In this document: piece by piece, positions 1 through 64,000 of the stretch
Numbering within the stretch: the stretch's first letter is position 1
How the letters are laid out: the number at the start of each line of letters is the position of its first letter
Source of the DNA: Dyadobacter sp. 676
GTDB lineage: Bacteria > Bacteroidota > Bacteroidia > Cytophagales > Spirosomataceae
NCBI RefSeq assembly: GCF_040448675.1
Contig: NZ_CP159289.1
Span: 3,765,001 to 3,829,000 of the forward strand
Reading direction: 5' to 3'
DNA length: 64,000 bases
Made by a program: the position numbers and the translations under genes
The notes under the pieces: generated by a model
What the model was told of the DNA's origin: nothing
The model's database searches: none
Seen by the model: the letters and a program-made list of their open reading frames with translations, nothing else

Positions 1-945
<945 letters not shown>

Positions 946-1083
946 CACATTTAATCTTTATCTTCATCTCTTCTACTTCCAATATGACATGAAATTCAAT
1001 GTTGAATGTCTGAATCAGTGAATATCTTTTATTCAATCATTCAAAATTCGATCATTCAATCATTGAAATACTCAAAGAGCTTG

Positions 1084-1192
1084 TTGGTGACTATTGGCCG
1101 GGTGTTCACCTCTTCCCATCCCGAACAGAGAAGTTAAGCCCCGTACCGCCGATGATACTTGGTTCAAACCTGGTAAAGTAGGTAGTCGCCAC
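1084..1192 (+). rRNA. rrf: 5S ribosomal RNA
   Basis: A ~109-base 5S rRNA follows the 23S by about 140 bases, in normal operon order. The terminal helix pairs 1085-1092 (TGGTGACT) with 1184-1191 (AGTCGCCA). The internal conserved stretch CCGAACAGAGAAGTTAAGCC lies at 1121-1140 and the GATGATACT segment at 1151-1159. No tRNA lies between the 23S and the 5S, or after the 5S. Confidence 0.95.
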
Positions 1193-1205
1193 AATTATTT
1201 ACAAA

Positions 1206-1229
1206 AGCCTCACAGAAGTGAGGCTTTTT
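1206..1229 (+). terminator. rRNA operon terminator
   Basis: Perfect 8-bp stem (AGCCTCAC, 1206-1213, with GTGAGGCT, 1218-1225), a four-base AGAA loop and a T run at 1225-1229, just 14 bases after the 5S rRNA. The next ~230 bases to the end of the LacI-type gene show nothing recognisable. Confidence 0.9.
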
Positions 1230-1460
1230 GCATTGTATGCATTTGATTACCTCAGACCCTCCCCAATACAGAACGTAAGCCGGAGCGTCCGGCCTGGCCG
1301 CCAAATTCTTCTCCCCATATAAAAGCTTGCTCAAAATGGATACTTTTGGCGTTTACCGGCCTTGTCTAAGCGGAGTGCGAGGTCCTCGTAGCTAACAAGC
1401 CATTCATCTTGGGAAGGCTTTTTCGTGTGATAGGCTTGCGCCTCCCTGCTCGGATGCGGG

Positions 1461-2474
1461 CTAAGAACCTCTCATTGTAGATTCCCTTACGATTAACTCA
1501 GTGGGTAAGGAAATTGCCTGGACTGGGTAATTCTGCTTTTGAATATGTTTTATCAATACTTCGCAGCTTTTGCGCCCGATCTCATAAGCAGGCTCTGCGA
1601 TAGTGGATAGCGATGGCGAGATGATCCTGGAAGCCGGATCATTAGTGAAGCCGATGACACCAACCTCCTTGCCGACTTCGATATTATGTTCCCTGAGCCA
1701 GAGAATAGCTCCAATTGCCTTTCGGTCGTTGACAGAGAAGATGGCATCGGGCGTCTCCGCGCCCGAAAATAAGACATTCATATCATGGCGACCGTTCTCA
1801 TCGCTGAACCCCGAATGGATAATTCCGAAAGATTCAAGACTATGCTTCTTTAAGGTGTCCAGATAACCCTGCATGCGCTGTTGCGTGAGATTCAGGCCGG
1901 GGGGACCGGCAAGATGGGCAATCCGCGTATATCCTTGTGAAATAAGATGTTCGGTGGCGGTACACGCACCCGTGTAATCGTCCTGCACTACAACAGAGGT
2001 TTTAACAGATTCCGGCACGCGGTCGAAGAAGACCAGCGGCATATCGGCTTCGATGAGCTCTTCAAAATGGCTTAAATCGGTAGTTTCACAGGTAATGCAG
2101 GCAAGCAGGCCGTCCACACTGCTCAAAGACAACTCCCGCACGACTTTGGTTTCCCAGTAAGCTGCGTCGTTGGTCAGATAGAGCATTACCTGATAGTTTT
2201 GCTCCAAAGCATATTCCTGAATACCTGTGATTACGGTCGAAAAATAGTAGTTTGTGATCGCCGGTATAATCACCGCTATTTTATGTGTACCGCTTTTGAC
2301 CAGTCCGGTCGCATTAAAATTAGGACGGTAATTCATTTTCGAGGCCGTATCGAGGACGAGCTGCCTTGTCTCAGCGCTTACATCGTAGGTATCTCTCAGC
2401 GCCCGCGAAACGGTAGCCACCGAGATGCCAAGCGCTTTGGCGATATCCTTAATCGTCGTTACTCTTTTCGTCAT
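1461..2474 (-). CDS. LacI family transcriptional regulator
   Basis: A 337-residue sugar-responsive repressor of usual LacI/GalR length. The N-terminus (residues 6-55) is the LacI helix-turn-helix plus hinge, with TIKDIAKALGISVATVSRAL and NYRPN. Residues ~62-330 form the periplasmic-binding-protein-like effector domain. It is divergently transcribed from the GH109/NagB/acyltransferase genes, so I infer it controls that amino-sugar locus and probably itself. A near-palindrome with a central CG lies in the shared upstream region. The effector cannot be read from sequence; an amino sugar or its phosphate is the natural guess. Confidence 0.93.
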   Translation of the reverse strand: MTKRVTTIKDIAKALGISVATVSRALRDTYDVSAETRQLVLDTASKMNYRPNFNATGLVKSGTHKIAVIIPAITNYYFSTVITGIQEYALEQNYQVMLYLTNDAAYWETKVVRELSLSSVDGLLACITCETTDLSHFEELIEADMPLVFFDRVPESVKTSVVVQDDYTGACTATEHLISQGYTRIAHLAGPPGLNLTQQRMQGYLDTLKKHSLESFGIIHSGFSDENGRHDMNVLFSGAETPDAIFSVNDRKAIGAILWLREHNIEVGKEVGVIGFTNDPASRIISPSLSTIAEPAYEIGRKSCEVLIKHIQKQNYPVQAISLPTELIVRESTMRGS

Positions 2475-2516
2475 GAAATTCAGGCTACTCGCAGCATTGG
2501 AATGAAATTCCGGTTT

Positions 2517-2530
2517 CGATAACGTTCTCG
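2517..2530. promoter_or_regulatory. candidate LacI-type operator
   Basis: CGATAACGTTCTCG is an imperfect palindrome (CGATAA versus CGAGAA half-sites, 5 of 6 matching) around a central CG, the usual layout of LacI-family operators. It sits between the divergent regulator start (2474) and the GH109 start (2627). The assignment rests on position and symmetry only. Confidence 0.4.
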
Positions 2531-2626
2531 CTACTATTTAAAGCAAATATCTGGAATGCCGCTATAAAACATTGTAAAATTGTACGATTGCAAATGTTTT
2601 TTTGGATTTATACCAAATCAGAGCAA

Positions 2627-4030
2627 ATGAAAAAGCGGGATTTTTTGAAAATAGCCAGCCTGGGCTCATTAGGAATGGCTGGTGCCGGCTCAGGTGTAAT
2701 CGCATCGCCGGCGAATGCGCTCGTGCGTGACCGGAAGCAGCTCTTTAATATGAGCGGTTACGCCGCTCCCAAAATGGATGTTGTGCGTATGGGATATATC
2801 GGCATGGGTAACCGCGGCGGCGGGGCTATCAAGCGCATCGTACACCTGGCCAGCGTTCAAGTGAAAGGTGTGGCCGACATAGTTCCCGAGAAGGCCAATA
2901 AGGCCAAAAAGTTCCTGACTGACGCCGGACATACCCCTGACGCATATTCCGGCTCGCCCGATGCCTGGAAGAAGCTCTGCAAGCGGGACGATATCGACCT
3001 GATTTACATTTGCACGCCATGGAGCCTGCACACGCCAATGGCATTGTATGCGATGGAGCACGGCAAACATGTAGCAACCGAAATCCCCGCCGCGACAACC
3101 GTAGAAGATTGCTGGAAGCTGGTGGAAACTTCCGAACGCAACAAAAAGCATTGCATGATGCTTGAAAACTGCTGCTATGATTTTTTTGAACTGTTAACAT
3201 TAAATATGGCCCGGCAGGGCTATTTTGGCGAAATAGTCCATGTGGAAGGTGCTTATATCCACGACATTTTTGAATCACTGTTTGAAAAGGACAAACGTTT
3301 CGACCTCTGGCGACTGAAAGAAAACCAGCGTAACGGAAATTTGTATCCTACTCATGGATTAGGCCCCGTAGCGCAGGTCCTGGATATTAACCGCGGCGAT
3401 AAAATGGATTTTCTGACATCGGTCGCCAGCAACGATTTCATGCTGCAAGCCAGAGCGAACGAACTGGCGGCAAAAGATCCCGATTTTAAGAAATTCGCGG
3501 GCCAGTCTTATCGTGGTAATATGAACACCACGACCATTAAAACAAATAAGGGAAAAACAATCATGTTGCAGCATGATGTATCCTCTCCCCGCCCCTATTC
3601 GCGTCTGCATCTCATCAGCGGTACCAAAGGTGCGGCACAAAAATATCCTTTGCCCGAGGACGGGACTTCGGGCAGGATTTCGCATGGCCATGAATGGATC
3701 AAGCCTGACGAATTCAAAGCGCTTGAACAGAAGTATCAACCCGAAATCGTCAAAAAAGTGGGAGAGCTGGCCAAAAAAGTGGGAGGGCACGGAGGAATGG
3801 ACTTTCTGATGGACTGGCGGCTGATTGACTGCCTCCGCAACGGGTTACCGCTGGATCAGGACGTATATGACGCTGCGTCGTGGAGCGTAATAGCACCTTT
3901 GAGTGAATGGTCGGTTGCCAACAGATCCAATTCGATCGATATTCCTGACTTTACAAACGGGTCGTGGAAGAAGAACAAGCCTGTCGACATCGCATTGAAG
4001 GAGGGCGGCAATACTGAAGTAAAATCATAA
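2627..4030 (+). CDS. GH109-type Gfo/Idh/MocA family glycosidase (alpha-N-acetylgalactosaminidase-like), Tat-exported
   Basis: A 467-residue NAD-dependent oxidoreductase-fold protein that I recognise as GH109-like. Family segments include the nucleotide motif GYIGMGNRGGGAI, then TPWSLHTPMALYAMEHGKHV, ENCCYDFFELLTLNMARQG and GNLYPTHGLGPVAQVLDINR. GH109 enzymes hydrolyse terminal alpha-GalNAc by an NAD-dependent oxidation-elimination route. The N-terminus KKRDFLKIASLGSLGMAGAG is a Tat-like signal, though with KR where RR is usual. I start at ATG 2627 rather than the upstream TTG 2588, because the signal then begins MKKRDFLK. It lies four bases before the NagB-like gene, so they are likely co-transcribed. 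Confidence 0.88.
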   Translation: MKKRDFLKIASLGSLGMAGAGSGVIASPANALVRDRKQLFNMSGYAAPKMDVVRMGYIGMGNRGGGAIKRIVHLASVQVKGVADIVPEKANKAKKFLTDAGHTPDAYSGSPDAWKKLCKRDDIDLIYICTPWSLHTPMALYAMEHGKHVATEIPAATTVEDCWKLVETSERNKKHCMMLENCCYDFFELLTLNMARQGYFGEIVHVEGAYIHDIFESLFEKDKRFDLWRLKENQRNGNLYPTHGLGPVAQVLDINRGDKMDFLTSVASNDFMLQARANELAAKDPDFKKFAGQSYRGNMNTTTIKTNKGKTIMLQHDVSSPRPYSRLHLISGTKGAAQKYPLPEDGTSGRISHGHEWIKPDEFKALEQKYQPEIVKKVGELAKKVGGHGGMDFLMDWRLIDCLRNGLPLDQDVYDAASWSVIAPLSEWSVANRSNSIDIPDFTNGSWKKNKPVDIALKEGGNTEVKS

Positions 4031-4034
4031 AAAT

Positions 4035-4814
4035 ATGAAAATCACTATTTCGGAGACAAAGGAAGAACTGGGGCAATGTGCAGGTGCCTATGCGGCGGGC
4101 ATCATTAAAGATACAATCCGGCGGCAGGGGTATGCCAATGTAGTCCTTGCAACAGGTACCAGCCAGTTCGAAACGCTGAAACAACTTGTCAGCGAAAAGG
4201 AAATCGATTGGTCGAAGGTTACGATGTTTCATTTGGACGAATATATCGGTTTGCCCGTAACTCATCCGGCCAGCTTTCGGAAATATCTGCGGGAACGGTT
4301 CCTGTCGCAAGTTCCTCCATTAAAAGCGGTTTATCTGATCAATGGGGAAAACGACCTCGATAAAGAGCTGACCTATCTGTCGGGACACATCAGCGAACAT
4401 CCCATTGACGTCGCATTGGTAGGCATTGGCGAGAATGGACATCTGGCGTTTAATGATCCACCGGCAGATTTCCATACGGAAGCCCCTTACCTGGTCGTGA
4501 ATCTCGATGAGCCCTGCCGTCGCCAGCAGATGGGCGAGGGCTGGTTCGGGTCTTTGGACGAAGTGCCGTTGCAGGCAATCAGTATGTCGGTGCGGCAAAT
4601 CATGAAATCGCAACACATTGTGTGCTCGGTGCCTGACGAGCGAAAGGCGGTCGCTGTTAAAAACAGTTTGGAGAGCGAAGTAAGCAACATTTTCCCCGCA
4701 AGTATTTTGCAGTTGCATTCGCATTGCGCATTCTTTCTCGACCGGGAATCGGCCGGACTACTGACAGGCAAAGAGGCGGTCGACGGCGGGCGTGGCGTGG
4801 AAATGCCCAAATGA
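4035..4814 (+). CDS. glucosamine-6-phosphate deaminase/isomerase family protein (NagB-like)
   Basis: A 259-residue cytoplasmic amino-sugar-phosphate isomerase. It would convert an aminohexose 6-phosphate to a ketose 6-phosphate plus ammonia, feeding glycolysis. Family marks are FHLDEYIGL (Asp68, the proton-transfer Asp) and GIGENGHLAFNDPP (His136). Where E. coli NagB has GVDGH with Asp141, this protein has GENGH, so that position is Asn134. As I recall, AgaI-type galactosamine-6-phosphate deaminases also carry Asn there. With an alpha-GalNAcase-type gene directly upstream, a galactosamine-phosphate substrate is possible, so I leave the symbol blank. Confidence 0.85.
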   Translation: MKITISETKEELGQCAGAYAAGIIKDTIRRQGYANVVLATGTSQFETLKQLVSEKEIDWSKVTMFHLDEYIGLPVTHPASFRKYLRERFLSQVPPLKAVYLINGENDLDKELTYLSGHISEHPIDVALVGIGENGHLAFNDPPADFHTEAPYLVVNLDEPCRRQQMGEGWFGSLDEVPLQAISMSVRQIMKSQHIVCSVPDERKAVAVKNSLESEVSNIFPASILQLHSHCAFFLDRESAGLLTGKEAVDGGRGVEMPK

Positions 4815-4879
4815 TCTTTGCATTTTAGGGTAAAAGCGGTGGTCGAGTAACTTCTATTTCAAACAGTTATCCTAAACCT

Positions 4880-6022
4880 ATGGAAGCACCGTCTGCAATA
4901 TTTCAAAAGGAAGCAAAAGCGGGGCATGTACCCGGGCGGCTGGCGTCGATCGATGCTCTGCGGGGATTCGATATGCTGATGATTGCCGGCGGGGGGCAGT
5001 TCATTGCCACGCTGGGCGGAAAAACCGGCATTCCCCTGATTGATTCGGTAGCCGCACAGTTTGAGCACCCTGCGTGGAATGGCTTTACTTTCTATGATTT
5101 TATTTTCCCGTTGTTTCTCTTCCTGGCGGGAACGTCGCTGGCATTCAGCGTCACAGGTGCCCTCGCGAAGGGTGTTTCGCAAACGGTGATCAGGAACAAG
5201 GTTTTTAAAAGAATGCTGATCCTGATCGCACTGGGTATTCTCGATAAAAATGCACCGATGGATATTTTCGACCCCGCGCACATCCGCTACGGAAGCGTAC
5301 TCGGGCGCATCGGACTTGCTACATTCATTTCCGCGTTGCTGTACATGAAATTTAGTACAAACCGGCGGTTGTACATAGCCGCGGGTATCCTGGTGATGTA
5401 TTATCTGACGCTGATATTGGTACCTGTGCCGGGATTCGGTGCCGGAGATCTTTCTTTTGAGGGAAATCTGGTAGGCTGGATCGACCGGAATTTCATGCCC
5501 GGTATATTGAAACAAGGTACCTACGACGAGTTGGCATTGCTTACGCAGCTTCCGGCATTGTGCCTGACCATTTTCGGTACAGGCGCCGGGGATTTCCTGC
5601 TTGAACAAGACGCTGCCGGCCCGAAACTCCGTAAATTGTTTATTTTCGGGTTGGCGGGCATCGTCGCGGGATTAGCCTGGAATGCGGTTCTCCCGATCAA
5701 TAAACACCTTTGGTCGAGTTCCTTTATCATGCTTACCTCTGGAATGGCATTTGTAATGCTGGCAACCTTCTACTGGTTGATTGACGTGAAAGGTTACCGG
5801 AAATGGGCGTTTTTTTTCCGTGTTATCGGTTTAAACTCGCTGGTAATTTATCTGGCGGTTCGCTTTATAGACTTTAATGAGTCGTCCCGGCTGCTTTTCG
5901 GCGGTATTTACAAGCATGCCCCCGAAAATTGGCACGAGGTTTACAATGCGCTGGGTGGCTTCGTGCTCGTCTGGTTGTTCCTCTATTTTCTTTACCGCCA
6001 GAAAATATTCGTTAAAGTTTAG
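4880..6022 (+). CDS. DUF5009/HGSNAT-like membrane acyltransferase (NagX-type)
   Basis: A 380-residue polytopic inner-membrane protein related to heparan-alpha-glucosaminide N-acetyltransferase and bacterial NagX. The N-terminus carries the family opening RLASIDALRGFDMLMI. Around ten hydrophobic segments follow, for example near residues 75-95, 110-125, 150-185 and 245-375. Such proteins are thought to acetylate or transport amino sugars at the membrane. It follows the NagB-like gene by 65 bases on the same strand, so it fits an amino-sugar uptake operon. Substrate and direction of transfer are inferred from context. Confidence 0.82.
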   Translation: MEAPSAIFQKEAKAGHVPGRLASIDALRGFDMLMIAGGGQFIATLGGKTGIPLIDSVAAQFEHPAWNGFTFYDFIFPLFLFLAGTSLAFSVTGALAKGVSQTVIRNKVFKRMLILIALGILDKNAPMDIFDPAHIRYGSVLGRIGLATFISALLYMKFSTNRRLYIAAGILVMYYLTLILVPVPGFGAGDLSFEGNLVGWIDRNFMPGILKQGTYDELALLTQLPALCLTIFGTGAGDFLLEQDAAGPKLRKLFIFGLAGIVAGLAWNAVLPINKHLWSSSFIMLTSGMAFVMLATFYWLIDVKGYRKWAFFFRVIGLNSLVIYLAVRFIDFNESSRLLFGGIYKHAPENWHEVYNALGGFVLVWLFLYFLYRQKIFVKV

Positions 6023-6025
6023 GCT

Positions 6026-6133
6026 ATGAAAACCGTCGACGCAGACCGCAATGCGGAGGAATTATCCAGAAGAACATTTTTAAAAAACACGGCCGGTACT
6101 GTCGCATTTTCGTTAGCGGTAGCGCTTCCATAG
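6026..6133 (+). pseudogene. Tat signal peptide separated from the alpha/beta hydrolase by a frameshift
   Basis: ATG 6026 opens a 35-codon frame encoding SRRTFLKN followed by a hydrophobic stretch ending SLAVALP, a clear Tat signal peptide, then TAG at 6131-6133. From 6130 the next frame reads IGAAAPFFNADSNPIPS directly into the hydrolase beginning at 6181. One missing base near 6128-6130 therefore splits the signal from its enzyme. Restoring it gives 436 residues. Confidence 0.75.
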
Positions 6134-6180
6134 GCGCGGCCGCCCCGTTTTTTAATGCAGACAGCAATCCTATCCCTTCT

Positions 6181-7335
6181 ATGGCATCAGAAAAAAGCCT
6201 GATTGGCGCTTATGGGCCCTGGGCGGCCTCGTTACTCCCGTCCATGCCACCTCTTTCATTTCGTAATTCCAAATGGAGTAATGTCGACACCTGGCGAAAA
6301 GAGGCTCTTCAAAAAACAGCCGAATTGGTTTCGGCACCACCAAAGCCGCCGTTGCCGGAAGTTACTGTCCGAAAAAAGTATACTTACGATGGCCTTGAAA
6401 TAGAAGAGCTCGCCTGGCAGTTGCCCTACGGGCGCCCTACCGAAGCAGTTTTACTCAAACCGATCGGGGTTACCAAGCCGTTACCCGGTATTCTGGGCCT
6501 TCATGACCACGCGGCGATGAAGTATTTCGGCTTAAGAAAAATCGTCAAAACGTCGGACGACCAGCATCCGATATTGAAGGAGCACCAACGAACGGATTAC
6601 GGCGGGCGGGCCTGGGCGAACGAGATCGCAAAACTGGGTTATGCGGTGCTCGTGCACGATGCCTATGCATTCGGGAGCAGGAGGGTCTATTATGGGGACA
6701 CAAAAGGACTGAATTGGGGCTCGGTCAGCACGGAAGGAAAATCGGATGCCGATCCCGAGAAGGAAGACAATATCCGCGCCTACAACGAATGGTCGTCGGA
6801 GCATGAACATGTTATGTCCAAATCGCTTTTTTCGGCAGGTACGACATGGCCAGGCGTGTTTCTGACCGAAGATCAGGTTGCATTGGATATCCTGGCCAGC
6901 CGGAAAGAAGTAGATGCAAATCGTTTGGGTTGTGGCGGGCTTTCGGGAGGCGGCTTGCGGACAGTTTACCTCGGCGGCCTCGATCCTCGCATTAAATGTG
7001 CCGTGTGTGTCGGGTTTATGACTACCTGGAAGGATCTGATCTTAAATAAATCATTCAACCACACCTGGATGACTTATACGCCGCTGCTGCCCAAATACCT
7101 CGATTTTCCTGAGATCCTGGGTTTAAGAGCACCCTTGCCTACACTGGTTTTAAACAACAATCAGGACGAACTGTACACGCTTCCGGAAATGAAGAATGCG
7201 GACGTCATTCTAACCGAAGTATTCAAAAAAGCGGGTGCTTCCGACAAATACAAAGCCAGTTTTTACGATGGCCCGCACAAATTCGACGCAGATATGCAGC
7301 GAGAGGCGTTTGAATGGTTCAGGAAGTGGCTTTAA
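6181..7335 (+). CDS. alpha/beta hydrolase (dienelactone hydrolase/acetyl esterase-like), signal peptide frameshifted off
   Basis: The frame open from the first usable ATG encodes 384 residues of an alpha/beta hydrolase. It contains a nucleophile elbow GLSGGG (after NRLGCG), an acid region NNNQDELYT and a late His in YDGPHKFDADM, giving a plausible Ser-Asp-His triad. HDHAAMKYFG resembles the dienelactone-hydrolase/acetyl-xylan-esterase group common in carbohydrate loci. The original gene probably began at 6026 with a Tat signal. It follows the acyltransferase, so it may be a secreted esterase of the amino-sugar locus. Its last 17 bases overlap the convergent ispD. Confidence 0.78.
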   Translation: MASEKSLIGAYGPWAASLLPSMPPLSFRNSKWSNVDTWRKEALQKTAELVSAPPKPPLPEVTVRKKYTYDGLEIEELAWQLPYGRPTEAVLLKPIGVTKPLPGILGLHDHAAMKYFGLRKIVKTSDDQHPILKEHQRTDYGGRAWANEIAKLGYAVLVHDAYAFGSRRVYYGDTKGLNWGSVSTEGKSDADPEKEDNIRAYNEWSSEHEHVMSKSLFSAGTTWPGVFLTEDQVALDILASRKEVDANRLGCGGLSGGGLRTVYLGGLDPRIKCAVCVGFMTTWKDLILNKSFNHTWMTYTPLLPKYLDFPEILGLRAPLPTLVLNNNQDELYTLPEMKNADVILTEVFKKAGASDKYKASFYDGPHKFDADMQREAFEWFRKWL

Positions 7336-7999
7336 GGTAAATTTCAGCCCAGCGGAGATCTTCGGGCGTAGTGATCTTGATATTTTCATAGGCTCCGTCG
7401 ATCAGCCGGATGTTGTAACCCCAGGCTTCAAGCACGCTCGCGCAATCGGTGAACGATTCGTGGTAATCGGCGGTGAATGCGGCGCGCATCCAGGTAGAGC
7501 GGAATGTCTGAGGTGTCTGGATGAGCCTGAACAGCGTGCGGTCCATGGCTTTATTACCTTCGTTCTGGCCTACAATCCGGATCGAATCCTTCAAGGGCAC
7601 ACTCACCACCGCCGCACCGTGCAGCGCGGCTTTTTCAAAGCTATCGGCGATGATTTCGCGGGAGATCACCGGGCGCACGCCGTCGTGAACGGCAATCAGG
7701 CATTCTTTTATGCAGGTAATACTGTTTAACCCGTTTTTGACAGAATGGAAACGTGTTGCTCCGCCTGCTACCAGCTGATGGGCAATCTTGAAGTCATGTT
7801 TTTGACACAATTCTTCCCAAAAATCGAATTGTTCCGACGGCAGCACTACAATAATATGCAGACTTTCCGAGTAACCGGCAAACGCCCGGATGGTATGCAT
7901 GAGCACCGGCAGGCCGTTGACGGGCAGAAACTGCTTGGGAATGTCGCTTTTCATCCGGCTTCCGTTTCCGCCGGCCACAATGATCACATATTCTTGCAT
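7319..7999 (-). CDS. ispD: 2-C-methyl-D-erythritol 4-phosphate cytidylyltransferase
   Basis: IspD transfers CMP from CTP to methylerythritol 4-phosphate, the third step of the non-mevalonate isoprenoid pathway. The N-terminal nucleotide site YVIIVAGGNGSRMKSDIPKQ is diagnostic, and VHDGVRPVIS is the second conserved block. ATG 7999 gives 226 residues beginning MQEYVII, the normal family length. An upstream in-frame start at 8026 would add nine residues lacking family similarity. It lies downstream of queA in the same direction, but a terminator-like hairpin separates them. Confidence 0.95.
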   Translation of the reverse strand: MQEYVIIVAGGNGSRMKSDIPKQFLPVNGLPVLMHTIRAFAGYSESLHIIVVLPSEQFDFWEELCQKHDFKIAHQLVAGGATRFHSVKNGLNSITCIKECLIAVHDGVRPVISREIIADSFEKAALHGAAVVSVPLKDSIRIVGQNEGNKAMDRTLFRLIQTPQTFRSTWMRAAFTADYHESFTDCASVLEAWGYNIRLIDGAYENIKITTPEDLRWAEIYLKATS

Positions 8000-8015
8000 G
8001 GAATCGATTGAGAAC

Positions 8016-8064
8016 AAAAAGGCCATTTACGGCTCAGGACGAATGTCTCTGATCATAAATGGCC
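8016..8064 (-). terminator. terminator after queA
   Basis: Nine-base arms GGCCATTTA (8021-8029) and TAAATGGCC (8056-8064) flank a long loop. On the minus strand the stem is followed by five T (8016-8020). It is placed 20-70 bases after the queA stop and ends just before the ispD start, so ispD may have its own promoter or depend on read-through. Confidence 0.55.
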
Positions 8065-8085
8065 ATTGGATTTTCGGGTTGTATA

Positions 8086-9135
8086 TTAAATGATCAGCAT
8101 TGCGTCGCCATAAGTGAAAAATTTATATTTCTCCTTGATAGCGACGTCGTAAGCTTTCATTACCAGGTCAAACCCTCCGAAAGCACAAGCGGCCATCAAA
8201 AGGATCGATTCGGGCAATTGGAAATTCGATAGCAACGCATTCGCGATTTTAAAATCGTAGGGAGGGAACACAAACTTGTCCGTCCAGCCTTCGACAGGTT
8301 TCAGATGGCCGCTTGCGGATACCGACGATTCGATGGCCCGCAGCGACGTCGTGCCGACCGCACAAATGCGTTTTTTTGCATCGATCGCCTTGTTGACGAT
8401 ATCAGCAGTGCTTTGTGTAATGCGGTAGTTTTCCGAGTCGGTTTTGTGTTTGGTCAAATCTTCCACATCCACCGTGCGGAATGTGCCAAGCCCCACGTGC
8501 AGGGTAATGGGCGCGAAGCTTACCCCTTTAATTTCCAGTCGTTTCATGATCGCCTTCGTAAAGTGCATACCGGCCGTCGGGGCGGCTACGGCACCTACAT
8601 GCTCTGCAAAAATGGTCTGGAACCGTTCCCGGTCAGCGCTTTCGACCTTGCGGCGCGAGATAATTTCGGGAGGTAGCGGCGTTTCGCCCAGCTCGTCGAC
8701 CAGCTTCATGAACGCATCGTTATCGCCGTCGTACAGGAACCGGATGGTGCGGCCGCGGGAAGTGGTATTGTCGATTACCTCGGCTACCAGGTCGCTATCG
8801 CCGAAATAGAGCTTGTTACCTACGCGGATTTTACGAGCGGGGTCTACCAGGACATCCCAAAGGCGCATTTCACGGTTCAGTTCCCGTAGCAGGAATACTT
8901 CAATCTTCGCGCCGGTCTTTTCTTTCTGGCCATACAAACGGGCCGGAAATACTTTTGTATCGTTGATCGCCATTACATCGCCGTCGTCAAAGTAATTGAT
9001 TACGTCGGCGAATGTTTTATGTTCGATTTCTCCTGTTTTGCGGTGAACGACCATCAGGCGGGATTCTCCGCGGTCGGAAGGATGAAGTGCGATTAAACTC
9101 TGGGGAAGATCAAACTTAAATTCGGATAGCTTCAT
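8086..9135 (-). CDS. queA: S-adenosylmethionine:tRNA ribosyltransferase-isomerase
   Basis: QueA moves the ribosyl part of AdoMet onto 7-aminomethyl-7-deazaguanine in tRNA to make epoxyqueuosine. The protein starts [19 protein letters not shown] at ATG 9135 and is 349 residues, standard for the family. Further marks are [32 protein letters not shown] and the C-terminal YGDAMLI. The longer frame starting at 9216 adds 27 residues without family similarity. Confidence 0.95.
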
Positions 9136-9398
9136 AGCTGGATATTCTGTGAATTCTTTGGTCGTAGATAATATCAGAAAAAGGGTAAATACCGCTTTTC
9201 TGACGGATTCCGGCACTTAATGCAACTGAATTATAGCAATTATTCACCAGAAAGCATTCTCTATTCAAAGAAATTTTGGTAGCGGGAATACTTGCGGCCG
9301 GTTTCAAATTGCCTGAAAATTTGTATAATCAGCCCTTATCTAAAATAAGACCGCAAAAGTAGGAATTTTTTTAAAAAATTTCAATAAATCACCCGGTT

Positions 9399-10904
9399 TT
9401 AACGCATAGCCAGGCGGCGGCTCCGCCATTTTGATTTACGCATGCTCTCGTCCTCATTCTGAACGCGTTTGCTTTCGGCAGAGCTGTCGCTCAAAAAGGC
9501 CGAAATCAATGCTGCCAGGCCAGCCACTTCATGATCGGTATTTGTACTTAACGAATCCGGGTGAAAATGGGTGGCTACAAAATTGGTGTCGAAGCTACCG
9601 TTCACGAATGCCTCGTGCCGCATCACGAACCGGCAGAACGGAAGTGTCGTCTGGACACCCGTAATCAGGTATTCATCGATAGCCCGGATCATTTTCCGGA
9701 TTGCCGTTTGGCGGTCTTCGCCGTAGGTAATGAGCTTCGCGATCATCGGATCGTAGTAGATCGGGATTTCCATGCCCTGTTCGAAGCCGTCGTCCACCCG
9801 CACGCCGTTACCGTCGGGTTTCACATAAGTGTGCAAGGTTCCGATGTCGGGCAAAAAATGATTCGAGGCATCTTCGGCGTAAACCCTGATTTCAATGGCA
9901 TGCCCATGGATGTTCAAATCTCCCTGCCTGATCGACAGCGGTTTTCCCTCGGCGATTTGTATCATTTCTTTTACGAGATCCACACCCGTGATCATTTCCG
10001 TTACGGGATGTTCCACCTGCAGGCGGGTATTCATTTCCAGAAAATAGAAGTTTCGGTTGGCGTCCATGATGAATTCCACAGTCCCCGCACCGTAATAGCC
10101 GCAGGAGCGTGCCACATCGACTGCGCACCGCCCCATTTCCTCGCGGATTTCCGGGGTAACAGATATCGACGGGGCCTCTTCGACCACCTTCTGATGCCGC
10201 CGCTGGATCGAGCATTCCCGCTCGAAAAGATGGATGATGTTGCCATGGTGATCGCCCAGAACCTGTATTTCGACATGTTTGGGCGAGGTAATGTATTTTT
10301 CGATAAAAACCGATCCGTCGCCGAATGCCGCCTGCGCTTCGCTTACCGCCCGGTCCATCTGCGCATCGAATTCTTCTGCGCTTTCCACTACGCGCATTCC
10401 CTTTCCGCCCCCGCCCGCGCTGGCCTTGATCAGAATCGGGTAGCCGATTTCAGCGGCTATGCGTTTGGCTTCCGCACGGTCACCGATGGCGTCCGCAGTG
10501 CCGGGCACCATCGGGATATCGTATTTTGCCGCGGCCTGTTTGGCGGCGAGCTTGCTGCCCATGATCTCGATCGATTCGGGCGATGGGCCGATGAAGATCA
10601 GTCCTGCCTTCCGCACCCTTTCGGCAAATGCCGCATTCTCGGAAAGGAATCCGTAACCCGGATGGACCGCGTCGACGTGCAGGTCTTCGCAGATTTTCAG
10701 GATTTTATCGATATTTAAATAAGATTCGGAAGAAGGCGGCGGACCGATATACACCGCTTCGTCGGCATAACGCACATGGGGCGACGTGCGGTCTGCTTCG
10801 CTGAAAACTGCCACGGTGCCAATGTTCATTTCCCGTGCGGTACGCATGATTCGCAAGGCAATTTCGCCGCGATTGGCGATGAGAATTTTTCGGATTGGGG
10901 GCAT
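9399..10904 (-). CDS. accC: acetyl-CoA carboxylase biotin carboxylase subunit
   Basis: The 501-residue ATP-grasp enzyme carboxylates the biotin of the carrier protein, using ATP and bicarbonate. It opens IRKILIANRGEIALRIMRTA, carries the glycine-rich ATP loop SAGGGGKGMRVV, then ERECSIQRRHQKVVEE and EMNTRLQVEHPVTEMITG, covering all catalytic blocks. Length exceeds E. coli AccC by ~50 residues; the last ~40 are charged and Ser/Arg-rich (KSKWRSRRLAMR). No biotin carrier gene (accB) is adjacent, so it could serve another acyl-CoA carboxylase. Confidence 0.92.
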   Translation of the reverse strand: MPPIRKILIANRGEIALRIMRTAREMNIGTVAVFSEADRTSPHVRYADEAVYIGPPPSSESYLNIDKILKICEDLHVDAVHPGYGFLSENAAFAERVRKAGLIFIGPSPESIEIMGSKLAAKQAAAKYDIPMVPGTADAIGDRAEAKRIAAEIGYPILIKASAGGGGKGMRVVESAEEFDAQMDRAVSEAQAAFGDGSVFIEKYITSPKHVEIQVLGDHHGNIIHLFERECSIQRRHQKVVEEAPSISVTPEIREEMGRCAVDVARSCGYYGAGTVEFIMDANRNFYFLEMNTRLQVEHPVTEMITGVDLVKEMIQIAEGKPLSIRQGDLNIHGHAIEIRVYAEDASNHFLPDIGTLHTYVKPDGNGVRVDDGFEQGMEIPIYYDPMIAKLITYGEDRQTAIRKMIRAIDEYLITGVQTTLPFCRFVMRHEAFVNGSFDTNFVATHFHPDSLSTNTDHEVAGLAALISAFLSDSSAESKRVQNEDESMRKSKWRSRRLAMR

Positions 10905-10999
10905 AAAAATCGGTGGTGATGTTCAGGATAACGGGCGCAGAGTAAAGGCACTGTTATCATTATTTTACTAACTTACCATAAGTTGCAATGACAACGGTC

Positions 11000-11032
11000 T
11001 TTTTTAAGTTAAATGTAAATTTTTTATTTTTG
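11000..11032 (+). promoter_or_regulatory. candidate Bacteroidota promoter for the serine palmitoyltransferase gene
   Basis: TATTTTTG at 11025-11032 matches the Bacteroidota -7 element TAnnTTTG about 50 bases before the GTG start. No convincing TTTG is seen at the expected -33 position, so this is tentative. Confidence 0.35.
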
Positions 11033-11081
11033 CATTTATCTAACATTTAAATCATCTGTTACCCACATAAAATAAGAGAGA

Positions 11082-12353
11082 GTGGACATTTTCGAGAAAT
11101 TGCGCAACAATTCAGGCCCGATCGGAAACCCGGCCAAAATGCTGAACAGCCATCATTATTTTTCGTTTCCGATGCTGGAAGGAGAGCTGGGGCCGCGCAT
11201 GAGGTTTATGGGACGGGAAGTGCTGAACTGGAGTCTCAACAACTATCTGGGTTTGGCGAATCATCCGGAGGTCCGTAAGGCGGATGCCGAAGCCGCTGCT
11301 AAATGGGGCCTGGCGTACCCTATGGGCGCAAGGATGATGTCAGGAAACTCTGTCCTGCATGAGACTTTTGAAAAGGAACTGGCGCAGTTTGTCGGTAAAA
11401 CCGATGCATTTCTCCTTAATTATGGCTACCAGGGTGTCATGTCCGCGATCGAATGTCTCTGCGACCACCGCGATGTGATTGTTTACGACGCCGAGTCGCA
11501 CGCCTGTCTTATCGACGGAATCCGCCTGCACAAAGCCAAGCTGGGGGAATACTACAAGTTCAATCACAACGACATGGTCAGCCTGGAAAAGAACCTGATC
11601 CGCGCTACCAAACTCGCCGAGGAAAAAGGCGGGGGCGTGCTGGTGATTACCGAAGGCGTTTTTGGCATGTCGGGTAAAGTCGGCGACCTGAAAGCCATTG
11701 CCGAGCTGAAAAAGAAATACAACTTCCGCCTGCTCGTCGACGACGCGCATGGTTTCGGAACCATGGGTGAAACCGGTGCGGGTGTAGGTGAATTGTTGGG
11801 CGTTCAGAAGGAAATCGATCTCTACTTCTCGACTTTCGCCAAATCGATGGCGGCTATCGGTGCATTCATCGCATCCGATGATCCCGAGATCATCATGTTC
11901 CTCAAATACAACATGCGTTCGCAAACCTACGCGAAGGCGCTTCCGATGCCTTATGTGGAAGGTTGCCGGAAACGCCTCGAGATGATCAGGCAAATGCCGG
12001 AGCTACGTACCAAGCTTTGGGAAAATGTAAAAGCGATGCAGGATGGCCTTCGCAGCCGCGGTTTCAATATCGGCGAAACCGAATCGCCCGTGACGCCGGT
12101 GTTCCTGCACAGCGAGGGCGGCGTGCCCGAAGTTACCCGGATGGTGCGCGACCTGCGCGAGAACATGGGGGTTTTCTGCTCGATCGTAGTTTACCCGGTC
12201 GTTCCGAAGGGCCAGATCATGCTGCGCATTATCCCTACCGCTGCACATACCCTTGAAGATGTGGAATACACGCTGAATGCATTTACGACGCTCGCCGAAA
12301 AACTCAAAAACAGGGTTTATCAGAGCGATGCGGTACAGGAAGTCGTGGAATAG
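11082..12353 (+). CDS. alpha-oxoamine synthase, probable serine palmitoyltransferase
   Basis: A 423-residue PLP-dependent enzyme of the alpha-oxoamine synthase family (Kbl, BioF, HemA, SPT). The PLP lysine is in FSTFAKSMAAIGAF, the cofactor-stacking region in LVDDAHGFGTMGETG, and LNWSLNNYLGLANHPEV is the substrate block. The STFAKSMA version of the lysine motif and the N-terminal extension with HYFSFPMLEG fit Bacteroidota serine palmitoyltransferases, which start sphingolipid synthesis from serine and acyl-CoA; Kbl has a different motif. The start is GTG after a purine-rich AAGAGAGA. The gene stands alone with a terminator behind it. Confidence 0.82.
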   Translation: MDIFEKLRNNSGPIGNPAKMLNSHHYFSFPMLEGELGPRMRFMGREVLNWSLNNYLGLANHPEVRKADAEAAAKWGLAYPMGARMMSGNSVLHETFEKELAQFVGKTDAFLLNYGYQGVMSAIECLCDHRDVIVYDAESHACLIDGIRLHKAKLGEYYKFNHNDMVSLEKNLIRATKLAEEKGGGVLVITEGVFGMSGKVGDLKAIAELKKKYNFRLLVDDAHGFGTMGETGAGVGELLGVQKEIDLYFSTFAKSMAAIGAFIASDDPEIIMFLKYNMRSQTYAKALPMPYVEGCRKRLEMIRQMPELRTKLWENVKAMQDGLRSRGFNIGETESPVTPVFLHSEGGVPEVTRMVRDLRENMGVFCSIVVYPVVPKGQIMLRIIPTAAHTLEDVEYTLNAFTTLAEKLKNRVYQSDAVQEVVE

Positions 12354-12379
12354 TTATAAAACCGCGTTTCCCGCATATG

Positions 12380-12410
12380 GAGGGCTTTTTTTTAAAAGGC
12401 CCTCTTTTTT
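12380..12410 (+). terminator. terminator after the serine palmitoyltransferase gene
   Basis: GAGGGC (12380-12385) pairs with GCCCTC (12399-12404). An A/T extension lies inside the stem and a T run follows at 12405-12411. Confidence 0.8.
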
Positions 12411-12520
12411 TATTTCCTTTTTGATAATAAATGTGAAGTATGTAACTGTCTGTTTTTGAGTAAGTTATTTGTTGTAAAGTATTTAATTGGATTTTAGAAG
12501 TGTTTTTTTTTGTTTTTTGG

Positions 12521-12551
12521 GTTGCTAAAATGGTTTTAATTACTAAATTTC
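12521..12551 (+). promoter_or_regulatory. candidate promoter of the histone-like gene
   Basis: TAAATTTC (12544-12551) is one mismatch from the TAnnTTTG -7 element. GTTG (12521-12524) lies 19 bases upstream, where a TTTG -33 element is expected. The surrounding 200 bases are very AT-rich with no ORF. Confidence 0.3.
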
Positions 12552-12612
12552 GGTCAAAACATGCGTTTTTAGCGTGTGAGAGGCATTTTTTAAACTAAAA
12601 AACAAAGAAAAC

Positions 12613-12792
12613 ATGGCAAGATTCGATGAAGTAAAAGAACTGGTTCTTTCACTGGAAGGCGATTTCGATAAGTTCTATAACAAAGGCAACCAGGCTGCCG
12701 GAACACGCGTTCGCAAAGGTATGCAGGACCTTAAAACGTTGGCTCAGGAGATTCGCGCGGAGGTTCAGAACAAAAAGAACGCGGGCGAGTAA
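12613..12792 (+). CDS. small histone H1-like protein
   Basis: A 59-residue basic protein starting MARFDEVKELVLSLEGDFDKFY and continuing with NKGNQAAGTRVRKGMQDLK. I recognise it as the short histone H1/Hc1-like family that is near-universal in Cytophagales and relatives and believed to bind nucleoid DNA. It has an ATG start, an upstream purine-rich AAAGAAAAC and its own AT-rich promoter region. A strong terminator follows. Its small size makes it easy to miss. Confidence 0.88.
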   Translation: MARFDEVKELVLSLEGDFDKFYNKGNQAAGTRVRKGMQDLKTLAQEIRAEVQNKKNAGE

Positions 12793-12818
12793 TCACAAAG
12801 CACACGGAAGATTTTCGA

Positions 12819-12847
12819 GCCCCGGTGGGATTCCCGCCGGGGCTTTT
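12819..12847. terminator. bidirectional terminator between the histone-like gene and maoC
   Basis: AGCCCCGG (12819-12826) pairs with CCGGGGCT (12838-12845), with further inner pairing GGGA/TCCC. TTTTCCTTTC follows on the plus strand. It sits between convergent genes. Confidence 0.8.
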
Positions 12848-12853
12848 CCTTTC

Positions 12854-13267
12854 TCAGAATTTTTCTTCGTTGACCATCGTCGCGATACCGCGCACGGCGA
12901 TCTTTTTGGTCGTAGCGTCGTAAATTTCGGTGGAGATTTCGGCGATGTGCTTGGCGGGGTTAATGGAGACGATCCTGAAAACGGCCCGGTACTCCGTATC
13001 CACGAACATCGGACGGAGGAATTCGACGGTTTGTTTGAGATAAATCGACCCAAAGCCGGGAAATTGCGTGCCGAGCACCTTCGTAAACACGGTGATCCCC
13101 AGCATACCGTGAATGATCGGTTTCTTGAATTGCGTGGTAGCAGCATAACCGGCATCGAGGTGCACAGGATTGTTGTCGCCGGTCAGGTCTGCGAATGCCT
13201 GGACCTGTTCTTGTGTAAACTTGAAAAGATGGTCGAATGTGGCATCGACAACGGGTTCTATTTGCAT
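12854..13267 (-). CDS. MaoC family (R)-specific enoyl-CoA hydratase-like protein
   Basis: A 137-residue hot-dog-fold protein. The MaoC/R-hydratase signature is complete: TGDNNPVHLDAGYAATTQFKKPIIHGM, with the catalytic Asp and His in DNNPVH. Such enzymes hydrate trans-2-enoyl-CoA to (R)-3-hydroxyacyl-CoA, or act as dehydratases in fatty-acid-type pathways. No polyhydroxyalkanoate or fatty-acid gene is adjacent, so the exact substrate is open. Confidence 0.88.
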   Translation of the reverse strand: MQIEPVVDATFDHLFKFTQEQVQAFADLTGDNNPVHLDAGYAATTQFKKPIIHGMLGITVFTKVLGTQFPGFGSIYLKQTVEFLRPMFVDTEYRAVFRIVSINPAKHIAEISTEIYDATTKKIAVRGIATMVNEEKF

Positions 13268-13350
13268 AGTATTCTTTTTCTAAAATGAATTTCAAAAATA
13301 CGGGCAATGCGGCGTTTTCCGCAACTATTTTAAGTGGACCGCCAAAACGC

Positions 13351-13380
13351 AAGAAGCCGCCTGGCGGGAGGCGGCTTCTT
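13351..13380. terminator. hairpin terminator after raiA
   Basis: Perfect 11-bp stem AAGAAGCCGCC (13351-13361) with GGCGGCTTCTT (13370-13380) and an 8-base loop. It lies 20 bases past the raiA stop. The T-run on the minus strand is short (GCGTTTTGG). Confidence 0.7.
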
Positions 13381-13400
13381 GTTTCGAATGGATAAATGGG

Positions 13401-13778
13401 TTATTCTTCCACGTCTTCGGCCAGCATGACTACCTCGTTGTCTTCGGGGAGTCCGCTGCGGCTTTTAGGACTTTTCGAGTTGTTACGTTTATTTTTGAAC
13501 TTTTTTACCTGCATTTTCAGGGTATCTATTGCTAGGTCGGTTGCTTCTTCAAATGTAGACCCCTGCTCCTTTACGAACACTGTTCCGCCGGGTACATAGA
13601 GCTTGACTTCCAGGAGCTTGGTATGCAACTTGGTGTTTTCATTTTTGGCGAGCTTAAGGAATACCTCTCCACTGGTGATCCGGTCGTAGAACGTATCCAG
13701 TTTGTCCAATTTTTGCTGAATGAAATTCAACAATTTGGGATCGGCATCAAAGTGAATTGCTTGCATCTGCAGTCTCAT
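13401..13778 (-). CDS. raiA: ribosome hibernation-promoting factor, HPF/YfiA (RaiA) family
   Basis: A small protein expected to bind the 30S decoding centre and help ribosomes hibernate in stationary phase. ATG 13778 gives 125 residues: MRLQMQAIHFDADPKLLNFI, then EVKLYVPGGTVFVKEQGSTFEEATDLAIDTL, the S30AE domain. A basic (KKFKNKRNNSKSPKS) and then acidic tail follows. It is the short type, lacking the dimerisation domain of long HPF. Confidence 0.92.
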   Translation of the reverse strand: MRLQMQAIHFDADPKLLNFIQQKLDKLDTFYDRITSGEVFLKLAKNENTKLHTKLLEVKLYVPGGTVFVKEQGSTFEEATDLAIDTLKMQVKKFKNKRNNSKSPKSRSGLPEDNEVVMLAEDVEE

Positions 13779-14000
13779 AAGCACACATCATTTAATAGTA
13801 AAACAATATTTCCAACCGCCCTTGCGATATTTAAACCGGAGTTTTACTCATCTTCGGATAGTTATAAAAAATACATGCTATCCGGGCTGATCTCCTGGCT
13901 AAACCGGCCTTAACGGTAGATTAAATAAAGGGAAATATTAAGTTAATGTCAAGCAATAACACGGGTTTTTAAGGTACATTTATTTCGGCAGTTCCGCCTG

Positions 14001-14303
14001 CTACGCTTCCTCTAAAAGTGTCCTGAAAGATACATACTGACCGTTGAAAAGCTCGTGATGACGCTCCTGCAACAGGGGCTGGAAGTGGGTCTGGTAAGCC
14101 AGAAAATCTTCCATTGTCCTGAATGTAAACTGGGTAGTATAGGTAGAGCCCTCGTTTTCGATCTCCGTAAGAAGCCGTAGCAGCTTGCATTCCAGCGGCA
14201 GTTCGGTCGAGAGTATTTCCGGGATATACACCGATTTCATATAATGCAGCCAATCTTTTTCGGCCTGATAGCTGATGTTGACTGTAATGTTATAGACAAT
14301 CAT
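14001..14303 (-). CDS. DUF4286 family protein
   Basis: A 100-residue cytoplasmic protein opening MIVYNITVNISYQAEKDWLH and containing KSVYIPEILSTE, which I recognise as the Bacteroidota DUF4286 family of small ferredoxin-like/ABM-type proteins. No catalytic residues can be named and function is unknown. The region from 13779 to 14000, between it and raiA, holds no gene. Confidence 0.8.
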   Translation of the reverse strand: MIVYNITVNISYQAEKDWLHYMKSVYIPEILSTELPLECKLLRLLTEIENEGSTYTTQFTFRTMEDFLAYQTHFQPLLQERHHELFNGQYVSFRTLLEEA

Positions 14304-14372
14304 TTTATAAAAATTTATTGTTTGCGAGTTACATTTGCAGGCATATACTTATTCACCGTAACCAGTATAATC

Positions 14373-14792
14373 ATGAATATTCTTCTGCACGCCCATTCGG
14401 GCCTCCGCTATGTGGTGTTAGGACTTTTAATCGCGGCTGTTTTTGCTGCATATTCCAACTGGCAGAAAGGAAGCCGGGACGACAGCAAACTATATCTTTT
14501 TACCCTTATTGCCACCCACACACAGCTGCTGATCGGGCTGGTGTTGTATTTCATGAGCCCCAAAGTTAACTTCGATCTGATCAGCGAGAAAGTATTTCGT
14601 TTCTATTCGATCGAGCATGTATTTATGATGCTGATCGCCATCGTGCTCATTACGGTGGGAAGGGTACGGTCAAAGAAGCTTGGCGGCGCCGATAAGCACC
14701 GCACGATTCTGTATTTCTACACGCTGGCATTGATTATCATTCTGGTAGCTATTCCCTGGCCGTTCCGGAACCTGGGGTCGGGGTGGTTTTAA
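14373..14792 (+). CDS. cytochrome b561-like small membrane protein
   Basis: A 139-residue inner-membrane protein with four hydrophobic helices (about residues 10-30, 45-65, 80-105 and 115-135). Histidines suited to heme b ligation occur in the first (LLHAHSGLRY), second (LIATHTQLLIG) and third (RFYSIEHVFMM) helices. The start at ATG 14373 is chosen because MNILLHAHSGLRYVVLG matches Bacteroidota homologues annotated as cytochrome b. The longer upstream frame overlaps the divergent gene. Heme binding is inferred. Confidence 0.72.
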   Translation: MNILLHAHSGLRYVVLGLLIAAVFAAYSNWQKGSRDDSKLYLFTLIATHTQLLIGLVLYFMSPKVNFDLISEKVFRFYSIEHVFMMLIAIVLITVGRVRSKKLGGADKHRTILYFYTLALIIILVAIPWPFRNLGSGWF

Positions 14793-14801
14793 GAAGACTT
14801 T

Positions 14802-14850
14802 GGCTTTCGGCAGTCGGCTTTTTTAGTTTGATAGCCGACTGCCGAAAGCC
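14802..14850. repeat. 18-bp perfect inverted repeat / bidirectional terminator
   Basis: GGCTTTCGGCAGTCGGCT (14802-14819) is perfectly complementary to 14833-14850. T-rich TTTTTAGTTTGAT forms the loop, and a further copy of the GACTGCCGAA unit follows at 14851-14860. It lies between the convergent b561-like gene and cysM, where it could terminate both. Its length and internal unit repetition resemble an intergenic repeat element. Confidence 0.75.
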
Positions 14851-14863
14851 GACTGCCGAAGTC

Positions 14864-15736
14864 TTACCCAAACAGATCGCTCGACAGGTACCTGTCGCCG
14901 CGATCGCAGATGATGAACACGATAACGCCTTCCTTCAATTCTTTCGCCAGTTGAATGGCTGCCCACGCGGCGCCTCCGCTGCTCATTCCCGCAAAGACGG
15001 CTTCTTCGTTCGCCAGCCGCCTGGTAGTAAGGGTGGCGTTCTCCTGCGACACTTCGATCACGCGGTCGACACGTTCTCTTTCGAATATTTTGGGAAGATA
15101 TTCCTCCGGCCATTTGCGGATGCCGGGAATGCTCGATCCGTCGTTCGGCTGGCAGCCGACGATCTGAATGCCGTTGTTTTGCTCCTTTAAATAGCGCGAA
15201 ACGCCCATAATAGTGCCGGTCGTCCCCATCGATGACACAAAATGCGTGATTTGCCGGTTGGTATCGCCGTAAATTTCCGGGCCGGTCGTGCGGTAATGAG
15301 CTTTCCAGTTGTCGGGATTGGCAAACTGGTTAAGCATGAAATACCCGCCCGAAGCCGCCTTTTCTTCGGCCAGGTCGCGGGCGCTTTCCATCGTTTCGGT
15401 CAGTACGACCTTGGCGCCAAACGCCTCCATCGTGAGCACGCGCTCGCGGGTGGAGCTCTGCGGCATGAGCAGCTCGATTTCCAGGTCGAAAAGCCGGGCG
15501 ATCATTGCCAACGCGATACCCGTATTGCCGCTCGTCGCCTCCACGAGTTTCGTTCCGGGTTTTACCTCGCCGCGTTCGAGCGCGCCTTTGATCATACTGT
15601 AAGCGGCGCGGTCCTTCACGCTACCGCCGGGATTGTTGCCTTCCAGCTTACCGAAAATCCGTACGTCGGGATTGGGGTTGATTTTCTTTAATTCGACCAG
15701 GGGGGTGTTGCCTACCAGATCCAGTAATGATGACAT
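14864..15736 (-). CDS. cysM: cysteine synthase B
   Basis: A 290-residue PLP enzyme making cysteine from O-acetylserine and sulfide or thiosulfate. The PLP lysine is in GGSVKDRAAYSMI, the substrate loop is EATSGNTGIALAM and the phosphate cradle is SSMGTTGTIMG. The block QPNDGSSIPGIRKWPEEYLP separates CysM from CysK. The gene is monocistronic. No riboswitch was recognised in the 190 bases upstream. Confidence 0.94.
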   Translation of the reverse strand: MSSLLDLVGNTPLVELKKINPNPDVRIFGKLEGNNPGGSVKDRAAYSMIKGALERGEVKPGTKLVEATSGNTGIALAMIARLFDLEIELLMPQSSTRERVLTMEAFGAKVVLTETMESARDLAEEKAASGGYFMLNQFANPDNWKAHYRTTGPEIYGDTNRQITHFVSSMGTTGTIMGVSRYLKEQNNGIQIVGCQPNDGSSIPGIRKWPEEYLPKIFERERVDRVIEVSQENATLTTRRLANEEAVFAGMSSGGAAWAAIQLAKELKEGVIVFIICDRGDRYLSSDLFG

Positions 15737-15927
15737 GGTGTTGTATTCGAATGTTGTGATTCTAAAAGGTACGTATATGCGGCTACCGGGGCGGCCCGCT
15801 TTTTAAACATAAATCAACAACATCGCAAAAGCCGAAAGAATGCCCGCAGGCGGGAAAATGTAGGTGACTCGACAGTTAAAAGCATATTTACCCTATTAAA
15901 TTAATGGGATGCAATATACCACATTAT

Positions 15928-17136
15928 TTATGGGGTAGTGGTAAAAAAATCCAGGGTCCCGAGCAGGAAAAAGGGAATTGTGCTGCTGTGGGTTCCTTGT
16001 GGAATGGTCGTAAACTTCACATTCGTTGCACCCAGGGCCTGCATGGCGTTATAAGCATTCACGGAATTGAAATAGAAAACCAGCGGGTCGGCATCGCCAT
16101 GGTAAAGGTGCGTCGGTGTTTTTGGTTTGAATTTATATACATCGTTGTCGGCAATGGCGTCGATGAAATCTTTGTCGGAGCCATCGTTCAATGCCTTTTT
16201 GAAGGAATCGTTGAGGATGTTGCTGAAACTCCGGTTGATATTTACATTAATGCCGTTCTGCGCGATTTGCGATGCATATGGATCGGGGAAATAATAGCTG
16301 GCCGGTTTGTTCAGTTTGTAAATTCTGTCGTAACTGAGCAAAACCCATAAATACAGAGAGTTATAAGTACCTTGTGTGGGAGAATTGACGATGTATTTCA
16401 TGAACGCGGTCTTGTCGTAAGCGCCGGCGCCGCAGCTGGACGCACGCAGATTGAATTCCGACGAGGCCTCTTCTTCTATTTTCCGTTGCAGCGCCATCGT
16501 CGCGAAACCGCCTTCGGAATAGCCCGCTACGTACAGTTTTCCATCCCATTTAACCTCGGTCTGGCCATTTAGAAATTCCTTCGCCGCCCGCAGCATATCC
16601 AGCGACGCCGATGCCAGGCTTGCGCGGTGCTCGTACGGGTGCGGAAGGTCTTTCGACGCCCCGTAGCCGATATAATCCGGATACGCGATAATGTAACCCA
16701 TCGACCCGAAAATGGCTCCGAACGAGGCGGCTTCGGAGTCGTCCTGAAAGTAGGAGGGTGCTTCTCCATCGGTGCGGATGGTGCCATGCTGCACGCTGAT
16801 CATTGAAACGGGCCCGGTTACAGCGGGTAATATCAATGCCCCCGAAGCGGTAATCTCCGTACCGTCGGTGTTTGTTGTTTTATAAGTGATCCTGAAAACC
16901 CTGATGCCATTCCTGACGTAGCCGTTCACGATTCCAGCGCCCAGGGAAGTTGCCTTTTCCAGCACCTCTTCCTTTGTCATCGATTTGACCGGGGTACTTT
17001 CCTTTAAATAAACATTCTGCTGTGTAGGCGGTACGAGCTTGGTATCGTCCTCACTGCATGAACTGAGGATAAGAAGGCTCCATACGAGCAGGTAGGAAAG
17101 TTTGCGCAGGAGAGCCAGGGAGGTAGATTTTCGCAT
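15928..17136 (-). CDS. secreted alpha/beta hydrolase lipoprotein (lipase-like)
   Basis: A 402-residue predicted lipoprotein. The signal peptide ends in lipobox LLILSSC, with Cys27 followed by SEDD. The core is a secretory-lipase-like alpha/beta hydrolase: ISVQHGTIRT oxyanion region, PDYIGYGASKDLPHPY, nucleophile GYSEGG, acid HGDADPLV and His in QGTHSSTIPFF. It probably hydrolyses esters at the cell surface. It is transcribed alone; the other hydrolase upstream is separated by a hairpin. Confidence 0.82.
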   Translation of the reverse strand: MRKSTSLALLRKLSYLLVWSLLILSSCSEDDTKLVPPTQQNVYLKESTPVKSMTKEEVLEKATSLGAGIVNGYVRNGIRVFRITYKTTNTDGTEITASGALILPAVTGPVSMISVQHGTIRTDGEAPSYFQDDSEAASFGAIFGSMGYIIAYPDYIGYGASKDLPHPYEHRASLASASLDMLRAAKEFLNGQTEVKWDGKLYVAGYSEGGFATMALQRKIEEEASSEFNLRASSCGAGAYDKTAFMKYIVNSPTQGTYNSLYLWVLLSYDRIYKLNKPASYYFPDPYASQIAQNGINVNINRSFSNILNDSFKKALNDGSDKDFIDAIADNDVYKFKPKTPTHLYHGDADPLVFYFNSVNAYNAMQALGATNVKFTTIPQGTHSSTIPFFLLGTLDFFTTTP

Positions 17137-17147
17137 AACTAAAAGAT

Positions 17148-17192
17148 AAACAGGCCATCAGTACATTACTAGTAACGCATAATGGCCTGTTT
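17148..17192 (-). terminator. hairpin after the cytoplasmic alpha/beta hydrolase gene
   Basis: AAACAGGCCAT (17148-17158) pairs with ATGGCCTGTTT (17182-17192). It is followed on the minus strand by ATCTTTTAG, 30 bases downstream of the 17222 stop and just before the lipase-like gene. Confidence 0.65.
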
Positions 17193-17221
17193 TTGATGAT
17201 GGTTTCCGCTTTTTCTTGATA

Positions 17222-17953
17222 TTAAATTTTACTCATATACCAGTTGATCATCCGGGCGGTGGCATCCGGACGTTCCACCATGCCCATATGACCGGCTTCG
17301 GCGAAAATCAGCGGATAGCTCTTGCCGGGATATTCGGCGAGTTCGATCACGCTTTCGAAGGGAATGAGCTTGTCCTGCATCCCTATGATGAAAAGCACCG
17401 GGAACGGCATGCCGGCGAGCATGGCAGTGCGGTCGGGACGGTTGCGCATAGCGTTAATACCCGCAATGAGCGCATCGGCGGGCAGTTTGCCAAAATATGC
17501 AATGTGCTCCTTTATGCGTTCGGGATGAAGTTCCTTGTAACGGTCGCCAAAGAGGTTGGGTGCGGTGTTTTTTATAAACGACTCGGTACCGTAGGTCCGC
17601 AGCAGATCGATCATCTGGTCGCGCTGGTGTTTTTTGGCATCGTCGTCGGCAAAAGCGGTAGAGTGGAAAAGTCCGAAGCCTTCGAGCATATCCATGTATT
17701 TTTCGGCGAATGCCAGGGAAATATAGCCGCCCATCGAGTGGCCGATCAGGACGCATTTCTGGATGTTGGCGTTGGTCAGGAAACGATAGAGCTCGTCGGC
17801 ATATTCTTCCACCGACTGGCAGGAAGTAAGGAGTGAAATATTAGGCCTCACAACGGTGTAAGAGTCATTGATCGCAGCGTCGAGGCTGTCCCAAATCGTG
17901 TCATCTATGCCATGACCATGTAGTAAAACCAAAGTTTTCCGGTGTAGATTCAT
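17222..17953 (-). CDS. alpha/beta hydrolase
   Basis: A 243-residue soluble alpha/beta hydrolase without a signal peptide. Marks are LLHGHGIDDTIWD (oxyanion turn), LIGHSMGGYISLAFAE (nucleophile Ser), an acid in LFIIGMQDKLIP and the His in AEAGHMGMVERPD. This resembles the 3-oxoadipate enol-lactonase/BioH-like broad group. Substrate unknown. It lies downstream of the acyl-CoA ligase in the same direction with a ~70-base gap, so they may be co-transcribed. Confidence 0.85.
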   Translation of the reverse strand: MNLHRKTLVLLHGHGIDDTIWDSLDAAINDSYTVVRPNISLLTSCQSVEEYADELYRFLTNANIQKCVLIGHSMGGYISLAFAEKYMDMLEGFGLFHSTAFADDDAKKHQRDQMIDLLRTYGTESFIKNTAPNLFGDRYKELHPERIKEHIAYFGKLPADALIAGINAMRNRPDRTAMLAGMPFPVLFIIGMQDKLIPFESVIELAEYPGKSYPLIFAEAGHMGMVERPDATARMINWYMSKI

Positions 17954-18021
17954 AATATATTCGCATTCAAGGTTGAGACTTGTTTGCCTAAATATACTAA
18001 ACCTTCCACCGTTTTCAGGCC

Positions 18022-19740
18022 TTAATGGGCAACTTTCGCCATTTCCTCCTCGCGCAGGGCCCGGCGCAGGATCTTGCCTACATTGGTTTTCGGAAGCTCG
18101 TTCCGGAACTCGATTTTCCGTGGAATCTTGTAGCCTGTAAGGTTTTCTTTACAGAATGTCCTGATTTTTTCTTCCGTCAGTTCCGGATCTTTTTTAACCA
18201 CGTAGATCTTTACCATCTCCCCTGATTTCTCATCCGGAATACCTACGCAGGCTACCTCCGCAATCCCCGGACATCGCGCCACTACGTCCTCGATTTCGTT
18301 GGGGTAAACATTGAACCCGGACACCAGGATCATGTCTTTCTTGCGATCGACAATCCTGAAAAAGCCGTCGGAGTCCTCGATACCGATGTCGCCCGTTCTG
18401 AACCAGCGCCCGCTTTCATCTTCCAGAATTACTTTGGCTGTTTCGTCGGGACGGTTGTAATAGCCCAGCATGACCTGGGGGCCTTTGGCACAGATTTCAC
18501 CGCGCTCTCCGACCGGCAGCCATTGGTTGTCGTCACTCAGGATGCGCATTTCCGTACTCGGGAATGGCAGGCCTATTGTTCCCTGCTTATGTTTACCGTT
18601 CAGAGGGTTGACCGAAAGCACCGGCGACGTTTCCGACAGGCCGTAACCTTCCACCAGCGGGCAGCCCGTCACTTTTTCCCATCGTTCGGCAACGACCTTC
18701 TGGAGCGCCATACCACCGGCAATGGTGATTTTAAGATTGGAAAAATCGACCGAGCTGAAATCCTGATTGTTCAGCAGGCCATTGAAAAGCGTGTTGAGGC
18801 CCGGAAAAATATGGAAACGGAATTTTTTCAGTTCTTTTATGAATGCAGGAATGTCTTTCGGGTTGGTAATCAATACATTCAATGCGCCCCATTTGATGCC
18901 GCACAAGCCGTTGATGGTCATTGCAAAAACGTGATAAAGCGGCAGTGCGGCTATGAGGGTGAGCTGTCCCCAGATTTCCGAATTTCGTAATTTGGACATC
19001 AGCCATTCGTTAACGCCCTCCACATTGGCGATCAAATTCCGGTGTGTGAGCATTGCCCCTTTCGACACCCCGGTAGTCCCGCCGGTATATTGGATGAATG
19101 CCAGGTCGAGACCCGAGACGTTCGGTTTTTCGTAGGTAACGCCTGATCCGACAGATAGTGCGTGGGCGAGCGATACCGTGTTTTTGAGATGATACGGCGG
19201 CACCATTTTCTTTACATATTTCACTACGGCGTTAACGATCAGCTTTTTTGGAAAACCAAGCATGTCGCCGATTTCGGTAACGATCACATGTTCAATGTTG
19301 GTGCTGGCGATGATCTTTTCAAGGTTAGCGGCAAAATTGGCCAGTATTACGATGGCTTTTGCACCCGAATCCTTGAACTGGTGCTGCATTTCGCGTGGTG
19401 TATAGAGCGGGTTGGTATTCACGATCGTGAGGCCCGCGCGGAGCGAACCCGCCATGACAACCGGATATTGCAATAAATTGGGCATTTGCAGGGCAATGCG
19501 GTCGCCTTGTTTCATGCCGATGCTCTGCAGGTATGCCGCGAAATTCTGCGAAAGCTCGTCCAGTTGCCCGAACGTCAGCTTTTTATCCATGTTGGTGAAT
19601 GCCGGCTTACCGGCATTTTCGCGGAAGCTCGTCTCCATCAGTTCGAGCAGCGAGGAGTAAGCGTCGGGGTTTATTTCATAGGGAATGCCTTCCGGGTAGT
19701 TTTGAAGCCATGGATAGGTATCCTTCGATATCGCAGTCAT
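18022..19740 (-). CDS. long-chain fatty acid--CoA ligase (FadD-like)
   Basis: A 572-residue AMP-forming acyl-CoA synthetase activating fatty acids to acyl-CoA through an acyl-adenylate. Core motifs are YTGGTTGVSKGAMLTHRNL (P-loop), GYGLSETSPVLSVN, GRWFRTGDIG and the C-terminal catalytic lysine in PKTNVGKILRRALR. ATG 19740 (MTAISKDTYPWLQNYPEGIP) is preferred over 19791, since family similarity starts there. Such ligases feed beta-oxidation and lipid synthesis. Confidence 0.93.
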   Translation of the reverse strand: MTAISKDTYPWLQNYPEGIPYEINPDAYSSLLELMETSFRENAGKPAFTNMDKKLTFGQLDELSQNFAAYLQSIGMKQGDRIALQMPNLLQYPVVMAGSLRAGLTIVNTNPLYTPREMQHQFKDSGAKAIVILANFAANLEKIIASTNIEHVIVTEIGDMLGFPKKLIVNAVVKYVKKMVPPYHLKNTVSLAHALSVGSGVTYEKPNVSGLDLAFIQYTGGTTGVSKGAMLTHRNLIANVEGVNEWLMSKLRNSEIWGQLTLIAALPLYHVFAMTINGLCGIKWGALNVLITNPKDIPAFIKELKKFRFHIFPGLNTLFNGLLNNQDFSSVDFSNLKITIAGGMALQKVVAERWEKVTGCPLVEGYGLSETSPVLSVNPLNGKHKQGTIGLPFPSTEMRILSDDNQWLPVGERGEICAKGPQVMLGYYNRPDETAKVILEDESGRWFRTGDIGIEDSDGFFRIVDRKKDMILVSGFNVYPNEIEDVVARCPGIAEVACVGIPDEKSGEMVKIYVVKKDPELTEEKIRTFCKENLTGYKIPRKIEFRNELPKTNVGKILRRALREEEMAKVAH

Positions 19741-19874
19741 AATAGTACAGAGCAAAGGGTATGAACGAATAATCGATTTTAAGGTAATCAATTAAGCCAA
19801 AAAAATATCGAACCAATCCAATTTATTTTTGGCACAAAAACCTGCGGATTTGTATGAAACCGCGAAGATTATGA

Positions 19875-20384
19875 TTACCGCCGGCTAATTTCCCAGCGCC
19901 AGAGCAGGCCTTCGTCGGGATCGTTCACATCTTCGGTTTGCGTGAAACCCAGCTTTTCCAGAATGTGCCCCGACGCGTTTTCTTCCGCGAGCGTATGGGC
20001 GATCACCTTGCGTACCGACGGATGCTGAAATGCGTGGTCCAGCAGCCCCCTGGCCGTTTCGGTTCCCAGGCCTCTCCCGCGATGCGAGGAAATGATTTCG
20101 TAACCAATCTCTACTACGCCGTTCGAATCCGGTTCCCCTTTGTAGCCGCAGGAACCGATCAGCATGTTATCGGGAACGTGCACAATCAAATAAACCCACC
20201 AGTCGCGCAGCGGCGGGTGGGCTTTCCATCGGTGGTAAGACGGGGTGAAAGTGTCGCGGAATTCCGTCCACTTTTTCGGGACGTTGACGCCCATTACACG
20301 GGCTAATGTGTTGTTACCCATGCGGATCGCGTCATAAAGCGTATCGTCGCAGGAGATAATCCTTAAACGGGGGGTCAGAATCAT
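19875..20384 (-). CDS. GNAT family N-acetyltransferase (RimJ/RimL type)
   Basis: A 169-residue acetyltransferase beginning MILTPRLRIISCDD, the usual RimJ/RimL opening. It contains IGSCGYKGEPDSNGVVEIGYEI and the acetyl-CoA loop HRGRGLGTETARGLLDHAF, then ENASGHILEKLGF. The acceptor could be a protein N-terminus or a small amine and is not predictable. ATG 20384 is chosen over 20408 because the domain begins there. Confidence 0.88.
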   Translation of the reverse strand: MILTPRLRIISCDDTLYDAIRMGNNTLARVMGVNVPKKWTEFRDTFTPSYHRWKAHPPLRDWWVYLIVHVPDNMLIGSCGYKGEPDSNGVVEIGYEIISSHRGRGLGTETARGLLDHAFQHPSVRKVIAHTLAEENASGHILEKLGFTQTEDVNDPDEGLLWRWEISRR

Positions 20385-20417
20385 AATAGGGAAAATGAGC
20401 CCCCCCAATTTAAGAAA

Positions 20418-21809
20418 CTATGAATTGTTTTCATCAAAACGGTCGGTAATTGCCTTCCGGATCGCCTGGTGAGGGCGCATTCCGGTGCTGCGCGTGCGCG
20501 GTACGGCACGATCGGCCTGCGCATTCGACCTGGCGCGTAACGCCAGATTCGAGACGGTCAGATGGCTGTTGCGCCAGGCCTCGTATTCTTCTTCGTCCAT
20601 CACGTCGCGCGTTACCTGGCCATGCGCATAACCATCTTCGAACGACTGGATGCGACTGTCGGTCAAGGCCTGTTTCCGCTCGTTTTCCAGCGAATCGATT
20701 TCGGCCCTGATTTTAGCTTCTTCCTCTTTCAGCTCTCCCAGTTCGGGCAAAAGCGCGATCTCGTTTTCCAGCACTGTTTTCTGGGTCACATGCCGGGTAA
20801 CGACTTGCTGCAATGGTTCCATTTGTTTCAGGATACGCTTTCTGCGTCTGCGCAAGCGGGCGAGTTTCGGATCTATCTGCAACCAGCGGTACCAGAAGCC
20901 CTGAAGGACCGGCAGCGCCATACCCAGCGAAACCGCACCAGCAATCGCGAACAGCACCCCGCTCAAAACGAACGAGAGCAATGCCCACGGGCTGTTCACC
21001 AGGTCAAGATTCAGTTGATCGGAATTCTGGAGCGACTGTTCGATTTTTTTAGTCAGCTCGGGACTGTCGACGGGCGCGCCCGTCAGTGGGTCAACCGCGT
21101 TCAACTGGAGGTTTTTCACCGATTTGTTGATCGCTTCTTTCAGCTTGTCGGTACGGTAGGCTTCATAACGGAACCAGCCGAGTACTACGAGTGTCACAAT
21201 GGCAAAAATCGACAAGATCAGTTTGAAACCTGCATACCGCGATTTGGCCTTCGGGGTGTCGTCATTATGATAGGGCTCCTCCACCAGGCGGTCGTAAGCC
21301 GGTTTCAGCAGCACCGAAAGCATTGCCAAACCGATCGCGAATGCCCATGCCTCGTTGGTATTCCTGATATTAAGCGCATAGGCCACGATTTCGTGTGAGA
21401 TAATCAGGTCGCCGGCGATAAAGGAAATACCGGCGGCGAGGAAGATCAGCCCGGCGATCAGTGAATAGGAAGGTGCTTTTTCGGCACGTCTCTGGCGCAG
21501 CTCCTCCGTCTGCGTGTCGATCTCGCCGATCGACCGCTCCATGTCCTTCATTTGTGCCGCGGCATTGTTGAGGCCCATTACCTCGTTCTGCAATTTGCCG
21601 TACGCTGTTTTATGTTCGGCCAACGTCTGCTGGTTCCGCGACCGAACTTCCGAAAGCTCCTGCTTTTTCTCGTTCAGCCGGTCCTGTATCCAGCTGTGGT
21701 TTACATTGCTCGATAAATAGTTTTCGTATACCTGACGGTCGATACCTTCGATTCCACGTGTGTAGCCGTGTTGGTAATCTCCGTTTTCATTTAGATTTTG
21801 CTCGTTCAT
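20418..21809 (-). CDS. coiled-coil membrane protein of unknown function (A)
   Basis: I do not recognise a named family. The 463-residue protein starts MNEQNLNENGDYQHGYTRG. It has a long heptad-type coiled coil around residues 45-120 (DRLNEKKQELSEVRSRNQQT), about four transmembrane helices (near 122-145, 155-175, 207-227 and 285-320), a soluble loop between the third and fourth, and a second coiled coil near 325-390. An acidic/Arg-rich tail follows. Its coil-TM-coil plan matches the neighbouring gene at 21890-23104, so the two probably work together. ATG 21809 is chosen over a distant upstream start at 21860. Confidence 0.7.
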   Translation of the reverse strand: MNEQNLNENGDYQHGYTRGIEGIDRQVYENYLSSNVNHSWIQDRLNEKKQELSEVRSRNQQTLAEHKTAYGKLQNEVMGLNNAAAQMKDMERSIGEIDTQTEELRQRRAEKAPSYSLIAGLIFLAAGISFIAGDLIISHEIVAYALNIRNTNEAWAFAIGLAMLSVLLKPAYDRLVEEPYHNDDTPKAKSRYAGFKLILSIFAIVTLVVLGWFRYEAYRTDKLKEAINKSVKNLQLNAVDPLTGAPVDSPELTKKIEQSLQNSDQLNLDLVNSPWALLSFVLSGVLFAIAGAVSLGMALPVLQGFWYRWLQIDPKLARLRRRRKRILKQMEPLQQVVTRHVTQKTVLENEIALLPELGELKEEEAKIRAEIDSLENERKQALTDSRIQSFEDGYAHGQVTRDVMDEEEYEAWRNSHLTVSNLALRARSNAQADRAVPRTRSTGMRPHQAIRKAITDRFDENNS

Positions 21810-21889
21810 GACCTTTATTGGGGTTGATCGAATGTAAGTTGGGGTAAAAAACCGCGCCATCAGCGCATTATCTGATCAGCTCGCGGCCA

Positions 21890-23104
21890 CTATTTGCCTT
21901 TCTGGATCAGGTTGAGCTGCCGGGTAGTAAGCTCGTTTTTCATACGGCGTGCGAGGTAAAATTCGCTCTCGAAAAGCTTGATCAGCATATCCCGTCTGGC
22001 GAAAAGGCGGTCGCGCTCGGTTTCGGCATGGCTCTGTTCGCGTAGCACCTGCCATTTCTTCACCCGCAGGTCGTCGATCTCCTCCTGTAACGTCTGGCAT
22101 TCCGACTCCCAGTTGTAGTTATTTTCAACAAAATCCTGGCGGCCCCGACGAATATTTAACCAGATTTGCAGGTCGTTGCGTAGCACCGTAATGTTGCTGA
22201 GCAGCAATTTCCCGGCAAAAAGGAAGAGGAAGAATACGAAGATGAACAGCGCGAAAGCCTGCCACCACGTTTGGTAGGTGATTACATTGGCAAATACAAA
22301 CAATGCAGCCGCGAACGGTAACCCGATTTCTTCCAGCAGCGATTTCCAGGTCACTTTCGAATCGGTATCATGGAAAAGCGAGATCCGGCCGAACAAGCTG
22401 AACATTCCCGCCAGGAACACGCCGAGCGCGATCCACGAGTTATCCGCAAATGCCGGTTTCAGCGATTCGCGGATCAGAAAGAAGTTACCTACGCACATGG
22501 CTGCGCACAGCGTGATGCCTATGAGCGTGCGCGGAAGGTGGTGTTCGCCCTCGGCACGTGAGCCTGGGTTTTTCAGCCGCTCTTGCAGCTCGTCGATGCG
22601 GTTTTGCTTCTGACCGATAAAAAGGTTCAACTCCTGAATGCGCTCGTTATGCTGCTCGATGTCGGCAATGTGGGAGGCGGCCAGGTTCGAGAAGTACTTA
22701 TGTATGATGTCGGTTTTCTCGTGCGGATCGGACTCCGAAAGCCCGAAGAGCACGCCTTCGTCGCGTAGCGTATCCTCGTCTTCCAGCCAGTACGGGATCG
22801 GTATTTCCACTTTTTGCGTCCCGGTTATTGGCGGCTGCGGAATAGCTGTTTGAAGTGCAGCCTGCACAGGTGTGGCCTGCATAGGTGCAGCTTGCCCGGG
22901 CGCCGCTCCGAATGTGTTTTGCTGGGGCATTGCAGCCATTACAGGCTGTCTGGTTTCGGCAAGGGGTGTCTGAGTGATCGGATTTTGCTCCACTGATGGG
23001 GTAGGGGTGTCGTTTGCCTCAACAGGCTCATCATCATAGAATTGGTTTTCGTCGGACTCTCTCGGACGAAACCAGCCGGCAATTAATTCAGTCAGTTTGG
23101 CCAT
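21890..23104 (-). CDS. coiled-coil membrane protein of unknown function (B)
   Basis: 404 residues, family not recognised. The N-terminal ~110 residues are a disordered Pro/Gln/Ala-rich stretch with loose repeats (AAPGQAAPMQATPVQAALQT). A conserved-looking block follows (EIPIPYWLEDEDTLRDEGVLF), then a coiled coil near 150-185, four hydrophobic helices (near 205-225, 235-252, 270-290 and 295-320) and a final coiled coil (332-395, rich in E/R/L). The architecture parallels protein A, 80 bases downstream. A cytoplasmic scaffold or membrane-tethered complex is a guess only. Confidence 0.7.
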   Translation of the reverse strand: MAKLTELIAGWFRPRESDENQFYDDEPVEANDTPTPSVEQNPITQTPLAETRQPVMAAMPQQNTFGAAPGQAAPMQATPVQAALQTAIPQPPITGTQKVEIPIPYWLEDEDTLRDEGVLFGLSESDPHEKTDIIHKYFSNLAASHIADIEQHNERIQELNLFIGQKQNRIDELQERLKNPGSRAEGEHHLPRTLIGITLCAAMCVGNFFLIRESLKPAFADNSWIALGVFLAGMFSLFGRISLFHDTDSKVTWKSLLEEIGLPFAAALFVFANVITYQTWWQAFALFIFVFFLFLFAGKLLLSNITVLRNDLQIWLNIRRGRQDFVENNYNWESECQTLQEEIDDLRVKKWQVLREQSHAETERDRLFARRDMLIKLFESEFYLARRMKNELTTRQLNLIQKGK

Positions 23105-23201
23105 AGTTTTTCATGGGTTAGCCTGCGATTATCCATGAAAACAAACAAAATCACTATAATATTGTGATGACCGGCCATTAAAAAAGGTAACGTCCTGGGA
23201 A

Positions 23202-23837
23202 TTAGGACATTTCAAACATCTTCTGTAAAGCTTGCCAGAGCCTTTTCTTAAGATTCCGGTCGGCCTCGATAACCACCAGCGGATCAACGAGCAGGAACCA
23301 GATTCCTTCTACAATTTTAGGGGTGTATGGCACGAGCAGCAGGTCGAGGTTCAGTTTGATGAGGGGCACGCCAAAGGAAATAAAGAAGCTGGTCTTTTTG
23401 CCCGAAAGTACCGAGCGCGCATCCTGCCCGGGCAGGAAACTGAAATTCAGGACGTCGCTCGTTTCCAGCGAATGGCCTACGGCTTTGAGGATGTTGTCGA
23501 GGAACAGCGCTTCCGACACGATCATGTCCTGCTGCCGGGGTTCGTCGGTGAGGACCAGAATTTTGTGTTTCAACGCGGGAAAAGCCGGGTCCGGCTTCTC
23601 TGCCGGTTCCGGGGTAAGCGACTTGGCAGGCATCACCGATGATGGCACCGGTGGCAATGCCTGTATCGCAGGTGTTGCCGGCAACGATGGCGTGTCGGGC
23701 TGAATGGCCACCGGAACGGGCACCGGTGCCCGTTCCGGCACAGCGGCAGTTGGCTCAGCCACGACGCGATCTTCCAGCCGAAACAAAGTTTCGTCCTGGT
23801 AAAGTATCTGAAAAAGTGCTACCGGCGAGTGCTCCAT
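23202..23837 (-). CDS. unknown protein with possible HolD/psi-like domain
   Basis: 211 residues. A short N-terminal segment (ALFQILYQDETLFRLED) is followed by a ~65-residue Pro/Val/Ala linker. The folded C-terminal part runs from about 95: HKILVLTDEP, LFLDNILKAVGHSLETSDVL, SFFISFGVPL, LLLVPYTPKIVEG and KKRLWQALQKMFEM. The order (short N-terminal motif, then strand, helix, strand, LW-containing helix) resembles DNA polymerase III psi subunit (HolD) and, more loosely, the uracil-DNA-glycosylase fold. This is a pattern impression, not an alignment. It lies six bases after the SNase-fold gene, so they are likely co-transcribed. Confidence 0.6.
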   Translation of the reverse strand: MEHSPVALFQILYQDETLFRLEDRVVAEPTAAVPERAPVPVPVAIQPDTPSLPATPAIQALPPVPSSVMPAKSLTPEPAEKPDPAFPALKHKILVLTDEPRQQDMIVSEALFLDNILKAVGHSLETSDVLNFSFLPGQDARSVLSGKKTSFFISFGVPLIKLNLDLLLVPYTPKIVEGIWFLLVDPLVVIEADRNLKKRLWQALQKMFEMS

Positions 23838-23843
23838 AATTTA

Positions 23844-24413
23844 CTATAAATGCCCCAGCTCCATTCCCGGAAGGGTCCAAATGCCCAGTTTCTGTTTTTT
23901 CGCGTTGATTTCCAGGTTGGCATATTCCTGGTCTTTCGAGTATTTCTTGAAATGCACCGCCAGACCTTTTTTTACCAGCTCCCTGTTCAAAATTTTACCG
24001 TCCGGCAGCACCACTTCGCCCAGCAGACGGCCGTATTTGTCAAATTCACCTTTGTGGCGGATGCTTACCACTTTCCGGAAGCATTTTTCGCTTGTAAACT
24101 GCTTCGCATTGTTATAGAAAGGCATGTTCCTTTCCGGGCAATTTACATGAAGGAAGCGGACACGCACATTTTTGCCCATCCGACGGCCCGCTTTTTTCCC
24201 TGAATACAAATACTTCAATTCAATGGTGTCACCATCCTGAATACCAATTACCTCCGCTTTGAGTGGGTTCGGTAGGTCGCTGTTACCATGCAGCTGCCGA
24301 TTTTCGTCCGACGCCGGGGCGCACGACGCGAGCATTGTGGGTGCACTTGTAAAAATGAGGAACAGCAGGCATGAAAATGCAAATCTGGAAATCGGGAAAC
24401 GGAAAGCAGGCAC
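23844..24413 (-). CDS. SNase-fold (thermonuclease-like) lipoprotein
   Basis: 189 residues with a signal peptide and lipobox ending TMLASC (Cys31), so probably membrane-anchored outside the cytoplasm. The staphylococcal-nuclease domain covers about 53-180: IQDGDTIEL (Asp60, Asp62), RVRFLHVNCPE (Arg86, Glu94), KYGRLLGEV (Arg129). The S. aureus D40-T41 pair, in VDTPE, is replaced by Asn91-Cys92 (VNCPE), removing one calcium ligand while keeping both arginines and the glutamate. It may have weak or altered activity. It is first gene of the 20-24 kb block. Confidence 0.85.
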   Translation of the reverse strand: MPAFRFPISRFAFSCLLFLIFTSAPTMLASCAPASDENRQLHGNSDLPNPLKAEVIGIQDGDTIELKYLYSGKKAGRRMGKNVRVRFLHVNCPERNMPFYNNAKQFTSEKCFRKVVSIRHKGEFDKYGRLLGEVVLPDGKILNRELVKKGLAVHFKKYSKDQEYANLEINAKKQKLGIWTLPGMELGHL

Positions 24414-24461
24414 GCGTACAAAGTATTGGTTTGAATACTCAAAGATAGCTATTGTTTCCGA

Positions 24462-24857
24462 TCAGTTTTGTTCCAGCTTATACCACTTGATATCCTTCAA
24501 TGGCGCTCTCCTTGCCACTGAGGCAGTTGGCGAATAATTTTTTTCGAGGTAGTCGAGTACGGGTTTTTCGGCATCGCCCAGTTCCCAGAGGTTATGGTTC
24601 GCCTGCATCCACCGGATCTTCTGCTTCCATCCATCGCGCGTGAAACGGTTAGCGATGATGAGCTTGGGGGAATGGCAGCTGGTGCATTGTGCTTTTACCA
24701 TATATAGGTTCTCGTCCACGACAAGGCCGGTTTCCGGGTCTTTCTTTAGGGTGTCGGCCAAGGCGGTTGTCCGGCTGGTTTTAGAAGCAGCCGGCATTTC
24801 GGGCAGGGTTTGGAATACAATCCCCGCGCCGATCATGGCAATTAACAGGATTTTCAT
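24462..24857 (-). CDS. mono-heme cytochrome c, partner of the sulfite-dehydrogenase-type enzyme
   Basis: A 131-residue exported protein (MKILLIAMIGAGIVFQTLPEMPAA signal). A single heme-binding motif CTSCH occurs in the block MVKAQCTSCHSPKLIIANRF, followed by RDGWKQKIRWMQANHNLW. The LWELGD...VLDYLEKNY end is typical of cytochromes paired with sulfite dehydrogenases (SorB-like). It lies 37 bases downstream of the molybdoenzyme gene in the same direction and is the likely electron acceptor. ATG 24857 is chosen because the signal peptide begins there. Confidence 0.85.
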   Translation of the reverse strand: MKILLIAMIGAGIVFQTLPEMPAASKTSRTTALADTLKKDPETGLVVDENLYMVKAQCTSCHSPKLIIANRFTRDGWKQKIRWMQANHNLWELGDAEKPVLDYLEKNYSPTASVARRAPLKDIKWYKLEQN

Positions 24858-24894
24858 ACAATATCGATTTAGCGGGAAGCCTTGCGGTTTCACA

Positions 24895-26127
24895 TTAACC
24901 TACCCTGACGGCGATGCGTTCGCAGGCATTGTTGAGGTAGCCGCCGGGATTCCAGGCCGGCACGAGCATAGGTTGTGCATTGCCTTTATCGTCGGTGGCT
25001 TTTACCCAGATCTCATAATAGCCGTCCGTAGGGAACTTGATTTGGGTATTCCAATGCTGCCACGCGAGCCTGTTCACGGGAGCTTCCAGTTTGCATTCCT
25101 TCCAGGTGGCGCCAAAATCAATGGAAACTTCTACCTTTTTGACGGAACGGTCGCCTGCCCATGCATGTCCCCGCAACGCAAGTTCGGCGCCCGATCCTAT
25201 CATCGCGCCGGTTTTGGGATAAGTGATCAGGGATTTGACCGGCATCGATTCGATGATCTTGTAATAATCATCGGTAGCGGGGATATCCGTGCCCGGTGCG
25301 ACCGGATTACGCGGGATTTTGTAGCTATGCCCCTCCATTTTGGCACCGTCGTGTACCTTGTTACGGACCGAAATGCCGCTCAGCCATTTTCCGGAAACGG
25401 AAGCCGGCCAGCCGCCGATTACGAGCCGTAACGGGTAGCCGTGAAACTCGGGAATATCCTTGCCGTTCATTTGCCAGGCGATGAGCGTTTCGTCTTCCAT
25501 GGCCTTGGAAATGGGTACACCGCGCGAAATGGATTCTTTTTTAGGATCGCGGCTCAGATGAAGGTCCTTTCCGTGGTAACCGATGTACACGGCGTCGTTT
25601 TTAATACCAACGTCATTCAGGATATCTTTCAACCGGGCGCCCGTCCATTGAGCGCAATGCACCGCCCCCTGGCCCCACTGGTTACCGGACGCCTGTGGCT
25701 GGTAGCCCGAGCGACCATTGCCACCGCATTCGAGCACGAGCTGGTAGGTGTAGGGTTTGAATTTCGTTTTAAGTTCCGCCAATGTGTAGGTTTTGGGCGC
25801 TTTCACCGACTCCCCGTCGATCGTCAGCGTCCATGCTGCCACATCGATTTTCTCGGGAACGAGGCCATTATTGCGGATAAACATTTTCTCGACCGGCGTA
25901 ATGCGGTCGTCGAGCAGGTGCACCGGCGATTCCACGTTCCATGGCTTGTCGCCCTGGACGATCATTTCCGTGCTTTTTCCTTTCAATGCATCCTTTTCAT
26001 CAAGGAAAACCGGTCGGTAACCGGGCGGCATGTGCTTCGCGAAGACGATCTGACTACCCATAGCAGTCGCCAATGCCGTGAGGCTGCCTTGTTTGAGAAA
26101 ATCTCTTCTGTTTAAGTCGGAATTCAT
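24895..26127 (-). CDS. molybdopterin-dependent sulfite dehydrogenase-type oxidoreductase (SorA-like), Tat-exported
   Basis: A 410-residue protein of the sulfite oxidase family. ATG 26127 gives a classical Tat signal, NRRDFLKQGSLTALATAMGS. The molybdenum-ligand Cys is in LVLECGGNGRSGY, the substrate/cofactor block is WGQGAVHCAQWTGARLKD, and the C-terminal dimerisation domain carries RGHAWAGDRSVKKVEVSID and AWQHWNTQIKFP. It should oxidise sulfite (or another sulfoxide-type substrate) in the periplasm and pass electrons to the adjacent cytochrome c. It has no b5 heme domain of its own. The upstream ATG at 26256 is rejected. Confidence 0.88.
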   Translation of the reverse strand: MNSDLNRRDFLKQGSLTALATAMGSQIVFAKHMPPGYRPVFLDEKDALKGKSTEMIVQGDKPWNVESPVHLLDDRITPVEKMFIRNNGLVPEKIDVAAWTLTIDGESVKAPKTYTLAELKTKFKPYTYQLVLECGGNGRSGYQPQASGNQWGQGAVHCAQWTGARLKDILNDVGIKNDAVYIGYHGKDLHLSRDPKKESISRGVPISKAMEDETLIAWQMNGKDIPEFHGYPLRLVIGGWPASVSGKWLSGISVRNKVHDGAKMEGHSYKIPRNPVAPGTDIPATDDYYKIIESMPVKSLITYPKTGAMIGSGAELALRGHAWAGDRSVKKVEVSIDFGATWKECKLEAPVNRLAWQHWNTQIKFPTDGYYEIWVKATDDKGNAQPMLVPAWNPGGYLNNACERIAVRVG

Positions 26128-26850
26128 CAACTGGTTCAGGAAAACTTGTAAAACATTATTTCCAAATTTACATAAACCGCGCGGCTTAAACCATGCCTGA
26201 AGGTCAATTCGAAAGCTATATAAATAAAAAACGGTCCGCATGTTCGGGTAACCCATTGATCCATAGTGGTGTGGAGCTTATACTTAACATTCTCGCTAAA
26301 CGCGTGCGGATGTAATGAGTTTTGACAGACCATAGCGGCCCGGTTGCTTCGACTCGACGGGAGCGGAGCCCGACTTTAGGGAATATGGAGAATAAACAAA
26401 AAGAGTCCTTGAAGGGGACTCTTGATGCTTTCAGACTAACCGATTTGTATTAAATAACGTTGAGTAAATAAATGCCTGAGATATAATTCAATAAATGAAT
26501 GTATAGCGTTAAGTTCTAGCGTGTGTGTAGTAGTTGTGCTACCATTGGTGGATAAATAATTTCTACGCAAATATAAGCGAATGCAGTTTTAACAAGGAAA
26601 TAAATGTCCAAAAAAATTTGAATTTTTTTTAGTTACTGTAATAAGATACGGTTATACGGGCAAAGTGGTTGTTATATTTCACATATTGATGTGAAATTCC
26701 CCAACTTGAGGTATACCTCCCGTTCCTTCCGGGAATAGTGTTGGTGATAAAAATTGGTTAATATCTGATTATCAACTTTTTTTGTATCGAATTTCCATTG
26801 GCACGAATATCTTTTCCAGTTTACAGTAAAAATCAAATGCCTGATCCATT
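26128..26850. other. gene-free intergenic region
   Basis: 723 bases without a credible gene. It holds an 8-bp hairpin (AAGAGTCC 26401-26408 with GGACTCTT 26416-26423, no T run) and long AT-rich stretches around 26560-26650. A candidate promoter for the downstream secreted protein lies at its end. No tRNA or riboswitch was recognised, and a small RNA cannot be excluded. Confidence 0.6.
26781..26815 (+). promoter_or_regulatory. candidate promoter of the PepSY-like gene
   Basis: TTTG (26781-26784) and TATCTTTT (26808-26815, one mismatch from TAnnTTTG) are separated by 23 bases, slightly long for the Bacteroidota -33/-7 pair. They lie 35-70 bases before ATG 26851. Confidence 0.35.
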
Positions 26851-27153
26851 ATGCGAGTAACCCCCATTGCGATTTCCCTCCTGCTACTTGCCGTTGCGCC
26901 TTACGTTGACGCCGCTCCCCGCTCCTCGGTGCATATCATTGTCAATACGGAGCAAAGCAAAGTGGCCGTACGACCGGAGGATCTTCCGGAGGCCGTCAAA
27001 AGCACATTGGCAGGATCTTACGCCGAATGGAAAGTAACCAGTGCTTACCTGGTTACCCGGGACGATAATTCACAGTATTACGAAGTCAATATCAAGCGCG
27101 CGGAAGAAACATCTACATTAAATCTGGACAAGTACGGGAAGAAAATCGATTAG
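26851..27153 (+). CDS. small secreted PepSY-like protein
   Basis: 100 residues: signal peptide (LLLLAVAPYVDA), then one small domain containing RPEDLPEAVKSTLAGSYAEW and YEVNIKRAEETSTLNLDKYGK. This is the pattern of the PepSY-like/BLIP-type periplasmic domains common in Bacteroidota (LP.AV...L...Y..W.V..A......YYEV...). Function unknown; such domains are proposed to inhibit proteases or bind partners. A terminator follows directly. Confidence 0.78.
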   Translation: MRVTPIAISLLLLAVAPYVDAAPRSSVHIIVNTEQSKVAVRPEDLPEAVKSTLAGSYAEWKVTSAYLVTRDDNSQYYEVNIKRAEETSTLNLDKYGKKID

Positions 27154-27190
27154 AAAACGGTCTCTACCAGTGTCTGGCAGACTCACACTC

Positions 27191-27217
27191 AAAAGCCGGA
27201 GACATCTCCGGCTTTTT
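27191..27217 (+). terminator. terminator after the PepSY-like gene
   Basis: Perfect 10-bp stem AAAAGCCGGA (27191-27200) with TCCGGCTTTT (27207-27216) and a T run at its end. It isolates the PepSY-like gene from the response regulator. Confidence 0.88.
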
Positions 27218-27290
27218 GGTGTTTGTTTTTTGTATTTTTACATTCAACCCACTCGTTAATTAATATTTATTTTCTGAAATAGTATCACCC

Positions 27291-28665
27291 ATGGCTCATC
27301 TGCTCCTCGTTGAAGACGATTCCACATTTTCAAAGTTGCTCACCAATTTCCTCGGCAAGCATGGTCATCAGGTAAAGGTTTGTACAAATATCAAAGAGGC
27401 ACGGGAGGCGCTCGGAAGGAATAATGCCGAAGGGCCGTTCGAAGTGCTGATGCTCGATTACCGGCTCCCCGATGGTAACTCTGTGGATTTTCTCAAAACA
27501 CTCAGAAGCGAGGGCAACCGTACGCCGGCATTCATTATGACCAGTTTCCATGATGTCAGGACGGCCGTGACAGCCATGCAGATCGGAGCTTTCGACTATA
27601 TCACAAAACCGGTAAACCCGGAGGAATTGCTTATGGTACTGAGAGAAGCGCTAAACAAGGGAGAAGTTACGAGTGTGAAAACTGCGCCGAAGGCTAAAAG
27701 TAATGCGAAGGCTGAAAAACAGACGCTCGATTACATAGAGGGTAAAAGCAAGGTGGCCAAGCAGCTGTTCGAGTACGTCCGGCTGGTAGCCCCTACAGAT
27801 ATGTCGGTGATTATCCAGGGCGAGAGCGGTACGGGCAAGGAGCACGTAGCGAAGTCGATTCACCGCCTTAGCAAGCGAGCCGACGGTCCCTTTGTCGCGA
27901 TCGACTGTGGTTCGTTATCCAAAAGACCTGGCGGCCAGCGAGTTGTTCGGGCATAAAAAAGGCGCATTTACCGGTGCGTTGCAAGATAAAATCGGCCAGT
28001 TCGAAGCGGCCGACGGTGGGACTCTCTTTCTGGACGAGATCGGGAACTTGAGCTACGATGTGCAGATCAAGTTGCTACGTGCCCTGCAGGAGCGCATTAT
28101 CGTCCCGATCGGAAGTACCCAGCAGGTGAAGGTAGACGTGCGGCTGATCGCGGCGACGAACGAAGACCTTATTTCCAGCGCCGCCGCCGGCGATTTCCGC
28201 GAGGATCTCTACCATCGTTTGAACGAGTTCAAAATCGAAGTACCCGCATTACGCAAGCGCGGAGAGGATTTGCCGTTGTTTGTCCAGCATTTTGTGGAGA
28301 AAGCCAATGAAGAACTCGACAGAAATGTGAAGGAGCTTTCGAAAGAGGTAATGGACGTTTTCCAAAAATACGACTGGCCTGGTAACCTCCGCGAGCTAAA
28401 CAATGTGATCAAACGTCTGGTCCTCCTTTCCAAAGAGGAAGTGGCGACGCTGAGCGCATTGCCGTCGGAAATGATCACGGCCATGGAAGACCAGCAGAAA
28501 CCCGCGCCCGGCTCCGATTTGAAGGCATTGCAGGAAACGCACGAAAAAGAGATGATCGAAAAAGTGTTGCAGGAAGTGCGCTACAATAAAAGCAAGGCAG
28601 CGAAGTTGCTGAATATCGACCGCAAGACTTTATACTACAAAATCGAAAAATATCATATCGAGTAG
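27291..28665 (+). pseudogene. NtrC-type sigma-54-dependent response regulator, frameshifted
   Basis: Two overlapping frames (27291-27956 and 27892-28665) make one 457-residue regulator if one A of AAAA at 27921-27924 is removed, restoring [16 protein letters not shown]. Domains: receiver 1-120 (phospho-Asp in VLMLDYRLPDG, Lys in YITKPV), AAA+ about 150-375 with Walker A GESGTGKE, sigma-54 contact loop GAFTGA and Walker [11 protein letters not shown], and a Fis-type C-terminal helix-turn-helix (NKSKAAKLLNIDRKTLYYKI). It should activate sigma-54 promoters on phosphorylation. The facing histidine kinase, overlapping by 13 bases, is the probable partner. Sequencing error or true lesion cannot be told apart here. 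Confidence 0.88.
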
Positions 28666-31200
28666 GAGAGCGCTTTTTCCTCCACTTGCTCAATCATGGA
28701 CGCAGCGTCGTTTACGACCTGCGTCATTTCTTTTTCCGAGACTTCCGATGGGTTTTCGCGCAGCATTATTTCCAGGCTCCTGAACCTGCCCGACAAATCC
28801 CGTGCGCCGATCTGGCCCGTCCGTCCGGCCATGCGGTGCATGAGCTCCTGTACATGCTCGGGTTCATTGGCGGCGATATGCTGCCGAAGCGATTCGATAT
28901 CGGTGCGGGAATCTTTGACAAATTGGTCGAGTATTTCACGCAACAGGCCCTCGTCGCCGAATGTCATTTCGCTCAGCATCGAAAAATCGAAATCCAGATT
29001 GTTCCCCGGCCTGTCCGCATTACTTTCAGCGGACTGAACCGGTAATCCGGGTACCGACGACGATTCGAGAAGTTCCAGCAGATCCTTGGAATGGAAAGGC
29101 TTCATTAAATAGCCGTCGAAGCCCATTCCAAGCAGTTTTTTGCGTTCTTCCGGTAAAGCCTGGGCGGTGAGTACGAAAAATTTCACGTCGGCCGGAGCGG
29201 ATTTCCGAAGCCGTTTCACGAGCTCGGCCCCGTTCATGCCCGACATACGCATGTCCGTGAGAAGAAATTTCACCTGATTGTCCCACGGCCGGTTGAGGAC
29301 CTCTTCGGCCGATGAGAATGCAGTATGTGGTATGTCGTTCATTTCAAGGACGGAAGAGCACCACTTCAGAATGAAGGCATCGTCGTCTACCAGCCAGACC
29401 TTGCCGTTGATCCGATAGCTTCTTTCCGGTGCTTCCTCAGCCAGTTCCAGTGTTTCTGCCTTTTTCATGCTGGTGGTTACAAAAAAAGTCGTGCCCTCGC
29501 CGGGTTTGCTGGTGAGATGGATATTGCCGGACATACCCTCCACCAATGCCTTCACAATGCTGAGACCGAGCCCCGTACCGCCATATCTGCGCTGGATGGA
29601 CGGGTCGGCCTGTTCGAACTGGTTAAAAATGCGCTCAACCTGTTCTTGCGAGAGCCCGATGCCAGTGTCGGAAATCTGGTATTCGATCTTGACCTGGTTG
29701 CCGTTTTCGTGCCCCGTAACCCGCAGCACTACCTCACCGTTCTCGGTGAATTTTATCGCATTTGTCAGCAAATTGTACAGAACCTGCCGCAACCGGAACG
29801 GGTCGCCGTGCAGGTACAGGTTGGATGGTAACTTGTTTTCAAGCCTTAATATGAGCCCTTTCGACAATGCATTTGGCCTTAGTACCTGCACCACTTCATT
29901 GAGAAGCTGGTTGATGGAAAACACCCTGTCCTCGAATGTGAAACGATCGGAAATGATGCGGCTGTAATCGAGTACCTCATTCACGAGGTACAGTAGATGT
30001 TCGGAAGCCGAATGCAACGTTTCGAGGTCCTGTTTCCGGGGTTTTTCTTCGTTTTTCAATGCCTCCGCGTATCCGATGATGGATTGCAGCGGCGTTCGGA
30101 TTTCATGGCTCATATTGGCCAGGAAGCGCTGCTTGGCCATGCTGTGGTATTCGGCTTCCTCTTTGGCCTCTTCGAGCTGCCGGCGGTATTCGTTGCTTTT
30201 GGAAATATCCGCGAAAATTAGGTAGGCCATCACGGCGGTTAGGAAAAAGAAGCCCAGCATGATCCATTCGAGATAGTTGATACTGCCTTCCACGATCTGC
30301 CTTGCCTGGGCGCTGCTTTTGTCGGATTCCTTGATGACCTCCCTTTCAACCTGGTGCATCATGTCGAGCAGCTGTTTTACCAGTGAATTACCGGCTGTGG
30401 CAAGCTCCTGCTCCCTGTCTACGAAGCTGACTGTCCGCTTCTTTTGCGACTTTTCTATGGCGTGAACCGCTTCGCCGACCTTCTCGATGGTGCTATCCTG
30501 CTTGGCAATGCGGATTGTATCCACCTGAACGTTGACTTCCTGCTTCTGCACCATTTTAGTCGGTTCGGGGGCAGGCTTTTTACTTTTCTTGTTCCCCCCC
30601 GAAAACGCGGCCAAAAAAGCCTTTCTTCTCGCTGGCTTTCTGGGTGGTGTCGGGGACCTCGGTGTAGACGGTGGTTGTAGTGGTGCGTTTTTCCGTTTTC
30701 ACAACCGTGCTATCCGGCCTTGTTTTGGTTGTAATCAATCCGGAGATGGATTTGACTTCATCTTCCAGGTCCTTGTTAGTCACGAGTTGCGAGCGGACTT
30801 TTACATAATCTCCGTATATTTTTTCCCGTTCCTTCAGGATTTTCTTCATGGAATCGATCCGGATCATCTGCATTTCGTCGCCAAGGCTCCGGTCGTTCAA
30901 AGTATCGAGCGTGGCGATCAGTTCGACAGATTGGGCAAGAACCTCGTCGTCCAGTTCTTCGCCTTTCAGTTTACGCTCGTTCTGAAGGTGGTCGAGGGTG
31001 AGGATATCGCGGAAGATTTTGTTCACCAGGCGCATTTTATCGTCCGGTGTCGATAGTGTTTCCAGCGTCGTCAGCATATTGTCGAACGCCAGCTTGCTGG
31101 TAATCCAGGACGCTGCCAATGCCAGTGAAGCTATGAAAAAGCCGAGGAAGATCTTTCCTTTCACCGATTTCAAAAAAGACGGGCCACGCAGAGTAGACAT
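28653..31200 (-). pseudogene. hybrid sensor histidine kinase with receiver and HPt domains, frameshifted
   Basis: The frames 31200-30580 and 30614-28653 join into 848 residues if one base of the C7 run at 30594-30600 is removed, giving GRVFGGNKKSKKPAPEP. Order: TM helix near 14-35, a long charged sensory region (about 40-350), second TM (YLEWIMLGFFFLTAVMAYLIF), HisKA (ANMSHEIRTPLQSIIG, phospho-His), HATPase (LLTNAIKFTENG; DTGIGLS; GGTGLGLSIVKALV), receiver (LLTDMRMSGMNG) and HPt (MHRMAGRTGQIGA, second His). It is therefore a His-Asp-His relay kinase whose HPt probably passes phosphate to the adjacent NtrC-type regulator. As sequenced, only the part from 30614 down is translatable as kinase. 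Confidence 0.87.
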
Positions 31201-31331
31201 AGTTTTGGTCGCATTCAATACCAACTAACGCATTTTCAGAGGTAAAACGTGCCGCAGCTCATGCATTAGTCTGATTTCAATGTGAATATAATGTAATAAA
31301 TTTTAATGTAAACAAGCTGACATTCAATAGG

Positions 31332-31362
31332 AAAGGCTGCCTCCATTACGGAAGCAGCCTTT
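31332..31362 (-). terminator. terminator after the beta-propeller/cytochrome gene
   Basis: AAAGGCTGC (31332-31340) pairs with GCAGCCTTT (31354-31362). TTTCCTATT follows on the minus strand, about 35 bases past the 31396 stop. Confidence 0.75.
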
Positions 31363-31395
31363 TATAGTCTGTTCGGACGAGGCCCGGCTATGCAA

Positions 31396-33342
31396 TTATT
31401 TCGCAAGCGAGTTGATCCACGCCGCGATTTTAGCAGCTTCCGCCTTGGGGACCTGAGGCATAGGCGCCATAGGAGTGGCGTAGTCAGGCCAGTTTTCGGG
31501 CTTCGGCGCGTAAATCAGTTCTACGATCTTCTCGTTGCTGTATTTACGTTTCGCGACATCGGCATAGGATGGACCCACTACTTTCTTGTCGGGTGCGTGG
31601 CAGGCAAGGCAAGTATTTTTGGCCAGCAATGGCTTTACTTCTTCCCAGGTTGGCGCTTTGGCCGTTGCACCGGCTTTCGCGGGAGTTGCTTTGCCTTTAC
31701 CATCCGGAGAAACATGCTCTTTCGCAGGTTCCGTGGAAACCGAGGCCTGGGCTTTGCCCGAACGCGTTGTTTTCAGTTCGGAAACTTTCAGCTTTTCTCC
31801 ATCGGGAATGTTATTCAGCGTGTAATATGCGTCGGGGTGCACCAGCGACCAGCTGTTGGTAGCCGAGCGAATGCCTTCCAGCGAGATTTTGTGTACATAA
31901 TACTGACGCATTCCTTCGAGTACGATACGCACTTTCTTATTATCGTCGGACACTTTCACGCCGGTAATCTTCACGTCTTCCAGGTTGATCTGCGGGCTGC
32001 CGTAAACGGGGTAATGCTTGTAGAGGTAGCTACTCACTTTGTAAGAATCCAGGTCCTCGGCCGATTTGCGGTCAACCGGCATCGTAAATTCGATTTCGAA
32101 GCCGTCAGGCTGTGCTTTCACAGTGTACATTTCGAATGGCATTTTACCGTTCCATACCAGGCGCTGCAAGCCCTGGTTGGCGTCGCCGGCCGATCCCCAG
32201 CCACGGTTGGTTTCACCTACGAACATCGATCCGTCCTTATCGAACGCCATACGAAGTACCCCGGACTGGAATCCGCTGCGGAAGCCAATGCTGGCTCCCT
32301 GGTATTCGCCCTTCACTTTTTCCAAAACAACACGCATAATGTTGCTTTGTCCCTGATCGCCCACGAAAACCTGGCCTGTGAACGGACCAAAGTTCCCTTT
32401 TGTATCGTCCAGAATGAGTTCCGACGTCGAAACGCCGTGTACGCCGTAAGGCAACCATACGGCCGGAAGTTGTACCATGTCGTATTTCTGTTTCAGCTGG
32501 TACAGGAACTGTGGTTCTTCTCCCAATGTGTTCTCAGGCTTGATAGCGCGTCCGTTCGCGTCTTTGTGCTGACGGTTATCACGCTCTGCGAAGAACTGTT
32601 TTTCAGTCAGTTTAACAGGTGAGTTCGGAAGGCCCGCCCATTTCAAACCTGCCGGGTGGCCCATAAAACTACCTTTTTTAACCTGGAAAATACCGCCCGT
32701 ACCCATCCAGTCGCCCTGGTTGTCGGTATAGAACAGCTCGCCGTTCAGCATGCTGATACCCGCTGGGGAGCGTACACCCGTTGCCCATGGTTCATATTTT
32801 CCGTCGTTGGTAATGTGGAATATCCAGCCACGGCCAGGTACACGGCTTTCGCCTCTCCACCATTCTTCGTCACCGAACGCCACGTTGCCACTCACGAAAA
32901 AGCTGCCATCCGGAGCCAGTTTAGGACCGAACGAATATTCGTGATAGTGACCCGACAGTGGCCATGCGTAAACCGTTTCGTAAACGTCCGCCTTGCCGTC
33001 GCCGTTTTTGTCAACGAGCTTGGTCAGTTCGCCGCGCTGTGCACAATACAATGCACCCTCTTTATAAGCCAAACCCAGGATTTCATGCAAACCGGTCGCG
33101 AATTTGCGGAAATACGGCGTGCGGCTGGTTGGGTTGTCCACGATCCAAACTTCACCACGACGGGTTGAAATCGCCAGGGAACCATTTGGCAGGGTTGTCA
33201 GACCGCCAACTTCAAGGATAATACCCTCCGGAATCGGCGGGGTGATAATCTTGTAAAAATCTTCTTCTTTCGGGGACTCCTGCGCTTTCAGCGTACACAG
33301 TGAGGCCAAAAGAGCAAATGCTATATGAGCAAGTTTTTTCAT
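31396..33342 (-). CDS. secreted beta-propeller (sorbosone dehydrogenase-like) protein with C-terminal cytochrome c domain
   Basis: 648 residues with signal peptide MKKLAHIAFALLASLCTLKA. Residues ~25-430 look like a PQQ/sorbosone-dehydrogenase-type beta-propeller (GGLTTLPNGSLAISTRRGEVW, HEYSFGPKLAPDGSFF, GQVFVGDQGQSNIMRVV). A linker domain (440-530) and an Ala/Lys/Pro-rich hinge lead to a cytochrome c domain (about 555-648) with CLACH and a Met-rich axial-ligand region (ATPMAPMPQV). It could oxidise a sugar or sugar aldehyde and pass electrons through its own heme. It is 28 bases downstream of a DUF1080 gene, so it is probably in a sugar-oxidation operon. Confidence 0.82.
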   Translation of the reverse strand: MKKLAHIAFALLASLCTLKAQESPKEEDFYKIITPPIPEGIILEVGGLTTLPNGSLAISTRRGEVWIVDNPTSRTPYFRKFATGLHEILGLAYKEGALYCAQRGELTKLVDKNGDGKADVYETVYAWPLSGHYHEYSFGPKLAPDGSFFVSGNVAFGDEEWWRGESRVPGRGWIFHITNDGKYEPWATGVRSPAGISMLNGELFYTDNQGDWMGTGGIFQVKKGSFMGHPAGLKWAGLPNSPVKLTEKQFFAERDNRQHKDANGRAIKPENTLGEEPQFLYQLKQKYDMVQLPAVWLPYGVHGVSTSELILDDTKGNFGPFTGQVFVGDQGQSNIMRVVLEKVKGEYQGASIGFRSGFQSGVLRMAFDKDGSMFVGETNRGWGSAGDANQGLQRLVWNGKMPFEMYTVKAQPDGFEIEFTMPVDRKSAEDLDSYKVSSYLYKHYPVYGSPQINLEDVKITGVKVSDDNKKVRIVLEGMRQYYVHKISLEGIRSATNSWSLVHPDAYYTLNNIPDGEKLKVSELKTTRSGKAQASVSTEPAKEHVSPDGKGKATPAKAGATAKAPTWEEVKPLLAKNTCLACHAPDKKVVGPSYADVAKRKYSNEKIVELIYAPKPENWPDYATPMAPMPQVPKAEAAKIAAWINSLAK

Positions 33343-33370
33343 TGTTCAATCAGGAATAATAAGGTTAAAA

Positions 33371-35218
33371 TCAGAACAGGATAGAGTACTTCACTTCGCC
33401 ATTGGACACAGGCACGATGAGTTCCTGCTCGCCTTTGGCGCCTCTGATTTCCGGTTTAAGTTTTTTGTCGGCCAGCTGGATGTAGTACGATTTGTCATCC
33501 ACCGCATAAAGTCCTTCCGAGATTTTTTCAATGGAAGAGCCGTCTGCCAGGCGTGCCACGAGGTCTTTTGCGGGGTTGTTCACCTTCACAATGCGCTCGA
33601 AATACTGGTTATTTACGACCGAAATATAGTCGGTAATCGCCGAGCCGAATGCCTGGTACTGGAAGGTAGGCACATCCGCGTCATCCAATACATAACCTTT
33701 CGGGCGGTAACCGCTGCCGGTCGTATCCGCTTCCCATTTTGATTTACCTGATTTACCCAAAAACATGTCGTCGCCAAGCAAAGTCACGCTACCGCGCGGG
33801 CGGGAAGAACCGTCGCCTCGGTCGTGCCACATCGGGGTTGCATCGAGGAACTCGCCGCGCCAAACTTGCAGGATCGCGCCTTTGTCGAGGTCATACGTAT
33901 AATGCAGGCTCGCAGGGCTTCCCACAGATACGGCATGCACTACGCGTGTTCTTTTGGCTTTTTCGTCCTTCCTGAAATCCATGAAGGAGCGGGTAATGGT
34001 GTTGGTAGGCGCCTGGATCAGGATCGGGTCGGCAGAGCCGCCGCCCATCGCAGAGCTCTTGGCGTGGTAAGCTACCTCGCGGAAGCCCGGTCCGCTGGCC
34101 CAAAGGCCCAATACCGGACGCATCCAGCCGTCTCTTTTGTTATTGAAAACTTCAAGCATATGGTCGCCGGCTTTCAGGTTTACTTTGCCGATACGGAACT
34201 CGTTGTTCGATTTCCACTCGGGCTTGATCACATTCTGGCCGTCGATTTTCAGGTAGGAGTTACCCGAAGCCTGCAAGCGGAAAACATATTCGCCTTCGGT
34301 AGGGGCATTGAAACGGCCGTTGTATATGTAAGAGTAATTATTGTTTTCTTTCAGAATTTCCCAGTTCAGCGATTCCGATTTGCCGGTTTCAGCGGGGGTA
34401 AGCTTGGAGAGATCCTCCGTTTCCGACAGCGCACCGTAATAGGTTTTGTAAGTCAATTCGGAAAGGGTAGCCGGTTTCTTGTCAAAATTATTGACCACGA
34501 TGTTGCGGATTGCCAGCGAACCGTGGTCGCCTTGGATGCGGATCGGGCCCATAGGTACGTCCTCAGCCGTCAGTGAACCGCGGGTAGGGCCGCTTACTTC
34601 CACGTTTTCATGGATTGTAACGCCGTCCAGCACCACCGAAAGGAACACCGCATTCGCGATTTTCTTGCCATTGGCATCGAAACGGGGAGCCTGATAGGAG
34701 ATTTTGATATGCTGCCACAAGCCCGGCGCTTTCGCCACATTAAAGCGTGGCGCATATCCTTCGTAGCCTTTTTCACCTTCGGGTTTGGAGTCGTTCCAGC
34801 GCTCGTAAATACCACCGCAGTCGTTGTATTTAGCGCCTTTTTTACCCCAGCTATCGAAAAGCTGTACTTCGTAGTTGCCTTGCAGATAGATTCCTGAGTT
34901 GGAACCTTTGCTCATCATGAAATCCAGTTCAATGTCGAGATCGCCATGTTTGAAGTTGGAAATCAGTTCATAGTCGCTGCCGTACTTGCCTTTTTCGTGG
35001 AGGCAGGCCAGCACGCCTTTGCCCGGGCTGGTTACCAGCGCATTTTCTTTGGAGAGATCCGCCGATGCGTTACCGACGATTTTCCAGTCACTGGATTTGG
35101 TCGTAAAAGCACTGAGGTCGTTGAGGGGAATGGGCTGCTGGGCGCAGGCGGTATGCATGGCGAAGGCCGCTACCCCAGAGGCGATTAATTGAAAAAGTGA
35201 ACGGTTGGTTTTAAACAT
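33371..35218 (-). CDS. DUF1080 (3-keto-disaccharide hydrolase family) protein with PA14-like region
   Basis: 615 residues from ATG 35218, with signal peptide MFKTNRSLFQLIASGVAAFAMHTACA. A DUF1080/PF06439 concanavalin-like domain spans about 25-240 (DLDIELDFMMSKGSNSGIYL, NYEVQLFDSWG, GPIRIQGDHGSLAIRNI). A PA14/carbohydrate-binding-like segment follows at about 255-375 (YIYNGRFNAPTEGEYVFRL), then a ~230-residue C-terminal part unknown to me. Related DUF1080 proteins act on 3-keto-glucosides. It is co-directional with the propeller/cytochrome gene and divergent from a second DUF1080 gene. ATG 35263 is rejected as lacking a signal. Confidence 0.83.
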   Translation of the reverse strand: MFKTNRSLFQLIASGVAAFAMHTACAQQPIPLNDLSAFTTKSSDWKIVGNASADLSKENALVTSPGKGVLACLHEKGKYGSDYELISNFKHGDLDIELDFMMSKGSNSGIYLQGNYEVQLFDSWGKKGAKYNDCGGIYERWNDSKPEGEKGYEGYAPRFNVAKAPGLWQHIKISYQAPRFDANGKKIANAVFLSVVLDGVTIHENVEVSGPTRGSLTAEDVPMGPIRIQGDHGSLAIRNIVVNNFDKKPATLSELTYKTYYGALSETEDLSKLTPAETGKSESLNWEILKENNNYSYIYNGRFNAPTEGEYVFRLQASGNSYLKIDGQNVIKPEWKSNNEFRIGKVNLKAGDHMLEVFNNKRDGWMRPVLGLWASGPGFREVAYHAKSSAMGGGSADPILIQAPTNTITRSFMDFRKDEKAKRTRVVHAVSVGSPASLHYTYDLDKGAILQVWRGEFLDATPMWHDRGDGSSRPRGSVTLLGDDMFLGKSGKSKWEADTTGSGYRPKGYVLDDADVPTFQYQAFGSAITDYISVVNNQYFERIVKVNNPAKDLVARLADGSSIEKISEGLYAVDDKSYYIQLADKKLKPEIRGAKGEQELIVPVSNGEVKYSILF

Positions 35219-35411
35219 ACTTGCAGTAAGCTTAGTCGGTTTTAGATTAGCAATCCAGGCCACGAATGCCTTTAGCCCTGCAAATTACGCGATAAGAATC
35301 GGGAAAATTACATTTATATAGATGAGAATCCTTTTTGTTGCTGCTTTTTACTTAATGTTGTGTTTTGATACGATATCAAAGAGTTATTAGACTAAAACTG
35401 TTACCTTTCAA

Positions 35412-36176
35412 ATGAAAAAATTGATGCTTACCGCGTTCAGCATGGCTGCTGCCTTCGCCGCACACGCGCAACTGCAACCTGCGAAGCAAACACCCGAATC
35501 CAGCGAATTGTGGAATCCGGTACCCCGTGTTGTAACCCCCGGTAAAAGTTCTTCGGCCGTTTCCGGCTTCACGGCGCCCTCCGACGCGATCATTCTGTTC
35601 GATGGTAAAAACCTCGATCAATGGGTTTCGGGCAAGGACGGCAAATCGGCAGCACCCTGGACGGTAGCCGACGGCGCTATGACCGTTGCACCCAAATCAG
35701 GCGATATTCAAACAAAGCAGACGTTCGGCGACTACCAGCTGCACATCGAATGGAGAACCCCCGCGAAAGTGGACGGAAACGGGCAAGGTCGTGGTAACAG
35801 CGGTATTTTTATGCAGGGAATCTACGAATTGCAGGTACTCGACAGCTATAATAACCCGACTTATTCCAACGGCCAGGCCGGATCGATTTACAAGCAAACC
35901 ATGCCGCTCGTGAATGCTTCCGTTGGCCCGGGCGAATGGCAGACCTACGATGTGATCTATACCCAGCCGCATTTCAATAAAGACGGTCAGATGACACATC
36001 CGCCATATATTACCGTGATCCACAACGGGGTATTGGTGCAAAACCACACGGCCATCCAGGGAACGACCCCTTATATTGGTCAGCCGACGATCGAGCCGCA
36101 TGGCAAGGGCCCGATCAAATTGCAGGACCACAACAATACTACCAGCTTCCGGAACATCTGGATCCGCGAGTTGTAA
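35412..36176 (+). CDS. DUF1080 (3-keto-disaccharide hydrolase family) protein
   Basis: 254 residues with signal peptide MKKLMLTAFSMAAAFAAHA. A single DUF1080 domain: IILFDGKNLDQWVSGKDGK, SGDIQTKQTFGDYQLHIEWR, RGNSGIFMQGIYELQVLDSYN, GPIKLQDHNNTTSFRNIWIREL. The RGNSGI(F/Y) and QDH blocks are typical. It is probably periplasmic, acting on 3-keto sugars or glycosides made by a dehydrogenase. It is divergent from the other DUF1080 gene, with a 193-base shared upstream region. Together with the propeller/cytochrome protein it suggests an oxidative glycoside route. Confidence 0.88.
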   Translation: MKKLMLTAFSMAAAFAAHAQLQPAKQTPESSELWNPVPRVVTPGKSSSAVSGFTAPSDAIILFDGKNLDQWVSGKDGKSAAPWTVADGAMTVAPKSGDIQTKQTFGDYQLHIEWRTPAKVDGNGQGRGNSGIFMQGIYELQVLDSYNNPTYSNGQAGSIYKQTMPLVNASVGPGEWQTYDVIYTQPHFNKDGQMTHPPYITVIHNGVLVQNHTAIQGTTPYIGQPTIEPHGKGPIKLQDHNNTTSFRNIWIREL

Positions 36177-36197
36177 GATTTCAGCATATAATGAGTC

Positions 36198-36229
36198 AGG
36201 CCGCTTCCATGCAGGGAGCGGCCTTTTTT
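36198..36229 (+). terminator. terminator after the single-domain DUF1080 gene
   Basis: AGGCCGCT (36198-36205) pairs with AGCGGCCT (36217-36224), followed by a T run to 36229. Confidence 0.85.
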
Positions 36230-36469
36230 ATATTCTTTAATGACAAATCCGCGGTTCAACCGGTGACAATGCTCCTTTTTGGAGGTAAGGTTATTGGGCA
36301 CAGTGGCCGCTCCCATGAGCGCTGCCCGGGCTATATTCTCAGGACCGCCTGCCGGCAACAGGTAATTCGTCCGGTATAATAATTTTAAATCCTTTAAACG
36401 ATTGGTAACACGGAGCACACCTTTTCTGTTTTCATTTGTATTCGTTTTTACCCTATCCCAACCGTCGCC

Positions 36470-37039
36470 ATGCAGGAATTAGAACCCTATTATAATTGGG
36501 AAAAGCATTATGTAGCCAGCCACGATGAACGCTCGCCGTTCTATGGCAGGACTTATAACCTTGATTATTACGAGAACGCGATCTACGGCTACTATATTCA
36601 TCCGCTTTGGGACGATATCGGTTCGGAGACATTGTATGTGAAAATCCTTTTCGCGGATTACCAAAGACATTTCGTGATTGTCGAAATGTTCGGGGAATGG
36701 AACGACGCATTGCATAACGACATTATGTTCCTGAAACGGCAGGTGATAGACCCGCTCGTAGGCCAGGGCATTAACCAGTTTATTCTCATGGGCGAAAATG
36801 TACTCGATTTCCATGGCGGCAACGAGGACGACTACTACGCAGAATGGTTCGACGATGTGGAGGACGGCTGGATCGTGGCGATCAACTTCCGGGAACACGT
36901 GGAGGAGCAATGGAAGAAGTACAGGCTCGATTATTACATCAATTTCGGTGGTACGCTGCACCTCGATAACTGGCGCACCATGCAGCCGGAACCATTTTAT
37001 GAGTTGGTTAAAAATTTGATGATTAGACGTTTAACGTAA
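36470..37039 (+). CDS. hypothetical protein, Cytophagales-type
   Basis: 189 residues, very rich in aromatic and acidic residues (MQELEPYYNWEKHYVASHDE, ENVLDFHGGNEDDYYAEWFD, DGWIVAINFREHVEEQWKKY). No signal peptide or membrane segment. It looks like a folded soluble protein conserved among relatives, but I cannot name a family or function. It precedes the helical repeat protein by 95 bases on the same strand. Confidence 0.72.
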   Translation: MQELEPYYNWEKHYVASHDERSPFYGRTYNLDYYENAIYGYYIHPLWDDIGSETLYVKILFADYQRHFVIVEMFGEWNDALHNDIMFLKRQVIDPLVGQGINQFILMGENVLDFHGGNEDDYYAEWFDDVEDGWIVAINFREHVEEQWKKYRLDYYINFGGTLHLDNWRTMQPEPFYELVKNLMIRRLT

Positions 37040-37134
37040 CAGAAAGCTGCCCGAATTGCTTGCAACCTTGGGAACTCCTTTGTAGCTTACGCATTCATCG
37101 TATCAACAGTTCTTACTTTAAAACCTGATTTCCC

Positions 37135-37921
37135 ATGGCTGAGAATACCGAACCTACACCAGAAGAAGCGAAAGAATCGCTGGAAAATAAAGTTGAAGAG
37201 CTCAAAACCACTGCAACCGTATCCACGGGGGCCGATGCCAAAGACGAGATCGTGGAAGAAGTGCTGGAAATCAAGGATGAGGCGAAGGAGGTTGTGAAAG
37301 AAGAAGCTGCCGCGCTTGAAACGAAGGCGGAGGACAAAGCGAAGGAGGCGGCAGAGGCCGCCGACGGCATTAAAACCGAAGTTTACGAAACGCTGGACGA
37401 CCTGAAAGCGCAAGCGGAGACCAAAACCACGGAAGTAGAGGAGGTAATCAGCGAGAAAGCGGAGGCCGCTAAAAGAGGCAGTTGGCGAAGCCAAAGAGGC
37501 GGTAGCCGCCAAAGCGCAGACGGCGAAAGAAGAAGTAGCTGCAAAAGCAGAAGAAGTACAGTCGGGTTTCGCAGCGAAGCTGGCGGGAATCCGGGACGCC
37601 GCTACCGACAAGCTGGACGATCTCAAGGAAGCGGCCACCGACAAGTTTGCTGATATAAAAGAAGCTGCGGCGGGCAAATTTGAAGATATCAAAGAGGCCG
37701 CTACCGATAAATTCGAAGACATCAGGGAAGATGCTGCCGAAGCATACGCGGACGCCAGGGAAGCCGCGGCAGAGAAACTGGCCGAAGCGCAGGCCAAGGC
37801 TGCGGAGCTCAAAGCGAAAGCCGCCGAAGAAATAGCGGAACTGAAAGAGGAAACATCGGAAAAGGTTGTCGAGACGAAAACGAAGGCCAAGGGCTTCTGG
37901 GCACGCCTCTTTGGAAGATAA
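37135..37921 (+). pseudogene. long Ala/Glu/Lys helical repeat protein (LEA/apolipoprotein-like), frameshifted
   Basis: Reading through the A4 run at 37471-37474 as A3 joins two frames into a 261-residue protein. It is almost wholly amphipathic helix. The second half has tandem ~11-residue units (AATDKLDDLKE, AATDKFADIKE, AAAGKFEDIKE, AATDKFEDIRE), and the end KAKGFWARLFGR is basic and aromatic like a membrane or protein docking tail. The first half is acidic and richer in Val/Glu. It resembles LEA_4/apolipoprotein-A-like proteins linked to desiccation or membrane association; that role is a guess. The current sequence breaks it after ~112 codons. Confidence 0.78.
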
Positions 37922-37923
37922 TG

Positions 37924-37952
37924 GGTGCGGGGTCGGTCCCGCACCTTTTTTT
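37924..37952 (+). terminator. terminator after the helical repeat gene
   Basis: GGTGCGGG (37924-37931) pairs with CCCGCACC (37938-37945), with T7 at 37946-37952, right behind the stop codon at 37919-37921. Confidence 0.88.
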
Positions 37953-37973
37953 GTTTTATTAAAATTACTTGTA

Positions 37974-39623
37974 ATGTCACAACAAACTTTCTCTCTTCCC
38001 TACCAGCATCCATTTACGGCGGATAAAAAATACCAGAAATCAGTTGCCTATTTTTCTATGGAGTTCGCCATTGATCAGGCTTTAAAGATCTATTCCGGCG
38101 GACTGGGCTTTCTCGCAGGCTCGCATATGCGGAGCGTATACGCGCTCAAACAGAACCTGATCGGCATCGGAGTGCTGTGGAAATACGGCTATTACGATCA
38201 GGGCCGGAAAAAGGACGGCAGCATGCAGCCAGAGTTCCGGGAGAAAATGTATTCTTATCTGATCGACACTCAAATCCGTTTCCAGATACCGCTCATGGGA
38301 AAGGACGTATGGGTAGCCGCCTATTACCTCGATCCGGAAACATTCGGCTCGGCCCCGTTATTCCTCCTGACTACGGACACGGACGGTAACGACGAATCGA
38401 CGCGGGCGATCAGCTATTCGTTATACGACGCCGACGTGACTTATAAAGTAGCGCAATGCATGGTGCTGGGCATCGGCGGAGCCCGGTTGCTGGAAGCGCT
38501 GCAATATGAGCCGAACGTCTATCATTTGAATGAAGCACATGCGGTTTCGGCGGTTTTTCATTTGTATAATCAATATAAAAGTGCTGCTGAGGTCCGGAAG
38601 AGGGTGGTTTTTACAACCCATACCCCCGAAGAAGCCGGTAACGAAAAACACGACATTCATTTTCTGGAAAAACTCGGGTTCTTCTCGGGCATCGATCTGG
38701 AAACGGTGCGGAAGCTCAGCGGCATCCGCGACGGCGTTTTCAACCATTCGCTTGCAGCATTGAATTTGAGTCGAAAGGCAAATGGGGTGTCGAAACTGCA
38801 CGGCGAAGTTTCGAGAAAAATGTGGAAGGCATATCCCGGGATCGCGCCGATCGGGCACATCACCAATGCACAGAATAATGCTTACTGGGTAGATCCGGCA
38901 CTGGAAAAAGCAAGGCTGGCCGGTGATGTCGATGCGATAGCGGCACGAAAGAAGGAACTGAAAAGAGTTTTATTCAAAACAGTCGCCGACCAGAGCGGGA
39001 AGCTTTTCGACCCCGACGTATTGACGATCGTCTGGGCACGGCGATTTGCGGCTTACAAGCGGCCGGATATGCTCGTATGGGACATAGAGCGGTTTAAGCG
39101 GATCATGGGAAACAAAAACCAGCCGGTGCAGATTATCTGGGCCGGAAAGCCTTATCCGAAAGATGAGGGGGCCGTCGGGACGTTTAACCATTTGTTTTAT
39201 CTCAGCCATCTTTTTCCCAATATGGCAGTATTGACGGGCTATGAACTGGCGCTTTCGAAAATGCTGAAAGACGGCGCGGACGTGTGGCTCAATACCCCCG
39301 TAGTTACACGCGAGGCGTCGGGGACCAGCGGGATGACAGCCGCTATGAATGCCGCCCTGAACCTGTCGACCTTCGATGGCTGGATCTGCGAATTCGCGAG
39401 GGACGGGCATAATGCATTTCTGTTGCCGGTTGCCAAAGGGGAGGGTATTAACAAACAGGACTGCGATAACCTGATGGAAACGCTGGAACGCACCGTCATT
39501 CCGACCTACTACAATGCGCCACAGAAATGGCGGCAGATGATTTTGAATAGTATGAATGACGTTTCGGAACCATTCAACTCGGACCGGATGGCGAGGGAAT
39601 ATTATGAGTTATTGTATAATTAA
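37974..39623 (+). CDS. short alpha-glucan phosphorylase (GT35) homologue lacking the PLP lysine
   Basis: 549 residues from ATG 37974 (MSQQTFSLPYQHPF), much shorter than ~800-residue glycogen phosphorylases but like the short alpha-glucan phosphorylase branch. Conserved blocks: VAYFSMEFAID, YSGGLGFLAGSH, VYHLNEAHAVSAV, VFTTHTPEEAGNEKH, RRFAAYKRPDML (phosphate-binding Lys-Arg) and TREASGTSGMTAAMNAAL. In active GT35 enzymes the last block reads EASGTxxMK with the PLP-binding Lys; here Thr455 replaces it. So PLP-dependent phosphorolysis of glucan is doubtful, while the fold and sugar-site residues remain. No other glycogen gene is adjacent. Confidence 0.85.
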   Translation: MSQQTFSLPYQHPFTADKKYQKSVAYFSMEFAIDQALKIYSGGLGFLAGSHMRSVYALKQNLIGIGVLWKYGYYDQGRKKDGSMQPEFREKMYSYLIDTQIRFQIPLMGKDVWVAAYYLDPETFGSAPLFLLTTDTDGNDESTRAISYSLYDADVTYKVAQCMVLGIGGARLLEALQYEPNVYHLNEAHAVSAVFHLYNQYKSAAEVRKRVVFTTHTPEEAGNEKHDIHFLEKLGFFSGIDLETVRKLSGIRDGVFNHSLAALNLSRKANGVSKLHGEVSRKMWKAYPGIAPIGHITNAQNNAYWVDPALEKARLAGDVDAIAARKKELKRVLFKTVADQSGKLFDPDVLTIVWARRFAAYKRPDMLVWDIERFKRIMGNKNQPVQIIWAGKPYPKDEGAVGTFNHLFYLSHLFPNMAVLTGYELALSKMLKDGADVWLNTPVVTREASGTSGMTAAMNAALNLSTFDGWICEFARDGHNAFLLPVAKGEGINKQDCDNLMETLERTVIPTYYNAPQKWRQMILNSMNDVSEPFNSDRMAREYYELLYN

Positions 39624-39768
39624 TTTGAGCCACAGAAAAGCGGCGGCTGGCAGTTGGTACTTATGGTTGAACCTATGAAAATCGGCTGTTAGCCGCCGTC
39701 AGGCCTTTGCGGCAAATTCGTTATATTTGATTTACATTATTGAAAGACTTCCAGGACATCGTTAAGTT

Positions 39769-40350
39769 ATGGACATGCCTGTTACATTCATTGTAGGAGA
39801 TATCATGAGCGAGGACGAATTTTTTCGTTTCTGCCAGATGAACGATACGCTGAACTTGGAGCGTGACAGCGAAGGCAACATTATCTTTATGTCACCTGCG
39901 GGATGTTTTTCAGACAGCTTTAATTTTGAAATTTCTACTATTTTCGGCACATGGCTGCGCGAAAACAAAATTCCGGGGAAGGCTTTCGGTCCTTCGGCCG
40001 GGTTTACACTCCCGAACCGCGCCGTCCGTTCGCCGAATGTGGCCTGGGTGAGCCATGAAAAATGGGATGCTCTGTCGAGGGACGAGCAAGAGCGCTTCGC
40101 TCCATTGTGCCCCGATTTTGTGATTGAAGTCCGCTCAAAATCGGATAGCCTCATTTACCTGCAAAATAAAATGCAGGAATATCTGGCCAATGGCTGTCGC
40201 CTTGCCTGGCTGATCGACCGGTATGGAAAGAAAGCATATGTTTATGAACCCGAGCGTGCCATCGTTGAATATTCAAGTCTTGATATTCAACTTTCAGGAG
40301 AGCCGCTATTTCCTGGCTTTATTTTGAATCTGGCTGATATAGAAAAGTAA
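39769..40350 (+). CDS. Uma2 family (DUF820) endonuclease-fold protein
   Basis: 193 residues of the Uma2 family, a PD-(D/E)xK nuclease-fold group. Typical blocks: MSPAGCFSDSFNFEISTIFG, FGPSAGFTLPNRAVRSPNVAWV, CPDFVIEVRSKSDS (the catalytic D..ExK-type strand) and KMQEYLANGCRLAWLID. Uma2 genes are common in Cyanobacteria and Bacteroidota, often in orphan copies with no known role. The gene stands alone and is followed by a long perfect inverted repeat. Confidence 0.88.
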   Translation: MDMPVTFIVGDIMSEDEFFRFCQMNDTLNLERDSEGNIIFMSPAGCFSDSFNFEISTIFGTWLRENKIPGKAFGPSAGFTLPNRAVRSPNVAWVSHEKWDALSRDEQERFAPLCPDFVIEVRSKSDSLIYLQNKMQEYLANGCRLAWLIDRYGKKAYVYEPERAIVEYSSLDIQLSGEPLFPGFILNLADIEK

Positions 40351-40353
40351 AAG

Positions 40354-40404
40354 ATGCCACGAAGGCACGAATATGCTTCGTGTAAATTCGTGCCTTCGTG
40401 GCAT
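40354..40404. repeat. 19-bp perfect inverted repeat / terminator
   Basis: ATGCCACGAAGGCACGAAT (40354-40372) is perfectly complementary to 40386-40404, with a 13-base loop. It lies between the convergent Uma2 gene and the RmlD-like gene and may terminate both. The internal CACGAAGGCACGAA unit hints at a repeated intergenic element. Confidence 0.78.
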
Positions 40405-40411
40405 TAAAAAC

Positions 40412-41314
40412 TCAAATTTGCCCGGCCAAAATCTCGATCCCTTCGCGAAATGAATGTGGCTCATATCCCAGCACATTCCTCGATTTCGTAAGATTGAAAC
40501 CAGTTCTCGGCGGTCTTCGGGCCGGTTGCGTGAAAGCGGACGCATCCGTAGGCGAAATCAGCGAAGCGTCCAGACCAAAGTGTTCCGCGGTCATAATCGC
40601 CATGTCGTAAGGAGTCAGAAAGTCTTTCCCCGAAATGTGATAGATGCCTTTCGCCTCCTGGTCGGCGATCAGAAAACAGCCCGTCGCAAGGTCTTCGGCA
40701 AGTGTAGGGGTGCGGAACTGATCGGTTACGACTTTAATCGCCTTTCCCTCTTCCAATGATTTTTTTACCCAAAGGATGATATTGCTCCGGCTCATGTCGT
40801 GCGCGACGCCGTACACGAGCACCGTGCGTGCAATCGCCCAGTCAATGTCGGACGACATGACGGCCTTTTCGGCAGCGTATTTGCTCCAACCGTAAAAACT
40901 GATCGGATTCGGAATATCCTGTTCACGGTAAGGGCCGGAGGTTCCGTCGAAAACGAAGTCGGTTGAAACGTGCACGAGGAAAATTCCGTACTTCGCGCAG
41001 GCGGCGACGAGCGTTTCGGTGGCCGTTACATTCAGTTTCCAGCAGGCGTCCTTTTCCGTTTCGCATTGGTCCACGTTGGTCATAGCCGCAGTATGGATGA
41101 TTACATCGGGACGTTCCGCTCCCAGCAGCTGATCAACGGTTTCCGGACGGGTAATGTCCATTTCGATATAACGGTAACCGCTGCTGAAAGGCAAGCGGTT
41201 ACTACCTCTGGCCGTGGCAATCGTCTCGATATGTGCTTTTGAAACCAGCAGTTCCACCAGTTTTTGTCCGAGCAACCCGTTGGAGCCGGTGATCAGGATC
41301 TTTTTCTTTTCCAA
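40412..41314 (-). CDS. SDR family reductase, dTDP-4-dehydrorhamnose reductase-like (RmlD)
   Basis: A 300-residue extended short-chain dehydrogenase. GSNGLLGQKLVELL is the NAD(P) loop, DVIIHTAAMTNVDQCE and VHVSTDFVFDGTSGPYRE are RmlD-like blocks, and YGWSKYAAEK holds the catalytic Tyr-Lys. It could reduce a dTDP-4-keto sugar for surface polysaccharide. RmlA-C genes are not nearby, so it may be a relative with another substrate. The start overlaps the preceding cyclophilin stop region within two bases, suggesting an operon. Confidence 0.85.
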   Translation of the reverse strand: MEKKKILITGSNGLLGQKLVELLVSKAHIETIATARGSNRLPFSSGYRYIEMDITRPETVDQLLGAERPDVIIHTAAMTNVDQCETEKDACWKLNVTATETLVAACAKYGIFLVHVSTDFVFDGTSGPYREQDIPNPISFYGWSKYAAEKAVMSSDIDWAIARTVLVYGVAHDMSRSNIILWVKKSLEEGKAIKVVTDQFRTPTLAEDLATGCFLIADQEAKGIYHISGKDFLTPYDMAIMTAEHFGLDASLISPTDASAFTQPARRPPRTGFNLTKSRNVLGYEPHSFREGIEILAGQI

Positions 41315-41315
41315 G

Positions 41316-42023
41316 TTAAGCTTCGTATTTCCAGCCGTATTTACGGGTAATCTTCTTCTTCTTCATTTTTTTGACCGATACTTTCATGGCCACGTCTTTT
41401 TCAGGCCGGTCGCGCTCGTCCTTATCGACCGACGCGATTTTATCGATCACATCCATCCCGTCGATCAACTGCCCGAAAACGGTATATGCGCCATCCAGAT
41501 GCGGTGTTCCCCCGATGGTTTCATAAACTTTCTTTTGATCGTCGGTCAATTTACGGGCTGCGCGGGCAGACTGCTTTTCCAGATCGGCCTTGCTCCATTT
41601 ACGGCCCTCTACGATGTAAAACTGGCATCCGCTGGATTCCTTTGCGGGGTTATTGTCCCGGGCGGCGGCCAATGCGCCTTTCTGGTGAAACAACTTTCCA
41701 TTGAACTCAGCCGGGATTTTATAACCGTTATCTCCGCGGCCGAGCATTTCACCGGGCTTCGCATTGCGCGAATTTGGATCGCCGCCCTGGATCATGAAAT
41801 CGTCGATAACGCGGTGAAAGAGCAATCCGTCATAGAATTTCTCTTTGGCGAGTTTGATAAAGTTGGCCTTGTGCTTGGGCGTTTCGTCAAAAAGGATGAA
41901 ACGCATCGTTCCTTTGTCGGTTTCAATACTAATCACTTCATCTTTCTTCGACGGCTTTTGTGCGCAAACATTGAGGGCAACGAGGCACAATGCGCCCAGG
42001 ATAATCGATCTTTTGGTTTTCAT
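41316..42023 (-). CDS. cyclophilin-type peptidyl-prolyl cis-trans isomerase, exported
   Basis: A 235-residue folding catalyst with signal peptide (SIILGALCLVALNVCAQ). The cyclophilin core is clear: KFYDGLLFHRVIDDFMIQGGDP and FHQKGALAAARDNNPAKESSGCQFYI. A ~45-residue insertion (KWSKADLEKQSARAARKLTDD) precedes AYTVFGQLIDGMDVIDKIA. A strongly basic C-terminus (KKMKKKKITRKYGWKYEA) may bind nucleic acid or envelope polymers. Likely periplasmic; co-directional with the lipoprotein gene upstream at a five-base gap. Confidence 0.92.
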   Translation of the reverse strand: MKTKRSIILGALCLVALNVCAQKPSKKDEVISIETDKGTMRFILFDETPKHKANFIKLAKEKFYDGLLFHRVIDDFMIQGGDPNSRNAKPGEMLGRGDNGYKIPAEFNGKLFHQKGALAAARDNNPAKESSGCQFYIVEGRKWSKADLEKQSARAARKLTDDQKKVYETIGGTPHLDGAYTVFGQLIDGMDVIDKIASVDKDERDRPEKDVAMKVSVKKMKKKKITRKYGWKYEA

Positions 42024-42028
42024 AGGTG

Positions 42029-42626
42029 TTATTTAGCGGCCAGTACATTTTTGTCGGCCGGAAAGAATTGAAATTTCAGGCCATAATCCTTTCCCTCCGA
42101 AACATCCTCCATGTCTACCCGGACGGTCTTGTTGTTCCAGGTAATCTTTTTGGCGTCTTCTTTGGGTGAAGAATAAGTTTCGCTAAAATACCGCTTGCTG
42201 GCGTTCCAAAGCTGTTTGGTCGCTTCCGGACTGTTGAGATAAACGTCGATCGTGATTTTGTTCACCTTTTTATCGGGCGTCAGGAAATACTGTACGTCGA
42301 TTGTTTCCAGTTGGGCGGTTTCCGAGGTGTAACCCAAATGGTCGGGCGTTTCTTCGAACATCTCGAACGTTTCCGTCGCTTTCACTTTGGCGATGGGATC
42401 GCCGAATGCAATGCCTCTTAAAACCGTGCCTGCGGAGCTTTTGTTCCGCAGGGCCGAGGATTGTTTTCAACAATGCGGACTGGTCGCTGTTCAAATCCGC
42501 CGGTGCGGGTTCATGCAGCGCGACGGAATCGGCTGCGGCTTCGGTTTTTTCGTTTGTTTTAGTGTCGCAAGCCGTGGCAAACAGTGCCAGAATGAGGATT
42601 GCGGCCCCGTTTTTCAGCGTATTCAT
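42029..42626 (-). pseudogene. small lipoprotein of unknown family, frameshifted
   Basis: The frame from ATG 42626 (MNTLKNGAAILILALFATAC) has a lipobox Cys20. Near 42443-42455 it must shift to continue as RGIAFGDPIAKVKATETFEMFEETPDHLGYTSE, the start of the second frame. Removing one base (for example from GGG 42451-42453) yields 198 residues. The C-terminal part (TIDVQYFLTPDKKVNKITIDVYL, KYYFSET-like) is a soluble alpha/beta-looking domain I cannot name. It lies upstream of the cyclophilin in the same direction. Confidence 0.72.
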
Positions 42627-42742
42627 AAGCGTAGAGGTTGTGTCATCCGGTTTAAATAAAGTTGAAAAATTATCGTGCCTTATAACTAATTCGACGGTAG
42701 TTCAATTGCAATTTATACATATTTATCGCTTCGGGAAACGAC

Positions 42743-44167
42743 CTAGAACTCCCGCGCAAGGTTGAAAAAGAACCTGCGTTCGCCCAGGCCATTCAGCGTA
42801 ACATTAAATCGGGCCACGATATTATAGAAAGTCACCACATCCAGTCCCGCCCCCGCCCCGTACAGCATGGAGTTTCCCAGTTTCGTATTGCTGAACTCCG
42901 GATAGCTGTTTTTTACATAACCCGCATCCGCGAAAGTATTGATATAGGCAGCCAGCGGAATAGTGTTGAACTGCCTGACCGGTATAAACGAAAAATGTTT
43001 TTGAATGGAAAATAGTCTGTATTTCAATTCATTCTTGATCAATGCGTAATCCTGTCCGTCGATCACGTACAACTCATACCCGCGTACGAGGTCGTTGCGG
43101 TAGCCGAGGCCGACGGTCTGCGTGTAGGGCTGTCGCTTGGGAAATGAAAGCCGCCCGCGAACATTGGTGTTGAAAAAGAACTTCTTGCCCAGCGGGATAA
43201 ATTTGCGGTAGGAACCGTACAGATACAGCGTATTCACGTCGTCGGACCGTAGCAGCCCGGTTTTGGAAATCTGCAATCCTGCCGTTTGCCCCTGCAAAGC
43301 ATATTGGGCATTGTCGCGCTTGTCGTAGCTGTATGTATAGGTCAGCTGGAAATAACGCTGCCGTTTATCCCCATTCAGCAGATAATTGGGGTTGAGTGCC
43401 GCTATCGTATCCGAAATCGTCATGTAGCTCCACCGCAGGTCCAATGAATGGAAAGTGTAATACCTGTTGCGGCGTGTTACGCTAACATAAGTATAAAACC
43501 GCTCGCGGTTGATCTCCTCGCTGCTCAGATATTGCAGTTTGTCGCGCCATGTCCTGAATGCGGTGTTTTTGTTAATGGAGTAGGAAGTCCCGACGGTAAT
43601 GCCTGTCTTCTGTGCTTTATCGATGTAAGGCAACGTATATGCCAACTCGAACTTGGGAATAAAGCCGAATTCGGCCAGGAAACGAAGCTTGTCGGCGCGG
43701 CCTGTGACATTACCGTAGCTCAGATATACGCCGTAGGTCGTGCGTGACAAATCGCGTTTGCGTTCGTACCACCATTCGTTGAAATTCCGGTCGGCCAACT
43801 GGAAAACGGGCAGCATAATAAAGTACCATCGCTCTTTCACCACAATGCGGATGTCGGTGTGAATGGAGTCGGGATTAGGTTTTGTGAGCAGGTCGACCGT
43901 GATAAACAGATTGGTATTGATTACCTTTCTGCGGTCGATTTCGAGTTTTTCCGCGAGCAGTTCGGTGGTCAGCGTGTCGCCCCGCCGGATGGCCATCTCG
44001 CGCATGATGATTCCCGTACGGGTACGATGGTTCCCTTCCACCGTGATATCGCCTACGATCACATTGCCCGCGCTGTCTGCCACGACAGTCTGGCCAGCGG
44101 CAAAATGTGAAATCAAAAGGATAAAAAGCAGAAAGTAAATCTCCTGACAGCACTTCTTAGGGTTCAT
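42743..44167 (-). CDS. BamA/TamA-like outer-membrane protein (POTRA plus beta-barrel)
   Basis: 474 residues with signal peptide (FLLFILLISHFAAGQ). One POTRA-like domain near 30-110 (GDITVEGNHRTRTGIIMRE, RKVINTNLFITVDLL) leads to a ~350-residue Omp85-type barrel of alternating aromatic strands, ending in Phe (NLAREF), the usual assembly signal. It has fewer POTRA domains than BamA, so it belongs to the short Omp85/TamA-like set. It may insert or translocate outer-membrane proteins, but the cargo is unknown. Confidence 0.85.
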   Translation of the reverse strand: MNPKKCCQEIYFLLFILLISHFAAGQTVVADSAGNVIVGDITVEGNHRTRTGIIMREMAIRRGDTLTTELLAEKLEIDRRKVINTNLFITVDLLTKPNPDSIHTDIRIVVKERWYFIMLPVFQLADRNFNEWWYERKRDLSRTTYGVYLSYGNVTGRADKLRFLAEFGFIPKFELAYTLPYIDKAQKTGITVGTSYSINKNTAFRTWRDKLQYLSSEEINRERFYTYVSVTRRNRYYTFHSLDLRWSYMTISDTIAALNPNYLLNGDKRQRYFQLTYTYSYDKRDNAQYALQGQTAGLQISKTGLLRSDDVNTLYLYGSYRKFIPLGKKFFFNTNVRGRLSFPKRQPYTQTVGLGYRNDLVRGYELYVIDGQDYALIKNELKYRLFSIQKHFSFIPVRQFNTIPLAAYINTFADAGYVKNSYPEFSNTKLGNSMLYGAGAGLDVVTFYNIVARFNVTLNGLGERRFFFNLAREF

Positions 44168-44499
44168 TCTTCACGGCCCGGTTTCGGTATAGAAACGATA
44201 CTTCCTGTTAATATGGTAAAACTTTGGCAAAAATAGGGGTTCGGTGGGAATGACAACGTTCAATTAACGGAAATTGGGCTGCCGGGTAGCCTCTGTTTTT
44301 TACCGGCCCATGTCGTGTAATCCGCGACCGTTGGCTTACAACCATGCGCCCTCCGGTTTTGCGAATGGAACCAGGAAAATGCAGCTCAGCCAACGCTTAG
44401 GAAAAAAGTAGTAAAAATTGTAAAAAATCCAGGCAAAAATAGTAGTCTGATATGCTGCCCGGCGAGTATCCTGTTCACATACCAAAACTAACTAACACC
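44168..44499. other. intergenic region
   Basis: About 330 bases between the divergent Omp85-type gene and the small ORF at 44500. I see no gene, tRNA or convincing hairpin; the last 60 bases are AT-rich and may carry a promoter. Confidence 0.55.
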
Positions 44500-44688
44500 A
44501 TGTCATTCTCCCGGGCAGAAACATTGATTAATAAGCTAATCAGCAACAGGATATCCGAGGGGGAGCTGGCGGAGCTGCTGGCCGGGATTACCGATGAAGA
44601 GGAACGAAAAAAGTACGCCGATGCCCTCGAAATCTATTTTAATCGCCTGTTGAACGAAAACGGATCCGGCGACGGAGCCGGGACATGA
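44500..44688 (+). CDS. short FecR-N-terminus-like helical protein
   Basis: 62 residues from ATG 44500: MSFSRAETLINKLISNRISE, then GELAELLAGITDEEERKKYADALEIYFNRLL. The pattern, a short helical pair with L-x-G-x-x-(S/D)EEE, resembles the N-terminal cytoplasmic region of FecR anti-sigma factors in Bacteroidota, without the rest of the protein. It could be an independent small protein or a FecR remnant upstream of SusC, where FecI/FecR systems commonly sit. Not confirmed. Confidence 0.5.
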   Translation: MSFSRAETLINKLISNRISEGELAELLAGITDEEERKKYADALEIYFNRLLNENGSGDGAGT

Positions 44689-44993
44689 TAATTGTAATAA
44701 GAAATAGTCGTAACGCAACCTCCTTTATCGTTTGTTTGGTTCAAAAATCACTAAAAGTTAACGCGCCTGAATAGCCTTTGAAACACCAGCCCAAGTAATG
44801 TAATCAGGATTTCGGAAAATTTTCCCTCCGCGGCATTTGCCTCGGAATGTGACCTGCTACCCGCTTGATACATAGCGTTTTGTTGTAAATAATTTCTGAC
44901 ACGGATGATATAAGTTCTGTCGCGCTTTCATTTTTAACATAAGCCTATTTCCCAATATCATGTACAGTGCCCATCACCTTAAACACGAAAACT
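44689..44993. other. upstream region of the SusC locus
   Basis: 305 bases without a gene before the SusC start. It is AT-rich around 44740-44770 and 44880-44960. TAAGTTCT (44911-44918) is close to a TAnnTTTG -7 element, but no correctly spaced -33 element was found. No FecI sigma-factor gene lies here. Confidence 0.5.
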
Positions 44994-47900
44994 ATGGATC
45001 CAAATTCTACTGTCAGCCTGCGAAGGTTGCTTCTAAGCTGCTTCGTGGCTGTCTTTCTGGCCACCCCTGCAATGGCGCGGAAACCGATGGTCGACAAGAC
45101 CATCAAAGGGAAGGTAACTTCCAAAATCGACGGGGCAGCGTTGCCGGGCGTCAGTATTGTGGTCAAAGGTTCGCAGGTCGGTACATCCACCGACGCTTCC
45201 GGTAACTATTCGATCAATATTAATGAAGCCGGCATGCCTGTGCTGGTTTTCTCGTACATCGGGCATGAAACCCAGGAGGTACCTGTCGGTAACGAGTCGG
45301 TGATCAATGTGGTTCTGGCCGAGGGGGTAGAAACCCTCAACGAAACGGTGGTAACGGCTTTGGGACTTTCGCGTGAAAAACGCTCTCTGGGCTATTCGGT
45401 AGCCGAGGTGAACGGAAAGGACATCAGCCGCGTAGCGCAGGAAAACGTCCTCAACTCACTTTCCGGCCGGGTTCCGGGCGTGACGATCAGTTCTACTGGC
45501 GGCACGGGTTCGTCGGTTAGCATGATCATCCGCGGTGCCACATCCCTCAGCAGCGATAACCAGCCGCTCTTCGTGGTCGACGGAGTCCCTATCGCGAACA
45601 CGTTGAACAACGTCAGTCAGATCGGTAACGACAACCGCGTCGATTATGGAAATGCAATTTCAAGCCTTAACCCGGACGACATCGAGAGCGTGTCGATCCT
45701 GAAAGGCCCGAACGCTGCGGCACTTTACGGCTCGCGCGCCGGTCGGGGAGTGGTTCTGATTACCACCAAAAGCGGCAGCAAGGCCACGAAAATGACGGTG
45801 TCCGTGAATTCGAACACCGTTTTTGACAAGCCTTACAAATACCTGGACATGCACCACAAGTTTGCAACTGGTGTCCTGCCATTTACACCGGACAACAACC
45901 CGTATCCGGACGGTGTGTTGCAAATCGACGAGAAATCGGCCGGAGGAGTTGGGCCCGAGCTCGATAAAGGCTACAAGGCTATTCAATGGAACAGCCCGAA
46001 GGACGCTAACGGCAATCCGATCCCGACCGAGCTCGTTTCGCATCCCGATAATGTTAAAAACTTTGTGCGTACCGGCATAACCACCACCAATGGTGTGGCA
46101 ATTTCCAATAGCAACGACCTGGTGGCCTACCGCCTGTCGTATTCGAATATGTCGAACCGCGGCATAATCCCGAACTCGGATTTATTCCGCAATTCTTTGA
46201 ACATCAACTCGTCTGTCAAGCTTAGTAAAAAGCTGACCCTGAGTACGAATGTGGATCTCAGCCGCAATAATTCCAACAACCGGCCGGCGACGAACCGCGG
46301 AACCAACCCGTTGCAATGGGCTTACGCCGTCTCTCCGCATATCGATATCCGCGATCTGCGCAACTATTGGGTACCGGGACAGGAAGGTTTGCAACAACTT
46401 TCGCAAGGTCCGGGTGCTTATAACAACCCGTGGTTCCTGGCCTACGAGGTCAACAACAGCTTCGTGCGCGACCGGGTTTTCGGAAATGTGAAAGCCGACT
46501 GGCAGATCACTCCGCATTTGAGCCTCATGGGACGCTACGCGCTCGACACCTACCGCGAACAGCGCGAAACCAAAATCGGAAACAGCTACACCAACGACAG
46601 CCGCGGCGGCTATGGCATAATCAACCTGTCGCGGTTCGAGCGCAATGCCGACTTCCTCTTGAGCTACAAGCGTGACATCAGCAACTTCAGTTTGTCGGTA
46701 TCCGGTGGTGGAAATACCCGTTACCAGAAAAATACGGACCTCACCAATGCGAGCCGCAACGGAACCGGGCTGGTGATCCCGGGACTCTATACCCTGTCGA
46801 ACATTGCTCCGGCAAACCTTAACTATTCAAGCTACCTGTCGGAAAGAGCGGTTTTCAGCGTGTATGGACTGGCTAATATAGGGTTCAGAGATATGGTGTA
46901 TCTCGACTTGACCGCCCGCAACGACTGGTCGAGTACGTTGCCGAAAGCCAACCGTTCGTACTTCTATCCGTCCGCGTCATTAAGTGTGCTCCTGAATGAG
47001 ATGATCCCGATGCCTGGTCAGCTCAGCCTTTTGAAACTGAGAGGAAGCTGGGCGCAGGTGGGTAACGATACGCAGCCTTACAACCTGCTTGCTACATTGG
47101 GTAATGCAGGTGCCTGGGATGGCGTTACGCGCCTTTCCAAATCGGGCCAGATTCTGCTTCCGGACCTAAAACCGGAAATCGCGACTTCCTATGAATACGG
47201 GCTGGATCTGAACCTTTACCAAAATAAAGTACGCCTCACTGCTACTTACTACCAGGTAGAAAACCGCAACCAGATCATCCCGACCAAACTTCCGGGATCG
47301 AGCGGGTTTTCCTCCAAAAATATCAATGCGGGCTTGCTCGTGAGCAAAGGGCTTGAACTGACGCTGGGCGGCACGCCGATTGACAAGAATGGATGGCGCT
47401 GGGATATCAATGCCAACTGGTCGCGAAACCGCACGACGATCAAGTCGCTTTCTGACGGTCTCGAATTCTACACCCTTTGGACCGATGCGAAAGGTGGTGC
47501 CTGGACATACGTAGGCGACCAGATCGGCGATATTTACGATGCGGAACTCGTGACTGTTACAGATAAGAACTCGCCCTATTACGGTTATCCTATCCTGGAT
47601 AAAAACGGCTCCTGGCAGGCGGTTGCGGCTTCTAAAACGCGCAATAAGATCGGTAACTTTAATCCCGACTTCCTAATGGGCTTACAGACGTCATTGTCCT
47701 ACAAAGGTTTCAGCCTGAATATGTCGTTCGATTGGCGGCAGGGCGGCGAATTCGTGTCGCAAACTTATCGTTACAGTGAATCTGACCTCAAATCGCAGCG
47801 TTTCCTGGACAATCTGATCAATCCTAACGGCATGACGGGCGACCAGTTGCGTAACTACCTTGTGAACAATGACAAGGTGGTCGTGCGGGGCAATAAATTC

Positions 47901-48389
47901 AATATCGTAGGCGGTCCGACGAAGGAATATGGCGGCTTCCCGTTTGTGGACGCCAATAAAACGTATGATTACGCCGTGTTCAACCCGGGCGTGATTGCGC
48001 AGTATAACGAAGCCGGCGAAATTACAGGCTACACCGAAAACCTTGGTGGCCCGGATACGAAGTACATCCCGTACGGCGACAATTACCCATGGGATTTCAC
48101 CCGTGCAGCTACATTCGATGCGTCATTTATCAAACTGCGTGAGATCTCGCTGGGATACGACCTTCCGTCGGCATTCGTGAAGCGCGTCGGTTTGCAGAAT
48201 GCGAACATCGCCGTGTACAGCCGCAACATCATCCTTTGGACTAAAGCAAAGATTGGCATCGATCCCGAGCAGGCGTTCCAGCAGGAGTCGGGTGCACAGG
48301 CAGGTACCCAGTTCAAGCAGGGTATCGAGCGCTACAACGTTACGCCGTGGGTGATTCCGATTGGTTTCAAACTTGGTTTAACATTCTGA
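44994..48389 (+). CDS. SusC/RagA family TonB-linked outer-membrane transporter
   Basis: 1131 residues from ATG 44994, in the normal SusC range. Signal peptide 1-30 (LLLSCFVAVFLATPAMA) leads into a carboxypeptidase-D-like domain 35-110 (IKGKVTSKIDGAALPGVSIV) and a TonB-box/plug region (SREKRSLGYSVAEVNGKDIS, NSLSGRVPGVTISSTGG, GPNAAALYGSRAGRGVVLITTK). A C-terminal beta-barrel of ~850 residues ends in a terminal Phe. It imports large oligomers with its SusD partner, 36 bases downstream. The barrel itself is intact, unlike four of the genes behind it. Confidence 0.96.
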   Translation: MDPNSTVSLRRLLLSCFVAVFLATPAMARKPMVDKTIKGKVTSKIDGAALPGVSIVVKGSQVGTSTDASGNYSININEAGMPVLVFSYIGHETQEVPVGNESVINVVLAEGVETLNETVVTALGLSREKRSLGYSVAEVNGKDISRVAQENVLNSLSGRVPGVTISSTGGTGSSVSMIIRGATSLSSDNQPLFVVDGVPIANTLNNVSQIGNDNRVDYGNAISSLNPDDIESVSILKGPNAAALYGSRAGRGVVLITTKSGSKATKMTVSVNSNTVFDKPYKYLDMHHKFATGVLPFTPDNNPYPDGVLQIDEKSAGGVGPELDKGYKAIQWNSPKDANGNPIPTELVSHPDNVKNFVRTGITTTNGVAISNSNDLVAYRLSYSNMSNRGIIPNSDLFRNSLNINSSVKLSKKLTLSTNVDLSRNNSNNRPATNRGTNPLQWAYAVSPHIDIRDLRNYWVPGQEGLQQLSQGPGAYNNPWFLAYEVNNSFVRDRVFGNVKADWQITPHLSLMGRYALDTYREQRETKIGNSYTNDSRGGYGIINLSRFERNADFLLSYKRDISNFSLSVSGGGNTRYQKNTDLTNASRNGTGLVIPGLYTLSNIAPANLNYSSYLSERAVFSVYGLANIGFRDMVYLDLTARNDWSSTLPKANRSYFYPSASLSVLLNEMIPMPGQLSLLKLRGSWAQVGNDTQPYNLLATLGNAGAWDGVTRLSKSGQILLPDLKPEIATSYEYGLDLNLYQNKVRLTATYYQVENRNQIIPTKLPGSSGFSSKNINAGLLVSKGLELTLGGTPIDKNGWRWDINANWSRNRTTIKSLSDGLEFYTLWTDAKGGAWTYVGDQIGDIYDAELVTVTDKNSPYYGYPILDKNGSWQAVAASKTRNKIGNFNPDFLMGLQTSLSYKGFSLNMSFDWRQGGEFVSQTYRYSESDLKSQRFLDNLINPNGMTGDQLRNYLVNNDKVVVRGNKFNIVGGPTKEYGGFPFVDANKTYDYAVFNPGVIAQYNEAGEITGYTENLGGPDTKYIPYGDNYPWDFTRAATFDASFIKLREISLGYDLPSAFVKRVGLQNANIAVYSRNIILWTKAKIGIDPEQAFQQESGAQAGTQFKQGIERYNVTPWVIPIGFKLGLTF

Positions 48390-48425
48390 TATCAGGTTAT
48401 ATTCTATTTTAACAGAAATAAATTC

Positions 48426-50070
48426 ATGAAAAAGCTTCATAACAAGTTCGTCATCATACCGCTGCTGCTGGCATGCATGGTCTTTTCCTGTAAAGACCTG
48501 ACGGAGCTCAATGAAAACCCCAACGGCGTCGCGCCGGAGTCGGTGAACCCGAATCTGGTGCTGCCGACAGTGCTGACGGAAGCCGCGAAACTGTATGTGA
48601 ACCTGGGCTATCAGGACATTGCGGGCGTGGTGCAGCACACGCAGAAAGACGCCTGGTCGAACGGGCATAATGATTACGACTGGGGTGGCGATCAGAGCTG
48701 GAATGCCTATTACGACGTGCTCCGCAACAACGATCTTGTGTACCAACGTGCCGTTCAGACGAATTTCGAGTTTCACCAGGGCGTTTCGCTGGTGATGAAA
48801 TCGTTCATGTTCGGGCTCATCACCGACCTTTGGGGCGACGCGCCTTACTCTGCTGCATTGAAGGGGGAGGCTGGTTCAACGGTAGATATTCTTCCGGTAT
48901 TCGACAGCCAGGACAAGATCTATGCGGGCATCATCGCCGACCTGGAAAAGGCCAATACTTTGCTGTCAAAACCGAAAGCGGAATACGAAGGTATTATCGA
49001 TAACGTGGACGTATTCTATGGAGGTGATCCGGGCAAATGGCGTAAAATGGCCAATTCGCTGATGTTGCGGTATTATATGCGGATTTCGGCCAAGCAGCCG
49101 GACGTGGCGAAGGCAGGAATTGAGAAAATCGTAGCCAATCCGGCGCAATATCCTATTATTACTTCCAATGCGGATGACGCTACGATGGGTTTCCCCGGCA
49201 ACAGCGAGGCGGATTCATGGCCGGCCAACACGGTAATCGACGCCAGCGGAAGCAACTACCGCCGCATCAAGATGTGCGCGACATTGGTGGAAAAATTGCA
49301 GGCGTTGAAAGATCCGCGTCTGGGCATCTGGGCGAACAAAGTGGAAATCCCTTTTAGTGGTGGACCCAACCCAACCGGCGGGAACGGACAAAATCGTGAA
49401 CGGTAAGCGCATTCTGTCGCCAGACAAGATTAAGAACACGGTAGTGGATACCGATCCGGAATATGTGGGCCTTCCACCGAGCTTCTCCGCATTGCCGTCG
49501 ACTTATAATCTCAATCCGACACCAGGCCAAACGTCGTTCAATCCGCACGTATCGTTCCTGAATGACATTTACAAAGCTGCAAAAGGCCCGCTGTTGCGCG
49601 CACGGCTCATTTCCGCCGCCGAAGTGAATTTCATCCTGGCCGAGGCCGCGGTGAAAGGCTGGGCGGCCGGGGTTGCCAAAGACCGCTACGAGGCGGGTGT
49701 GAAAGCGTCGATGGAAACCTGGACGGTAGGCGACAAATATGCGGCTTATATTGCCACGCCGGGTGTGGCGTTCGACAATACGCTGAAACAGATCATCGAG
49801 CAAAAATGGATCGCCAGCTGGACCGCCGCGACCGAGGCGTGGTTCGATTTCCGCCGCACCGGTTTGCCTGCTTTGAAAGCCGGTCCGGCGGCCAAAAGGG
49901 AAGTTTTGCCAGTGCGTTTCTACTATATGCAGGATGAACTGCGTATCAATAAAACAAACGCCCAGGATGCGGTAAGCAAACTGGAAGTAACCAGCTATTC
50001 CCAGGCCGACGGTGCCAATAGCCCATGGTCGAAACAATGGCTTTTACAGGGAACCGGTAAGCCTTGGTAG
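48426..50070 (+). pseudogene. SusD/RagB family surface lipoprotein, frameshifted
   Basis: A 547-residue SusD-like ligand-binding lipoprotein if one T of the T4 run at 49352-49355 is removed; the join then reads EIPLVVDPTQPAGTDKIVNG, a normal SusD segment. Lipobox ends VFSC (Cys). Typical blocks are QHTQKDAWSNGHNDYDW, KSFMFGLITDLWGDAPYSAAL, KMANSLMLRYYMRIS and QKWIASWTAATEAWFDFRRT. It caps the SusC barrel and captures the substrate at the surface. The frameshift leaves two pieces (48426-49406 and 49357-50070). Confidence 0.9.
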
Positions 50071-50097
50071 TCATATTTGTTTTAAGGTGAGTATTTA

Positions 50098-50140
50098 AAA
50101 CCGGGACTGGGGGCCTAATCCCGCAGTTCCGGTTTAGTTT
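50098..50140 (+). terminator. hairpin between SusD-like and ceramidase-like genes
   Basis: AAACCGG (50098-50104) pairs with CCGGTTT (50129-50135), with inner partial pairing, followed by AGTTTTCC. It may attenuate transcription of the downstream hydrolase genes relative to susCD. Confidence 0.5.
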
Positions 50141-50161
50141 TCCCCATAGACCCAATCCGTT

Positions 50162-51436
50162 ATGAAAACCAGGGCCATTCTATTTTGCTGCTTTTGTATA
50201 TGCCTTTCATCGGTGGTGACGGCGCAGCATTTCAGAGCGGCGGCGGCCGTGCGGGTGATTACGCCTGATCCGCTGCTGCCGGTATCGGGTGGCATCGGAA
50301 CGCCCAAAAAAGCTACCGGGAAAAACGGTGAGTTGTACGCGAGGGCGTTCGTAATGGAAAAAGGACCGATACGGATTGCGATCGTGAATGTCGACAACCT
50401 GGGCTGGCCGGCCGCCTTGGGAAACAGATCGAGGAAGCTGATCAAAGGCATTGCACCCGAAAATGTGCTCATAGGCGCTACGCACACGCATAGCGGGCCC
50501 GACGCGTACGGGTTTCCCAATGAAAAAGGCGAGTCGTTTGCCGACCTGGCGTATCTCGACCGATGCGTACAACAAATCGCGGATGCCGTGAACGAGGCGG
50601 TAGGAAAGCTGGAAGACGCTTCGTTGAAAATAGCGGTAGCCGACGCAAAGGGTAAGATCGCGTACAACTACTACGCCGACCGGCTTTACGACCCGCGCTG
50701 TGGTGTGATCCAGGCCGTGGCTACGTCGGGCGCAGGCAAAGGGAAGCCGATCGCAACGCTGGTGAATTATGCGATACACCCGGAAGTGATCGGATCGGGA
50801 AGAGGCATTCTGAGCCCCGATCTCTGTGGGCCGCTTTACGACCGGATCGAAGCGCGGGGCGGCGGCATCGCTATTTTCATGAACGGGGCGCAGGGCGGAA
50901 TGGTAACAGCCGACAATCGCCTCGACAACGGGAAGGAAGCCAACGATTGGAACGAATGCAAGAGAATAGGAGAGCTGCTCGCCGACGAGGCATTGCGGAT
51001 CGTAAGCGAGGCGCCCAAACAGGAAAATCCCGGTCTGTATTGCGCTTCGCGCAGGATCGAGTTTCCGGTGGATTCGGAGATCATGCGTTTTATCCTTCAA
51101 AAATCTCCGATTAAAAATGAAATGGCGGGAGATAACCGCGTTGCGACGCGAATTAACCTGCTCAATATCGGTACTGCGCAGGTGCTGACGGTACCCGGAG
51201 AGGCATTACCCAATATCGGGTACTATGTAAAAAGGCATATGAATACCAAACAACCGTTCCTGTTCGGATTGACGAACGACGCGTTCGGTTATATGCTTAC
51301 CAAAGTCGATTTCAACAGTTTTAAAAGATACGATTACATCAGCCGGACAAGCCTGGGCGAAATGACGGGTGAAATTTACATTGAGCAGGCATTAAAATTG
51401 ATCGAGGAAAGCCCCCAACCATCACAAGGAAAGTAA
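50162..51436 (+). CDS. neutral/alkaline ceramidase-like hydrolase, secreted
   Basis: 424 residues with signal peptide MKTRAILFCCFCICLSSVVTAQ. The neutral/alkaline non-lysosomal ceramidase N-terminal domain is clear: AVRVITPDPLLPVSGGIG, LIGATHTHSGPDAYGF (metal/nucleophile region) and VNYAIHPEVIGSGRGILSPD. It is shorter than full ceramidases (about 650 residues), lacking the C-terminal Ig-like domain. In Bacteroidota SusCD loci such proteins occur repeatedly, and ceramide itself need not be the substrate. It is third gene of the probable SusCD operon. Confidence 0.85.
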   Translation: MKTRAILFCCFCICLSSVVTAQHFRAAAAVRVITPDPLLPVSGGIGTPKKATGKNGELYARAFVMEKGPIRIAIVNVDNLGWPAALGNRSRKLIKGIAPENVLIGATHTHSGPDAYGFPNEKGESFADLAYLDRCVQQIADAVNEAVGKLEDASLKIAVADAKGKIAYNYYADRLYDPRCGVIQAVATSGAGKGKPIATLVNYAIHPEVIGSGRGILSPDLCGPLYDRIEARGGGIAIFMNGAQGGMVTADNRLDNGKEANDWNECKRIGELLADEALRIVSEAPKQENPGLYCASRRIEFPVDSEIMRFILQKSPIKNEMAGDNRVATRINLLNIGTAQVLTVPGEALPNIGYYVKRHMNTKQPFLFGLTNDAFGYMLTKVDFNSFKRYDYISRTSLGEMTGEIYIEQALKLIEESPQPSQGK

Positions 51437-51467
51437 AACCGATTCTTAAACCCAAATACGAATAACC

Positions 51468-52827
51468 ATGTTTTTGAAAACAGCAGCCAGGGCTATCGAA
51501 ATCATTCTGTTCATATTTCTGACATTATTTTCCGCACACGCCCAAAAAGTGACGCCGGAAAATGCGCTTGAAAGTTATCTTAACAATGGCGACAAAACAT
51601 TCAAATGGGAATTGAAAGAGTCGTTTTCGCGTGACGACCTCACTTTTTACCAGATCCTGTTGACGTCCCAGAAATGGCGCGAATTTACATGGACCCACCA
51701 ACTGACGCTGATTGTCCCCAAAGAGAACCGTCACGACGACGCATTGTTGTTCATTACAGGCGGTTCCAATTCCAATAAGCAGCCCAATTGGAATAGCAAA
51801 AAAAGATGAAAAAATGTATGCGTCCCTCGGCGCGGTGGCTTCGACCAATCAGGCCATTGTGGCTTTGCTTAAACAGACGCCGAACCAGCCCTTTTTCGGC
51901 GATCTCACCGAGGACGCATTGATTTCTTACACTTTACACAATTTCAAGAAAGACAAGGATTACACCTGGCCACTGTTATTTCCGATGGTCAAAAGCGCGG
52001 TAAAGGCCATGGATGCGGTGCAGGAGTTCGCTCAGAAGCAATTGAAACACACGGTCAACCGCTTTGTGGTTACGGGTGCGTCCAAGCGGGGCTGGACGAC
52101 CTGGCTTACCGGCGCTAGCGATAAACGCGTGGAAGCCATTGCGCCTATGGTGATCGACGTGCTGAATATGCCTGTGAGTCTCGATTATCAGATCAAATCG
52201 TGGGGAGATTACAGCATTCAGATCGAGGATTATGTGAAACTCGGCATTCCACAGTCGACAGGCTCACCGGACGGACAAGCCATCACTGCGATGATCGACC
52301 CGTATTCCTACCGGTCGAAACTGACCATGCCGAAAATGATTTTCATGGGAACAAACGATGAATATTGGGTGGTGGATAATGTCAAAAACTACCTCGATAA
52401 GATTCCCGGGCAGAATATGTTGCATTATGTGCCCAATGCCGGCCACGACCTCGGCGACGGCAAACAGGCAATGGATGCCCTGAGCGCATTCTTCAGCGCG
52501 ACGATTAACAAGCGGCCTTATACCGAATGCAAATGGAGCCAGTCGTTGGCCGATCGAAAGGTGAACCTGGACATTAAAGCGACGCCGGATGCGTTGGTGG
52601 ACGTGATCCTGTGGTCGGCCAGCTCGCCTGACCAGGATTTGCGGAATGACGCGTGGACTGCCAGAAGTTTGAGAATAAGCCAGAAATCCAATGTCAGGGT
52701 GACTGCCGAGTTACCGTCCAGCGGTTTCCGTGCTTTCTATGTGGATTTGAAATACAAAACACCGCAGGGCCAGTTGTACACCGAGAGCACGAGGGTCTTC
52801 TTAACGGATAATAAGTCGGTTCTGTAA
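51468..52827 (+). pseudogene. PhoPQ-activated pathogenicity-related (PqaA) family hydrolase, frameshifted
   Basis: A 452-residue secreted alpha/beta-hydrolase-like protein if one A of A7 at 51798-51804 is removed, restoring NWNSKKDEKMYASLGAVAST. Signal peptide: ILFIFLTLFSAHAQ. The family signature FVVTGASKRGWTTWLTGASD holds the Ser nucleophile region, then IAPMVIDVLN; HYVPNAGHDLGDGKQ carries the probable His. PqaA proteins have no established substrate; some are linked to cell-surface polymers. It lies between the ceramidase-like and phosphoesterase genes with short gaps, consistent with one operon. Confidence 0.86.
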
Positions 52828-52872
52828 ATTCCTGAAATAGAAGCGCCTACATTTAAATGTGAGCTGAATAGT

Positions 52873-54652
52873 ATGATGCAAAACAAAACAAAGCGCTGGT
52901 GCTTGCTATGCCTGGTCTGGGTATCTTGCTATACAGCCGATAGCGAGCAACCCGAACGTACGGTTAAGGAAGTGGTGGACCGCGTTGTGACCAGGTTATA
53001 TGAAACGCTGACCCCGGCCCAGCTGGATACCATTTCGGATGCCTACATTCTCAGCGTTCTCAGTCGGCGCGATCAGGAAACGCTGGCGACGCGTTTTTGG
53101 ACATTTGAGGCGAATGTGCCCGTTAAAGTGTCGGTTATGCGGCATACAGGACAGAAAATACCACCATTCTGGCTGGAAAGGAATGGTTTCAGAAAAACCT
53201 CGATGCTCGTCAAAAACGAGGAGTATACTTATGAGGTTTGGCAAAAGGACTTCGATAAGGGGGGTGATCGGGTTGGGGATCAATGGATTCGATAAGGACC
53301 GGCCCGTGTATTTCGTGAGCGTGGCGCCGCAAAACAAATCCGACAAGCTGCTGGTTACCCATGTAATGCCTTCACAATATGCGCTCGGTACCATGCAGCC
53401 GGGCGCATTTACCTACCACGACTGGGACAGCCTGGTGTTGACCGAAGTGCCCGAGGAACTGAAAGGGCAGGCGCTCCTGACGACCGTACGCGGACGTGCG
53501 CGCGAAGCACATCTTGTAAAAGCATTCCGGCAAACAGCTACTCCTTCTTCCGAAAAACCTGATCAGACGATCCTGACCTGGAGTGGCGACCCGGCAACGA
53601 CGGTAGATATTCAATGGCGCACCAGCCCCCGGATACTTGCCGGCAAAGTAAAATATTGGAAAGACGGTTCCTCCGACACGCTTTTTACCCCTGCGTCGGT
53701 ATTTAATATGGAAGACAGGCTGTTGCGGAACGACCGGTTTGTGAACCGCTTTACCGCCCGGCTGAAGGGGTTAAGTCCCGGTTCTTTATACCAGTACGCG
53801 ATCGGTACAGGCAAATCGCAATGGTCGGCGCCGTCGTCGTTCCGAACGGCCTCCGACAAGGTCAGGGACTTCTCGTTCATTTGGTTCGGGGACACGCATT
53901 ATTCACCTATCTGGGGCGATATGGCTCAGAAATCAATCAAAAGACACCCGGAAACGGCATTCTTTTCCATTGCGGGAGATCTTGTGTCGACCGGCCTTCA
54001 CCGCGACGATTGGGATCAGCTCTGGGCGCATGCCGGACCGACATTCACGACGCGGCCGTTAATGCCCGTGCCTGGCAATCACGATAGTCAGGACGGCCTG
54101 GGTGGCTGGATGTACAAGGAGATGTTCAGTCTGCCCGAGAACGGGCCGGCAGGGCAACCGTCTGAAATGACTTATGCTTTCAATTACCAGGACGCATTGT
54201 TTCTGATGCTCGATGGGACGCTCCCGGTGGCAGAACAAAGTGCCTGGGTGGAAAATCAGCTCCGCAACTCCAAAGCCCAATGGAAATTCGCGATGTTCCA
54301 CTTCCCACCTTACAATTTCGAAGAACCCTATGACGAGATCAAGCGGGAGTGGTGCACGCTTTTTGACAAATACCATGTGGATATGGTCATGAGCGGGCAT
54401 ATGCATTATTACCTGCGTACGAAGCCGATGTTTGCGGATAAGGAAGCAGCAAGCCCGGCTAAGGGTACTATTTATCTGATGTCTATCAGTATTCCCGGTA
54501 AGCAGAAGCGATGGCCGAACGAAGACTATGCAGTGGTAAGATATAAAGATGGGCCGCTTTATCAGCACATCTCGATTAAGGGCAATTCGCTGTATTACAA
54601 GTGTTACAATCCCGACGGAGAGATAAAGGACGAACTGACGATTACAAAATAG
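52873..54652 (+). pseudogene. secreted metallophosphoesterase with purple-acid-phosphatase-like N-terminal domain, frameshifted
   Basis: 592 residues if one G of the G6 run at 53259-53264 is removed, joining KDFDKG to VIGLGINGFDKDRPVYF. Lipobox-like VWVSC near 19. After a ~160-residue unknown N-terminal region comes a fibronectin/PAP-like domain (TILTWSGDPATTVDIQWRTS, LKGLSPGSLYQYAIGTG). The calcineurin-type phosphoesterase then shows WFGDTHYS, AGDLVSTG, VPGNHDSQ and SGHMHYYLRT, all metal-ligand motifs present. It should release phosphate from an exported phosphoester. It is fifth gene of the SusCD locus. Confidence 0.87.
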
Positions 54653-54673
54653 TATTTAATAATTTCAATTATA

Positions 54674-55516
54674 ATGACCCGCATTTCATTACCCGTTATT
54701 TTCCTCTTGCTTATTCTTTTCCAAACCCACGCACAAATCCGGCCGATCAGGAAGGAATTCCTGGACCCAACCTCTAAAAATGTGCTGGTGGCCTCGCATC
54801 GCGCGGTGCATCATCAATTACCTGAAAATTCGCTGCCCGCGATCAGGGAAGCGATCCGGTTAGGTGCTGATATTGTCGAAGTTGACGTCAAAGTGAGCAA
54901 AGACGGCATTCCGATGCTGATGCATGACGGCAAAGTAGATCGTACTACTACCGGTAAGGGAAATCTGGAAACGCAAACCTTCGAAGAGCTCAGGAAGTTG
55001 CGGCTCGTTTCAAACGGCCAGGTGACGGAAGAAACGATTCCCACGCTGGAAGAAGCGTTGCGGATTACGAAAGGACATATCCTGGTTGACCTCGACCTCA
55101 AAACCGACCGGATCGACAAGGTTATTGAAGTAGTGAAAAAAATGCAGGCCCGGGATTACGTTTTCTTCTTCGACAGCGACTATGAAATACTGGCAAAGGT
55201 GGATTCCGCATCCAAAGCATACATGCTTATGCCCCGGGCGTACTCGCAGGCCATGGCCGACTCCGCATTGACCCGTTTTGGACCGGAAGCGATCCATATC
55301 GATTCGAAGTTTTACACGGCTGAGGTTACCAAACTCATCGGGAGCAAGGGAGCGAGAGTCTGGATCAATGCATTGGGCCTTCCCGATGAAGAGATCCGCA
55401 AAGGGAATGTACGCGACGCACTTACAAAGCTTACGAAACAAGGCGCGAACATTATCCAGACGGACGAACCTGAAAAGGTGATCCGGGGATTACGGGAAAT
55501 GGGATTGCACAAATGA
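54674..55516 (+). CDS. glycerophosphodiester phosphodiesterase, secreted
   Basis: A 280-residue GDPD with signal peptide MTRISLPVIFLLLILFQTHAQ. Active-site blocks: LVASHRAVHHQLPENSLPA (His), RLGADIVEVDVKVSKDGIPM (Glu/Asp), LMHDGKVDRTTTGKG (His), TLEEALRITKGHILVDLDL. It cleaves glycerophosphodiesters to glycerol 3-phosphate plus alcohol. It is the last gene of the plus-strand SusCD set, intact, and closed by a hairpin. Together with the phosphoesterase and ceramidase-like enzymes it suggests a lipid or phosphodiester-containing polymer as target. Confidence 0.92.
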   Translation: MTRISLPVIFLLLILFQTHAQIRPIRKEFLDPTSKNVLVASHRAVHHQLPENSLPAIREAIRLGADIVEVDVKVSKDGIPMLMHDGKVDRTTTGKGNLETQTFEELRKLRLVSNGQVTEETIPTLEEALRITKGHILVDLDLKTDRIDKVIEVVKKMQARDYVFFFDSDYEILAKVDSASKAYMLMPRAYSQAMADSALTRFGPEAIHIDSKFYTAEVTKLIGSKGARVWINALGLPDEEIRKGNVRDALTKLTKQGANIIQTDEPEKVIRGLREMGLHK

Positions 55517-55520
55517 AAAC

Positions 55521-55556
55521 AATCGGCCATTCCGAATTTCAGCGGAATGGCCGATT
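55521..55556. terminator. bidirectional terminator after the GDPD gene
   Basis: Perfect 14-bp stem AATCGGCCATTCCG (55521-55534) with CGGAATGGCCGATT (55543-55556), between the convergent GDPD and membrane-protein genes. Confidence 0.85.
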
Positions 55557-55570
55557 ACTTTCATTTACTA

Positions 55571-56857
55571 TCACTCAAACCGCCTGTTAGCCCCGTTCAA
55601 CTCGCCGTGCGTGCTGATGGCGACGGCGGTGAGGATAGCGAAAATGGCGATGATGAATGCGAAATTGATAGCCCAGCGGCTGATGTTCAGACCGCGATCG
55701 GAGAAGGATGCCTGTGTTTTTTTCATGAGGAAACCCAGTAGCACTACATTCAGAATATAAAGGTATTGCTCGATCCGGTACAAGCTCATGAATGCACAGG
55801 TGATGAGGATGCTGTAAATGGTGTACAAACCGAGGTTAAGGAAGAAGAACAGCTGGATTCTCTCATAGGTTAGTTCCGAAAACGGCGCTTTCTCCTGAAT
55901 ATAGTATTTGGACACTGTAAACGCCGCAAAAGCGAGGACTAACAGCAATGCGATCCATTGCACGGCGACGGTGATCCCGGCGGCATCGGCCAGTGGATTG
56001 AAGCTCTGGATCGTTTCAACCAGCCGTTTCGTTTGAAATGACTGGTCCCAGACGATGAACGGGATAATTAAAGCCAGGATAATGACCGGGACAAGCACGG
56101 AGGTTCGGGATGTCCGGCTGTCGGTCGTTTCCCATTCGGAAGTAAAAGTGCCATAAGCCATTCCCGCACCGCCGAAAAATCCGATAGCGTATTCCATGAC
56201 ATTCCAGAAATTAAAGTCGATGCCCGACACGTTGCCTATTACTTGCAGGAAGTTGCCGAACGCAAATCCGAACCCGCCGCCCAGACCGGCGAAAACGGCG
56301 ACCCGCATCGCGGCATATTGCCTGTGCCGGATCATGTACCAGAACAGCGCGACGGTCATCCCGAAACAGGCTGCCCAGGCTTCCGACCGCGGCGGGGTCA
56401 TGAGCCAGCCGAGCTGTTCGATGAGCAGATAATAGAAAATGATTGCCCCGGCCGTCATTTCGGTGATCAATTGCGGCCATTGGACTGGTTTTTCGCGCGA
56501 GGACGCCAGCGTAAGCCCGAACAACCCGCCACCGATTAACCCGAACAGCCCTCCGATAATGAAGAGCATCAGAAAACCGTAATAAACATTCCCGAATTCG
56601 AGCCCGCGCGCATAGCCGACGACGATTCCGTAGCTGATAATACCGCCTATGCCCCAGCCGGCGGCCGAAGCCAATGCGAGCTGGAACGCCTTGGCATACC
56701 AGTCTTTTCGTTTGGCAATGAGAACGATGCTCAGGCCGCCGATGCCGCCGGCCCATGCGGCGCCCTGTTCGTGACCGAACTGGCCTCGGATCGCCCAGGC
56801 AGTCCCCAGCGAAATACCGGCAACCAGCAGGGCGTAAAGTAATTGTCTGTTGTTCAT
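55571..56857 (-). CDS. polytopic membrane protein of unknown function
   Basis: 428 residues, glycine-rich, with about 11-12 transmembrane helices (for example LLYALLVAGISLGTAWAI, FLMLFIIGGLFGLIGGGLFG, MRVAVFAGLGGGFGFAFGNF, VLVPVIILALIIPFIVW). Charged loops include AIRGQFGHEQGAAW near the N-terminus. I do not recognise a characterised family; the Gly-x-x-x-Gly content suits a transporter or channel. It faces the GDPD gene, so it is outside the plus-strand operon but may export or import a product of the same locus. Confidence 0.75.
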   Translation of the reverse strand: MNNRQLLYALLVAGISLGTAWAIRGQFGHEQGAAWAGGIGGLSIVLIAKRKDWYAKAFQLALASAAGWGIGGIISYGIVVGYARGLEFGNVYYGFLMLFIIGGLFGLIGGGLFGLTLASSREKPVQWPQLITEMTAGAIIFYYLLIEQLGWLMTPPRSEAWAACFGMTVALFWYMIRHRQYAAMRVAVFAGLGGGFGFAFGNFLQVIGNVSGIDFNFWNVMEYAIGFFGGAGMAYGTFTSEWETTDSRTSRTSVLVPVIILALIIPFIVWDQSFQTKRLVETIQSFNPLADAAGITVAVQWIALLLVLAFAAFTVSKYYIQEKAPFSELTYERIQLFFFLNLGLYTIYSILITCAFMSLYRIEQYLYILNVVLLGFLMKKTQASFSDRGLNISRWAINFAFIIAIFAILTAVAISTHGELNGANRRFE

Positions 56858-57012
56858 GTATGAATGCGACTAAGGGTTTGTGGGTTAAATACTGGATTGC
56901 CGTTCAAAAAGGCTATATCATTGCCGATGGCTCAAAGGCAATAGCCCGAAAGCCTGTCGTGCTAGTATTTCGTCTGGATTAATTGTCGGGACATTCCCGG
57001 AAACACCTATCT

Positions 57013-58237
57013 ATGAGTGGTAAAAAAGATCAACTTGCGTTAAACGGAGGCCCCAGGACCGTTGGTAAAACATTTCCATGGCCGATTTACGATGACAATG
57101 AGGTAAATGCCGTGTCGGCGGTCGTTGCGGGCGGTAAATGGGGCAATCCGGATTGTGGCGACGAGGTGGAGCGCTTCGAACGTGATTTTGCGGCTTATTG
57201 CGGCAGTAAATATGCGATCACTTGCGTGAATGGCTCGGTGTCGCTAAGGCTTGCGCTCATGGCATGTGGCGTGAAGCCGGGTGACGAGGTGATCGTTCCG
57301 CCTTATACGTTCATTACCACGGCGTCGTCGGTCATCGAATGCAATTGCGTCCCTGTTTTCGCCGATATCGATCCTTATACTTATAATGTCAGTCCCAAGG
57401 CCATAGAAGCCGCCATTACCCCCCCGTACAAAAGTGATCATTCCGGTGCATTTCGGTGGTTTGACATGTGATATGGACGCGATAATGGCTATTGCGCAGC
57501 GTCACAATCTCAAAGTGATCGAAGACGCCGCGCACGGCCACGGGGCCGAGTACAGGGGGAAAAAATTAGGCACGATCGGGCATGTGGGCAGTTTCAGTTT
57601 CCAGTCTTCCAAAAACCTGACTTCCGGGGAAGGCGGCATCGTCATTACCAATGACGACGAGCTGTACACGACGATGCATTCACTGCGCAACGTGGGCCGT
57701 ATCGAGGGCGGGCAGTGGTACGATCACTACAACCCCGGCTGCAACTACCGTATCACCCAGATGCAGGCGGTGCTACTTTCGGAACAGCTTAAGCGGTTGG
57801 AGGAACAAACGCAGCGGAGGAACAATAACGGGTTATATCTAAGCAATTTATTGAAAAGTATCGAGGGCATAACCCCGCTTGTCCGCCCTGCCGAAGCCAC
57901 CCTGCACGGTTACCATATTTATATATTTAAATACGACGCTTCGAAGTTTGGAGGACTGCCGAAGAACGAATTTGCAGCGATGCTTGCCGCCGAAGGCGTG
58001 CCGAGTTTCAGGGGCTACCCGCACCCGCTTTACAAGCAGCCCCTGTTTCAGAGTAAAACTTTCATGTGCTACGCCATTCCCGATACTGTGGATTACAGTC
58101 AGACCCGCTGCCCCGCCGCCGAACAGGCGTGCAGCACCGAGGCTGTCTGGATACTCCAGCACGCCATGCTCGGCGACCGGGAGGATATGGAAGCATTTGC
58201 CCGAGCTATCCGGAAGATACAGGAGGCGCACATCTGA
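57013..58237 (+). pseudogene. DegT/DnrJ/EryC1/StrS family aminotransferase, frameshifted
   Basis: A 407-residue PLP enzyme if one C of the C7 run at 57419-57425 is removed, giving AAITPRTKVIIPVHFGGLTC. ATG 57013 (MSGKKDQLALNGGPRT) is chosen over a TTG at 56983. Blocks: FAAYCGSKYAITCVNGSVSL, IVPPYTFITTASSVIECNCV, VIEDAAHGHGAEYRG and the PLP Lys in GSFSFQSSKNLTSGEGG. The family transaminates nucleotide-linked keto sugars or related keto compounds; the substrate is not evident. It is convergent with the alpha-2-macroglobulin gene, three bases away. Confidence 0.87.
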
Positions 58238-58240
58238 CGG

Positions 58241-61200
58241 CTAGTTTTGGGGAAATGCCTTGATCCTGATTCCTTCGCTGTGAGCGGCGAACTCCGGTGC
58301 GTACATGCATTGAATGGTGGTGATACCATTGCTGAAATCACCTTCGTGTGTGATAAAGAGCGGATATTCAAACACGTAAGTACCTTTTCGCAGCCGGTCG
58401 AAGAAGAAATTCGTGCTGGCGTCGCGAGTGGTTTCATAGTAGCCGAGCCCGCCTTGCCAGCGATAGCCGCTGAGGACATTCGTCGGCTCGAGTCCCGATG
58501 CACGGAGGTCTTTCATGTGCACATATTCCATGTCGCGATCCACGCGCAGCTCGATCCGCACTTTGATTTTGTCGCCCACTTTCACCGCATCGCCTTCGCG
58601 TACTGGTGTGAGAACTGGTCCCGAATCGGTATTGGTCTCCACGAAAAGCTGCTTCGAAAGTTTTAGCGGCGTCTCGGCGAGGGTAATTTTGTCGAGGTCC
58701 TCGAAATATTGCCAATACACGGCGCCCCAACCAGGGAGCTGGGAAGATGCTGAATTGACCGTCACCTCGATATCGCCCATTTTCGGATTAATTTCCGTAT
58801 CGATCGTCTTTTTGAAATAGCCTGTGCCGCTTTCCGTTTTGCCGTCTTTGGAATGGATCTCCGTCTGACCGATCCGGACGGTGGTTTGAGGGGATTCCGC
58901 TAGCCAGTCGGTCCCGTTCATGAGGAGCGCGTAACACGCCTCCGCAGTGGCTTTCGTACTTTCCCAGCTATTTGTCTGCTTGTTTTTAAGGAGCCAGGTT
59001 TTGAGTGCGGCGACGGTTGGGTGATCGTTATCTATTTCCTGAAATGCTTCAATAAGCAAAGCCTGGCGCTCGATGGGCGCCTCGTGCCACCACCAGCCCC
59101 GCTGATTGTCTTTCCAGTACATGCCGAGGTCCTCGCTTCGAATAGCCGTTTGACGCAACGATTCCAGTATCTGGCGGGCTGTTTTAGTGTCCTTCGCTCT
59201 GTGGCATATCAATGCGATCTGGCCTTGCAGCAGTTTGGATTGCGCCGTCCAGGTAAGCCTTGCCCGCTCGCGATAATATTGATAGGCCTTCTCCGTCGAG
59301 GCAGGGACTGGTTTTGCAAAAAAGCTCCGGGCATAGAGATATTGTATTTCAACCGGGCCGGGCACGTATTGTTTCAAATCCGATTTTGACTTGACAAGAT
59401 TCTCATAATCCTCTTCGGCCCGCTTATCGAGGTAAGGGAGGGCCTTTTCGATAATTGCATCGATATTTGCTAGTTGCTCAGAATGCAACGCATTGATTTT
59501 CAATAAATGGCCAATGCCTGTGAGTATGTATTGCGTTATATAACGGTCGTCCGGACCGCCTTTGAACCACACAAAGCCACCGTTCGGGCTTTGCATTTTC
59601 AATAATTTGCGCATGTTCGCATTCAACTCGTTCTCCATTCTGGCGAAATCGAAAAGCAATGCGATATTCCGTTTTTGCTCTGCTTCCGATTTTGAAGCGA
59701 GTACCCAGGGTGTTTCCTGGATCAGCAGCGATTTCAGTTCCTGGTTTTTAGCCAGATTGCTTTCCAAAGCACCGGTACCCTTCCAGGATTTGAATACTTC
59801 GGCAATCCGGGGTGACGCATTCACAATATGCGAAGCCAGTGAGTTGGCACAGTAGCGGTTCCACGTTTGCTCGGCACATTCGTAAGGATATTCCATCAAA
59901 TACGGCAGTGATTGCACCGCGTACCAGGCCGGGTTGCTACTGTATTCGACGGTCACCGATTGATGCGCCAGCGTCGCGGACCGGGACGAACCCAGCAGCT
60001 TTTCAAACGTAAAATGCTTCGCGCCGTTACCTTTCATTGCGATGGGTATGCTCTCGGTAACCAGCATGCGGTTTGGCAACACAGGCAACGTATTTTCTTC
60101 ACCATCCGAAAGGTTTCCGGCCTTCGCGACCGCCCGCCAGGTTACCGTTTTCGTAAAGTCTTTGGGTATTTCGAGTACAAAAAAGGCCGTGCTACTCTGG
60201 CCAGCGGCAATGGATAACTGGCTGGATGGTTTGTCATTCCTGAAAAGTTCGTCCAGCGACTCATCGGTTTCCGGATCAAACAGGGAAAACGACACTTCCG
60301 CATTGACCGCGCCGCTGCTGAGATTGGCGACTTTAACAGGAAAACTCACCCGGTCGCCTTCCCGCAAAAAACGTGGTGCATTGGGTTGTACCATCAGGTC
60401 TTTCTGCGTGACGATTTCTTTGCTGCTGTAACCCAATGCCAGCTCCTGCGTGTGCGCGAGCGCCTGGAATTTCCACCGGGTAAGCGCTTCCGGCATCGTG
60501 AACGAGAAAGTAATGTTGCCTTCGCTGTCGGTTTTCAAGTCGGGGAAGAAGAAGGCCGTTTCGTTGAAATTTTTGCGGGTGGCGGGGGGTGGAACGAGCT
60601 GGTCATTTCCAGCTACTTTTTGATCGCGCGTTTCATCGTATTCTACCGTTGAAACTTCATTCGAGTTGGTCGTCTCTTCAGCAAAGTCCAAGTCATTTCC
60701 TCCTTCCGGCATCGGGGCTGCCAGCGGGATTGCTATTTTTTCAGACAGACGGGAATCCTTCACGACACTTCGCCCTCTGGCGCTTCGTGTATCATAACTG
60801 TGTTTGAATAAATCCCAGATCAGTTCATCATACCTTTTTTCAAAACCTTTAAAATGATCTGAATCATTATACCGCAGATCAGCATTAGCAGGTCCGAAAT
60901 TGCCGCTATCTATCCAGTATTTCAGGTTCATGTGCACTGGCCAAACATACGGCTTCTGCCATTGATGCGGGTAAAACTGGTCGAGCGAGGCGTCGTACAT
61001 GCTTGCGAGCATTTCGGCCGCTACGTGTTCTTTTTTGTAGCCGTTGATCTTGACCTTCCATGCTTCCATGCTTCCCGGCAATGTTTTGTCCCGGAATGTC
61101 TCGTACTCGATTTTCAGGTCCTTGTTCGTCCACGGCACCGCGATGTTTTCGGCGTGCGTGTGAATGCGATTGTGTTTCACAAATACGTAATCAACCACAT

Positions 61201-64000
61201 AACCGCCGCGGTCTTCTTCCGACGGGGTGTAGTCGAATCTTTTGAGCTCATCATTCAGGGTAAGGTAAGAAAAGCCGCTACTTGCGGATTTCCGGTTCGT
61301 ACTGACGATCAGAAATGCCTTTTCGGCCGACGTGCCTAACGTGTAAAGTCCTTTTTCCCCCGGCTCAACGGCGGTTGTAGGCATGAAGGACAGGTATTGA
61401 GGGTACGAAAGCTTTTTCGCGTCCGTGTCTTTCAGCTCTGTAAATCCTGCTTCTGTGAGTTTCTCGCCAGCCACATTGGTTGTACTCACTTCGATTTTGT
61501 AAAAACCCGCAGCGAGACTAAACTCGGAGACCGATACTGGTCTGTCATTTTCCAATTTCACGGTTTTAGCCATCGGCGAACCCGCAGTTTCCCAGTTCTC
61601 CATTTCCGTTTCACGATCGTATTCATCGTGCGGGAAGCTGGCGACAAATTCATTTTTGGACATGACAAAAAGATCGGGCCGCTCCCAATAACGCTTCCTG
61701 ATCAGCCGGTTCTCCGGCGCTACCCGGGTGATCCGAATCGTCGCTTCGGCCGGTGCAAATATGCCCGACAGGTTCTCGGTGCGGATTGCGAGCGATTTGA
61801 ATTGGCCGGCCTCGGTCACCGGAGGAATATCGGCTTTCAATAGGTAGGATTTGTAGCTGACGGATAGGCTTGTTTCCGCACTTCTCGTTTCACCATTGCT
61901 GTCGGTTACATCCACGTAGATAGTGTAGTCAAAAACAGGGTCGAGTTTGGTATCGACCTTCCGGTCGGGAATGGCTTCAAAATCGATATGGAATTGCCCC
62001 GATGCATCGGTAACGGTTTCGCCATGGGCGATTTCCATCGGTTCGTCGGGTGTCCACCAGCGCTTGCGTAGCCAGGTGTAAAGCAGTCGCGGCCGGCGGA
62101 CGACGCGGTATCTCACTGTTGCGGCATCAATGGCATTTCCCGCATAGGCAATTGCCTTTCCGGTCGATTTTATGAGGTCATTTACTTTGTAAGCCGTTTT
62201 CAGCGTATCGAATTCTACGGCAAAACGTGGGCGTTTGTATTCTTCTACATGGAAGTCAACCCGGAACTTGTCCCTTACCTGAATATAGAAATTGCCTGTC
62301 AGCCCATCGCCCGGGATTATGAACGAGCCCGAAAAACTCCCATAGGCATTCACGCGCTGCTTTGATTCCGCTATATGCTCAGCATTGGCGTTGTACAGTG
62401 CCACCGTGAATTCTTCACGCTGATCGCGGAGCACGCCGTTGCCTTTTCTGACGATGCCTTTGTAATAAACCGTCTGACCAGGGCGGTACAGGCTCCGGTC
62501 CGTGAACAGAAAAATGCGCTCCGCTATTTCGTCGCTGTCCGGTTCGGCTTCGTCATTGTAATATCGGTTCGTGTTTTCCTGTACAAACAGGTGGTCGTTC
62601 CCGTGTGTAAATTCTATCAAATGGCGAATGCCGTAATCGTTTTTCCGGATGGGACGTCTTTTGAAATAACCGTTTTTGTCGGTAGTAAGCAGCGCGCCTT
62701 TGTTTTTAACATTACTCCTTACATTGTAATCGTAGCGCTTTTCCCACAATTGGGCCTTTGCACCGGATAAGGGCTCGCCGTTTTCGCGGTTCAGGACAAA
62801 GAAATCGTCATTTTTTTGAATAAAACTGATATCGGACACGTGGAAAATAGCCGCACCGAGCACCGCATCGGTATTCCGGAAGCCAGGATCGGAGCTGGCC
62901 AGCAATATGTATTCTCCCGGCGGCAGACCTTCGGCTTTAACTTCCACCGAATGTTCCTGATAGTCTTTGGTGTCGGGAAGTGGTTGCTCCCATGATTTTA
63001 TAGCCTCGGCAGCAGCCAATATTTTCCACTTCGTGTTCCGCTCATCATTTTCGAGGTTTTTTCTCAGTGCCTCGGTCGTCCTGACTATGCGTAAATGCAG
63101 CTTGCCAAGGTTCCGGTACCTCACCAGCACTCGGAACGGTTTTGCAATGCTGTTAACGGCTTCAACCGAAAAGAAAAGGCTTTTACGGGTGATTGCCCGG
63201 GAAAGATTGTGTGCATTCGCACCACCTTCCGTCTCCGGATTATCCCGAAGGATTTGCCGGCAGATTTCCAATGCCATTACCCTTTCGAACCGGCTCGTCG
63301 AATCCTGGCCCGGCTTATAATTATCTGCTTTTTCATTCAAATAAGCCGCTTTGAAATACCAGGCCTGCGCTGCTGCCGGCGTAGATTGATATTGGTCGGC
63401 AACATGGCCGACGGCCATAAAATAGAGCTCGTCTTTGTCAGGATGCACCGATTTTTGCCGCACATACTGAATACGCGCCAGGTCGGCGTCGATCAATGCG
63501 CCGGGATCTTTGTCGTTCAGGTGAAACGCGATCAGCCGCTGATAGAGAAGCAAAGCCTGGTATTCGAGCGATGCGGAATCTTTTGTTTCAAACTTTCTGT
63601 GCACAAAATCCGCAGCTGGGTCGAATGCGGAAGCTGTATTGATTTCGAATGCATAGGCGGGCTTTTTAATGTTACGTTCGTCCGACGAGAAATAGGACAA
63701 TGCCCTGAATGCGAGTAAGTCGAACAGCGTCGGGCGGAGTTGGCGCATATTGCCTTTAGTAATAATAGCATCATAACGATCCAGATGCGTGTTTTTCAAA
63801 AGTGGTTCATTCCGAATGGATTCCAGGAAGAGTTCGCCTATTTTTTCGTGGAAATCCTCGGTGCCCCACGTCGCGATGTCCGCTTTATCAAAACCGGCTG
63901 TGGCCGTGCGGTTGTACAACTGCCAGCGGACTGTCTGGTAATAATCGAGGTACGCCGAAGCGACCAGGCTCGTCAGGATCGGGAGGGCCGGGCCGGAGCT
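58241..64000 (-). CDS. alpha-2-macroglobulin family protein, 5' end outside window
   Basis: At least 1919 codons, open to the window edge, where the in-frame N-terminal residues read LTSLVASAYLDYYQTVRWQL. Bacterial A2M proteins trap attacking proteases in the periplasm. Visible marks: MG-type repeat domains (FTDRSLYRPGQTVYYKGIVRK, YIQVRDKFRVDFHVEEYKRP), the macroglobulin block ALTRWKFQALAHTQE, the thioester motif in YPYECAEQTWNRYCAN (CxEQ), and an alpha-solenoid TED region with NGGFVWFKGGPDDRYITQY. The C-terminal receptor-like end is KVRIELRVDRDMEYVHMKDL. The signal peptide is not in the window. Function in protease inhibition is inferred. Confidence 0.9.
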   Translation of the reverse strand, partial: SSGPALPILTSLVASAYLDYYQTVRWQLYNRTATAGFDKADIATWGTEDFHEKIGELFLESIRNEPLLKNTHLDRYDAIITKGNMRQLRPTLFDLLAFRALSYFSSDERNIKKPAYAFEINTASAFDPAADFVHRKFETKDSASLEYQALLLYQRLIAFHLNDKDPGALIDADLARIQYVRQKSVHPDKDELYFMAVGHVADQYQSTPAAAQAWYFKAAYLNEKADNYKPGQDSTSRFERVMALEICRQILRDNPETEGGANAHNLSRAITRKSLFFSVEAVNSIAKPFRVLVRYRNLGKLHLRIVRTTEALRKNLENDERNTKWKILAAAEAIKSWEQPLPDTKDYQEHSVEVKAEGLPPGEYILLASSDPGFRNTDAVLGAAIFHVSDISFIQKNDDFFVLNRENGEPLSGAKAQLWEKRYDYNVRSNVKNKGALLTTDKNGYFKRRPIRKNDYGIRHLIEFTHGNDHLFVQENTNRYYNDEAEPDSDEIAERIFLFTDRSLYRPGQTVYYKGIVRKGNGVLRDQREEFTVALYNANAEHIAESKQRVNAYGSFSGSFIIPGDGLTGNFYIQVRDKFRVDFHVEEYKRPRFAVEFDTLKTAYKVNDLIKSTGKAIAYAGNAIDAATVRYRVVRRPRLLYTWLRKRWWTPDEPMEIAHGETVTDASGQFHIDFEAIPDRKVDTKLDPVFDYTIYVDVTDSNGETRSAETSLSVSYKSYLLKADIPPVTEAGQFKSLAIRTENLSGIFAPAEATIRITRVAPENRLIRKRYWERPDLFVMSKNEFVASFPHDEYDRETEMENWETAGSPMAKTVKLENDRPVSVSEFSLAAGFYKIEVSTTNVAGEKLTEAGFTELKDTDAKKLSYPQYLSFMPTTAVEPGEKGLYTLGTSAEKAFLIVSTNRKSASSGFSYLTLNDELKRFDYTPSEEDRGGYVVDYVFVKHNRIHTHAENIAVPWTNKDLKIEYETFRDKTLPGSMEAWKVKINGYKKEHVAAEMLASMYDASLDQFYPHQWQKPYVWPVHMNLKYWIDSGNFGPANADLRYNDSDHFKGFEKRYDELIWDLFKHSYDTRSARGRSVVKDSRLSEKIAIPLAAPMPEGGNDLDFAEETTNSNEVSTVEYDETRDQKVAGNDQLVPPPATRKNFNETAFFFPDLKTDSEGNITFSFTMPEALTRWKFQALAHTQELALGYSSKEIVTQKDLMVQPNAPRFLREGDRVSFPVKVANLSSGAVNAEVSFSLFDPETDESLDELFRNDKPSSQLSIAAGQSSTAFFVLEIPKDFTKTVTWRAVAKAGNLSDGEENTLPVLPNRMLVTESIPIAMKGNGAKHFTFEKLLGSSRSATLAHQSVTVEYSSNPAWYAVQSLPYLMEYPYECAEQTWNRYCANSLASHIVNASPRIAEVFKSWKGTGALESNLAKNQELKSLLIQETPWVLASKSEAEQKRNIALLFDFARMENELNANMRKLLKMQSPNGGFVWFKGGPDDRYITQYILTGIGHLLKINALHSEQLANIDAIIEKALPYLDKRAEEDYENLVKSKSDLKQYVPGPVEIQYLYARSFFAKPVPASTEKAYQYYRERARLTWTAQSKLLQGQIALICHRAKDTKTARQILESLRQTAIRSEDLGMYWKDNQRGWWWHEAPIERQALLIEAFQEIDNDHPTVAALKTWLLKNKQTNSWESTKATAEACYALLMNGTDWLAESPQTTVRIGQTEIHSKDGKTESGTGYFKKTIDTEINPKMGDIEVTVNSASSQLPGWGAVYWQYFEDLDKITLAETPLKLSKQLFVETNTDSGPVLTPVREGDAVKVGDKIKVRIELRVDRDMEYVHMKDLRASGLEPTNVLSGYRWQGGLGYYETTRDASTNFFFDRLRKGTYVFEYPLFITHEGDFSNGITTIQCMYAPEFAAHSEGIRIKAFPQN

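Follow-up and report, generated by a model that had tools for sequence, protein, structure and literature searches.

The protein described here, from the soil bacterium Dyadobacter, is to judge from its sequence a member of family GT35 by descent, and the residue that defines a PLP-dependent phosphorylase (EC 2.4.1.1), the lysine that binds PLP, reads in it as threonine (Thr455). That this substitution is real, and that it marks a clade of bacterial proteins, we regard as nearly certain. What, then, does such a protein do? It and its relatives probably handle glycogen by a different chemistry, and we incline to see in them a PLP-free branch of GT35 that abandoned its cofactor once, that is the sole GT35 in many bacteria and whose emptied pocket takes free phosphate or a nucleotide. 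Among the open-licence papers that our literature searches listed, we recognised none on a GT35 clade without the PLP lysine.

The gene lies in a window of 64,000 nucleotides (the whole stretch of DNA that was analysed), and the features on which the argument turns are listed below; "Lys type," "Thr type" and so on refer to the residue at the position of the cofactor lysine.

37974..39623, + strand: GT35-family protein without the PLP lysine, 549 aa, ATG start (TIGR02094, 421 bits; 119 other listed homologues of 521-576 aa)
38619..38627, + strand: HTP, residues 216-218; H216 is invariant in both types and in GlgP/MalP rows (alignment)
38862..38876, + strand: TNAQN loop, residues 297-301; Q300 is invariant in the clade (alignment)
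39039..39062, + strand: RRFAAYKR, residues 356-363; R357, Y361 and K362 are invariant in Thr and Lys types (alignment)
39237..39245, + strand: GYE, residues 422-424; mostly [DN]YD in Lys types (alignment)
39312..39350, + strand: the EASGTSGMTAAMN block, residues 447-459, with E447 at the position of the conserved Glu, T451 at E447+4 and T455 at E447+8 (sequence and alignment)
39336..39338, + strand: ACA codon for Thr455, which stands where MalP has its PLP lysine, K646 (alignment and codon reading)

A clade of GT35 proteins with threonine at the cofactor position

Family membership is plain enough: the NCBIfam HMM TIGR02094 ("alpha-glucan family phosphorylase") gives the 549-aa protein 421.1 bits against a cut-off of 191.7, and Pfam's PF00343 gives 62.7 bits against 27, with residues 321-474 as its best stretch. 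TIGR02095, the HMM of GT5 glycogen synthase, reaches only 43.1 bits against a cut-off of 328.45, and in fold comparison the GT-B fold of the protein's model lies closest to GT35 structures. A search of the Dyadobacter genome, a single contig of 7.28 Mb, with the TIGR02094 profile, which gives matches in control genomes including E. coli and B. subtilis, found no further GT35. The same strand of the window also holds, at 37135-37920, a gene for an Ala/Glu/Lys-rich repeat protein, whose 172-aa open reading frame ends at 37653 and whose repeat continues in another frame to about 37920; this repeat gene looks frameshifted or misread.

When 424 GT35 sequences (exact duplicates removed) are aligned with MAFFT, residue 455 falls on K646 of E. 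coli MalP, which a passage of PMC11046441 gives as the PLP lysine. The codon at 39336-39338 is ACA, as the original prediction had read it. Only a single base separates ACA from AAA, and a sequencing error or a local mutation is the natural objection; we have rejected it, and leave it next to no probability, because threonine is found in all 119 other listed homologues and threonine or serine at all 80 loci of a scan of named genomes. By its own terms the prediction would have been refuted had homologues above 70% identity all carried lysine; every one of the 120 listed (query included, 74-100% identity, the named ones being Dyadobacter, D. fermentans among them) reads GTSGMT. Among the fetched loci, which overlap so that the counts are not independent, the threonine codons are ACG (56), ACA (38), ACT (36) and ACC (34).

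It had also been suggested, from the one sequence, that the GTSGMTAAMN version of the motif recurs in Cytophagales and makes up a coherent subfamily, not a local mutation. The first suggestion was right but too modest, the records coming from at least four phyla, and the second is borne out by a single clade in which all 254 rows (more than 480 aligned columns each) have Thr (231), Ser (22) or Ala (1). The 168 other GT35 rows (more than 430 columns; E. coli MalP and GlgP left out, further GlgP/MalP-type rows included) have Lys in 167 cases and Asn in one, although neither set of rows is a census, since a single list of 120 homologues supplied much of each.

A maximum-likelihood tree of 47 rows, built with column 455 excluded (glgP itself is absent, being more than 90% identical to another row), supports the clade at 100/100 and makes the short Lys-type proteins from Rubricoccus and Rhodothermales its sister, with support of 100/99. 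When GlgP/MalP-type enzymes serve as outgroup, the Lys types surround the clade paraphyletically, and of 200 bootstrap trees 0% gather them all on one side; the root needs caution, since the outgroup branch is long (2.53 either side of it). Because the clade is so firmly supported and sits nested among Lys-bearing relatives, the lysine was probably lost once, and a single loss is the simplest account, since every row outside the clade bar the one Asn has lysine. The branch leading to the clade, at 1.09 changes per column, is long, which suggests rapid change around the loss. Outside the clade, one long-type GT35 (a single sequence, locus L200 in Pseudomonadota genome G580) has GTSGMN, in which Asn takes the place of the PLP lysine; the lysine may have been lost here a second time, independently, or the sequence may be in error.

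How widely does the clade extend? The best 80 matches in genomes of named species, found with a profile built from 22 Thr/Ser types plus a single Lys type and thus indicating spread, not frequency, comprise 71 Thr and nine Ser types. They come from Bacteroidota (for example Larkinella, Algoriphagus, Chryseobacterium, Mucilaginibacter and Pontibacter), Verrucomicrobiota (including Akkermansia and Prosthecobacter), Campylobacterota (for example Sulfuricurvum, Sulfurimonas and Sulfurovum) and also Halopseudomonas; a few records labelled Beijerinckiaceae and Sphingomonadales may be binning errors. An even sample of 296 Bacteroidota genomes yielded 36 matches at E<=1e-100, of which 35 have Thr or Ser, the single Lys belonging to a short relative from a different class (the protein of genome G334, which matches Rubricoccus marinus).

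Plasmids carry both types: in the 11 records that we sampled to widen the Lys set (from 25 listed, out of 327 with a match), Thr occurs in Pontibacter actiniarum and Runella rosea and Lys in the nine others, from several phyla. On the Runella rosea plasmid (L279, 7956-10091), the GT35 gene without the lysine is followed on the same strand by a gene of the pyridoxamine 5'-phosphate oxidase family. On plasmids of Pontibacter and Methylophaga (L278, L281), a DUF1622 gene adjoins short GT35 genes of both types, and on two further plasmids a GT35 gene lies near a phosphoglucomutase gene (L280) or a phosphoketolase gene (L284). The Leptolyngbya Lys-type row reads KASGTSGMK.

What the active site keeps and what it changes

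The prediction had held that the rest of the active site is retained, and so it is: HLNEAH (184-189) and RRFAAYKRP (356-364) are present, and the catalytic residues do not vary. Across 52 Thr-type rows less than 75% identical and 47 Lys-type TIGR02094 rows, 47 columns are invariant in both types, G42, G43, H216, N298, R357, Y361, K362, E447 and T451 among them; the roles of the remaining active-site residues (E, R, K, H, N and Y) we take to be those assigned from known phosphorylase structures. K362 aligns with MalP K540, and R356, an arginine in almost every row whichever the type, with MalP K534; a passage of PMC11046441 counts both MalP residues among the lysines that hold the PLP phosphate.

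The two types are also separated by 22 strict switch columns. Given as the clade residue with the Lys-type residue in brackets, these include S50 (D), R53 (K), Q300 (V/I), V353 (G), W354 (F), P393 (A/S), Y394 (H), E424 (mostly D), S428 (G/A) and K432 (mostly T/V). Lysine is fixed in the clade at positions 326 and 432, where the Lys types lack it. The loop that reads TNAQN in Dyadobacter is mostly TNG[VI]H in Lys types and TNGIT in E. coli MalP. G422 occurs in 98% of the clade and in 13% of Lys types, and the pair G422-Y423 recurs as GY in 11 of 13 GT5 synthase rows examined (two of the 13 being duplicates). From these 22 columns, Q300 among them, and from the different GYE, we suspect that the substrate or the donor may have changed. 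The switch columns show no enrichment in a hand-compiled list of 19 PLP-shell positions, of which two (424 and 428) are among them (P=0.17).

Synthesis, phosphorolysis, or neither?

Some evidence on function comes from the company that the gene keeps. Near the Dyadobacter gene there is little of it: BLAST over the surrounding 31.65 kb, with glg/mal proteins of E. coli and reference proteins from Campylobacterota for comparison, found no glycogen gene besides the gene itself. Elsewhere in the genome, at 581504-582919, 592010-593683, 3181510-3183282 and 5351669-5353528, lie a GT3 glycogen synthase (which carries EPWGYTPLE), two branching enzymes that pass the cut-off and, within a frame of 1413 aa, a GH77 domain; no GT5 GlgA passes the cut-off, and GlgC gives no match at E<=1e-60. 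Neighbours in the first 101 stretches that we compared, mostly from Bacteroidota, largely reflect lineage synteny, and of the 18 recurrent neighbour clusters examined, one is sugar related by eye, a GH13 amylase in 14 of the 101.

The Campylobacterota are more talkative. Nineteen stretches among L251-L270 hold the gene, and 16 of these have pgm, pgi, glgA, glgB or a nucleotidyltransferase/PGM gene within 13-20 kb. The order in L251-L254 is Lys-type GT35, pgm, pgi, Ser type, nucleotidyltransferase/PGM, GH57; in L257 it is glgA, glgA, glgB, Thr type; and in L258 it is glgA, kinase, glgA, glgB, pgi, clade gene (Ala), pgm. Over all 121 stretches (of which L055 and L269 hold a Lys type only), the counts, some of them weak matches, are 19 for nucleotidyltransferase/PGM, 10 for pgm, eight for pgi, six for glgA and five for glgB. 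One Campylobacterota glycogen gene cluster (L260, 4951-7569) holds a GH57 fused to a GalT-like uridylyltransferase domain, and genes at other loci match this fusion protein, many of them perhaps in one part only.

The 34 clade genomes first tested hold no Lys-type GT35 at all, by an HMM that also gives matches in E. coli and B. subtilis; three hold two copies from the clade. GlgA is over cut-off in 20 of the 34 and a GT3 synthase is present in eight others (the Dyadobacter genome included), and a phosphorylase role would complete the pathway in these. GlgB is over cut-off in 26, and GlgA in 20 of 21 further Campylobacterota genomes. These facts also bear on the possibility that the protein is catalytically dead, a glycogen-binding or regulatory relative: the cofactor residue that defines the family is gone, and some Campylobacterota carry the protein beside the Lys-bearing enzyme, but E447, H216, R357, K362, Y361, N298 and T451 are invariant over the 52 clade rows less than 75% identical, and the clade is the sole kind of GT35 in 34 of 34 genomes. 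With catalytic and phosphate-binding residues so fixed, a dead enzyme is improbable, and the purely glucan-binding protein that had been proposed is likewise unlikely, since the catalytic residues do not vary. We find it easier to believe, from the sequences, in a working enzyme without PLP than in the contrary.

Our preferred, and tentative, reading is that the clade would consist of retaining alpha-1,4-glucan phosphorylases that work without PLP in the turnover of glycogen or maltodextrin. Glucose at the non-reducing end would be held by H216, N298 and E447, inorganic phosphate by R356, R357 and K362 together with T451, and attack would come on the same face, with the proton supplied by phosphate itself, a mechanism put forward in a review for the phosphorylases of GT4 and GT35; the emptied site of the PLP phosphate could hold another phosphate or some other anion. 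We infer these residue roles, the absence of PLP, phosphate as the acceptor and glucose 1-phosphate as the product. What favours free phosphate is that the clade is the sole GT35 kind in 34 genomes, beside a glycogen synthase in 28 of them, that the gene lies near pgm in several Campylobacterota and that retaining GT-B phosphorolysis also occurs in the GT4 trehalose phosphorylases, according to the relevant part of PMC8950772, which names GT4 and GT35 as families that carry it out.

Several observations count against a phosphorylase. Six of the 34 genomes have neither GlgA over cut-off nor GT3, and eight have no GlgB over cut-off; three of the 19 Campylobacterota stretches (L263, L266 and L268) have none of the five context genes. 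The switch columns, the altered TN loop and the different GYE speak against it as well. Lys types and members of the clade also co-occur in Campylobacterota, in four cases in one apparent operon, and this suggests a different job. Among 150 Campylobacterota genomes the clade is present in 19, the Lys type in 10 and both in eight (Fisher P=6e-7, co-occurrence above expectation; a match with an internal stop in G656 was left unclassed). Among 119 genomes of Bacteroidia, the two types occur in 12 and 10, with none shared, which is no more than chance would give (P=0.33; G031, with a match at only E=1e-3, was left unclassed). We considered that the Thr type had simply replaced the Lys type, and dropped the idea, because the non-overlap in Bacteroidia is insignificant and the types co-occur in Campylobacterota.

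The main rival, which we think rather unlikely, is a glucan synthase dependent on NDP-glucose, with a nucleotide again in the emptied PLP site. On a proposal made in the review PMC11046441, proto-GT35 depended on NDP-sugars and PLP came to stand where a nucleoside monophosphate had been; the emptied site could therefore take a nucleotide again, or free phosphate. The spacing of residues recalls the EX7E motif, T451 being E447+4 and T455 E447+8: in PglH, as a passage of PMC5792488 has it, E275 binds the ribose hydroxyls while R191, K196 and T271 bind the pyrophosphate, and in WsaF the second Glu binds deoxyribose O3, the motif being found in GT3, GT4 and GT20 (from part of PMC3898925). A GT5-like GY pair in place of [DN]Y, with G422 divided between the types as given above, points the same way, as does the nucleotidyltransferase/PGM gene in 19 of 121 stretches, although two of those matches are weak ones in Bacteroidota and L269 has only the Lys type. 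Against the synthase, E447 is present but the second Glu of EX7E is unrestored, position +8 being Thr, Ser or Ala throughout the clade; the clade does not consistently score above a Lys-bearing relative with the GlgA HMM; structural Z does not separate glycogen synthase from the phosphorylases, 9l6i excepted; and a GT5 or GT3 synthase is already present in 28 of the 34 genomes first tested and in all 19 Campylobacterota clade genomes.

Might the protein be a PLP enzyme still, with PLP held non-covalently or through another lysine? Only the 5'-phosphate of PLP is catalytic, so that a Schiff base is not strictly required, and phosphorylase does remain active once its Schiff base has been reduced by borohydride, which speaks for this reading. 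So do the residues on the phosphate side, which are kept, and the two lysines K326 and K432, peculiar to the clade; it is the PLP phosphate that phosphorylase uses in catalysis, as stated in a portion of PMC9081730. We nonetheless give this reading a small chance: long fixation of Thr, Ser or Ala across phyla would be unexpected were PLP needed, and, as weaker evidence, the model sets K326 within helix 319-341 and K432 close to where helix 425-434 reaches its C-terminus. A phosphate-independent 4-alpha-glucanotransferase, or a glucan hydrolase, on the GT35 fold we hold to be just as doubtful as a dead enzyme. The absence of GH77 at E<=1e-15 from 30 of 53 genomes, 19 of 20 Campylobacterota among them (the 53rd genome, G334, has the Lys type), leaves room for such an activity, but GH77 is present in 22 of 52 clade genomes, and the phosphate-binding residues are invariant.

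If a PLP-free branch exists, whether phosphate or a nucleotide fills its pocket, its history would invert the origin proposed for phosphorylases, the substitution of PLP for a nucleotide. With a natural clade that lacks the PLP lysine, expression of one protein would directly test whether PLP takes the place of a nucleotide in GT35. There is a more practical consequence as well: the names that databases give the clade proteins, "alpha-glucan family phosphorylase" and glgP, are being applied, in Bacteroidota at least and probably clade-wide, to proteins without the residue that defines the chemistry.

Comparison with known systems

One might imagine that loss of the cofactor had drawn the fold, or the sequence, toward glycogen synthase. 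The structural Z of the Thr-type model is 32.1 to E. coli glycogen synthase and 31-32 to phosphorylases other than 9l6i, a tie; a control Lys-type model gives 31.7 to glycogen synthase and 32.4 to phosphorylases. Differences from MalP thus fall in the tie range for model and control alike, and we rejected a shift of fold. Greater similarity to the GlgA HMM was rejected too, as there is no consistent difference between types: the Dyadobacter protein scores 43.1 bits, four of five other clade members 36-49 and the fifth gives no match, and a Lys type scores 41.2. GT5 glycogen synthase itself (E. coli GlgA, PDB 2qzs) is a nucleotide-sugar enzyme, and the 43 bits of our protein stand far below the cut-off of 328.

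The nearest relatives outside the clade are the short Lys-type GT35 proteins of Rubricoccus and Rhodothermales (about 545 aa), which resemble the clade in length and Pfam domain and are 39% identical to the Dyadobacter protein; they differ in having Lys in all 120 listed sequences, query included, and, as Lys types generally do, D50, H301, G353, F354 and H394, residues that in the clade are S, N, V, W and Y. The glycogen phosphorylase of Segatella copri (PDB 9l6i), by contrast, is of the long TIGR02094 type, an 852-aa chain with Lys in EASGTSGEKAEMNG, and is 32% identical over the structural alignment. GT4 trehalose phosphorylases are not known to need PLP. They are retaining GT-B phosphorylases (in part of PMC8950772) of another family with another substrate, and the parallel that they offer is one of mechanism only. 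E. coli MalP and GlgP have in common with the Dyadobacter protein the GT35 fold and the aligned E, R, K, H, N and Y residues; they differ from it in their length of about 800 residues, in sequence (20-22% identity) and in the PLP that MalP carries at K646 (a passage of PMC11046441), where Dyadobacter has threonine.
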